From positions 1-37,789 of the forward strand of contig JALONO010000003.1 of assembly GCA_025454895.1 (NCBI GenBank): DNA of 37,789 nt. The letters run 5' to 3'. Below the pieces are notes generated by a model. That model was not told the DNA's origin, made no database searches, and was given only the letters and a program-made list of their open reading frames with translations. This DNA is from Bernardetiaceae bacterium (GTDB taxonomy: Bacteria; Bacteroidota; Bacteroidia; Cytophagales; Thermoflexibacteraceae). Position 1 is the first letter of the stretch; each line of letters opens with the position of its first letter. Shown here piece by piece: positions 1-37,789 of this stretch. The translations under genes and the position numbers were made by a program.

Positions 1-266
1 AAAACTTCTATTTCAAAGCAAACCAATTTCACAACTATTTGATAATAAAGCAACTTTGTTATCGTCTATTCCATTTAAGGCTTTTTAAAGTTATTCCAAA
101 TTTATCTTATTCCACTTTGATTACAACACGATCCCATTGGGTCTTTTGAGATTGCTTTCCTTCGCTATTTGAAAGTCAATCCTTTTTTAGAAAAACGATT
201 AACTAATTGTTTATCAATAATATAACATCAATAAATCCCTAAACGACCCTGCGTTTACGCTCCAAA
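1..266. other. AT-rich region upstream of parA with TATTCCA repeats
   Basis: No convincing gene lies in these 266 bases, and the window may cut an upstream gene or regulatory region. The stretch is AT-rich, in sharp contrast with parA. The heptamer TATTCCA occurs three times on the plus strand within 48 bases (67-73, 92-98, 108-114), and a fourth copy lies just after parB (1935-1941). Repeats in this position often serve as a partition centromere or as an operator for autorepression by ParA or ParB; that role is inferred. No good TAnnTTTG promoter box was found here. Confidence 0.4.
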
Positions 267-1010
267 ATGCCGACCCGTGTCATCTCTATTACCAACCACA
301 AAGGCGGAGTGGGCAAAACCACTACCACCCTCAACCTGGGCAAGGCCCTGGCCCTGGCCGGGCAGCGGGTGCTGCTCATCGACATCGACCCGCAGTCCAA
401 CCTGTCGCAGCACGTGGGGGTCGAGGACCCCGAGCAGAGCGTTTACGACACCCTGTGCGACAACGCGCCCCTGCCCGTGCGGGAGTTGGAACCAGGCCTG
501 AGCTTGGTGCCGTCGGACCTGAGCCTGTCCACCGCCGAAACCCGGCTGGTGGGCGCGGTAACGGGCTATTTTAGGCTGCGCAACGCCCTCAAGCCCATCG
601 AGGACCGCTACGACTTTGTGCTCATCGATTGCCCGCCCTCGCTGGGGGTGCTCACCGTAAACGCCATGATGGCCGCCACCGAAGTGCTCATCGTGGCCGA
701 GGCCCAGTATTTCTCGGTCAAGGGCCTCAACACCATTTTGACAATGGTGGGCGAGTTGCAGAACACCATGCACAACCACTTGCGCATTTTGGGCATGGTA
801 ATTACCCAAACTAACCGCACGGTGCTGTCTAAGATGATGGCCGAGGCCATCCAGCAAAATTACCAGGGCCGGGTGTTCCAAACGGTGGTGCGGCAAAGCG
901 CCGCCCTGGCCGAGGCCAGCTTGAGCAAGAAAGACATTTTCCAGTACAGCCCGCGCTCCACCGGGGCGGAGGACTACCAACAATTGGCCCAGGAGGTGAT
1001 CAATGGCTAA
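267..1010 (+). CDS. parA: ParA-family partition ATPase
   Basis: This 247-residue protein is a ParA/MinD-type Walker ATPase, which segregates low-copy replicons by forming ATP-dependent gradients on the nucleoid. The deviant Walker A motif KGGVGKTT lies near residues 12-19, the A' segment LLIDIDPQ near 36-43 and the Walker B segment FVLIDCPPS near 115-125. It has no N-terminal DNA-binding extension, so it is the short ParA class typical of plasmids; chromosomal Soj is a possible alternative. ATG at 267 gives the expected N-terminus directly before the first beta strand. The last 8 bases overlap the next gene, a ParB-like protein, which supports a parAB operon. Family assignment is secure; the exact partition type is not. 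Confidence 0.95.
   Translation: MPTRVISITNHKGGVGKTTTTLNLGKALALAGQRVLLIDIDPQSNLSQHVGVEDPEQSVYDTLCDNAPLPVRELEPGLSLVPSDLSLSTAETRLVGAVTGYFRLRNALKPIEDRYDFVLIDCPPSLGVLTVNAMMAATEVLIVAEAQYFSVKGLNTILTMVGELQNTMHNHLRILGMVITQTNRTVLSKMMAEAIQQNYQGRVFQTVVRQSAALAEASLSKKDIFQYSPRSTGAEDYQQLAQEVING
991..1000 (+). promoter_or_regulatory. Strong Shine-Dalgarno sequence for parB
   Basis: AGGAGGTGAT lies inside the last codons of parA, 2 bases before the parB ATG at 1003. It is a near-perfect match to the canonical bacterial ribosome-binding site, although the spacing is short if the whole decamer is counted (8 bases from the GG core). Most starts in this window have no such sequence, as is usual in Bacteroidota, so this site stands out and supports the choice of ATG 1003. 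The match may also partly reflect the codons of the ParA C-terminus. Confidence 0.5.
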
Positions 1011-1911
1011 GCGCGACAAACTGGCCGGGCTGATCAGCGAGATCGCCCGGCAGTCGGAAGTAACCGACGACCATATCAGGCAGCACATTGTGGTGTGGGA
1101 AGAACTGAAGCTGCTCATCCCGCCGCTGGGCCAAGCCGAGCGGCAGCAATTGGAAGACAATATTTTGGCCGAAGGCTGCCGCGAACCCATTATTTTATGG
1201 GCCAACAACGGCGGCTACGTGTTGGTGGACGGCCACAACCGCCACGAAATTTGCACCCGGCTGGGCATCCCGTACCGCATCAACGTGCGGCCGTTCGCGA
1301 ATTTGCTGGAGGTAAAAACCTGGATGATCAGCAACCAACTGGGCCGCCGCAACCTCAGCCCCGAACAGCAAAGCTACCTGCGCGGGGCACGTTACCTGCT
1401 GGAAAAGGCCAGCCACGGCGGCGACCGCAAAACCAGCGCGGCCACCGAGCCGGCCAATACCTCGGAGCGGCTGGCAGCGGAGTACCACGTGTCGCCCAAA
1501 ACCATCCGGCGCGACGAGCTGTACGCCCGCGGGCTAGACCGGCTGGGCCAGCAAAGCCCCAACCTTCGGCAAGCCATTTTGGGCGGCCAGGCCAAAGTGA
1601 ACAAAGACCAAGTGCAGTGGCTGGCCGAGGCCGAGGAAGTGCCCCCGTTGCAAACCGTGCAGGAACTGGCCACCTGGCTACAACAACGCAGCCAGGCCAC
1701 CGAGCCACCCCCGGAAAGCGAGGCCTCAGCGGCCAAACGGGCCTTGGCCAAAGCCGACGCGCGCGTGCGCCTGGCCGTGAAGGGCAGTTGGCTCATCGAG
1801 CAGGGGCTGGCCCAATGGTGGGCGGAGGTTTGCCACCTGCCCGGCCCGGTGGAGCCCGGCACCGACTATTACCTGGAAGCCCCCGTGGCCCGCGAGTTGG
1901 GGGTTTGGTGA
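1003..1911 (+). CDS. parB: ParB-like partition/DNA-binding protein
   Basis: This 302-residue protein has a ParB/Spo0J N-terminal-like domain at about residues 30-105, including LVDGHNRHEI, where classical ParB proteins carry the GERRxRA box that binds CTP. The arginine is kept but the box is clearly divergent. A helix-turn-helix follows near residues 148-175 (RLAAEYHVSPKTIRRDE), then a charged linker and a C-terminal region without a recognised fold. It overlaps parA by 8 bases and has a strong ribosome-binding site, so the two are probably translated together. In the ParABS scheme it would bind the centromere and stimulate ParA. Because the domain is divergent, a ParB-like plasmid transcription factor is an alternative. 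Confidence 0.82.
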   Translation: MAKRDKLAGLISEIARQSEVTDDHIRQHIVVWEELKLLIPPLGQAERQQLEDNILAEGCREPIILWANNGGYVLVDGHNRHEICTRLGIPYRINVRPFANLLEVKTWMISNQLGRRNLSPEQQSYLRGARYLLEKASHGGDRKTSAATEPANTSERLAAEYHVSPKTIRRDELYARGLDRLGQQSPNLRQAILGGQAKVNKDQVQWLAEAEEVPPLQTVQELATWLQQRSQATEPPPESEASAAKRALAKADARVRLAVKGSWLIEQGLAQWWAEVCHLPGPVEPGTDYYLEAPVARELGVW

Positions 1912-1942
1912 GTTTGACAACATTTTGAGCTACTTATTCCAA

Positions 1943-1950
1943 TACCTTTG
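1943..1950 (+). promoter_or_regulatory. Candidate -7 box for the polysaccharide operon
   Basis: TACCTTTG matches the Bacteroidota -7 consensus TAnnTTTG exactly and lies 28 bases before the wza-like start, in the only gap between parB and the glycan genes. A TTTG at 1924-1927 could be the -33 element, but the spacer is 15 bases instead of the usual 19-21. A TATTCCA copy (1935-1941) directly abuts the box, so a partition protein could act here. The box is seen; its function is inferred. Confidence 0.4.
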
Positions 1951-1977
1951 TCATCCCAAGCTGTTTGCTACTAGCCT

Positions 1978-2754
1978 ATGAACGCCCGCCGCCTGATTTT
2001 TCTTCGCCGTTTGCTTGCCTTAGGCTTGCTCACCATTGGTTGGGGCTGCGTGAGTTCAGAAAAGTTTACCTACTTGCAAAAAAAAGAAGGCGGCCCGCCC
2101 GCCTTTGGCTCCGCCGAAACCTATCAGTTGCCCACCTACGAATACAAGATTAGGCCGGGCGACCTGCTGGCCATCCAAATCATCAGTGCGCAACCCTCCA
2201 AGTTTGCTACGGAAAAGGTGTTGCCCCCCGCCGAAAAATACGTGGTCAGCGATTCGGGCACCATTGCCCTGCCCGCCGTGGGGGTTATTCAACTGGCCGG
2301 GCTAAGCCCCAGGCAAGCCTCCGCCCAGGTGCAACGGCGGGTAAACGAGGTGTTCGATGAGGTGTTTGTGCAAGTGCGTTCCCTAGGTTTTACCATTACG
2401 GTGTTTGGCGAAGTAAAGCAACCCGGCACCTTGGTGGCAGAACGCGAGCAAGTAACCTTGTTCGAGGCCCTGGCCCAAAGCGGCGACCTCACCGACCTGG
2501 CCGACCGCGCGGCGGTGCGGCTCATCCGCAAGCAGGGCAACCAGGCCAACAGCGTGCAACTAGACCTCACCAACGACAAACTACTCGACTCGCCCTATTT
2601 TTACCTCGAGCCCGGCGATGTGGTGTACGTGCCGCCAATGGCCAAAGCCAAAAAGCGGGCCTTGGCCCGTCAGGATGCGGTGTTCTACCTCTCGTTAGTC
2701 AATGTGCTGGTAGCCCTAGGCAACGTGTTTATTTTTGCCCGGGCCACCCGCTGA
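1978..2754 (+). CDS. wza: Wza-like polysaccharide export lipoprotein
   Basis: This 258-residue protein resembles the outer-membrane polysaccharide export (OPX) family. It begins with a basic, hydrophobic signal ending in Cys24 (LTIGWGC), a plausible though atypical lipobox because the -3 residue is Gly. A polysaccharide-export domain follows at about residues 58-145, beginning YKIRPGDLLAIQI. A SLBB-like beta-grasp segment lies at about 148-215 (ITVFGEVKQPGTL, later YLEPGDVVYVPP). A hydrophobic C-terminal helix covers about residues 230-252, giving the short Bacteroidota form rather than the 380-residue enterobacterial Wza. It is the first gene after parAB and is followed 15 bases later by the Wzc-like kinase, its usual partner in Wzx/Wzy-dependent export. 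Confidence 0.9.
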   Translation: MNARRLIFLRRLLALGLLTIGWGCVSSEKFTYLQKKEGGPPAFGSAETYQLPTYEYKIRPGDLLAIQIISAQPSKFATEKVLPPAEKYVVSDSGTIALPAVGVIQLAGLSPRQASAQVQRRVNEVFDEVFVQVRSLGFTITVFGEVKQPGTLVAEREQVTLFEALAQSGDLTDLADRAAVRLIRKQGNQANSVQLDLTNDKLLDSPYFYLEPGDVVYVPPMAKAKKRALARQDAVFYLSLVNVLVALGNVFIFARATR

Positions 2755-2769
2755 TAACCGCCCCAGAAC

Positions 2770-5163
2770 ATGGAACAGCCACAACTCCAAATAGATACAA
2801 CGAGCCGGGGCGGCCCCAACTTAAACAAAGTGCTAAAGAAAATCTGGAGGTGGAAAATCCCAGTTTTACTGAGCATGGCCCTAGGATCTGCCGCTGCCTG
2901 GGTGGTAAACCGCTATACCGTGCCCACCTATGCCGTTTCGGCTTCACTGTTGGCCAAAAGTGATAAATCGCCGGGGGCGAACGAGATTTTGGGCGGCAAC
3001 ATTTTTGCCACCGAGAACCGCTACATCGCCGACGAAATCGCGATTATTAAATCATTGCCCCTGTTCCACAACGTACTGAGGCGAATGGACTCGCAGGTAA
3101 GCTACTACCAAGCTGGGCGTTTTAAAAACAGCGAACTATACCGGACTTCGCCCTTCGCGGTTTTACCGCTGGCCTGCCCCGATCCGCCCGGCATCAATTT
3201 TTACTTGTCCCCCATTGATGCGCAACATTTTAAATTAGGTAAAGAACGAGATTTGGAAGATGCCCAAACCTACCGTTGGGGCACCTCCGTTTTGCTGGGC
3301 GACTCTTGCCGTTGCCAAATTGACCGCAGGGAAGAAAGCCGGGCAGCCCAGCCGCTGCTCGTGCCTAAAAACCGGTTCTTTTTCCGCTTCAACAACTTGG
3401 ATGCCCTTGCCCGATCCTACAGTAGCAGCATCACTATACCCGACCCCAAATTTTCCTACGTCCTTAAGATCAATACCAATTCGGCTACGCCAGCCAAGGA
3501 CATCGAGTTCCTCAACTTTTTGATGGAAGAGTATATCAACGACAAACTAGCCCGTAAAAACCAGTCGGCGCAAAAAACCATCTCGTTTATCGACTCGCAA
3601 CTAGGCCAGATCAACGACTCGCTCGTCCGGGTAGAAAACCGGTTAGAACGGTTTAAGAAAGACAATAAATTGGCCAGCGGCTATACTTCGCCCCAAGATG
3701 CCTTTAAAACCATCTCCACCTTAGACCAAGAAAAATCCCAGCTGCTGCTCAATGGCCGCTACATCGATTATGTAGAACGGTATCTTAAAGAATCGACCGA
3801 ATATGACCGCCTGGTAACGCCCAATGCGGTAAACATGGAAAACGAAGTGCTAGGCCAGCTCATTGGCGAGTTGGTACAATTACAGATAGAAAAGAACACC
3901 TACCTGCGCAACGCCAAGGAGCGCAACCCTTTTTTGGGCGAGGTCAACGCCAAGATCGCCAACCTCAAGGCATCGCTGTTAGAAGTGGTGGCCACCTCTC
4001 GTTCAGCTAACCAAATCGCCTTGCAAAATCTGGAGGGCCGTTTGAAAACGGCCGAGCGCGGGGTAAACAACCTGCCCCGCAAAGAGCGGGAGTTTGTGGG
4101 CATTAACCGCTTGTACACCATCAACGAAAACATCTACTTGCAATTGCTGCAAAAAAGGTTGGAGGCCGACGTGTCCAAAGCCTCGGCCACTGTGGATAGC
4201 CGCATTGTCCAGCCTGCCTATGTAGTAAGTCAAATCAGCCCAGACAGGCAACGTAACTATTTGCTGGGCCTGGTGCTGGGGCTACTCGTCCCGATCGTGC
4301 TCATCTACGCGGGAGAGTTTTTCCGGGGCAGCATCGAGTCGGCTCAAGAACTGGAGCAGGCAAGTTCCATCCCCTTGCTGGGCACTATTTTGCATAACGA
4401 GGGTCGCAAGGGTGCCTCGACCTCCATCTTGGACCGCCCCAAATCGGCCATGGCCGAGACCTTCCGCTCGTTGCGCCCTAACCTGCAATTCTTATTAGGT
4501 AAACAGGCCCAGGGCAAGGTTGTGCTGGTTACCTCGTCGGTGCCGGGCGAGGGCAAGTCGTTTTGTTCGGCTAACCTGTCGCTGGTGTTGGCCCTGGCTA
4601 ACCAACGGGTAGTGCACATGATGGCGGACCTGCGCCGCCCCAAACTATTCCTGACCTTGAGCCAGCCCGCCACCCGCTCTTTGCCCGGCCTGAGCAACTA
4701 TTTGTGCGGCGAGGCCCAGCTGGCAGAACTGATCCAACCTTCGGTGGCCCCGATGTTAGACGTGGTTGCGGCCGGGCCTGTGCCACCCAACCCCTCGGAG
4801 CTATTGCTTAGCACCCGGCTGGACGAGTTGATTGCTCACCTACGCGCCCATTACGACTACGTTGTGATAGATACCCCACCTATGGGTTTAGTGAGCGATG
4901 CGGTGAATTTGCTCAAACATGCTGATGCCTGCCTGTACGTAGTGCGCTATAAATATACCCGGACTGAACTCCTCCAGGACATCGATAAAATGTACAAAAG
5001 CGGGCAAGTGCAAAACATCGGTTTTGTTTTTAATGACGTAACCCCCCAAGGCCAAGGGTATGGCTATCGCAAATATGGTTACGGATACGGGTATTACGAC
5101 GATGCCCCCAACCAGGCTTGGTGGAAACACTGGTGGAAGCGTTCCCAAAAACAGAGTAACTAG
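2770..5163 (+). CDS. wzc: Wzc-like polysaccharide co-polymerase / tyrosine autokinase
   Basis: This 797-residue inner-membrane protein combines a chain-length-control domain and a BY-kinase. A first transmembrane helix lies near residues 30-50, a long periplasmic coiled-coil region spans about 200-470, and a second helix lies near 496-515 (NYLLGLVLGLLVPIVLIY). The kinase follows: Walker A SSVPGEGKS near 592-600, an A' motif MMADLRRP near 617-624 and Walker B YVVIDTPP near 697-704. The tail holds seven tyrosines between residues 764 and 776, the expected autophosphorylation cluster. Cycles of tail phosphorylation control chain length and export in this family. It pairs with the preceding Wza-like lipoprotein. 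The A' motif has MMAD where most BY-kinases have an IDAD-like sequence. Confidence 0.93.
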   Translation: MEQPQLQIDTTSRGGPNLNKVLKKIWRWKIPVLLSMALGSAAAWVVNRYTVPTYAVSASLLAKSDKSPGANEILGGNIFATENRYIADEIAIIKSLPLFHNVLRRMDSQVSYYQAGRFKNSELYRTSPFAVLPLACPDPPGINFYLSPIDAQHFKLGKERDLEDAQTYRWGTSVLLGDSCRCQIDRREESRAAQPLLVPKNRFFFRFNNLDALARSYSSSITIPDPKFSYVLKINTNSATPAKDIEFLNFLMEEYINDKLARKNQSAQKTISFIDSQLGQINDSLVRVENRLERFKKDNKLASGYTSPQDAFKTISTLDQEKSQLLLNGRYIDYVERYLKESTEYDRLVTPNAVNMENEVLGQLIGELVQLQIEKNTYLRNAKERNPFLGEVNAKIANLKASLLEVVATSRSANQIALQNLEGRLKTAERGVNNLPRKEREFVGINRLYTINENIYLQLLQKRLEADVSKASATVDSRIVQPAYVVSQISPDRQRNYLLGLVLGLLVPIVLIYAGEFFRGSIESAQELEQASSIPLLGTILHNEGRKGASTSILDRPKSAMAETFRSLRPNLQFLLGKQAQGKVVLVTSSVPGEGKSFCSANLSLVLALANQRVVHMMADLRRPKLFLTLSQPATRSLPGLSNYLCGEAQLAELIQPSVAPMLDVVAAGPVPPNPSELLLSTRLDELIAHLRAHYDYVVIDTPPMGLVSDAVNLLKHADACLYVVRYKYTRTELLQDIDKMYKSGQVQNIGFVFNDVTPQGQGYGYRKYGYGYGYYDDAPNQAWWKHWWKRSQKQSN

Positions 5164-5170
5164 CTAACCA

Positions 5171-5683
5171 ATGGGCAACCATCCCGATACATTAGCCTGG
5201 TTTGCGGTGCACACCCATCCACGGGCCGAGAAAAAGGCTAGCCAACGGCTACAAGCCCAAGGCTTAGAAGTGTATTTGCCGCTCCACCGCACCTTGCGGC
5301 AGTGGAGCGACCGCAAAAAGTGGGTTGAAGCCCCGTTTATTCCCTCTTATCTCTTTGTTCACTCTTCGGCGGCGGCCCTGTTCCAAGTGCGGCTGATCCT
5401 GGGCGTAACCCACGTAGTGGCCTTTGAGGGCGTGCCAGCCCCCATCCCAGCGGCCCAAATCGACTGGCTCAAAAAAATGCTGCGGCAAGATTGCCCCTTG
5501 GAACTGAGCCAGGAGCAATTGACCCCCGGCGACCGGGTAGTGGTGGGCGCGGGGCCGCTCATTGGCCTGCCAGGCGAGCTAGTACAGCACCGGGGTAGCC
5601 AAAAAGTGGTGGTTAGATTAGAGCAGCTCGGCTGTTCGGTACTGGTTACCATTGATACCCATTTGCTGCAACGGGCGGTTTGA
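5171..5683 (+). CDS. UpxY/RfaH-type transcription antiterminator (NusG family)
   Basis: This 170-residue protein has an NGN domain at about residues 8-105 (WFAVHTHPRAEKKASQRL at its start, then FIPSYLFVH) and a KOW domain at about 115-165 (LTPGDRVVVGAGPLIGLPGELV). This is the layout of UpxY, LoaP and RfaH, specialised NusG paralogues that travel with RNA polymerase and let it read through long polysaccharide operons. It lies 7 bases after wzc and before a 236-base non-coding stretch, after which the long run of sugar genes begins. That is a suitable place for a factor that carries transcription into a locus of about 27 kb. Specificity for this locus is inferred. Confidence 0.9.
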   Translation: MGNHPDTLAWFAVHTHPRAEKKASQRLQAQGLEVYLPLHRTLRQWSDRKKWVEAPFIPSYLFVHSSAAALFQVRLILGVTHVVAFEGVPAPIPAAQIDWLKKMLRQDCPLELSQEQLTPGDRVVVGAGPLIGLPGELVQHRGSQKVVVRLEQLGCSVLVTIDTHLLQRAV

Positions 5684-5715
5684 TCTCAACTTTTTCTACT
5701 TTACAAAATTTGCCC

Positions 5716-5755
5716 GACCAAGTGCTCTTGGGTTGTGAGTGCGCCCGGCTTGGTC
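5716..5755 (+). promoter_or_regulatory. Inverted repeat in the leader after the antiterminator gene
   Basis: GACCAAG (5716-5722) and CTTGGTC (5749-5755) form a perfect 7-bp stem around a 26-base loop, in the 236 non-coding bases between the antiterminator gene and the methyltransferase gene. It has no following T-run, so it is a poor terminator. It could be a recruitment or pausing structure for the antiterminator, but a 7-bp stem can arise by chance. Nothing else convincing was seen between 5684 and 5919. Confidence 0.25.
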
Positions 5756-5919
5756 TAATTTCGCCTAGACATTTACCTTACCCTGGTCGTTCCGCTACCG
5801 TTTTTCGATATTCTTGCTGGGACTGACCGGGCTTTGCTTTAGGTAACCATTTCATTCTATTGTTCTTATCCAACACAAATAAGAAAATCCCAGCCGGTTT
5901 TCGTCCTTCCGCCAGTTCC

Positions 5920-6582
5920 ATGCACTTGCCTTATCAACCCACCGAAAAGTGGAAATACGAGAATGGTTTTTACCTCACCAGCGAGGTAAGCCGCATCCCC
6001 AAACTGCTCGCTCATTACGAATTGTATAAAAAGATCGTGGACTTGCCCGGGCACATCATCGAGTTTGGGGTCTACAAAGGGGTTTCACTCGTGCAATGGC
6101 TCACCTTTCGGGAGATACTAGAAAGTCCTTTCTCCCGTAAAATCATTGGTTTTGACGCTTTTGGAAAATTCCCTGACCACACATTGGCTCTTCCGTCAGA
6201 CCGGGCTTTTGTTAAATCTTTTGAAGCGGCCGGAGGCGACGGCCTGGCCAGGCCCGCCATTGAACACTATCTACGAGAGAAAAAATTTCAGAACTTTCAA
6301 TTGGTGGAGGGCGATATTAACCAAACCTTGCCCGCTTTTTTAGCCCAAAACCCCCAGGCCAGATTCTCGCTAGTACATGTGGACGTGGATGTGTACGAAC
6401 CGACGCAAACCATTTTAACGCAGTTGAGCCATTTGATTGTACGCGGAGGGTTACTCGTTTTTGACGACTACGGCACCGTGGCTGGTGAGACCAAAGCCAT
6501 CGAGGATTTCAACCTGCAAGGCTTTGGCCCGCTGCGCAAACTGCCCATTAGCCACATTCCTTGTTTTATGGAAAAACTATAG
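5920..6582 (+). CDS. TylF/MycF-like class I SAM-dependent methyltransferase
   Basis: This protein of 220 residues (from ATG 5920; a TTG at 5860 would add 20) resembles the TylF/macrocin O-methyltransferase family, which methylates hydroxyls of sugars. The SAM-binding segment HIIEFGVYKGVSL is near the N-terminus. The acidic metal/substrate loops HVDVDVYEPT and VFDDYGTVAGETKAI, typical of this Mg-dependent family, lie in the second half. It directly precedes neuA and probably methylates a residue of the repeat unit or one of its precursors. The substrate cannot be told from the sequence. ATG is chosen because the upstream 20 residues look like untranslated leader. Confidence 0.8.
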   Translation: MHLPYQPTEKWKYENGFYLTSEVSRIPKLLAHYELYKKIVDLPGHIIEFGVYKGVSLVQWLTFREILESPFSRKIIGFDAFGKFPDHTLALPSDRAFVKSFEAAGGDGLARPAIEHYLREKKFQNFQLVEGDINQTLPAFLAQNPQARFSLVHVDVDVYEPTQTILTQLSHLIVRGGLLVFDDYGTVAGETKAIEDFNLQGFGPLRKLPISHIPCFMEKL

Positions 6583-6602
6583 CCCTCTTGGTCACCCTAC
6601 TT

Positions 6603-7289
6603 ATGGCAGGCTTAGTCGCTCTCATCCCGGCCCGAGGCCAGTCGAAACGTTTCCCGCGTAAAAATTTAGCCCTACTAGCGGGCCTACCGTTGATTGCCCA
6701 CTCGATCCGTTATGCCCTGGCCGAGCCGCTAGTGGACCAAGTGCTGGTCTCGACCGACGACCCGGAGATTGCCACTGCGGCCCGCCAGTACGGGGCACAA
6801 GTGCTGGCTAGGCCCGCCACGCTAGCCCAAGACGATACCCCCACGGCCGAGGTAGTGGCTTTCCACGCCCGGCAATGGGCCGAGCAGGGTCATCTACCTG
6901 CTTGGCTGGCCCTGTTGCAGCCTACTAATCCCTTGCGGCCCGTTGGGCTAATCGGCCAGGCCTTGGCCACTTTAAGGGCCGCCAACCGGGAGTCGTTGGT
7001 TACCTTCTCGCCCCTGCACCGGAAATTTGGCCGGGTGGCTAACAAGCATTTTGTGCCAGAAAACTACCGTTTTGGCCAACGCTCGCAAGACTTGGAGCCA
7101 CGGTACTTCGAGAATGGGCTGCTGTACCTCACAGCGGGTAGCTTGGCCTTGGCTGGCCAACTCTTCGGCCCCGACCCGTACCCTTACCTGGTGGGCGGGC
7201 CGGAGGGCGAAGTGGACATTGATACCCCCACCGACTTATGGTGGGCCGAATACCTGTACCAAAAACTTGCCGCCGATGCAAAACTTTGA
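6603..7289 (+). CDS. neuA: CMP-N-acylneuraminate (nonulosonate) cytidylyltransferase
   Basis: This 228-residue enzyme should activate a nine-carbon acid with CTP to give the CMP-sugar used by a glycosyltransferase. The N-terminal nucleotide-binding motif is [16 protein letters not shown] (family consensus IPARGGSKxxPxKN). The conserved blocks QPTNPLR and, near the C-terminus, [16 protein letters not shown] are also present. ATG 6603 places the first strand immediately at the N-terminus; an upstream TTG at 6561 would overlap the previous gene and is unlikely. The gene overlaps neuB by 14 bases. Neu5Ac is the simplest product given neuB and neuC, but legionaminic-type acids use close homologues. 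Confidence 0.88.
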
Positions 7290-8313
7290 AATCGCCCACC
7301 GGCCGGTAGGCCCCGGAGTCCCACCCCTGGTCATTGCCGAGATTGGCATCAACCACGAAGGGTCGCTGGTGGTGGCCAAACAAATGGTAGATGCCGCGGC
7401 CCGCGCGGGCGTGGAAGTGGTAAAACACCAAACCCACATCGTGGAAGATGAGATGAGCCCCGAGGCTAAGAAAGTAGTGCCAGGTAATGCTGACGTGTCG
7501 ATTTACGAGATCATGCGCCGCTGCGCACTGAGCGAGGCCGAGGAATGGGAGCTTAAGCAATACGTAGAAGCCAAGGGCATGATTTTTATCAGTACCCCTT
7601 TTTCGCGAGCGGCCGCTCTCCGGCTCCGGGCGTTCGGGGTGCCCGCTTTCAAAATAGGCAGTGGCGAGTGCAACAACCTGCCCCTGGTAGATTTGATCGC
7701 CAGTTTTGGCAAACCTATGATCGTTTCCACGGGCATGAACTCGCTGGAAAGTGTGAAAAAAACCGTGGCCACCATCCGTAGGCACGGCACCCCTTTGGCC
7801 CTCATGCACACCACCAACTTGTACCCCACGCCGCCGCATTTGGTGCGGTTGGGTGCTATGCAAGCACTTATGGCGGCCTTCCCTGACGTGCCCGTGGGAC
7901 TCTCGGACCACACTACTAGCAACCATGCTTGCCTGGCCGCCGTGGCCCTGGGGGCGGCCCTATTGGAGCGGCACTTTACTGACCATCTGGGCCGCCCCGG
8001 TCCCGACATCGTGTGTTCGATGGACGAACCCGCCGCCCGTGAGCTGATCGCGGGTAGTGGGCTGATTTACCAAATGCGCGGAGGCCAAAAACAAGCCGTC
8101 CCCGAAGAACAGGTAACCATCGATTTCGCCTTTGCCACGGTGGTTACCCTCAAACCAGTAGCCCAGGGCGAGCTTTTTAGCCTGGACAATTTATGGGTGA
8201 AACGACCGGGTACCGGGGCCATTTTAGCCGAACATTTCCAAACCATTTTGGGCAAAGCTGCCACCCGCGACCTGCCCGCCGACTACCATTTGGCTTGGCA
8301 AGACTTTGCCTGA
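7276..8313 (+). CDS. neuB: N-acetylneuraminate synthase (NeuB family)
   Basis: This 345-residue enzyme would condense phosphoenolpyruvate with ManNAc (or a related hexosamine) to form a nonulosonic acid. The TIM barrel starts at [12 protein letters not shown], with further signature segments [20 protein letters not shown] and GLSDHT. The sequence [12 protein letters not shown] is characteristic of NeuB proteins. A C-terminal SAF (antifreeze-like) domain begins near residue 285 ([15 protein letters not shown]). ATG 7276 is preferred over far-upstream in-frame starts inside neuA because it precedes the conserved N-terminus by about 18 residues. It lies between neuA (14-base overlap) and neuC (18-base gap), a coherent biosynthetic cassette. 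Confidence 0.92.
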
Positions 8314-8331
8314 ACCGACCTGCCGCCGCGC

Positions 8332-9453
8332 ATGAAAAAGCTCCTGTTCGTTTCCGGCACCCGGGCCGACTTTGGCAAGTTGAAGCCGTTGGTTCAAATC
8401 TGCCGCGAAAGCCCCACGCTGGACGTACATATTTTTGCCACTGGTATGCACCTGCACCATCAGTATGGCTACACGCTCAACGAGATCCACAAATCGGGCT
8501 TCGGGCAGGTCTTCCCTTATATCAATTACACCTCGGAGACTTCGATGGACCTCACCCTAGCCAAGACCATCGAGGGGCTGTCCTCGTTTGTAAAGGAAAT
8601 GAGGCCCGACCTGCTAATTGTCCACGGTGACCGACCGGAAACCCTGGCCGGGGCCATTGTGGGGGCCTTGAACAACCTGCTGGTAGGCCATGTGGAAGGC
8701 GGCGAGGTGTCCGGCACTATCGACGAACTGATCCGCCACTCGGTGAGCAAGCTAAGCCACCTACACTTTGTGGCCAACCACCAGGCCCGGCAGCGGTTGG
8801 TGCAAATGGGCGAACGTTCCGATGCCATCCATGAAATCGGCTCCCCAGATGTCGACATCATGTTTTCCGACCAATTGCCCAGCCTATCCACCGTGCTGGA
8901 TCATTATCAAATCCCGTTTGACCGGTTCGCGATCTTGTTGTTCCACCCCGTGACGACCGAGGTAGCACAACTGGCCCAACATGCCGATGCGCTGGTAACC
9001 ACCTTGCTCGAGGCCGACGACAATTACGTAGTGGTGTACCCTAACAACGACCTGGGCAGTTCGCTCATTTTAAATGCCTACCAGCGGTTGGCCCACCACG
9101 CCCGGTTCAAAATTTTCCCTTCACTACGCTTCGAGTTCTTTTTGACGTTGCTCAAGCATTGCCAGTACTTGATCGGCAACAGTAGTGCTGGGATCAGGGA
9201 GGCCCCCTATTACGGTATCCCCAGCATTAACATCGGTACCCGACAAAACAACCGGGCCTTGGCCAGCAGCATCGTCCACGCCGATTATACCCCCAAGGCC
9301 ATCGCCGAGGCCATCGACCAGGCAAAAAAACAGACTACCCGCCACATCCACCAAGGGTTTGGCAATGGCAACAGTGCTCAAAAGTTTATCCAGATCATGT
9401 TAAACGAGGGTACTTGGCAAACCCCCAAGCAAAAAACGTTTACCGAACTTTGA
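8332..9453 (+). CDS. neuC: UDP-GlcNAc 2-epimerase, hydrolysing (NeuC family)
   Basis: This 373-residue GT-B-fold enzyme should convert UDP-GlcNAc to ManNAc plus UDP, the first step to sialic acid. The start LLFVSGTRADFGKLKPL is the NeuC hallmark. Further conserved blocks are VHGDRPETLAGA, HVEGGEVSGTIDELIRHSVS and, in the C-terminal half, GNSSAGIREAPYYGIPSINIG, which binds the nucleotide. It is distinct from the non-hydrolysing epimerase encoded at 26477. Homologues (LegG) act on UDP-diacetylbacillosamine in the legionaminate pathway. No separate bacillosamine aminotransferase and acetyltransferase pair beyond WbpD/WbpE is visible, so ManNAc formation is more likely. Confidence 0.88.
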   Translation: MKKLLFVSGTRADFGKLKPLVQICRESPTLDVHIFATGMHLHHQYGYTLNEIHKSGFGQVFPYINYTSETSMDLTLAKTIEGLSSFVKEMRPDLLIVHGDRPETLAGAIVGALNNLLVGHVEGGEVSGTIDELIRHSVSKLSHLHFVANHQARQRLVQMGERSDAIHEIGSPDVDIMFSDQLPSLSTVLDHYQIPFDRFAILLFHPVTTEVAQLAQHADALVTTLLEADDNYVVVYPNNDLGSSLILNAYQRLAHHARFKIFPSLRFEFFLTLLKHCQYLIGNSSAGIREAPYYGIPSINIGTRQNNRALASSIVHADYTPKAIAEAIDQAKKQTTRHIHQGFGNGNSAQKFIQIMLNEGTWQTPKQKTFTEL

Positions 9454-9514
9454 TGGCGGTCTCTGCTTGCTCTATTGCCAGGCCAATGAGTGCGCACTGC
9501 TTATCCTCTTCGTT

Positions 9515-10993
9515 TTGCAACACACAGAACTCAAAACCAAAGCCCTCAGAGGGGTTTTATACAATTTCTTGGGCGTTCTTGGCAAAAGCCTTTCCGCCTT
9601 TATAGTCTCGATTTTCCTCTCCCGGCTGCTGACGCCCCAGGCTTTTGGGCTGGTGGGCATCGTTACCACCTTTATTGCCTTTGGCCAGGGCCTAGCTGAC
9701 CTGGGCTTATCCAGCGGTCTTATAAAAGCTAAAGACCCTTCGCACGCGGCTTTATGCAGTGTCTTTTTCTTCAACTTGGGCGTGGGGGTACTGCTGGCCT
9801 TGGGGCTATTTGGGGCTGCTGGCCTTATTGCCCAATTTTACGACACCCCCCAGCTAGGCCCCTTGGTCAGGGCTTCAGCACCATTATTTGTGCTCAACTC
9901 ACTCAACACAGTGCAACAGGCACAATTTTATGCCCGCCTTGAGGTGCGGCCCATCCAAACCAGCGCCTTGGCCAGTGTGGTGTTGTCTGGCGTGGGCGGG
10001 GTGGGGCTGGCCTGGCTAGGTTTCGAGGTGTGGAGCCTGGTGTTTAGTGCCTACTTAGCTAGCCTGGTTTCCATTGGCTTCATGTGGTACTATTCAAGCT
10101 GGCGGCCTTCGTTCACTTTCGCAGTGGCCGAACTTAGACCTTTGCTTCCTTTTGGGTTCCGGGTTTTTATTGTCAACTACTTAGATACCGTTTTTGCCAA
10201 ATTGGATGTGTTTTTCATCGGTAAATTCTCCTCGGCGGCCACATTGGGTTATTATACTCGGGCTGCCTCATTCAACCAACTTGTCACCCGTTACACCTCG
10301 CAGGGCCTCAGTGGGATTTTTTTCCCGACCATCAATCACCTCAGGCACGACCCGGCCCAAGTAAAAGCTGTTTACATGAAAGCCGTGGACGTAATTTGCT
10401 TTTTGAGTTTTGGCTTGGCCGGAGGGCTTTACCTGGTAGCCGAGCCGCTGATCGTGTTCCTGTTTTCGGCCAAATGGCTGCCCTCGGTCGGGTTTTTCAA
10501 AATCATGGCCATCAGCAGTTATGTATTCCCCCTATCGCTGATTTTCAACGGCGTGCTTCTGGGCACAGGCCGCTCGGCCCTACAGCTGCGGCTGGATATT
10601 TTAAAAAAATCACTGTTATTGGCGGCCTTGCCCTTACTAGTGTTTCTCAACGTGGCAACTTACCTAGCTGCCTATGCCGGCTTGGCCATCGTGGGCGCGG
10701 GGCTAAGCCTGTATAAGATTGGGAAAATCATCCAGCTATCTTATTTTCAGCATTTTATTCTGGTACACAAATACGGGGTTTGCGCTGCCTTGGCTTTGGG
10801 GGCCACTTGGTTGGGGACCCACCGGGCAACCTGGGGGCACCCTTCGATTCAGGTGGCTGGGCTGGGCCTGATCTTCGTGCTACTGTATGGGGGCCTCAAC
10901 TGGGCCTTTCGGTTTGCCGGCCTCCCCCTTGCTTGGCAGGTGGTGGGCCGTTGGTTGCCCTGGTTGGCCCGCGAAAAAGAACATGGCCGTTAA
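9515..10993 (+). CDS. wzx: Wzx-type oligosaccharide flippase
   Basis: About 492 residues of very hydrophobic sequence with roughly 12-14 predicted membrane segments. The N-terminus KALRGVLYNFLGVLGKSLSAF, then FLSRLLTPQAFGLVGI, is typical of the polysaccharide transporter branch (WzxC/PST-like) of the MOP superfamily. Such proteins flip undecaprenyl-linked repeat units across the inner membrane. The start is uncertain: no ATG precedes the first helix, TTG 9515 gives a sensible short cytoplasmic N-terminus, and TTG 9467 would add 16 residues. It follows neuC and overlaps the next glycosyltransferase gene by 11 bases. It is the only flippase candidate in the window. Confidence 0.88.
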   Translation: MQHTELKTKALRGVLYNFLGVLGKSLSAFIVSIFLSRLLTPQAFGLVGIVTTFIAFGQGLADLGLSSGLIKAKDPSHAALCSVFFFNLGVGVLLALGLFGAAGLIAQFYDTPQLGPLVRASAPLFVLNSLNTVQQAQFYARLEVRPIQTSALASVVLSGVGGVGLAWLGFEVWSLVFSAYLASLVSIGFMWYYSSWRPSFTFAVAELRPLLPFGFRVFIVNYLDTVFAKLDVFFIGKFSSAATLGYYTRAASFNQLVTRYTSQGLSGIFFPTINHLRHDPAQVKAVYMKAVDVICFLSFGLAGGLYLVAEPLIVFLFSAKWLPSVGFFKIMAISSYVFPLSLIFNGVLLGTGRSALQLRLDILKKSLLLAALPLLVFLNVATYLAAYAGLAIVGAGLSLYKIGKIIQLSYFQHFILVHKYGVCAALALGATWLGTHRATWGHPSIQVAGLGLIFVLLYGGLNWAFRFAGLPLAWQVVGRWLPWLAREKEHGR

Positions 10994-12359
10994 AAAAGTC
11001 ATCTTTGTTTTGCCCGACGGCGTGGGCGTGCGCAACTACCTGCACACTCGGGTGCTGGACGAAGTGGCCGCGCGCGCGCAAATTTTGATTTGGAGCCCCT
11101 TGCCCCAAGCAGTATTTGACGGCATTGGCCAGGCCCGGAACCTCCCACTGGCCTACCAATCGATGCGGTTACCCCCGGAACCGCTCTTGGTGCGGCTGCT
11201 GCGGGAGGCATGCACTTTTGCCCGCCTACGTTACAACGCCCGCACGGCCAACAACCCCACTATTATGCTCAATTGGGATTACCACCCCGCCCGACTAGGC
11301 AAACGGGTTTTACTGGGCCTGGCCCAGTGGCTGGGTACCTGCGGGCTGCGGAGCTACCGCGCCATTTTGCGGTGCGAGCGGCTGGCCCAGTGGCTATGGC
11401 CAGCTACCAGCGTAGCCACATTCAAAAAGAAACTGGCCACCGCCCAAGCCACTAGTGTGTTTATCACTCACCAACGGGCCGTCGGTTTAGTTCCTCTGTG
11501 CCTGGCGGCCCAAGCCCTAGGCATCAAGGTGTACTCGGTGATTTTTTCATGGGATAACCTGCCCAAAGCCCGCCTAAACGTGCTTTGCGACGAGTACCTG
11601 GTCTGGTCCGACTACATGAAAGCCGAAATGGCACTGTACTACCCCCACGTCCCGCCTGAGCGTGTAAAGATAACTGGCACACCTCAGTTCGAGTTTTACC
11701 ACGAGCCTGGGCGGGTGCAGCCTCGGGCCGTTTTTGCCCAGGCCCACGGCCTGGACCCGGCCGCTAAATGGATTTTGTATAGTGGGGGCGACGTGCGCAC
11801 CTCGCCCCATGACCCGCAATATCTGGCCCACTTGGCCGCCGCCGTGCGGCTAAACCCAGCCTTGCGCATCATTTTGCGCAAAAGCCCCGCCGATGCCTCG
11901 GCCCGGTTTGCCCAGGTACTGGCCCGTTATGCCGACGTGGTTACGGCCATTGACCCCGAGTGGGACTTCAACGCCTCTGATTGGGCCGCCAACGTGCCCC
12001 GCGCCTCCGACTTAGACCTTCTGGCCAACCTGGTGGCCCATTGTGAACTGGCCGTGAACGTTGGCTCCACCATCGCCCACGACTTTGCCCAGCTCGATAA
12101 ACCTTGTATCTACATCAACTATAACGCCGTGGCCGACCCAGCCTGGCGCATCGAAGACCTCAACGCTTTTCAACACTTTAGGAGCATGAACCAGCTAGAT
12201 GCCGTGGTTTGGGTAAACCAAGCCGCCGACTGGCCAGCGGTGTTGGAACGGGCAATTGCCCAACCCTGGGTTTGCGCCAAAGACCGGGTCAGGTGGCTGC
12301 AAGTGGTAAACCAGGCCGGGCCATCCAGTCAAATTATTGCCCAAACCATTACCCAATAA
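10983..12359 (+). CDS. Putative GT-B glycosyltransferase of unclear family
   Basis: This 458-residue soluble protein has an N-terminal Rossmann-like start (KKVIFVLPDGVGVRNYL) and a C-terminal half with a nucleotide-binding look. The segment NVGSTIAHDFAQLDKPCIYINY resembles the acceptor/donor-site region of GT-B enzymes of the CDP-glycerol transferase and surface-glycan type. GSTIAHDFA fits the GSS/T-motif that contacts the donor phosphate. ATG 10983 overlaps the end of wzx by 11 bases. Its position next to the flippase and after neuABC makes it a candidate for transferring the nonulosonic acid, but nothing in the sequence proves this. I do not recognise the precise family. Confidence 0.65.
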   Translation: MAVKKVIFVLPDGVGVRNYLHTRVLDEVAARAQILIWSPLPQAVFDGIGQARNLPLAYQSMRLPPEPLLVRLLREACTFARLRYNARTANNPTIMLNWDYHPARLGKRVLLGLAQWLGTCGLRSYRAILRCERLAQWLWPATSVATFKKKLATAQATSVFITHQRAVGLVPLCLAAQALGIKVYSVIFSWDNLPKARLNVLCDEYLVWSDYMKAEMALYYPHVPPERVKITGTPQFEFYHEPGRVQPRAVFAQAHGLDPAAKWILYSGGDVRTSPHDPQYLAHLAAAVRLNPALRIILRKSPADASARFAQVLARYADVVTAIDPEWDFNASDWAANVPRASDLDLLANLVAHCELAVNVGSTIAHDFAQLDKPCIYINYNAVADPAWRIEDLNAFQHFRSMNQLDAVVWVNQAADWPAVLERAIAQPWVCAKDRVRWLQVVNQAGPSSQIIAQTITQ

Positions 12360-12453
12360 GCAAATTCATGGTTGATGAGTGGGCGAATAAAAACGAAAAC
12401 AAGCAACTATTGTTTAGAAAATAAAATTCTCTAAATATCCAACTTTTCGTTTG

Positions 12454-13596
12454 ATGCATATCGTATTTTTGACCCACGAATACCCACGGTCAGGTTTGGC
12501 TCACGGAGGCGTGGGCGCAATGGTGAAAATCTTAGGACAAGCCCTAGTCAAAAACGGCGTGCGAGTGAGCGTAGTGGGCACCAACTACCCTGGCCGGGGG
12601 TATGAGTTCTTCGAGGATGGGGGCATCCGCGTGTATTTGCCCCCTTATCGGCCGTACCGCCCTTTTACGTGGTGGGCCAATTTTAGGGGCATCAACCAAG
12701 AGCTGAGCAAGCTGCACCGGCAAAACCCTATTTCAATCGTGGAAGCCAGCGAGATGGGGCTGGCCTTCATTCAAAAGTTCCGTCGCATAAAATATATCAT
12801 CCGTCTGCACGGCGGGCACCACTTTTTTGCCCAAAGCGAACACCGGAAAGTAAATTGGTGGAAGGGCTGGCAAGAAAAGCGCTCGTTTGCCCAGGCCGAC
12901 GGTGCCGTGGCCGTGAGTGAGTTCGTTTATGACCATACTGCCCAATACCTTGACCTGGGCAGGTTTACCCGCCGGGTGGTTGCTAACCCGGTTGACCCCA
13001 GCCGCTTTTACCAGGCAAACCCGGCCAAGGCGGTAAGGGGGCGAATTCTGTTCGTGGGCACGGTTTGTGAGAAAAAAGGGGTCCGCCAATTGCTATTGGC
13101 CCTGCCCAAAATCAAGGCCGAGGTACCAGAGGCCCATTTACATATTGTAGGCCCCAGTCAAGTTTTACCCGACGGGCAATTATACGCTGACTATTTAAAG
13201 CGATTTGTCGATCCGGCGGTTGCGGATGCCGTGCGGTTTTGGGGCAGGCAACCTAACCAATCGGTGCCCGGGTTAATCGAACAGAGCCAGGTTTGCGTGT
13301 ACCCCTCGCACATGGAAGCGTTACCCATGGCTTGGCTTGAGGTGCTGTGCATGGGCAAACCGCTGATTGGCAGCCGGATAGGTCCCGGTCCCGAGGTAAT
13401 TACCGACGAGCAGACGGGTCTGCTGTGCGACCCCCACGACCCTGACGACATTGCCCGAAAAACCATTCGCTTGCTGCAAAACCCCACCTTGGGCTTTGCG
13501 TTGGGCGCGGGGGGGCGGGCGGAAGCTTTGGCCCGGTTCGACGTAAAAAACCTGGTGCACGAAAACCTGCGGCATTACCAGGAGATACTGGGGTAA
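12454..13596 (+). CDS. Glycosyltransferase family 4
   Basis: This 380-residue GT-B enzyme starts MHIVFLTHEYP, with the glycine-rich loop HGGVGAMVKILGQAL, typical of GT4. The C-terminal Rossmann domain begins at GRILFVGTVCEKKGV near residue 194. The donor-binding EX7E-type region includes YPSHMEALPMAWLEVLCMGKPLIG. An in-frame TTG immediately before the ATG is not needed. It is separated from the previous gene by 94 AT-rich bases. It would add one sugar to the lipid-linked repeat unit at the cytoplasmic face of the membrane; donor and acceptor are unknown. Confidence 0.88.
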   Translation: MHIVFLTHEYPRSGLAHGGVGAMVKILGQALVKNGVRVSVVGTNYPGRGYEFFEDGGIRVYLPPYRPYRPFTWWANFRGINQELSKLHRQNPISIVEASEMGLAFIQKFRRIKYIIRLHGGHHFFAQSEHRKVNWWKGWQEKRSFAQADGAVAVSEFVYDHTAQYLDLGRFTRRVVANPVDPSRFYQANPAKAVRGRILFVGTVCEKKGVRQLLLALPKIKAEVPEAHLHIVGPSQVLPDGQLYADYLKRFVDPAVADAVRFWGRQPNQSVPGLIEQSQVCVYPSHMEALPMAWLEVLCMGKPLIGSRIGPGPEVITDEQTGLLCDPHDPDDIARKTIRLLQNPTLGFALGAGGRAEALARFDVKNLVHENLRHYQEILG

Positions 13597-13878
13597 TCAA
13601 TTGGGCGCTCGCCCCATGAACAAGCCCCAATCTTTGCCTAGGTTACGCTAATTTTCGTTTATCCTCTTTAAATGCCTAGTAGTGTTACACTGGACTTTTT
13701 ATGTCGTAAAGGCTTCATAAAATTCTGATTTACATTAGACCTCTTGCACATTAGATTTCGGACTGAGTACGAGTAATTTCAAAGGGTTCTATGCAATGTG
13801 CAAGAGGTCTATTGATTTAAAACCTTTTTAGGCTTGGTTCGCAATTTTATCCACGCCCTAATACTTGCCCTCGTTTTC
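13597..13878. other. Intergenic spacer carrying a MITE-like element
   Basis: This 282-base gap contains no gene I can support. It is AT-rich compared with both neighbouring glycosyltransferase genes and holds the inverted-repeat element at 13736-13811. A short GC-rich palindrome (GGGCGCTCGCCC) follows the stop of the upstream gene but has no T-run. The gap and element interrupt an otherwise tightly packed operon. Confidence 0.5.
13736..13811. mobile_element. 76-bp MITE-like inverted-repeat element
   Basis: Two perfect 17-base arms, TAGACCTCTTGCACATT (13736-13752) and its exact complement (13795-13811), enclose 42 bases with no coding capacity. The outer ends begin and finish with TA, as would be expected of an element inserted at or duplicating a TA dinucleotide. 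The arms look like the terminal repeats of an insertion sequence whose body has been lost, that is, a miniature element. As RNA it would form a long hairpin and could act as a transcriptional pause or terminator inside the operon. No transposase is present in the window, so the parent element is unknown. Confidence 0.55.
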
Positions 13879-14997
13879 ATGCGATTTTTGATTGTTACCC
13901 ACGTAGAACATACCCAAAAAGGGGCTCATTACTATGCTTACGGGCCCTACGTTTGGGAAATGAACCTGTGGGCCAAGTACTGCCGCCAACTGATTATTGT
14001 GGCCCCGTTGGCCAAAAGTGAGGCGGTTGACCCAATCGCGGGGGCCTACCGGCACATCGACATCCGGTTTCTCCCCGTGCCTATTTTTGATACTACCACT
14101 TGGTGGCAAGCATTGCGCACACTAGTGCTGCTGCCCTGGGTGGCTTTCCAAATTATCCGAGGTATGGCCCTGGCCGACCACCTCCATTTACGCTGCCCAG
14201 GCAACCTGGGCTTACTGGGTTGCTGTCTCCAATTTTTTTTCCCAAGCAAACCCAAAACGGTAAAATACGCGGGCAATTGGGGCAACTACCCTGGCGAACC
14301 CCGCACTTACCAATGGCAGAAAAAACTGATGAGCAACCCATGCTGGGCACGCCATACCAAGGTGCTGGTGTATGGCCGCTGGCCTGCCCAAAGCCCCAAC
14401 ATAATTCCCTTTTTTACAGCTAGTTATCATCAAACCGAAACGCCCTTAGCTGTAGGTAAGCCCTTATCTGGCCCTTTGCAACTGGTTTTTGTGGGAACCT
14501 TAACGCCCGGCAAACGCCCAGACCTAGCCATCGAGGTAACCGCCCGACTACTTAAACGAGGGCAACCGGCGCAGCTTACACTCCTGGGCGACGGCCCCGA
14601 GCGAAATCGTCTAGCGCGGCTAATTGATCAACTAGGGCTTGGCGACCGAATAAAGCTCCTTGGTAATGTGGACAAACCCACCCTAGCAACCCATTACCAA
14701 CAGGCTCACTTCCTGGTTTTTTTGTCCAAATCGGAGGGGTGGCCCAAGGTAGTAGCCGAGGCGATGTGGTGGGGCTGCGTGCCGGTTACCACTCCGGTGT
14801 CGTGCGTGCCCTGGATGCTGGGTAGCGGCCAGCGGGGGCTGCTGGCCAACCCCAACGCCGACGAAGTGGCCGAGCAAATTGCTCAACTACTTGCCCAGCC
14901 CGCAGGTTACCTGGCCATGCAACAACATGCCGCAGCCTGGGCGCACCAATACACTTTGGAGCGTTTTGAACAAGAAATTGCCCAGTTACTGCGCTGA
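13879..14997 (+). CDS. Glycosyltransferase family 4
   Basis: This 372-residue protein (from ATG 13879) is a GT-B enzyme. Its N-terminus is MRFLIVTHVEHTQKGAHYYA. The donor domain opens with LQLVFVGTLTPGKRPDLAIEV, and the segment LTLLGDGPERNRL and the acidic donor motif FLSKSEGWPKVVAEAMWWGCVPV are classic GT4 features. A start at 13834 would add a hydrophobic 15-residue extension and is less likely. It follows the MITE-like element and begins a run of closely spaced genes. It probably adds one sugar of the repeat unit; the specificity cannot be read. Confidence 0.87.
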   Translation: MRFLIVTHVEHTQKGAHYYAYGPYVWEMNLWAKYCRQLIIVAPLAKSEAVDPIAGAYRHIDIRFLPVPIFDTTTWWQALRTLVLLPWVAFQIIRGMALADHLHLRCPGNLGLLGCCLQFFFPSKPKTVKYAGNWGNYPGEPRTYQWQKKLMSNPCWARHTKVLVYGRWPAQSPNIIPFFTASYHQTETPLAVGKPLSGPLQLVFVGTLTPGKRPDLAIEVTARLLKRGQPAQLTLLGDGPERNRLARLIDQLGLGDRIKLLGNVDKPTLATHYQQAHFLVFLSKSEGWPKVVAEAMWWGCVPVTTPVSCVPWMLGSGQRGLLANPNADEVAEQIAQLLAQPAGYLAMQQHAAAWAHQYTLERFEQEIAQLLR

Positions 14998-15009
14998 TCT
15001 TGAAAGTCG

Positions 15010-15735
15010 ATGAGCATGTACCAACAGGGCACCTACTTTACTGATCCGCGCCGCCATGCAGAGGACGGCCGTTTCAAAGCCCTAGACATTGGAGCTTTAG
15101 TGCTCCCTTTTTTACGACAAAACGGCCTATCCGAACTTTCTTTGATCGATGTTGGGTGCGGCAGCGGGACGTTCATCATCGAGCTTTGCGGGCTTTTGGC
15201 CAAGGCGGGGGTAAGGGTTAGTTCGGCCAAAGGCTACGATATTTCACCACACGTAGCCCAGTTGCGGGCCGATAACATCGTTTTCGTCCATCAGGATTTT
15301 TTACTCACTCACGACCGGGCCGACCTGATTTTAATGACCGACGTATTTGAGCACGTAACCGACCCGCTCGCCTTTATTGGCAAAGTAGGCCAACGTTGTC
15401 GCTACTTGGCCTTCCATATTCCGTTGGAGGATTGCCTAGTGGTTAACCTCCGGGGGCTGCAAACGGCAAAGATCGTCAACCCTGGCCATTTGATTTTCTT
15501 GAACCTTAATACCGCCCTCAATCTAATCGCATTGGCAGGCTTGCAAACGCTTACTTTCGCTTTTGCCGAGCATTCGCGGTTGGCCCCATCAAACCAAAAA
15601 ACTTGGTTACAACGCCTTGCTTTCCCCTTTAAATGGGTGTTGGCAAAGCTAAACCCCTATTTGTACAGTAAAATTTTTGGCGGCAGCTTGGTGCTGTTGG
15701 CCAAAGGCAATCTGGTAGAGAATGACAGACCATAA
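15010..15735 (+). CDS. Class I SAM-dependent methyltransferase
   Basis: This 241-residue protein carries the SAM motif I LIDVGCGSGTF near residues 39-49, the post-motif acidic residue in GYDIS and the motif II-like LILMTDVFEHVTDP. These mark a UbiE/SAM-type methyltransferase (PF13489-like). It has no family-specific signature that would name a substrate. It lies 12 bases after one glycosyltransferase gene and overlaps the next by 14 bases, so it very likely works on the same glycan, for example as an O-methyltransferase or a chain-capping enzyme. It is unrelated in sequence to the TylF-like methyltransferase at 5920. Confidence 0.82.
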   Translation: MSMYQQGTYFTDPRRHAEDGRFKALDIGALVLPFLRQNGLSELSLIDVGCGSGTFIIELCGLLAKAGVRVSSAKGYDISPHVAQLRADNIVFVHQDFLLTHDRADLILMTDVFEHVTDPLAFIGKVGQRCRYLAFHIPLEDCLVVNLRGLQTAKIVNPGHLIFLNLNTALNLIALAGLQTLTFAFAEHSRLAPSNQKTWLQRLAFPFKWVLAKLNPYLYSKIFGGSLVLLAKGNLVENDRP

Positions 15736-16837
15736 GCCTCGGGTGATGCACCTGGTGGATACTTTGGAGCCTGGCGGAACCGAAAAAATGGGGGTGAATA
15801 TTTGCAACTGGCTAGCAGCCCGAGATATTGACACGCTGCTGGTGGCCACCCGCGCAGGCGGTCCTTTGCAGGCAGGATTGAAACCCGAGGTGAGGTTCCA
15901 AATACTGGGGAAAAAGAGCTTTGGGGATGGGCGGGCTTTTTACCGCCTCGTTACCCTGGCGCTCTCCTTCCGACCGACGGTGATCCACGCCCACCACAAC
16001 TCGCTGGCCTGGGCTGTGTTGTTAAAAACTTGCTTGCCTTGGCTGCGCCTGGTTTGGCACGACCACGGCGGTAACTCCGACTTTCTGGCCCAGAGGAACC
16101 GCTCCTTGATGTGGGTGGCTGGTTGGTGGATCAATCACGTGGTGGCGGTTAATGAAAAATTAGCCCAATGGGCCGTGGCAAAAATGGGGCTGCCACCTCA
16201 TCGGGTGAGCTATGTGCCTAATTTCGTCGACTACAACGAGCCATTATCACCAAGCGAGAGCCAAGACGATCAGGTTAAACCCCGCCAAACCAGTCCCGTT
16301 ATTATCTGTACAGCCAGTTTGCGAGCCGTCAAGGACCACCCTAACCTAATCGAGGCCTGCAAAACGCTGCACGGGCAGGGGCAGGACTTCGTCGTTTGGC
16401 TAGTGGGTACCGACCACGCCGATGCGTACAGTGCCCAGGTAAAGAACTTGATCGCCAATTACGGCCTGGGCCAGCAAATCCAGGTTTGGGGCCAACGCAC
16501 CGACGTGGCCGCCCTGCTCCGCCAAGCCGATATCGGGGTGTTGGCCTCGGTAACCGAAGGGTTGCCAGTGGCACTACTCGAGTATGGCGCGGCGGGCCTG
16601 CCAGTAGTATGCACTAACGTGGGCCAGTGCGCCGAGGTGCTGGGGCATGGCCAGTACGGCCAGGTGGTGCCACCCAAAGACCCGGCTGCCCTGGCCATGG
16701 CCCTGGCCAGCTACTTAACTAACCCAGCCCAGGCCCAGCAAACTGGCCGGGCTTTCCAGCAGCGCGTGGCCACCCATTACAGTGCCCATAACTTTATGCG
16801 GCGATACCTCTCTATTTTACAAACCCTCGTGGCATGA
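15722..16837 (+). CDS. Glycosyltransferase family 4
   Basis: This 371-residue GT-B enzyme begins PRVMHLVDTLEPGGTEKMGVN, a textbook GT4 opening with the acceptor-side glycine loop. The C-terminal donor domain includes SLRAVKDHPNLIEACKTL and the motif SVTEGLPVALLEYGAAGLPVV, which holds the EX7E pair. It overlaps both neighbours (14 bases upstream, 4 bases downstream), indicating tight translational coupling with the methyltransferase and polymerase genes. It should transfer one sugar to the growing lipid-linked unit. Confidence 0.88.
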   Translation: MTDHKPRVMHLVDTLEPGGTEKMGVNICNWLAARDIDTLLVATRAGGPLQAGLKPEVRFQILGKKSFGDGRAFYRLVTLALSFRPTVIHAHHNSLAWAVLLKTCLPWLRLVWHDHGGNSDFLAQRNRSLMWVAGWWINHVVAVNEKLAQWAVAKMGLPPHRVSYVPNFVDYNEPLSPSESQDDQVKPRQTSPVIICTASLRAVKDHPNLIEACKTLHGQGQDFVVWLVGTDHADAYSAQVKNLIANYGLGQQIQVWGQRTDVAALLRQADIGVLASVTEGLPVALLEYGAAGLPVVCTNVGQCAEVLGHGQYGQVVPPKDPAALAMALASYLTNPAQAQQTGRAFQQRVATHYSAHNFMRRYLSILQTLVA

Positions 16838-18198
16838 TTGAGGAGATTGGCAACCCCCAACGGGCCGGGTGGTGGGTAGGCTTGCACGGCCTACTGGGCA
16901 TCGCCTCGGCCTTTTCGCCCATCCCCATCATCATTTGGTTTTATTTGGTGGCGATCCTGTGCGTTCCCTTGCTGCTTACCGACCACAAACGAGTAGTTAC
17001 GCTGTTGCTGCTCATCGTTTACTTGTCGTCGTTTGAGCTTTTATGTCGCCTGGCAGATACCTCGCCCTACATTCCTTACGAACTGGGCAAATACCTCACT
17101 GGCCTGCTGTTGCTCACGGGCATCGTGGCGGGTGCGCGGCGGGGAGTGCTCGGGTGGTGGATGTTGGGACTGGCCATTCCTGGTTTTTTGATCGATCAAA
17201 GCGGCTTAGTTACCGCTAATAATCTTATTTTCAATGGCTTGGGCTGTCTCAATGTTGCTCTGGCCATTGTTTTTTTTGGCAGCCTGCGGCTTTCGGCGGG
17301 GCTGTTGCAACAGGTGCTCCGGGTGCTCCTGCTGGCCATTTTTGCGGCCCTTTGTTGCAGCATCATCAAAAACCCCCAACTTGACGAAGTAGAGTTTGAA
17401 TTAAGCTCGAGTGCCGCCATTGGAGGGGGGCTGGCCGCCAACCAGGTTTCTACCGCCTTGGGCCTAGGGATGTTCTTGGCGTTTTTGTTCTTGATCAACC
17501 ATTGGAAATGGACCGGCAGCCGCTGGGGCGATGCCCTGGCCGCAGCTTTGTTCGCCGTGCAGGGCTTGTTGACTTTTTCGCGCGGGGGCATGATCGGCGG
17601 GGCCTTGGCCATTTTGGTGGTGGGCGGCCACCGTTTGTTTTCCAGCCGGGGCGGGTTGGTGCAAGGGGCGGCGGCCAGGTTCTACGTTATAATAGGGGCG
17701 GTGGCCGTGGCGGCGGTATTCCTGTACGCTAACTCGCTCACCGGCGGCCAGTTATGGCTCCGTTACCAGGGTGAAAATTCGCGCACGATTAGCGGGCGCG
17801 ACGAAAAGAACTTGACCATCATCACTTCGGGCCGGATCGATATTTTTGAAGGCGATTTGGCCATTTGGGCCCAACACCCCGTAATGGGCTGCGGGGTAGG
17901 TGCCTCGCCGCCCCTACGCGAAGGCGTGGCCAATGGGTTATTGGCCCACGTAGAAGCCAGCCGCTTACTGGCCGAACACGGTTTATTTGGCTTGGCGTAC
18001 TTGGCTTTGCTGGCGGTGGCGGGCTTCCGTATCCTCATCAAAAAACAAGACCCTGCCACCCAAATGCTGCTACTCACCTTTTACGGGCTAGCCATTTACA
18101 CCACTTTCCACGCCGCCATGCGCACCTTTGTTTCGCCCTTGCTCATTGGGTTAAGCTATGTTACGATCCTACCGTCCGGCAAAAATTCTCCGCCCTAG
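16834..18198 (+). CDS. wzy: O-antigen polymerase / ligase-like membrane protein (Wzy family)
   Basis: This 454-residue protein has about 11-12 hydrophobic segments and a large extracytoplasmic loop. The Wzy_C-type signature is present: TFSRGGMIGGALAIL near residues 248-262, a loop containing SGRIDIFEGDLAIWAQHPVMG, and HVEASRLLAEHGLFGLAYL, where the histidine-containing motif is expected. Such proteins either polymerise flipped repeat units (Wzy) or ligate them to lipid A core (WaaL); sequence alone does not separate these. In a locus with Wzx, Wza and Wzc, the polymerase role is more likely. Its ATG overlaps the preceding stop (ATGA). Confidence 0.82.
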   Translation: MIEEIGNPQRAGWWVGLHGLLGIASAFSPIPIIIWFYLVAILCVPLLLTDHKRVVTLLLLIVYLSSFELLCRLADTSPYIPYELGKYLTGLLLLTGIVAGARRGVLGWWMLGLAIPGFLIDQSGLVTANNLIFNGLGCLNVALAIVFFGSLRLSAGLLQQVLRVLLLAIFAALCCSIIKNPQLDEVEFELSSSAAIGGGLAANQVSTALGLGMFLAFLFLINHWKWTGSRWGDALAAALFAVQGLLTFSRGGMIGGALAILVVGGHRLFSSRGGLVQGAAARFYVIIGAVAVAAVFLYANSLTGGQLWLRYQGENSRTISGRDEKNLTIITSGRIDIFEGDLAIWAQHPVMGCGVGASPPLREGVANGLLAHVEASRLLAEHGLFGLAYLALLAVAGFRILIKKQDPATQMLLLTFYGLAIYTTFHAAMRTFVSPLLIGLSYVTILPSGKNSPP

Positions 18199-18344
18199 AT
18201 CAGCAAGTTTTACCCAATCAACCGTAAAGCCCCCCTCCGCCTTGCAAACCTGGGTCTGAAAATTTCGCTTTTGGCAGAAACAAAATACTTATCATACGTT
18301 GCTTAAATATTCAAAATCAATTGTTCAGCGAGAAGTGAAAAACC

Positions 18345-19352
18345 ATGAGACTCCTCTACTTGGGCGATAAACTCTCCAAGCATACCCGCACCAAAGGAGT
18401 GATCGAAAACCTGGCCCCATTGCTGGCCGAGTTTTGCGAGATCAAAACCGCCTCAGACAAAAAAGCACCTATGGTGAGGGCTTTAGACTTTATCGGCCAT
18501 TTTTTCTGGTACGGGTTGCGGTCCGACCGGATCATGATCGACACCTACTCTACCCGCGCCTTTTACTATGCGTTTTTTATGGGTTTGCTTTGCTGGTTTT
18601 TCGGTAAGCCTTACTTTCTTTTCTTGCATGGAGGCAACTTGCCCGCCCGGTACGCGCGCAACCCACGCCTGGTCCATTTCCTCTTTGCCCGCGCCCGGGC
18701 TTTGGTGGCTCCCTCGGCTTACCTTTGCCAGTTTTTCCAAGCCCAGGGATACGGTATCACACTCATCCCCAATCATTTGGCTTTGAACGAGTACCCTTTT
18801 AAACAGCGGGCAGAAATTTATCCTAAACTTTTAAATATTAGAGGGTTGGGCAAGCCGTACAACCCTTTAATGACCCTCAAGGCCGTGGCCTTACTCAAGC
18901 CCAAAGTGCCAGGTTTGCAACTGGGCCTAGTGGGCGAACCATCGGAGCACTACTACCCCGAAGTGATGGCGTTTATTGCCCAGCACCATTTGGCCGATAC
19001 CGTGCGCCTGCTGAGGCGAATGCCCCAAAAAGACTGGATCGAGCTGGCTCATACGTTTGATATCATGGTATCTACCCCCGACATAGACAACACCCCGGTA
19101 AGCCTGTTGGAAGGCTTAGCCCTGGGTATGTGTGTGGTGAGCACCCGAGTGGGCGGAGTGCCCTATCTGGTAACCGACCGCGAGACGGTCCTTGTAGAAA
19201 GCAATGACCACGAGCAACTGGCCCGGCAAATTGAGCAGTTGCTCCAGGATCCGGCGCGGTGCCGGGCCTTATCGTGCAATGGGCGGCAAAAAGCCGAACA
19301 GTTTACCTGGGCTAACATTAAACCCGGGTGGGTCAAATTGTTAACTAGCTAA
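18345..19352 (+). CDS. Glycosyltransferase family 4
   Basis: This 335-residue protein begins MRLLYLGDKLSKHTRTKGVIENL, somewhat short for GT4. It has the hydrophobic acceptor-domain segment typical of membrane-associated glycosyltransferases (LLCWFFGKPYFLFLHGGNLPARY). The donor domain includes LGLVGEPSEHYYPEVMAFI and STPDIDNTPVSLLEGLALGMCVVSTRVGG, with the second glutamate of the EX7E region kept and the first position less clear. It is preceded by 146 AT-rich bases, which may contain a promoter, and is followed 6 bases later by the CapK-like gene. Sugar specificity is unknown. Confidence 0.83.
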   Translation: MRLLYLGDKLSKHTRTKGVIENLAPLLAEFCEIKTASDKKAPMVRALDFIGHFFWYGLRSDRIMIDTYSTRAFYYAFFMGLLCWFFGKPYFLFLHGGNLPARYARNPRLVHFLFARARALVAPSAYLCQFFQAQGYGITLIPNHLALNEYPFKQRAEIYPKLLNIRGLGKPYNPLMTLKAVALLKPKVPGLQLGLVGEPSEHYYPEVMAFIAQHHLADTVRLLRRMPQKDWIELAHTFDIMVSTPDIDNTPVSLLEGLALGMCVVSTRVGGVPYLVTDRETVLVESNDHEQLARQIEQLLQDPARCRALSCNGRQKAEQFTWANIKPGWVKLLTS

Positions 19353-19358
19353 CTCCCG

Positions 19359-20765
19359 GTGCTCGCCTTTCTGCAACAAATGTATCCCCGTTTGCCAGTT
19401 TGGCTCCAAAACGTGGGCATTAGCGCATTTGGCTACCATTGGTACCGGCGCCGTTTTGGGGGCGTGTTTGCCCAAGAGTTAAGAGCCTGCCTAGACCGTG
19501 AAGCCTATTCGGCCCAGCAATGGTCCCATTACCAAACCGAACGCTTGCAACGCTTGCTATTGCATGCCCAAGCCACCGTGCCTTATTATCAGCAGTTGTT
19601 CAAAACCCTGGGGCTTGGCCCGGCAGAATTAAAAAACTTTACCCTCGAGCAACTGCCGCGCCTGCCGTTGCTGGACAAAGCGACCTTCCGGCAGCAGGGC
19701 ACCTCATCTCTGCTCTCCTGCCAACTAGAGCCAAACGGGGAGTACTACAACAGCAGCGGCAGCACGGGCACGCCCACCCGTACCCGCTACTCGTTGCGGA
19801 TGCACCAACAATATTTTGCCATTTTCGAGGCCCGGATCAATTACTGGGCGGGCATCGACTACCAGACCCCGCGTGGGGTGATCGGCGGCCGCCGCATTGT
19901 GCCCGACGGGCCCGGCCGCCCGCCTTATTACCGTTACAATTGGGTAGAAAAGCAGACTTATTTTTCAGCTTATCACATTGGCCCTGGCACTGTCAAAAAC
20001 TATTTGGAAGGCTTGCGCAAACACAGAGCCCAATACCTAACCGGCTACGCGAGCGGCAATTACTTCCTGGCCCGGTTGATAGAAGAAGCGGGCCTAGCGG
20101 CCCCCCAGCTGCAAGCCGTGCTCACTTCTAGCGAAATGCTAACCCCGGATATGCGGGCCACGTTTGGCCGGGTTTACGGCTGTAAAACTTACGACTCGTA
20201 CAACGGCGTAGAGGTTTGCAACTTAATTTCCGAGTGCGAGCACGGCAAGCTCCACGTGGTGCCCGAGGTAGGCATTGTGGAAGTGCTGGACGCCCGAGGT
20301 CGGCCCTGCCCCCCGGGCCAGCCAGGCGAAGTAGTGTCCACTGGGCTGCTTAATTTCGACCAGCCGCTCATCCGCTACCGCATGGGCGACTTGATAACCC
20401 TTAGCCCCAACCAAACCTGTGCCTGCGGGCGGGCCATGCCCGTGGTGGAAGAAATAGTAGGGCGGCTCGAGGACACCATCATCGGCCCGGACGGCCGGGA
20501 AATGGTCCGTTTCCACGGGGTTTTCATTGGCGTACCCGGCTTGGTGGAAGCCCAAATTGTGCAGCACACCCTAACGGACATTGAAGTGAACCTGGTCGGG
20601 TCTGCCCATTACCAGTCTGAAAACAATCGATTAATCACCAACCGAATAATATCACAACTAGGCCCGGTAAAAGTACATATCAACTTGGTGCCCAGCATCC
20701 CCCGCACTCACAACGGCAAGTTTAAAGCCGTAATCTCCCACGTGAAACGACCAATTCCGGCATGA
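19359..20765 (+). CDS. capK: CapK / phenylacetate-CoA ligase-like adenylate-forming enzyme
   Basis: This 468-residue protein (GTG start) belongs to the PaaK-like branch of the ANL adenylating superfamily. The phosphate-binding motif A3 is NSSGSTGTPTRTRY near residues 131-144. The A5-like YDSYNGVEV and A7-like PLIRYRMGDL follow, then a Cys pair in TCACGRAMP, as in PaaK proteins. Such enzymes activate a carboxylic acid as an acyl-adenylate. CapK proteins are common in capsule and O-antigen loci, but their substrate is not established. Its stop overlaps the hisH2 ATG by 4 bases, tying it to the acetamidino module. It might supply an acyl or amide substituent; this is inference. Confidence 0.82.
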   Translation: MLAFLQQMYPRLPVWLQNVGISAFGYHWYRRRFGGVFAQELRACLDREAYSAQQWSHYQTERLQRLLLHAQATVPYYQQLFKTLGLGPAELKNFTLEQLPRLPLLDKATFRQQGTSSLLSCQLEPNGEYYNSSGSTGTPTRTRYSLRMHQQYFAIFEARINYWAGIDYQTPRGVIGGRRIVPDGPGRPPYYRYNWVEKQTYFSAYHIGPGTVKNYLEGLRKHRAQYLTGYASGNYFLARLIEEAGLAAPQLQAVLTSSEMLTPDMRATFGRVYGCKTYDSYNGVEVCNLISECEHGKLHVVPEVGIVEVLDARGRPCPPGQPGEVVSTGLLNFDQPLIRYRMGDLITLSPNQTCACGRAMPVVEEIVGRLEDTIIGPDGREMVRFHGVFIGVPGLVEAQIVQHTLTDIEVNLVGSAHYQSENNRLITNRIISQLGPVKVHINLVPSIPRTHNGKFKAVISHVKRPIPA

Positions 20766-21376
20766 CGTCCATTGTAATCATCGACTATGGCATGGGCAAT
20801 TTGGGGTCTATCCAAAACATGCTCAAAAAAATTGGACAACCGGCTGTCATTGCCTCTGAGCCTACGGTCGTAAGCCAAGCGGCTAAGCTCATTTTACCCG
20901 GCGTGGGCGCGTTTGACCACGCCATGGCTAACCTAGCCCAGCGGGGGCTGACCGAGGTTATTCAACAAAGGGTCGCGAAAGGCAGGCCCCTACTGGGCAT
21001 TTGCCTGGGCATGCAACTGCTGGCCCACCGTAGCGACGAAGGCACGCTGCCCGGCCTAGGTTTAGTGCCTGGGCAGGTGGTGAAGTTTAGCGTACCTGCG
21101 CCCCTTAAAATCCCCCATATGGGTTGGAATGTGGTGCAGTACCAAGCCAACAGCCCCCTTTTCCGAGGTTTTGCCAACTGGGACGAGGCGCGGTTTTACT
21201 TTGTCCATTCCTACTATTACCAATGCCACGACCCCGGCCACGTGGCCGCCACCACCTGGTACGGTACTCATTTCGCCTCCGCTGTGCAAAATGGACTAGT
21301 GTTTGGCACCCAGTTTCATCCAGAAAAAAGCCACAAATTTGGCCTTCTGTTGTTGCGCAACTTTGCTCAATTATAA
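20762..21376 (+). CDS. hisH2: HisH-type glutamine amidotransferase for sugar amidination
   Basis: This 204-residue class I glutaminase releases ammonia from glutamine. The nucleophile is Cys81 in GICLGMQLL, and His186/Glu188 in TQFHPEKS complete the triad. The start IVIIDYGMGNLGSI is typical of HisH. In histidine synthesis HisH works with HisF, but here it is followed by a diverged HisF and a WbpG amidotransferase, with no other his genes. The trio matches the module that makes acetamidino sugars such as ManNAc3NAmA in Pseudomonas aeruginosa O-antigen. The role in sugar amidination is therefore much more likely than histidine synthesis. Confidence 0.88.
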   Translation: MTSIVIIDYGMGNLGSIQNMLKKIGQPAVIASEPTVVSQAAKLILPGVGAFDHAMANLAQRGLTEVIQQRVAKGRPLLGICLGMQLLAHRSDEGTLPGLGLVPGQVVKFSVPAPLKIPHMGWNVVQYQANSPLFRGFANWDEARFYFVHSYYYQCHDPGHVAATTWYGTHFASAVQNGLVFGTQFHPEKSHKFGLLLLRNFAQL

Positions 21377-21380
21377 ACCT

Positions 21381-22139
21381 GTGCTCAAAACCCGCGTAAT
21401 CCCCGTATTGCTGCTGCGCAACGGCGGTTTGGTAAAAACCGTGAAATTTGACCGCGCCAACTACCTGGGCGATCCCCTCAATGCCGTTAAAATTTTCAAC
21501 GACAAGGAAGTGGACGAACTCGTGGTGCTCGACATCGATGCCAGTAAACGCGGCCACCGCCCTAATTTCGAACTGGTTAAACAACTGGCCTCCGAGTGCT
21601 TTATGCCCCTGGGCTACGGGGGAGGCATCAAATCGGTAGAAGATATTGGGCGGCTATTTACCATCGGGGTGGAAAAAGTGGTGATCAATTCGGCCGGTCT
21701 GTGCAACCTAGATTTGGTTGCCAACGCCGCCCAAGTATTTGGTAATCAAAGCATTGTGCTTAGCGTGGATGTTAAAAAAAACCTATGGGGCAATTTCACG
21801 GTGTATTCCCACGCCAAAGTACCACCGCCTCCGGTTGGTTTGTTGACCTTTTTGCAACAAGCCAGCCAAGCCGGGGCCGGGGAGATTTTGCTCAACGCCG
21901 TGGACCGCGACGGCACCATGACCGGCTACGACCTAACGCTGATACAACAAGTAGCCCAGGCGGTGCCCGTGCCCGTAGTGGCTTGCGGGGGGGCGGGCCA
22001 GCTCGCCCATTTGCGCCAAGCTGCCGATGCGGGCGCGTCGGGCGTGGCGGCTGGTAGTTTATTTGTGTACCACGGGCCTCACCGGGCCGTGCTCATTAAC
22101 TACCCCGCCCCCTCGGTACTTCAAAGTTTGTTGGGTTGA
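21381..22139 (+). CDS. hisF2: HisF2/AglZ-type acetamidino modification protein
   Basis: This 252-residue TIM-barrel protein (GTG 21381, 4 bases after hisH2) is a HisF homologue. In true HisF the two catalytic aspartates are Asp11 and Asp130 (Thermotoga numbering). Here the first position is leucine (IPVLLLRNGG instead of CLDVKDG), while the second aspartate appears kept in LSVDVKKN. Loss of the first argues against imidazole-glycerol-phosphate synthase activity. It fits the HisF2/AglZ group, thought to channel ammonia from HisH to the WbpG amidotransferase. Phosphate-binding loops (GYGGGIKS, CGGAGQ, AAGSLF) remain. An upstream in-frame start at 21303 would overlap hisH2 heavily and is rejected. 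Confidence 0.88.
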   Translation: MLKTRVIPVLLLRNGGLVKTVKFDRANYLGDPLNAVKIFNDKEVDELVVLDIDASKRGHRPNFELVKQLASECFMPLGYGGGIKSVEDIGRLFTIGVEKVVINSAGLCNLDLVANAAQVFGNQSIVLSVDVKKNLWGNFTVYSHAKVPPPPVGLLTFLQQASQAGAGEILLNAVDRDGTMTGYDLTLIQQVAQAVPVPVVACGGAGQLAHLRQAADAGASGVAAGSLFVYHGPHRAVLINYPAPSVLQSLLG

Positions 22140-22387
22140 ACGTTATTGGTCAACGCCCGCTTTTTCAGGGCTAGTCTTTTTGATAATCCTAGAATAACTT
22201 ACTGATTGTATAACTCTTTTACACCTGATTATCAATTATTTACAGCACAAAAAACCCGCAATTCCTATTTTATTTTGGTATTATTTTGCTTCTAAACAAT
22301 TTTCACCTGGGTTAAAAAAGAAGAAAATCGGCTTAAACTTCTTCATCAATCCGTTTTTTAAAAACCACCTGACCACATTCCGCAAAC

Positions 22388-23530
22388 ATGTCTGCCACCA
22401 CCAGAGCCTATCAAATCTGTACCAAAACCGTGATGGACACCGTGGGCGATCCCGATATTGTTTTTGACCCGGCCGGGGTTTGCCACTACTACCACGAGTT
22501 CTCGGCCAAGTTGAGGATCAGGGTGCCGCCCGCGCCGGAAAACCAACGGCAACTGGATCAACTGGTGGCCCAGATCAAAGCCTCGGGCCAGGGTAAGGCC
22601 TACGACTGCATAATCGGCATCAGTGGCGGGGTGGACAGCACTTATACCGCCTGGTTGGTAAAGCAAATGGGGCTGCGGCCCCTGGCTGTCCACGTCGACA
22701 ACGGCTGGAATTCTGAACTGGCCGTAAAAAACATCGAGAACATCCTGAACAAGCTGGGCATCGACCTTTACACTGAGGTGCTGGACTGGGCCATGTTCAA
22801 AGATCTGCAATTATCGTTTTTGAAAGCCTCCACGCCGGATGGCGAAATTCCCACCGACCACGCCATTGTGGCCGTCTTGTATAAAATGGCGGCCAAGTTC
22901 GGCCTCAAGTACATCGTGAGTGGCATGAATTTCCGCAACGAAGGCCTGTTGCCCCCCTCTTGGGCCAGAGGCTATTTAGACTGGCGGTACATCCGCTCCG
23001 TCCACCAGCGTTTTGGGTCGGCCTCTTTGGCTTCGTTCCCTCACCTTTCGGTGGGGCGGTTCCTGTATTACAATTTAGCGAAGGGCATTCGCAGCGTCTC
23101 GTTGATCAACTATATCGACTTTAATAAAAGCGAGGCGATGGCCCTGATCCAACGGGAGTTAGGTTGGCAGTACTACGGCGGCAAACACTATGAGTCGATT
23201 TATACCCGGTTTTACCAATCGTACATATTGCCCCAAAAATTCAATATCGACAAACGAAAGGCCCACTTGACCTGCCTGATCATCGCCACGGGCGAGATAA
23301 CCCGCGACCAGGCCCTGGCCCAATTGCAACAGCCCCCCGCCGACCCCGACCTAGTGGCCCAAGACAAAGAGTACGTGATCAAGAAATTGGGCATCGACGA
23401 GGCCGCGTTTGAAGCTCTGCTGCAACTCCCGGTCAAAAGCATTTTAGACTACCCCAATTTGCATTGGTTGGAGAAAAAATTTCGGCAGTGGCTCCACCGG
23501 CTGCGCAAAATGGGCCTGTTACCTAATTGA
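22388..23530 (+). CDS. wbpG: WbpG-family N-acetyl sugar amidotransferase
   Basis: This 380-residue protein has the ATP-pyrophosphatase PP-loop motif GISGGVDSTYTAWL near residues 77-90, the mark of enzymes that adenylate a carbonyl before ammonia attack. WbpG-type proteins convert a sugar N-acetyl group to acetamidino using ammonia from HisH/HisF. The close homologues PseA and PtmG do the same on nonulosonic acids. The order hisH2-hisF2-wbpG is conserved with other O-antigen loci, although 248 AT-rich bases separate it from hisF2. Likely substrate: UDP-ManNAc3NAcA made by the wbpDEIB genes downstream; the CMP-nonulosonate is an alternative. Confidence 0.9.
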   Translation: MSATTRAYQICTKTVMDTVGDPDIVFDPAGVCHYYHEFSAKLRIRVPPAPENQRQLDQLVAQIKASGQGKAYDCIIGISGGVDSTYTAWLVKQMGLRPLAVHVDNGWNSELAVKNIENILNKLGIDLYTEVLDWAMFKDLQLSFLKASTPDGEIPTDHAIVAVLYKMAAKFGLKYIVSGMNFRNEGLLPPSWARGYLDWRYIRSVHQRFGSASLASFPHLSVGRFLYYNLAKGIRSVSLINYIDFNKSEAMALIQRELGWQYYGGKHYESIYTRFYQSYILPQKFNIDKRKAHLTCLIIATGEITRDQALAQLQQPPADPDLVAQDKEYVIKKLGIDEAAFEALLQLPVKSILDYPNLHWLEKKFRQWLHRLRKMGLLPN

Positions 23531-24762
23531 CCTCCCCGCCTTTGGAAGAACGCAAAACCATTTGGGTGATCAACCAATTTGCCGGCACGCCCACCTCGGG
23601 CTGGGGCGAGCGGCATTATTACTTGGCCCAGGCCTGGCTCGCGGCGGGTTACCGGGTGAGCATCATTTCTGGCTCGTACAACCACCTGTTTAGCCAACTG
23701 CCCGCCGCCCCCCGCACCTATAATTTGGAACCGACCGACGGCCGTCTTTTTTGTTGGGTAAAAACGCCCCGTTACCGCGGCCAAAGCCCCTTGCGGTTCT
23801 GGAGCATGTGGGTATTTGCCTGGCGGGTGCTGTTTGTGCCCGTTGAGGCCCTGGGCCGGCCAGATCACATCATCATTTCCTCGATGCCGATTTTTCCGGT
23901 GCTTTCGGCCTTTTTGCTGAAAAAGCGGTGGAAGGCGAAGCACCTTTTTTTTGAGATCCGGGACTTGTGGCCCCTCACGCTCATGCACTTGGGCGGATTT
24001 TCGCGGTGGCACCCCGTGGTAATGGTACTGGCCTGGTTCGAGCGGTTTGGCTACCGCCGGGCCGACAAGGTGGTGTCGCTACTACCCAACGCCCATCACC
24101 ACATTAACGCCATCACTGGCAACCCGGCCAAGTTTGCTTACATCCCTAACGGGCTAAGCACCAACTTGCTGGCCGACGAGCCGTTGGATCCCGACGTGCT
24201 GGCCGTAATCCCTCAAAATAAATTTGTGGTGGGCTACACCGGCACTTTTGGCCTGGCCAATGCCCTGGAGTATTTGGCAGAAGCGGCCGCTTTGCTCCAG
24301 CAACACCCGCAAATTTGTTTTGTCCTGGTCGGCGACGGCTATTTAAAAGATCAACTGGCGGCCCAGGCCCAAACCCTCAACAACTTGGTATTGGTGAGAA
24401 AAATCCGCAAAAACCAAGTGCAAGCCATGTTGCGGCATTTCGATGTCTGCTTTGTGGGCCGCAACGGCTCACCTTTGTTCGACCACGGGGTCTCGGCCAA
24501 CAAATATTTTGATTACATGCTGGCCGGTAAACCCATATTGGCGGCCAACAACCTGATTAAAGACCCGGTGGAGCTTTCTGGCGGAGGAGTCATTGTTGCC
24601 CCCGATTCGGCCGAGGCCATTGCCCAGGGGGTGCTCTCGTTGTACCAGATGCCCGCCCCGGCCCGGATAGCTCTCGGGCAAAAGGGGCGCGAATATGTAA
24701 CCAAATATCACGACATGAACTATTTATCTTCGCTATACCTAAACCTATTCCAACAGCCCTAA
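23527..24762 (+). CDS. Glycosyltransferase family 4 (WbuB-like)
   Basis: This protein of about 411 residues opens IWVINQFAGTPTSGWGERHYYLAQ and resembles the WbuB/FnlB-neighbour group of GT4 enzymes, which transfer acetamido-deoxy sugars in O-antigens. The central segment FFEIRDLWPLTLMHLGGF is characteristic of that group. The donor domain includes FVVGYTGTFGLANALEYLAEA and LFDHGVSANKYFDYMLAGKPIL. The assumed TTG start overlaps the wbpG stop (TTGA); later TTG or GTG codons would shorten it by only a few residues. It sits between wbpG and wbpD, so it may transfer the amidino-uronic acid; this is inferred from position. Confidence 0.86.
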   Translation: MTSPPLEERKTIWVINQFAGTPTSGWGERHYYLAQAWLAAGYRVSIISGSYNHLFSQLPAAPRTYNLEPTDGRLFCWVKTPRYRGQSPLRFWSMWVFAWRVLFVPVEALGRPDHIIISSMPIFPVLSAFLLKKRWKAKHLFFEIRDLWPLTLMHLGGFSRWHPVVMVLAWFERFGYRRADKVVSLLPNAHHHINAITGNPAKFAYIPNGLSTNLLADEPLDPDVLAVIPQNKFVVGYTGTFGLANALEYLAEAAALLQQHPQICFVLVGDGYLKDQLAAQAQTLNNLVLVRKIRKNQVQAMLRHFDVCFVGRNGSPLFDHGVSANKYFDYMLAGKPILAANNLIKDPVELSGGGVIVAPDSAEAIAQGVLSLYQMPAPARIALGQKGREYVTKYHDMNYLSSLYLNLFQQP

Positions 24763-24775
24763 CGGCGGTTCACTC

Positions 24776-25357
24776 ATGGAAACCCCACCCTATTTTGCCC
24801 ATCCCACGGCCGTGATCGACGACGGGTGTGAAATTGGCGAAGGCACCAAAATTTGGCACTTTGCCCACCTGATGACCGGCTGCCACTTGGGCCGCCACTG
24901 TAACATTGGCCAAAACGTGGTGATCTCGCCCGGGGTAACGTTAGGCAACAACGTGAAGGTGCAAAACAACGTATCGATTTACACTGGGGTTACTTGCGAC
25001 GACGACGTGTTCCTCGGCCCTTCGTGCGTGTTTACCAATGTGAGCAACCCACGCAGTGCCGTAGCGCGCCGCCACCAGTACGAGCGCACGCACTTGGGGC
25101 AAGGGGCCACCATCGGGGCCAACGCCACCATTGTATGCGGGCACCAAATTGGCCGGTTTGCCTTTGTGGGGGCCGGGGCCGTGGTTACCCGCTCGGTACC
25201 CGCCTATGCCCTGGTGGTGGGCAACCCGGCCCGCCAAACTGGCTGGATGAGCGAGTACGGCCACAAGCTTAAATTCGATACCAGCGGCCAGGCCGTTTGC
25301 CCGGAGAGCGGGCAGGTTTATCTGCTTGAAAATCAAATAGTAACCCGCCTGCCATGA
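24776..25357 (+). CDS. wbpD: UDP-2-acetamido-3-amino-glucuronate N-acetyltransferase
   Basis: This 193-residue enzyme is a left-handed beta-helix (hexapeptide repeat) acetyltransferase with many I/V-G-x-x-x-x repeats between residues 15 and 165. The C-terminal ARQTGWMSEYGHKLKF is typical of WbpD/WlbB, which acetylates the 3-amino group of UDP-GlcNAc3NA with acetyl-CoA to give UDP-GlcNAc3NAcA. It overlaps the aminotransferase gene by 4 bases. The neighbours wbpE, wbpI and wbpB encode the other steps, which strongly supports this substrate over the bacillosamine pathway. Confidence 0.92.
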   Translation: METPPYFAHPTAVIDDGCEIGEGTKIWHFAHLMTGCHLGRHCNIGQNVVISPGVTLGNNVKVQNNVSIYTGVTCDDDVFLGPSCVFTNVSNPRSAVARRHQYERTHLGQGATIGANATIVCGHQIGRFAFVGAGAVVTRSVPAYALVVGNPARQTGWMSEYGHKLKFDTSGQAVCPESGQVYLLENQIVTRLP

Positions 25358-26487
25358 GAAAAATCGCCATGGTGGACCTGGCCGCCCAGTATGCCCAGCT
25401 CAAACCTGAAATAGACCAAGCCCTGGGCCAAGTGCTGGCCAGTGCCCAGTTTATCAAAGGCCCTGAGGTGGCGGCTTTTGAGCAAGAATTGGCCGCTTGG
25501 TGCAGGGTCGGGCACGTGATCACTTGCGCCAACGGAACCGATGCCCTGCAAATTGCCTTCATGGCCCTCGGTCTTCGGCCCGGCGATGAGGTGATCGTGC
25601 CTGCCTTTTGCTATGTGGCCCCCGCCGAAGCCGCCGCCTTGCTGGGCCTCAAACCCGTGTGGGCCGATGTGCTGCCCGACACTTTTGCCCTAGACCCCGC
25701 CCAGGTGGAACGGGCCATTACACCTCGTACACGGGCCATTGTACCCGTGCACCTGTTTGGCCAGGGCGCACCTATGGAGCCTCTTCTACAATTAGCCCAG
25801 CAACATCAATTATGGGTAGTGGAAGACAACGCCCAGGCCATTGGTGCCACCCTTCGTTTGGGCAATGGCCACCAAGCCGCCGCTGGCACTTTGGGCCATT
25901 TGGGTATCACTTCGTTTTTCCCTTCCAAAAACTTGGGTTGCTACGGCGACGGCGGGGCCGTTTTCACCAACCACAGCGACCTGGCGCAAAAAGTCCGCCT
26001 AATTGCCAACCACGGCCAGGCCAAACAATACGAACATACGCTGGTAGGCGTAAATTCCCGACTAGACGCCCTCCAAGCCGCCGTTTTGCGCGTAAAACTG
26101 CGCCACCTCAACTATTTCATCGAACAGCGGCAACAAGCCGCTGCCTACTACGACACCCACTTAGGCCCTTGTGCCCAGCTCCAAGTGCCAGCCCGAGCAC
26201 CCTACAGCACCCACGTTTTCCACCAGTACACCTTACTGCTTAGGCACGCCCCCCGCAATGAGTTGAAGGACTTTTTGGCCAACCGGCAAGTGCCCAGTAT
26301 GGTGTACTACCCACACCCATTGCATCTACAGCCAGCCTATCGGCAGGTTCAGGGCCAGGCCCAAAATTTCCCCGTGGCCGAACGTTTGTGCCAACAGGCA
26401 CTCTCTTTGCCCATGCACCCCAACCTTGACCCTGAGCAACGGACCTACGTTGTCCAACAAATACTTGAATTTTTAGATGCCTATTAA
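25354..26487 (+). CDS. wbpE: DegT/DnrJ/EryC1 aminotransferase, WbpE type
   Basis: This 377-residue PLP enzyme has the DegT-family blocks ANGTDALQIAF, EDNAQAIGA and SFFPSKNLGCYGDGGA; Lys192 in the last is the expected PLP Schiff-base lysine. WbpE transfers an amino group from glutamate to the 3-keto position of UDP-2-acetamido-3-keto-glucuronate. It is flanked by wbpD (4-base overlap) and wbpI (11-base overlap), so the assignment rests on family and context together. Members of the family also aminate C4 of other sugars, but no matching C4-acetyltransferase is present. Confidence 0.92.
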   Translation: MRKIAMVDLAAQYAQLKPEIDQALGQVLASAQFIKGPEVAAFEQELAAWCRVGHVITCANGTDALQIAFMALGLRPGDEVIVPAFCYVAPAEAAALLGLKPVWADVLPDTFALDPAQVERAITPRTRAIVPVHLFGQGAPMEPLLQLAQQHQLWVVEDNAQAIGATLRLGNGHQAAAGTLGHLGITSFFPSKNLGCYGDGGAVFTNHSDLAQKVRLIANHGQAKQYEHTLVGVNSRLDALQAAVLRVKLRHLNYFIEQRQQAAAYYDTHLGPCAQLQVPARAPYSTHVFHQYTLLLRHAPRNELKDFLANRQVPSMVYYPHPLHLQPAYRQVQGQAQNFPVAERLCQQALSLPMHPNLDPEQRTYVVQQILEFLDAY

Positions 26488-27583
26488 CCTCACCACCATT
26501 TTGGGGGCCAGGCCCCAATTTATCAAAGCGGCGGCCCTCTCTCGCCAGATCGCCCGCCGCTCCACTATCCGCGAGGTGATTGTGCATACCGGGCAACACT
26601 ACGACGCCAACATGTCTGATGTTTTCTTCCGGGAGATGGGCATCCCGGCCCCGGCCCATTTCTTGGGCATCAACGGACTAGGGCACGGGGCAATGACCGG
26701 TCAGATGCTGGAGCAAATCGAAAAAGTGCTAATGGCCCAAAAGCCCGACTATGTGCTCGTGTACGGCGACACCAACTCCACCTTGGCTGGGGCTTTAGCC
26801 GCCAAAAAACTGCACCTTAAAGTTATCCATGTGGAAGCCGGGCTGCGCAGCTTCAACCTCAAAATGCCCGAAGAGGTGAACCGTATCTTGACCGACCGGA
26901 TCAGCGACATCCTGTTTTGCCCTACCCAAACCGCCGTGCAACAGTTGATGGCCGAGGGATTTGCCAACTTTGGCTGCCAGGTGGTCAACGCTGGCGATAT
27001 CATGTACGATTCCGCCCTTTATTACCGCCAGCAGGCCCTGCTCAGCCCCAGCCGGTTGCCTTTGCCCGCGGCCCCGTTTGCGCTGTGCACCATCCACCGG
27101 GCCGAAAATACCGACCAGCCTGAACAACTGACTTCCATTTTTAGTGCGTTGCACCAACTAGCACAGCACATGACGGTAGTAATGCCCTTGCACCCCCGCA
27201 CGCGCAAGCTAATGGCCCAGCACGGCGTTGATGCTGGCCCGCTCCATCTTTTGGAGCCGGTGGGCTACTTAGACATGCTGCGGCTACTGGACCAGTGCGA
27301 CCTGGTACTCACCGATAGTGGCGGGCTACAAAAAGAGGCGTTCTTTTTCAACAAATTTTGCCTCACCTTGCGCCAGCAAACCGAATGGGTAGAACTGGTA
27401 GAGAACAACTACAACTTTGTAGTGGGCACTAACCCCCACCAAATTCTCGACTCGGCTCTTGCTTGCTGGGCCAAGCCCTTCCCACCCGCCAAACCCTTTT
27501 ATGGGCACGGAAACACGGCGGCGTTTATCTGCGATTTTATCGAGCAGTACCACCAAAATCAGTTAGGCACCGGGCATCGTTAA
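26477..27583 (+). CDS. wbpI: Non-hydrolysing UDP-sugar 2-epimerase, WbpI type
   Basis: This 368-residue enzyme of the WecB/UDP-GlcNAc 2-epimerase family begins LTTILGARPQFIKAAAL. It carries the diagnostic blocks YGDTNSTLAGA, HVEAGLRSFNLKMPEEVNR and LTDSGGLQKEAFF. In the wbp pathway WbpI epimerises UDP-GlcNAc3NAcA at C2 to UDP-ManNAc3NAcA. A plain WecB (UDP-ManNAc) function is possible by family, but the overlap with wbpE and nearness of wbpD and wbpB favour WbpI. It is followed by 225 AT-rich bases with no gene or clear promoter. Confidence 0.9.
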   Translation: MPINLTTILGARPQFIKAAALSRQIARRSTIREVIVHTGQHYDANMSDVFFREMGIPAPAHFLGINGLGHGAMTGQMLEQIEKVLMAQKPDYVLVYGDTNSTLAGALAAKKLHLKVIHVEAGLRSFNLKMPEEVNRILTDRISDILFCPTQTAVQQLMAEGFANFGCQVVNAGDIMYDSALYYRQQALLSPSRLPLPAAPFALCTIHRAENTDQPEQLTSIFSALHQLAQHMTVVMPLHPRTRKLMAQHGVDAGPLHLLEPVGYLDMLRLLDQCDLVLTDSGGLQKEAFFFNKFCLTLRQQTEWVELVENNYNFVVGTNPHQILDSALACWAKPFPPAKPFYGHGNTAAFICDFIEQYHQNQLGTGHR

Positions 27584-27808
27584 CCAGGAATTACCCAAAC
27601 TTTGACTTCGCTTTCCAATAACAACAGTTGCAGAGCTAATGCTCAACTAAATGAGGATTAGGCATTACAAAAACCAAATTCAGATTGAGTATTAATGGTT
27701 ACATAAATAACTGATAATCAAACAGAAAATTGATTTAACCATACTATCATGGTGTCATTTTTCCGCAAGCCCGACTTCGCAATACTTTCCTTCTGTTAAT
27801 TACCTGAG

Positions 27809-28774
27809 ATGAAAAAATTCGCCCTCATCGGGGCTGCAGGCTTTGTGGCCCCCCGCCACATGAAGGCCATCCTGGACACCGGCAACCAACTAGTTGCCGC
27901 TCTGGATCGGGCCGATAGTGTAGGCATTATCGATAGTTATTTCCCCCAGGCTGATTTTTTTACTGAGTTTGAACGGTTCGACCGTCATTTGGACAAGTTA
28001 CGCCGTCAAGGCACCCCGGTACACTATGTGAGCATTTGCTCACCCAACTACCTGCACGACTCCCACATTCGGTTCGGGCTGCGCCAGGGTGCACATGTGA
28101 TCTGCGAAAAACCATTGGTGCTCAACCCTTGGAATTTGGAAGCCCTCCAAAGCATAGAGGCCGAGTCGGGCCACCACATTTACTCCATTTTACAACTGCG
28201 GTTGCACCCAGTTATCCAAGCCCTGCGGCAGCGGGTACTAGCCAGCCCCCTCGGTCAGGTATTTGACCTAGACCTGACCTACATTGCCTCGCGGGGCAAT
28301 TGGTACTATACTTCCTGGAAGGGCGACCTGAGCAAATCAGGCGGCATTGCCACTAATATCGGAATCCACTTTTTTGACATGCTCACCTGGGTGTACGGTC
28401 AGCCCGTACAAAACTTGGTACATCTGCACACCCACGACCGGGCCGCTGGTTATTTAGAGCTGGAAAAAGCCCGAGTGCGGTGGTTCCTCAGCATCAACCC
28501 AGCCACTTTGCCCCCCGCCGTGGCGGCCACGGGCCAGCGCACCTTCCGCTCGCTCACTATCAGTGGCGAAGAATTAGAGTTTAGCGAGGGCTTTACCGAC
28601 CTGCACACCCGCAGCTACGAAGAAATTTTAGCCGGTAACGGCTTTGGGTTAGCTCAGGCCCGCGCAGCCATCCAGATCGTGCAGCAGATCCGCCAAGCCA
28701 CGCCCATGGGTCTGGTGGGCGAGTACCACCCATTTGCGGCCAAGCCCTTGAGCCAACACCCATTCTTGCTTTAA
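27809..28774 (+). CDS. wbpB: UDP-GlcNAcA 3-dehydrogenase, WbpB/WlbA type
   Basis: This 321-residue Gfo/Idh/MocA oxidoreductase starts KKFALIGAAGFVAPRHMKAI, a diagnostic WlbA/WbpB opening with the NAD-binding glycine loop, followed by LVAALDRADSVGI and SYFPQADFF. The catalytic CEKPLVL segment is near residues 97-103. The enzyme oxidises C3 of UDP-GlcNAcA to the keto form used by WbpE; WlbA proteins recycle the cofactor with alpha-ketoglutarate. Its stop overlaps the next ATG by 1 base. It is separated from wbpI by 225 non-coding bases, which may contain a second promoter. Confidence 0.93.
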   Translation: MKKFALIGAAGFVAPRHMKAILDTGNQLVAALDRADSVGIIDSYFPQADFFTEFERFDRHLDKLRRQGTPVHYVSICSPNYLHDSHIRFGLRQGAHVICEKPLVLNPWNLEALQSIEAESGHHIYSILQLRLHPVIQALRQRVLASPLGQVFDLDLTYIASRGNWYYTSWKGDLSKSGGIATNIGIHFFDMLTWVYGQPVQNLVHLHTHDRAAGYLELEKARVRWFLSINPATLPPAVAATGQRTFRSLTISGEELEFSEGFTDLHTRSYEEILAGNGFGLAQARAAIQIVQQIRQATPMGLVGEYHPFAAKPLSQHPFLL

Positions 28775-29736
28775 TGCCTCCCCTTTTACTCACTGGTGCC
28801 TCAGGATTTTTGGGGCGTTACTTGTTGGCCCATTTAGCAGCCCAAGGCCCCGTGCACACCGTGGGAAGGCAACTCCCGCCCGGCTCGCCGGGCCATACTT
28901 TTGCTGACCTTGCTCAAACCGCACCCATTTTGCCCGGTTACTTCAACTGGGTGGTGCACAATGCGGGCAAGGCCCACTCGGTGCCCCGCACCCAGGCCGA
29001 AAGAGCGGCCTTTTTCCAAACCAACCGGTTAGGTACCGCTCATTTGCTCAAAGCCTTGGAGGCCGTTGGCCCGCCCCAGGCATTTGTGCTCATTAGCTCG
29101 GTGGCGGTTTACGGGCTTAGCCACGGCGAAAACCTGCCTGAGACCTCCGTTTTGGCGGCCACCGACCCTTATGGCCGCAGTAAAATCGAAGCCGAGCAGT
29201 TGGTCCAAGCCTGGTGCGGCCGACACGGAGTCCGGCTAACCATTTTGCGACTTCCGTTAGTTGCGGGCCTAAACCCGCCCGGCAACCTGGGGGCCATGGT
29301 TGCCCAGCTGGCCCGGGGCCGTTATCTAGGCATTGGCCCGGGTAATGCCCGCAAAAGCCTGGTGCTGGCCCAAGATGTGGCGGCCATTGTGCCCCGAGCC
29401 GCCCAAATAGGTGGGATTTACCACCTCACCGATGGCTGCCATCCCACTTTTAAGGAACTGGAAACTACCATCGCTGAACAACTGGGTCAACCCTTGCCCC
29501 GGCGGCTGCCCATCTGGCTGGCACTTATGGTAGCCCACGTAGGCGACCCGATCAATTTCTTGGCTAAGAGGCGGCTGTTCCCGCTCGATAACCAAACTTT
29601 AGCCAAAATAACTAACTCGCTTACATTTGATGACCAAGCCGCCCGCCTCCGGCTAGGTTGGCAACCCACCTCGGTGTTGGCTGCTACTAACCTTTGGCTA
29701 GGCGGGCTAACCAAAGGAGTAAGTTCGGTTGGTTAA
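28774..29736 (+). CDS. NAD-dependent 4-ketoreductase (WbpV/WbpK-like SDR)
   Basis: This 320-residue extended short-chain dehydrogenase has the nucleotide loop LLTGASGFLGRYLL at the N-terminus, the catalytic serine in LISSVAVYG and the YxxxK pair in YGRSKIEAE. In O-antigen loci such a gene between wbpB-like genes and a wbpL/wbpM pair usually reduces UDP-4-keto-6-deoxy-GlcNAc to UDP-D-FucNAc (WbpK) or UDP-D-QuiNAc (WbpV). Which stereoisomer is formed cannot be read here. The product would be the first sugar placed on the lipid carrier by the downstream WbpL-like enzyme. Confidence 0.82.
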   Translation: MPPLLLTGASGFLGRYLLAHLAAQGPVHTVGRQLPPGSPGHTFADLAQTAPILPGYFNWVVHNAGKAHSVPRTQAERAAFFQTNRLGTAHLLKALEAVGPPQAFVLISSVAVYGLSHGENLPETSVLAATDPYGRSKIEAEQLVQAWCGRHGVRLTILRLPLVAGLNPPGNLGAMVAQLARGRYLGIGPGNARKSLVLAQDVAAIVPRAAQIGGIYHLTDGCHPTFKELETTIAEQLGQPLPRRLPIWLALMVAHVGDPINFLAKRRLFPLDNQTLAKITNSLTFDDQAARLRLGWQPTSVLAATNLWLGGLTKGVSSVG

Positions 29737-29955
29737 ACCAGCCCATAGGTACCGTTTGCTAACTGGGAAAAATACCATCTAACCAGAGAGAGTGCAGAGC
29801 CACCTTGGAGCATTATTAAACTTAAATTACATACCAACCGTGAATACCTCCTCTTTTAAATAATTTATATTCAAGCAATAGTATTTAACACAAATTGTTG
29901 GTTTTTCTATTTAAATCTTCCTCTTGCCCTGCCTTTAAGTCTCTTCGCCTACCAC

Positions 29956-30951
29956 ATGTCCGAGATTAGGATATTTTTCACCTACTTTTTGCTCGCCGCT
30001 TTGTTGTTTGGGCTAGCGGAGACCTACCTCAAACTGGCGTCGCGGTTGGGCATTGCGGACACGCCGAACCTCCGTAGTTCGCACCTGCGGCCCACTATCC
30101 GGGGCGGGGGTGTGGTGTTTGTGGTGGGTATGATGCTTTTTTTGTTACTAAACTTAGGCAGTTTAGCTTGGTTTACGGCCAGCTTGGCCATCGGGGCCAC
30201 CGTGGGTTTTCTGGACGACCTCGGCGGGCTACCCAAGCGCATCCGGATCACAGGTTATTTTATCGCCTCGGCCCTTCTGTTGTACCAGGTGGGCATACCC
30301 CTTACTTGGTACTTATGGCTGCCCTTGCTGGTTTTAGTGGCAGGCATTGTCAACGCCGTCAACTTTATGGACGGGATCAATGGGATCACAGGATTGTACG
30401 GTCTGGTGGCGTTCGTTACGCTATGGTGGCTACACCGAGCGGAGGGCGGTTTGCTCCCAGATGCTTACTTTTTAGTAGCCCTGGTTGGCTTGGCTGTGTT
30501 TGGGTTTTACAATTTCCGCCCCCGGGCCAGGTGCTTTGCTGGCGATGTGGGCAGCATTGGCCTAGCCCTCATGATTTTATTACCCTTGATAATGTTAGTG
30601 ATAACCCGCCAAAGCCTCGCCTACCTGCTTCTACTCTCCCTTTACGGGGTTGATACCATCCTTACCATCGTTTTTAGGTTGGCTAACCGGGAAAACATTT
30701 TTCAGGCGCACCGTCGCCACCTCTTCCAATTGCTAGCCAATGAGGGTAAAATATCCCACCTTAAGGTGGCTTTTGGCTACGCGCTCGCCCAAACTTTCGT
30801 TAACGTTCTTGTAATAGGTCAACACATTGCCCAACTGAGCTTGGCTGGGCAAATAGCCTGGATAACAGCTATTTTATCAGGAGCGAGCCTTGCCTTTCTC
30901 GTGTTGAGGCGGCGCGTTTTACGTCGGCAACGCCAGTCTGTCGCTTCCTAA
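29956..30951 (+). CDS. wbpL: Undecaprenyl-phosphate sugar-1-phosphate transferase (WbpL/WecA type)
   Basis: This 331-residue polytopic membrane protein (about 10-11 helices) is a polyprenyl-phosphate HexNAc-1-P transferase of the MraY/WecA/WbpL superfamily. The family blocks are FLDDLGGLPKR (Asp-rich motif), NFMDGINGITG, CFAGDVGSIGL and the histidine motif HRRHLFQLL. It starts O-antigen synthesis by placing a HexNAc-1-phosphate, probably FucNAc or QuiNAc, on undecaprenyl phosphate. It is preceded by 219 AT-rich bases without a clear gene. A second, unrelated priming enzyme is encoded at 36321. Confidence 0.9.
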   Translation: MSEIRIFFTYFLLAALLFGLAETYLKLASRLGIADTPNLRSSHLRPTIRGGGVVFVVGMMLFLLLNLGSLAWFTASLAIGATVGFLDDLGGLPKRIRITGYFIASALLLYQVGIPLTWYLWLPLLVLVAGIVNAVNFMDGINGITGLYGLVAFVTLWWLHRAEGGLLPDAYFLVALVGLAVFGFYNFRPRARCFAGDVGSIGLALMILLPLIMLVITRQSLAYLLLLSLYGVDTILTIVFRLANRENIFQAHRRHLFQLLANEGKISHLKVAFGYALAQTFVNVLVIGQHIAQLSLAGQIAWITAILSGASLAFLVLRRRVLRRQRQSVAS

Positions 30952-31083
30952 CCTTTACCCAGAGGAGTGCCCTAGTCAAACAACTATCCCATATGGCATC
31001 GTTTGCATCAAATTAAAATAATCGTCTGCTTTTGCCCTCTGACTATTTTTTTCTTTTAAGATTTTATCTCCCTCCAAATTTCT

Positions 31084-31091
31084 TATTTTTG
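31084..31091 (+). promoter_or_regulatory. Candidate -7 box upstream of wbpM
   Basis: TATTTTTG matches the Bacteroidota TAnnTTTG box and lies 129 bases before the wbpM start, in the 268-base AT-rich gap 30952-31219. No TTG or TTTG lies at the expected distance upstream, so the promoter is only tentative. No other feature was recognised in that gap. Confidence 0.3.
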
Positions 31092-31219
31092 GCTACGTTT
31101 TAGTAAAGAGAATAAGCACCATCGGAGAAAACCGCTGCTTCCTCCGGCAAGGTATGTACCCAGGCTAGGTACTGGCTCTTCCCACCCTTTTTAATCACAG
31201 ACGCATCCCTTTACTTGGC

Positions 31220-33172
31220 ATGTCAAAGCACTTCAGCTCTAGCCACCAACCATGGACAATGCACTTACCCAACCCTTTGACTAGTCAAGCTACCCTTAAC
31301 AAACTTTACATTGCGGGTGTCGACCTTGGTTTATCGGCGATCGCTTTTGTTGGCGCGGTACTGCTCCGGTTTAACCTAGAGGTTCCCAGCCACATTATCG
31401 CTAAATTGCCCATTACTGTATTAGGGGTAGTGGGTGCCCGCTTGCTGGCTTTTTACGTGTTTAAAACCTACTCAGGTATTATCCGCTACGCAGGCCTATA
31501 CGATGTGTCACGCATTTTTGCCGCTGTGAGTATTAGTCACTGTTTACTGCTGGCCATCCATTGGTCAGGTTGGTGGCCTGGTTTTTACTACGCTTACTCT
31601 ATTGCGGTCATCGATGTTGCGCTGGCTATTTTGCTATTGCTGGCCTATCGTTTTTGCCTAGTCTTTTTTTTCCGATACGTCAAACGGTCACTCCAAAGCT
31701 CGCAGCCCGTCCAGAATGTGATCGTTTATGGAGCTGATGACTTAGGCCTAAGTACTAAGCGGGCCTTAGAAAATGACCAAATGGCCAGTTACCGAGTAGT
31801 GGGTTTTTACGACCAGGCCAAAAATCTCGCCGAAAAAATACTGGATGGGGCCTGGGTTATAGGCAAACCATCGCAACTGAGCCAGGCCATTAAACGGCTA
31901 GGGGTACAAAAAATTATCTTCACCAGTCCTAATTTCAACACTGAACAGTCGCAAGCCCTAGTGGACTTATGCCTAGGCCTTGGGGTAGGCGTACTCAAAG
32001 TGCCCCCAGTGAACCAGTGGGTCAACGGCCAGTTCCGGGCCAGACAACTCCAGCAAATCAACATCGAGGAGCTTCTGGAGCGCGACCCCATTGTGCTCGA
32101 TCCCCAACACATAGTGGCAAACGTGGCTAACAAGGTAGTGCTAGTAACCGGAGCTGCCGGCTCCATTGGCCGAGAGTTAGCCCGCCAATTAGCCCTCCTC
32201 AAACCTAGCCAGCTTATTTTGCTTGATAAAGCAGAGTCGCCTTTGCACGAGCTTCAGTTATTGATGCACGAAGAACTACACCAGCCCCAGGTAATAACCG
32301 TTTTGGCCAATATCACCCAGCCGGCCAGTTTGGAGGCTGTTTTCACCACTTTCCGGCCTCAGTTGGTTTACCACGCTGCTGCCTATAAACACGTGCCCAT
32401 GTTGGAGGACTACCCCGCCGAAGCGGTAAGTAATAACGTACTAGGCACCAAAGTGGTTGCTGACCTGGCTGTCAAATACGGAACTGATTGTTTCGTGTTG
32501 GTCTCGACCGATAAGGCCGTGAACCCCACCAATGTGATGGGAGCCTCTAAGCGAATTGCCGAAATTTATGTCCAGGCTCTTAACCGGCAAGTACCAAATC
32601 AACGAACCCGCTTCATCGTTACCCGGTTCGGCAACGTACTGGGGTCAGATGGTTCAGTGATCCCGAGGTTTAAAAAACAGATCGAGGCGGGAGGGCCCAT
32701 AACGGTTACCTCGCCCCAAGTTACCCGTTACTTCATGACCATACCGGAGGCTTGCCAACTCATTTTGGAAGCCAGCACGATGGGCAAATCGGGCGAAATT
32801 TTTATTTTCGATATGGGTAAATCTGTCAAAATTGTTGACCTAGCCCATAAAATGATCCGTTTAGCTGGCTTTGAGCCTGATAAAGACATCGCCTTGATTT
32901 TTACCGGCTTGCGGCCCGGCGAAAAAATCGAGGAAGAACTTTTGGCCAAGTCGGAAAACATGATCCCGACCCATAATAAAAAAATCATGATCGGGAAAGA
33001 TGCCCACAGCTATACTTTGGCCCAAATCACAGCACACATTCAAGAACTTTCCTCTTGCTTGCCTCAACACGACGACCTGGCCCTAGTCCGACTCATGAAA
33101 CACATTGTGCCTGAGTTTGTGAGCAACAACTCCCGCTTCCAAGTGCTGGATAGCCAAAGTTTAGCCGTCTGA
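31220..33172 (+). CDS. wbpM: UDP-GlcNAc 4,6-dehydratase, membrane form (WbpM/CapD)
   Basis: This 650-residue protein has about four transmembrane helices in its first 155 residues, a CoA-binding-like Rossmann region at about 165-285 and a catalytic SDR domain from about residue 308 (VLVTGAAGSIGRELARQL). The active-site segment is STDKAVNPTNVMGASKR, where methionine replaces the usual SDR tyrosine; this Ser-Met-Lys arrangement typifies large WbpM-type dehydratases. It makes UDP-4-keto-6-deoxy-GlcNAc from UDP-GlcNAc, feeding the upstream 4-ketoreductase. It is the last plus-strand gene of the locus, and only 19 bases separate it from the convergent rep gene. Confidence 0.94.
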   Translation: MSKHFSSSHQPWTMHLPNPLTSQATLNKLYIAGVDLGLSAIAFVGAVLLRFNLEVPSHIIAKLPITVLGVVGARLLAFYVFKTYSGIIRYAGLYDVSRIFAAVSISHCLLLAIHWSGWWPGFYYAYSIAVIDVALAILLLLAYRFCLVFFFRYVKRSLQSSQPVQNVIVYGADDLGLSTKRALENDQMASYRVVGFYDQAKNLAEKILDGAWVIGKPSQLSQAIKRLGVQKIIFTSPNFNTEQSQALVDLCLGLGVGVLKVPPVNQWVNGQFRARQLQQINIEELLERDPIVLDPQHIVANVANKVVLVTGAAGSIGRELARQLALLKPSQLILLDKAESPLHELQLLMHEELHQPQVITVLANITQPASLEAVFTTFRPQLVYHAAAYKHVPMLEDYPAEAVSNNVLGTKVVADLAVKYGTDCFVLVSTDKAVNPTNVMGASKRIAEIYVQALNRQVPNQRTRFIVTRFGNVLGSDGSVIPRFKKQIEAGGPITVTSPQVTRYFMTIPEACQLILEASTMGKSGEIFIFDMGKSVKIVDLAHKMIRLAGFEPDKDIALIFTGLRPGEKIEEELLAKSENMIPTHNKKIMIGKDAHSYTLAQITAHIQELSSCLPQHDDLALVRLMKHIVPEFVSNNSRFQVLDSQSLAV

Positions 33173-33191
33173 ACTTAGTAACGGCTCTCCC

Positions 33192-34097
33192 TCATACCCC
33201 AAAAATCTTGGCCGTGTATGCCCCGGGGCTTTTCAGTTCCTTGTTCAACTTGCGCAGTTTTATCTCATACAACTTTTTGTTGATCTCTGGCAGGCTGTAT
33301 TGTAGCAGCACGGCCTTGGCTTGGTCCTTGCGCAGGCCAAACTCCACCACCAGCCGCTCAAACACCTGGGCCTGTTGCTCAGTCCAGGTTTCTTCCTCGC
33401 GCGGGGCCTGGTAATACACCGTGAACACAATTTGGGCCACCTTGCGGCCTTCCTTGCTGGTTTGGTAGCTAAACCGCAGGTCGGCCTTCTCATTGATCTC
33501 CCGCTCGGCCGGGGCCAACACCTTGTTCTCGAAATGGGTCCACTTGGGGTAAATATCCTTGCCCGTGGCGGGATCTATCAAGCCCAGCCGCTCCTTCAAT
33601 TCATCTACCGACACCTGGAAACTTTTGTTGTTCATATGCTTGTACATCGACAGCATCTCGTAAATCCGTTTGGCATACTTGCTGTTGAGCGTCAGGGCCG
33701 TGTAAAGTTGGAACGTGGTGAATTTCTCTTTCACCTCCATGTACAACGGACGGATTTTCTGCGAAAGCTCGATCTCGATCATGCCCTTGCCCTTTAAATA
33801 CTGGGCCGAGGCCACAAACGACACCTGGAGAAAATCGCCGTTGGGCATGGTGGTGCGGATGAGGCGGGTGATCAGCTTCTCCGTGGCCTTTTGCAAGTCG
33901 TTGTAACGGATCTCTTCCCCAGTGGCCCGCATGAGTTCCTTGGCCGGGATGCGGTAGAGCGTGCCCACCGGGTCTTCTTTCTTGATCTGCGACATGACTA
34001 AATACAAGATGTTTTTCTCCAGGGCCGTCATTTCATATTTGGCCGTGGTGAGCGCATTATCTTGCCTAATGGTAATGGTGTTATCAGTTTCTTTCAT
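33192..34097 (-). CDS. rep: Rep_3-family plasmid replication initiator
   Basis: This 301-residue protein is a RepB/RepE/pi-like initiator (Rep_3, tandem winged helices). The N-terminal domain has ALTTAKYEMTALEKNILYLV and the central region TTFQLYTALTLNSKYAKRIYEML, a hallmark of the family. The second domain includes FQVSVDELKERLGL and WTHFENKVLAPAEREINEKADL. ATG 34097 is chosen because upstream in-frame sequence runs through the iteron region. An iteron-like copy lies 22 bases before the start, suggesting autorepression. Monomers of such proteins bind iterons to open the origin and dimers repress their own gene. It is the only minus-strand gene in the window and converges with wbpM. Confidence 0.93.
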   Translation of the reverse strand: MKETDNTITIRQDNALTTAKYEMTALEKNILYLVMSQIKKEDPVGTLYRIPAKELMRATGEEIRYNDLQKATEKLITRLIRTTMPNGDFLQVSFVASAQYLKGKGMIEIELSQKIRPLYMEVKEKFTTFQLYTALTLNSKYAKRIYEMLSMYKHMNNKSFQVSVDELKERLGLIDPATGKDIYPKWTHFENKVLAPAEREINEKADLRFSYQTSKEGRKVAQIVFTVYYQAPREEETWTEQQAQVFERLVVEFGLRKDQAKAVLLQYSLPEINKKLYEIKLRKLNKELKSPGAYTAKIFGV

Positions 34098-34119
34098 AGT
34101 TAGATAGAGCCAAGCATAA

Positions 34120-34137
34120 CGGAGTTTTGGACAACTT
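34120..34137 (-). repeat. Iteron-like copy in the rep leader (putative operator)
   Basis: Read on the minus strand this is AAGTTGTCCAAAACTCCG, two mismatches from the distal iteron consensus AAGTTGCCAAAAACTCCG. It ends 22 bases before the rep ATG, where a bound Rep protein would block transcription or translation initiation. A role in autoregulation is inferred from position. Confidence 0.6.
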
Positions 34138-34189
34138 TCTGGTTTTCTTGCTTTTGGGGGAAGGCAAATAAACACAAAAGTTGCCGAAA

Positions 34190-34208
34190 AAAGTTGCCGG
34201 GCAACTTT
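34190..34208. repeat. Palindrome built from two iteron half-sites
   Basis: AAAGTTGCCGGGCAACTTT is a perfect inverted repeat with 9-base arms and one central base. Each arm is the AAAGTTGCC half of the iteron. Another half-site (AAGTTGCC, 34178-34185) lies directly before it. In Rep_3 plasmids, Rep dimers bind inverted half-iterons at the rep operator while monomers bind direct repeats; this palindrome is the natural dimer site. Confidence 0.7.
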
Positions 34209-34222
34209 AAAAGTGGCTTTTC

Positions 34223-34360
34223 GCCGAGCAAAAGGCAACAAAGGCGGCTTTTCGGCCGAGTAAAAGGCAACTTTACTTTCCACTATTGCCGAGTAAAAGA
34301 CAACTTTATAGCACAGCAAACAGATAAAAAGGCAACTTTTAACGAGTTAAAGGTAACTTT
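34223..34360 (-). repeat. Rep-proximal iteron array, five phased copies
   Basis: Five 20-base copies start at 34223, 34255, 34288, 34320 and 34341 (plus-strand left ends). On the minus strand the best copy reads AAAGTTGCCTTTTACTCGGC. The offsets are 32, 33, 32 and 21 bases, close to three, three, three and two turns of B-DNA, so the sites fall on one face of the helix. The first copy lacks the terminal TTT and the last two are degenerate at the CTCGG end. The first two copies share a longer flank containing GGCTTTTCG. Confidence 0.8.
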
Positions 34361-34512
34361 TGTTGATCTAACTAATTAATATTCAATGTTTTACAACCTT
34401 CTAAATAGAAGATGAAAAGAAACTTGTTCACAATTTCTTGATGTGATTTTATTTTTCTTTTCACTTTCCCTTATTGTCCCAATCTTTTATAAACCAAAAG
34501 GGGAACAAACCA

Positions 34513-34732
34513 AAGTTGCCAAAAACTCCGCACCAAAAAAGGGCCAAGTAGCAGGCTTTTAAGTTGCCGAAAACTCCGTTTAGGAGCAAGAAGGAAGACA
34601 TCCCTTGCCAAGGTTGCCAAAAATTCCGTTGTTTGCCCCGTGCCCTTCCGGCTTGGGATCAAAGGTTGCCAAAAACTCCGCAGCGAGGAAAAACAACTTT
34701 GGCCAATTCTTTAACGGAGTTTTTGGCAACTT
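34513..34732 (+). repeat. Distal iteron array, five copies about 50 bases apart
   Basis: The consensus AAGTTGCCAAAAACTCCG occurs at 34513-34530 (exact), 34561-34578, 34611-34628 and 34663-34680 (one or two changes each) on the plus strand, and at 34715-34732 (exact) on the minus strand. The offsets of 48, 50, 52 and 52 bases are near five helical turns. The array faces the AT-rich segment on its left. Confidence 0.85.
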
Positions 34733-34870
34733 TTCTACTTCTCGGTTAAGCCCTTTTCTTTCAATCTTTTGATAATGAACTCGTTACTCTATCGTATTTA
34801 CCCCGAAAACCCCTAGTTTGTGGAGCAAAGTACGAAGCTAATGTTATGGGGGAGGTCTTACGAAGCCCGA

Positions 34871-35077
34871 AAGTTGCCAAAAACTCCGCCCGGGTTGTTT
34901 CCATTAATAAAGTTTACTTTTTCTCCGCCAAATCATTTGCCTTTTATTACCAAGGTTATAGGAAGGCAATTGCGGAGATTTTGGCAACTTTTCTGTAGGT
35001 TAACGAGCAATAAAGAATCGGAAAAACCCTAAAGGAACCAGATCAACTGAAAACCAGGAAAGTTGCCTTTTTCTCCG
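34871..35077. repeat. Outlying iterons in both orientations
   Basis: Copies lie at 34871-34888 (plus, exact), 34910-34927 (plus, degenerate, T-rich centre), 34973-34990 (minus, one change) and 35060-35077 (plus, AAGTTGCCTTTTTCTCCG). The last has a T5 centre in place of A5 and so links the distal consensus with the rep-proximal array. Irregular spacing and mixed orientation suggest incompatibility or copy-control sites rather than the core origin; that is inferred. Confidence 0.75.
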
Positions 35078-35128
35078 CCTTTTTGGTTTGGTGAATTTCT
35101 ATTTTGGGAATTTTTTGGCGATTGTCAT

Positions 35129-35150
35129 AAACCCTCTAGTTAGGGGGTTT
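35129..35150 (+). terminator. Stem-loop bounding the origin
   Basis: AAACCCTCT and AGGGGGTTT pair over nine positions (one G-T pair) around the four-base loop AGTT, preceded by A-rich and followed by T-rich sequence (GTTTTAG). The layout fits a Rho-independent terminator that could work in both directions. It lies between the last iteron and the response-regulator gene and would shield the origin from transcription. Confidence 0.5.
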
Positions 35151-35236
35151 TAGAAGTGGAGGTTCCGTTATTTGCTTAAAGTAAACAGAAAAGGCCCCAA
35201 TCTGACCTTTTTGTTGGCCACTAGATTTACCAAGCA

Positions 35237-35683
35237 TTGACTTTGGACGATCCGTTTGCCAATTTTGCAAAAAAAGCGAAGCCATTGAGTACTTTGAAAA
35301 CAAATGAAACCGTTAACCCAAAGCCTGTGATGCTAGTCGTGGACGACGATGCTTCCATTCGGCTTTTATTGGGCAAGATATTATCTCCCAAGTTCCAGGT
35401 CGTGGCATTAACCGATGCCGTGGGCGCATTCTCCTGGATGAGCGAGGGCAACATGCCCGACCTGGTGATCTGCGACCTCAACATGCCCGACTTTAACGGG
35501 ATGGAGTTTTTGGCCAACATGAAAAAGAGCGGCCTTTACCGCGAGGTGCCGGTGATCATGCTGTCTAGCTTTAGCCAAGAAGAAGCCGCGGCCAAGTGCC
35601 TCGAGCAAGGGGCTTTCGCTTATTTTGAAAAGCCGTTTGACCCCATTGCGGTACGGGAAACCGTAGAGAAGATATTCGCCTAA
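35237..35683 (+). CDS. Stand-alone response regulator (receiver domain only)
   Basis: This protein of about 148 residues (TTG start assumed) is a single CheY-like receiver domain after a 30-residue N-terminal extension. All key residues are visible: the acidic cluster Asp36-Asp38 in VVDDDAS, the phospho-acceptor Asp80 in VICDLNMPDFNG, Ser110/Ser111 in MLSS and Lys132 in FEKPF. There is no output domain, so it would act by protein-protein contact. No histidine kinase is in the window. It lies 637 bases upstream of a priming glycosyltransferase that has a receiver-like domain, which suggests a shared regulatory system. A later start (GTG/ATG at codons 31-32) would leave a minimal receiver. Confidence 0.9.
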   Translation: MTLDDPFANFAKKAKPLSTLKTNETVNPKPVMLVVDDDASIRLLLGKILSPKFQVVALTDAVGAFSWMSEGNMPDLVICDLNMPDFNGMEFLANMKKSGLYREVPVIMLSSFSQEEAAAKCLEQGAFAYFEKPFDPIAVRETVEKIFA

Positions 35684-36320
35684 TCCAACCACGAACCAAC
35701 CCACGATGAGAGATTTGAATAACAAAGTATAACCAGAGAAATTCTCCAAATCACTGGCATTTGCCATTGGCTAACAAAAAAACCTGGCCGCATTTTGTTA
35801 AGTAACCATTAACAGGCCGCCGTTTTTCTTGCACTATTTTTATTTAAAACAAAATATGCCCGTCATTGTTTTTCCTTTGGGAAAGGAAGACCAGGGAAAA
35901 GTGCGGAATAGAAACCTAAATTATTTAATAAATACCATACTAAACAGCAAAAGCTATCGTTTAGCTTAAAATATTACGTAAGCATATTTTACCAGGATTT
36001 TAGCTTTTTTGATGGTAAATTCATTTAACTTTGCTGAGAAAGCGAGATACAAAAAGGAACAATTTTTGTTCTGCTTTAAAAGAGGTTTGCTTAGAAAAGT
36101 TCAATTTTCGGTTAACATAGTAAATCACTCGATGAACGTACCCTTTCCAAAGGCAAATCGGGGTAAGCCAAAGAGTAAAGCACGATCAAAAGCCTGATTG
36201 GGGGCTGAAAATGAAAACACACTTATTGTTTCCCTACTCTCACTAATTCCCAATCCCCTTTTACAACTTGGCTGGGCTTAAATCCCTGATCCATGTTACT
36301 GGTTCAAAGCAACAATTTTT
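35684..36320. other. 637-base AT-rich spacer before the fused priming transferase gene
   Basis: No gene is convincingly present. A 61-codon frame starting with ATG at 36012 encodes a very basic, AT-rich-codon peptide without recognisable features and is not supported. The spacer contains a compact hairpin, TTCCTTT-GGG-AAAGGAA (35872-35888), and TGTTAA/TTAACA arms near 35814-35832. Neither is followed by a T-run. No perfect TAnnTTTG box was found. The length suggests a long leader or several promoters for the downstream gene. Confidence 0.4.
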
Positions 36321-37505
36321 ATGAGCGTAGTTTTTACTAGCCATTTAGCCGAGGTCGATCGCATGATCGCCGATGCATCGTTCACTAAACAACAAACTGG
36401 TTTGCAGAGCTTACTATACATTGGTGAGAACTCCATCCACATTTGCGCAACCATGGTGGGGCACGGCTATACCGGGCTTACTTTCAAATCGTTGCGCAAG
36501 GCGGCCGAGTGGTTGCACCACCGGGCCGAAGAGCACCAGCCGCTGCCCCAGGCCGTTATTTGCGACGACTATTTTGGGGCCCCCGGCCTCAAAAAGTTTA
36601 TCGCCGAACTGCGGGAAAACAAAGCCCTGAAAAACCTGCCCGTTGTGTTGCTCACCGAGAAACTCGATAAAGTTTCGCGCTGCAAAGCCGTGCTGGCCGC
36701 CGCCGACGATGTGCACGACTATCAACTTAAGGCCGAAGACCTGGCGTTCCGGATCGTATCGCTGCGCAAGGCCAAAGCCCTGGCCGACAAACGGAAAGTA
36801 GCCGAGGGCATGGACCCGGCCAACGACCGCGTGCCCCTAAGCCCACAGCCCGCCGACTGGTTGGTGCGGGCCAGCAGCGTGGCCAAGCGGCTGATTGACA
36901 TTGCCGCTGCCTCCGTGGGCCTGGTGTTGTTATCGCCTTTGCTGTTGATCGTGGCCGTTTTGATCAAGCTCGACTCCAAAGGCCCGGTATTCTACATATC
37001 CAAGCGGGTGGGGCGCAACTACCGGGTGTTCGACTTTTACAAGTTCCGTTCCATGCGCACCGATGCCGACAAAATGGTGGGCCAACTGGCCCACCTCAAC
37101 CAATACGAAGGGCCTAAAGACGGCAACAAAAAAGCGGCAGGCTTCGTCAAAATCGCCAACGACCCCCGGGTTACTGAACTGGGCCGGTTCTTGCGCAACA
37201 CCAGCATCGACGAGTTGCCCCAGTTGTTCAACATCCTCAAAGGCGATATGTCGTTGGTGGGCAACCGCCCGCTGCCGGTTTACGAAGCCAAAACCCTCAC
37301 CCAAGATCAGTGGGCCATGCGGTTTTTGGCCCCGGCGGGCCTCACGGGCCTCTGGCAGGTGAGCAAGCGCGGCAAAGGCGGCGATATGTCGGTAGAAGAA
37401 CGGATGCAATTGGACATCCAGTATGCCCGCGAGCACAATATCGTGAAGGACATCGAGCTGATCTTGCGGACCTTCCCCGCCCTGGTGCAGAAAGAAAACG
37501 TTTAA
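36321..37505 (+). CDS. Receiver-like domain fused to a WbaP-type priming sugar transferase
   Basis: This 394-residue protein joins two parts. Residues about 28-150 look like a CheY-like receiver: LLYIGENS, then VICDDYFG with Asp82/Asp83 at the phospho-acceptor place, Thr112 in VVLLTEKL and Lys137. The first acidic pair is missing (Gly-Glu-Asn), so phosphorylation is doubtful. Residues about 186-394 are a bacterial sugar transferase (PF02397-like): a membrane hairpin near 196-218, KFRSMRTDAD, then TSIDELPQLFNILKGDMSLVGNRP with the catalytic Asp-Glu. Such enzymes put a hexose- or HexNAc-1-phosphate on undecaprenyl phosphate. The usual WbaP/WcaJ N-terminal membrane helices are replaced here by the receiver-like part. 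Confidence 0.9.
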   Translation: MSVVFTSHLAEVDRMIADASFTKQQTGLQSLLYIGENSIHICATMVGHGYTGLTFKSLRKAAEWLHHRAEEHQPLPQAVICDDYFGAPGLKKFIAELRENKALKNLPVVLLTEKLDKVSRCKAVLAAADDVHDYQLKAEDLAFRIVSLRKAKALADKRKVAEGMDPANDRVPLSPQPADWLVRASSVAKRLIDIAAASVGLVLLSPLLLIVAVLIKLDSKGPVFYISKRVGRNYRVFDFYKFRSMRTDADKMVGQLAHLNQYEGPKDGNKKAAGFVKIANDPRVTELGRFLRNTSIDELPQLFNILKGDMSLVGNRPLPVYEAKTLTQDQWAMRFLAPAGLTGLWQVSKRGKGGDMSVEERMQLDIQYAREHNIVKDIELILRTFPALVQKENV

Positions 37506-37520
37506 CAAACTACGCCCAAC

Positions 37521-37560
37521 CAAAATTAACTTGTGCTTGATTTTGAATAAGTTAATTTTG
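37521..37560. terminator. Inverted repeat after the priming transferase gene
   Basis: CAAAATTAACTT (37521-37532) and AAGTTAATTTTG (37549-37560) are perfect 12-base complementary arms around a 16-base loop, 16 bases after the stop codon. The stem is AT-rich and has no long T-run, so it could be a weak terminator, an mRNA-stabilising structure or an operator for the next gene. Confidence 0.4.
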
Positions 37561-37712
37561 TGGACAATTGGCTAATGCCGTTTGCGCAGCAACCAAAGCG
37601 CAAATTTTTTTATTGGGCTTCTTAACAAGGTGCTGACGACAAGGCCCTCGCCCCAATTTCAGTATCAACCTTAAGTGGCAGACGATTTAGAAAAACACCA
37701 GGAAAATTAAGC

Positions 37713-37789
37713 ATGTGCGGAATAGCCGGATTTTGCGATTTTAGACAAAACTCGACGCGGGAACTGCTCGTGCGGATGACCGACTCGCT
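37713..37789 (+). CDS. asnB: Asparagine synthase (glutamine-hydrolysing), N-terminal fragment
   Basis: The frame starts ATG-TGC and runs open to the end of the window, giving MCGIAGFCDF followed by about 16 more residues. An N-terminal Cys2 in MCGIAGF is the signature of class II glutamine amidotransferases, above all AsnB-type asparagine synthases. Such genes are common in Bacteroidota exopolysaccharide loci, where they may amidate sugars or peptides rather than make asparagine. The gene is cut by the window edge, so the synthetase domain cannot be checked. It follows the priming transferase by 207 bases on the same strand. Confidence 0.8.
   Translation, partial: MCGIAGFCDFRQNSTRELLVRMTDS

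Follow-up and report, generated by a model that had tools for sequence, protein, structure and literature searches.

A degenerate receiver domain on a priming phosphoglycosyl transferase and the response regulator encoded beside it: a candidate phosphorylation gate on glycan initiation

The window analysed here is a contig of 37,789 nucleotides (JALONO010000003.1, assembly GCA_025454895.1) from a Bernardetiaceae bacterium of the phylum Bacteroidota. As an exopolysaccharide locus, the contig has genes for export and chain length, a flippase, a Wzy-type protein, NeuB, an epimerase, an aminotransferase and glycosyltransferases, and near its end it encodes a priming enzyme preceded by a single-domain response regulator (RR). 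The features on which the analysis rests are:

36321 to 37505, plus strand: priming enzyme of 394 aa, a degenerate receiver domain joined to a small monotopic phosphoglycosyl transferase (PGT), from the open reading frame, Pfam and a predicted model
36402 to 36806, plus strand: receiver-fold domain of the enzyme, residues 28-162, with G35/E36, D82, T112 and Tyr134 at the five signature positions, from alignment, AlphaFold2, Foldseek and VIA-align
36885 to 37502, plus strand: catalytic domain of the enzyme, residues 189-394, with the PF02397 match and the invariant D297-E298
35237 to 35683, plus strand: stand-alone single-domain RR, 148 aa if read from TTG (35327 or 35330 may be the real start), PF00072 at E 4.2e-24
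35684 to 36320, plus strand: gap of 637 bp between RR and enzyme, without a plus-strand ORF of at least 80 aa
29956 to 30951: second candidate initiating enzyme, of the polytopic type (PF00953)
267 to 1010: ParA
33192 to 34319, minus strand: Rep3 initiator
34512 to 35078: six copies of a 20-nt direct repeat

Because ParA, a Rep3 initiator and direct repeats are found on the contig, it, and with it the exopolysaccharide locus, may lie on a plasmid. The repeats belong to two families of 20-21 nt, with 6 and 5 copies, beside the Rep3 gene within 34223-35078, and the best Rep3 matches, in a collection of plasmids only, are from Hymenobacter, Runella and Spirosoma. No exact overlap of 20-199 bases was found between the contig ends. 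The polytopic PF00953 enzyme is a second candidate for starting a glycan on this contig, which counts against a firm link between the monotopic PGT and any one glycan.

The catalytic part of the enzyme matches PF02397 (Bac_transf) over residues 189-389 at E 8.9e-61, with 205 bits against a cut-off of 27, and is the sole PF02397 match in a 4.58-Mb genome that is 95.55% complete. Enzymes of this family transfer a sugar phosphate from a nucleotide sugar to undecaprenyl phosphate. D297-E298 is invariant across 62 aligned catalytic-domain rows and we take it, by its motif, to be the catalytic Asp-Glu dyad. The catalytic role of this dyad is described in the passage on PglC in PMC12802240. The best solved relatives are WbaP-type PDB chains (E about 1e-33), and the window enzyme stays below the curated WbaP and WcaJ scores (208.2 of the 403 bits and 204.4 of the 410.75 bits needed). 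No transmembrane bundle is seen in the full-length predicted model, in which one long helix, residues 177-218, enters the start of the catalytic part. By sequence the enzyme is a small monotopic PGT, with predicted activity. A pattern search for a Bacteroidota-type promoter found none in front of the enzyme, the only match in the stretch examined being at 37531. Among its relatives, the catalytic domains of L031, L040, L041, L107 and L119 are extended between the NQY and DPR motifs by an insertion that holds several Cys and is possibly a metal site.

The N-terminal part of the enzyme is less easily recognised. Neither PF00072 nor PF13727 has a match in the whole protein or its first 185 residues at E up to 1, and receiver models (the PhoB model at E 4.4e-4, with the first 185 residues as query) and the solved receiver 3t6k (E 0.005, to the N-terminal part) match weakly. 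An AlphaFold2 model of residues 1-187, built from 69 aligned sequences, has a mean pLDDT of 84.9, with block means of 91-98 over residues 31-160. Its predicted elements (E29-34, H38-48, E50-55, H58-70, E78-82, H83-99, E108-112, H117-125, E130-133 and H138-161) form five beta-alpha units, as in a receiver, and the same elements are present in the full-length model. When the model was searched against the PDB with Foldseek, the PhoB and Rcp1 receivers came out on top (E 1.6e-7 and 2.3e-7). Among the 50 entries listed by VIA-align, Z is 14.5-15.6 over 112-130 residues and nearly all are annotated receivers or receiver-containing proteins, WbaP's own domain being absent among these rows. Residues 28-162 are confidently predicted to be a receiver domain, well beyond a chance likeness.

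In a joint alignment with stand-alone receivers, the acidic pair of this domain reads G35/E36, so that the first acid is gone and a Glu stands at the second position. D82 lies at the phospho-acceptor column and T112 at the switch column, and the columns of the conserved Lys and Pro hold Tyr134 and Gln135 (residue numbers were counted by hand on the translation). The full signature set of acidic pair, phospho-Asp, Thr/Ser and Lys is not present in the window's fused receiver, and the domain is degenerate. The initial annotation had read the frame as a CheY-like region fused to a priming glycosyltransferase, standing where WbaP and WcaJ have membrane helices; structure prediction and the structural search bear this out, as do the PF02397 match and the lack of a transmembrane bundle in the model. 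Its candidates for phospho-acceptor and switch residue, D82 and Thr112, fall in the right columns, although its conserved Lys, Lys137, lies three residues off, and the loss of the acidic pair that it described holds for the first acid but not for the second.

To see the domain among its relatives, we used a first set made up of the window, 11 genome loci and 80 contigs among the matches listed; with the duplicate L094 (the same as L031) dropped, it holds 91 PGTs. Members were picked for their similarity to the whole protein or to its N-terminus, so that the set favours fusions; it includes one bare enzyme (L118), which is left out of the 90 N-terminal domains. By record titles among the matches listed, the architecture is common in Bacteroidota, the phylum in which the initial annotation had proposed to trace it. 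Among the matches listed, Gly stands at the first acid in 71 of the 90 fused domains and neither acid of the pair is present in 75; the phospho-site is Glu in 44, of which 38 also have Gly at the first acid, and Asp in 20 (two of the 20 being intact). The conserved Lys is kept in 5 and absent in 85, and fully intact fused receivers number two (L039 and L103). PF00072 is matched at E 0.01 or better by 19 of 69 N-terminal domains and PF13727 by none of the 69. An HMM built from stand-alone receivers only is matched by 72 of the 90 at E below 1e-3, and by none of the reversed sequences. Here, as in all the linkage and residue counts below, relatedness among the sequences inflates the numbers.

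The RR upstream of the window enzyme scores 85.3 bits against the PF00072 cut-off of 30.2, has the complete signature (D36, D37, D80, S110 and K132) and is the only one of the 40 PF00072 matches in the 4.58-Mb genome that lies on this contig. Such a neighbour is usual in the first set, where 82 of the 91 PGTs among the matches listed are preceded, on their own strand and within 1500 bp, by a receiver ORF no longer than 180 aa; under the same rule none of 40 control PGTs is (half of them large, and half small and mostly from other classes of the phylum). The two genes overlap in 32 of the 82 pairs, and the window pair is the exception in spacing, with 637 bp against gaps of at most 100 bp in the other 81. 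The nine enzymes without a stand-alone upstream RR are L033, L039, L066, L082, L085, L089, L103, L107 and L119, among which L085 and L089 have a degenerate receiver with no adjacent RR and L082 stops at a contig edge. There is a marked asymmetry between the two kinds of receiver in the first set, in that the signature set is kept by 71 of 81 partner RRs compared with 2 of 90 fused domains.

Several loci depart from the usual arrangement in ways that deserve mention on their own account. L118:7759-8019 encodes a shortened receiver of 86 aa overlapping the bare PGT. L066:4926-7802 encodes an enzyme version of 958 aa with some 600 extra N-terminal residues, with a receiver of the partner-RR group just downstream on the opposite strand and upstream ORFs that by eye resemble TIR and AAA proteins. 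Longer receiver ORFs, of 448-465 aa, occur upstream of the pair in L078 and L114 and on the opposite strand nearby in L103, and their size suggests NtrC-type regulators. In L034 the RR/pseudo-receiver pair lies on a contig of 53,590 bases that agrees in length, and the pair in position, with CP139022.1, a listed plasmid of Flammeovirgaceae bacterium SG7u.111.

A survey was also made with a profile of the catalytic part alone, for which 29 fused enzymes and one bare enzyme supplied the 30 domains. The genomes searched were 198 at class level and 148 at order level, two sets that overlap. The survey took in all 80 loci below E 1e-80 and two weaker rows (L220 and L221, both without an RR), and left out one partial match (G121, 1.8e-70) and ten weaker rows at E 2e-55 or weaker. 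The RR rule, a gap of -200 to 1500 and a match to either receiver HMM, was wider here than for the first set and the controls. The 80 loci comprise 53 degenerate fused, 11 intact fused and 16 bare enzymes (L242 being counted as bare by its length of 295 aa), and an upstream RR is found in 51 of the 53, none of the 11 and 12 of the 16, respectively. The mutual exclusion between an intact fusion and a separate upstream RR has a Fisher p of 1e-10, uncorrected for relatedness; the intact-fusion relatives have neither a separate RR gene upstream nor a degenerate domain. Exactly one full-signature receiver accompanies 68 of the 80 enzymes, fused in 11, beside a degenerate fusion in 46 (a count that includes the window RR, cut in the survey locus and intact in the window) and beside a bare enzyme in 11. 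The 12 exceptions are L226 and L257, with a degenerate receiver and no adjacent RR; L247, L256, L260, L263 and L265, with a degenerate RR beside a degenerate fusion; the bare L252 with a degenerate RR; and four bare enzymes without an RR.

Since bare enzymes with an adjacent RR exist, the degenerate domain, or pseudo-receiver, is not always needed. As far as sequence comparison goes, the N-terminal receiver domain is common to a PGT subfamily and its presence tracks a signalling gene. The initial annotation had allowed that the region might be simply a common feature of WbaP homologues without signalling function; the first half of that caution stands, for a PGT subfamily, whereas the tie to a signalling gene speaks against the second. 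In the closest relative by whole-length identity (G005, locus L226, of the same family), the enzyme is 55% identical over the whole protein and has no adjacent RR, and an RR 56% identical to that of the window lies on another contig, with nothing else in that genome matching at E below 1e-12.

Some RR/enzyme pairs may not use phosphorylation, because some RRs lack the full signature set: 10 of 81 in the first set and 5 of 51 in the survey, four of these five with Glu at the phospho-site (the window RR is merely cut by its locus edge). In L057, L068, L087, L105, L040, L247, L256, L260, L263 and L265, the phospho-site of the RR is Ser or Glu and the enzyme beside it has a degenerate receiver, so that, judged by residues, neither receiver of these pairs seems able to be phosphorylated.

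Trees give some indication of how the versions are related. In a receiver tree, which has few columns and in which many forks are open, a branch with support 93/96 separates 81 partner RRs, among which the window RR groups, together with 11 fused domains and four further receivers, from 50 other receivers. The four further receivers all adjoin enzymes of the same subfamily: those of L107 and L119 overlap the called enzyme start, that of L026 lies beside a bare enzyme, and that of L066 lies downstream on the other strand. L039 and L103 supply the only intact fused receivers in this tree (the other 11 were left out), and both nest among the partner RRs, with support 96/89 for a grouping with the RR of L026. 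In the catalytic tree the intact fusions need two changes (bootstrap range 2-3), and a single change suffices in 0% of 200 bootstrap trees; the well-supported branches alone force one origin, and the bootstrap had not settled. On these sequences it is likely, but not proven, that the intact fusion arose twice. The single-sequence best matches of the fused domains are partner RRs in 38 cases and other receivers in 51, so that by this measure they are not closer to the partner RRs than to other receivers; in a profile comparison the partner HMM gives the higher score for 59 domains and the other HMM for 30, with means of 24.0 and 20.9 bits. We do not claim on these figures that the fused domain arose by duplication of the partner RR.

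Columns that are conserved in partner RRs and less so in other receivers include W67, G71, N72, S98, G99 and Y101 (window RR numbering), all of which the window RR carries. Presumably they form the edge made by alpha2-beta3 and alpha3-beta4, at a distance from the phospho-site. Where the enzyme has a degenerate receiver, 45 of 51 RRs have Ser98; it is found in none of 12 RRs beside bare enzymes and in none of 13 intact fusions. Ser98 thus follows the pseudo-receiver more closely than the W-G-N residues do, as these persist in 5 of the 12 RRs beside bare enzymes. In a supported clade of five enzymes (100/96), L212 alone has a pseudo-receiver and its RR has Ser98, which the RRs of the four bare ones lack. 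The correlation comes from related sequences with few independent contrasts, and we propose the alpha3-beta4 loop of the RR, which holds Ser98, as the contact to the pseudo-receiver.

We consider it probable that a two-protein phosphorylation gate controls the start of surface-polysaccharide synthesis at this locus, the interaction and its sign being inferred. A kinase, presumably encoded off this contig, would phosphorylate the stand-alone RR at D80, and the phosphorylated RR would then dock on the degenerate receiver domain of the enzyme, which, with most switch residues lost, could serve as a docking platform and perhaps also as a dimer platform. Docking would alter how active the attached small monotopic PGT is, and the analogy with EpsW and EpsZ makes activation the more likely effect. 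The predicted fold, the residue states, the gene linkage and the mutual exclusion all support the gate. Against it, neighbourhood is not interaction, and the window gap of 637 bp contrasts with the usual tight spacing. That the pseudo-receiver works by binding, as the initial annotation suggested, gains indirect support from the candidate partner RR upstream in 51 of the 53 degenerate-receiver survey loci; the same annotation had the fold and the degeneracy, misplaced the Lys, and overlooked the RR upstream as well as the bare and intact-fusion versions and the spread in Bacteroidota. Pfam scans of 33 window ORFs (one partial) found none of the kinase families, and phmmer with one receiver-holding hybrid kinase matched ORFs in 12 of 92 loci, the match in L034 and L070 being the RR itself.

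The evidence has to be set against other readings of the N-terminal domain. It could be a static assembly module for homodimerisation or localisation, with the RR regulating something else and linked to the enzyme through a shared operon only. A permanently 'on' platform is plausible, given that 44 of the 90 fused domains have Glu at the phospho-site, 38 pair this with Gly at the first acid and 75 have neither acid, a state similar in kind to PhoB D10A/D53E (2jb9), which is "constitutively active" according to its PDB title. A static module, however, does not predict the absence of a separate RR in 11 of 11 loci with an intact fused receiver, nor the tracking of the pseudo-receiver by Ser98 of the RR, nor the RR kept by 12 of 16 bare enzymes, and we regard this reading as unlikely.

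More doubtful still is that in the window species the fused receiver acts alone and is itself phosphorylated at D82, despite the lost Lys and one lost acid. The window copy does retain D82, T112 and E36, and Asp is kept in 20 of the 90 fused domains, two of them intact, but the conserved Lys is absent here and in 85 of the 90, Glu occupies the phospho-site in 44, and an intact RR of the partner-RR group is present. Least credible, to the point of being very improbable, is the idea that the domain is not a receiver but a worn PF13727 remnant of the large, WbaP-type PGTs. The position in front of the catalytic domain is the same, and the PF13727 fold, like that of a receiver, is alpha/beta. This identity was rejected for want of any PF13727 match in the window protein (E up to 1) or in the 69 N-terminal domains (E up to 0.01), of which 19 match PF00072; moreover, the stand-alone-receiver HMM finds 72 of the 90 domains and no reversed sequence, and the chains listed at Z 14.5-15.6 are nearly all receivers.

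Returning to the gate of RR and pseudo-receiver, a wider proposal, for which we see the case as evenly poised, is that it operates across Bacteroidota on the commitment of undecaprenyl phosphate: a dead receiver would dock a live one through the Ser98 loop, and probably two fusions of a live receiver would have dispensed with both the separate gene and the dead domain. If true, RR control of priming enzymes would be common in Bacteroidota, and with the natural variants (pair, bare and fused) one could test directly where the contact lies, in which direction the effect goes and what the pseudo-receiver does. To our knowledge, pseudo-receivers rarely have so clear a candidate partner, and EpsW/EpsZ is the one experimental case we know of in which an RR acts on a priming enzyme. 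The receiver-PGT fusion as such is not new and has been reported in print; in the open-licence literature we found no report of the pairing with an intact RR, the exclusion between forms or the Ser98 track. How bacteria decide which polysaccharide receives the shared lipid carrier is posed as an open question in PMC12802240.

Among known systems, the PhoB receiver D10A/D53E (2jb9) is one of the tied best fold matches (Z 15.4) of the VIA-align entries listed, and the commonest fused state, with lost acids and Glu at the phospho-site, is similar in kind; this is, however, a laboratory mutant of a DNA-binding regulator, and the window copy keeps Asp at the site. The large PGTs WbaP and WcaJ have a catalytic domain homologous to that of the window enzyme, which, unlike them, lacks a membrane bundle in the model and is not matched by PF13727. 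Small PGTs may carry receiver domains, according to the discussion of PMC12802240, citing O'Toole 2021, and the receiver domain in a small monotopic PGT is the likeness to the present enzyme; the passage itself says nothing on degeneracy, a separate RR gene or exclusion. The closest functional parallel, in the same paper, is EpsW of Myxococcus xanthus, a single-domain RR that stimulates the PGT EpsZ after translation, through a direct contact that phosphorylation enhances. The support given there comes from transcriptomics, proteomics and proximity labelling, from expression in Salmonella and from a model of the complex (PMC12802240). The window resembles this in having an intact single-domain RR encoded beside a priming PGT, although its RR reaches only 52.9 of the 200 bits needed for the EpsW model NF041866 (E 2.7e-14), and although EpsZ is described there as a large PGT with a membrane bundle and a cytoplasmic DUF, whereas the window enzyme is a small PGT with a pseudo-receiver. 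Unlike EpsW/EpsZ, the window type occurs in Bacteroidota, with direct-fusion and bare variants.
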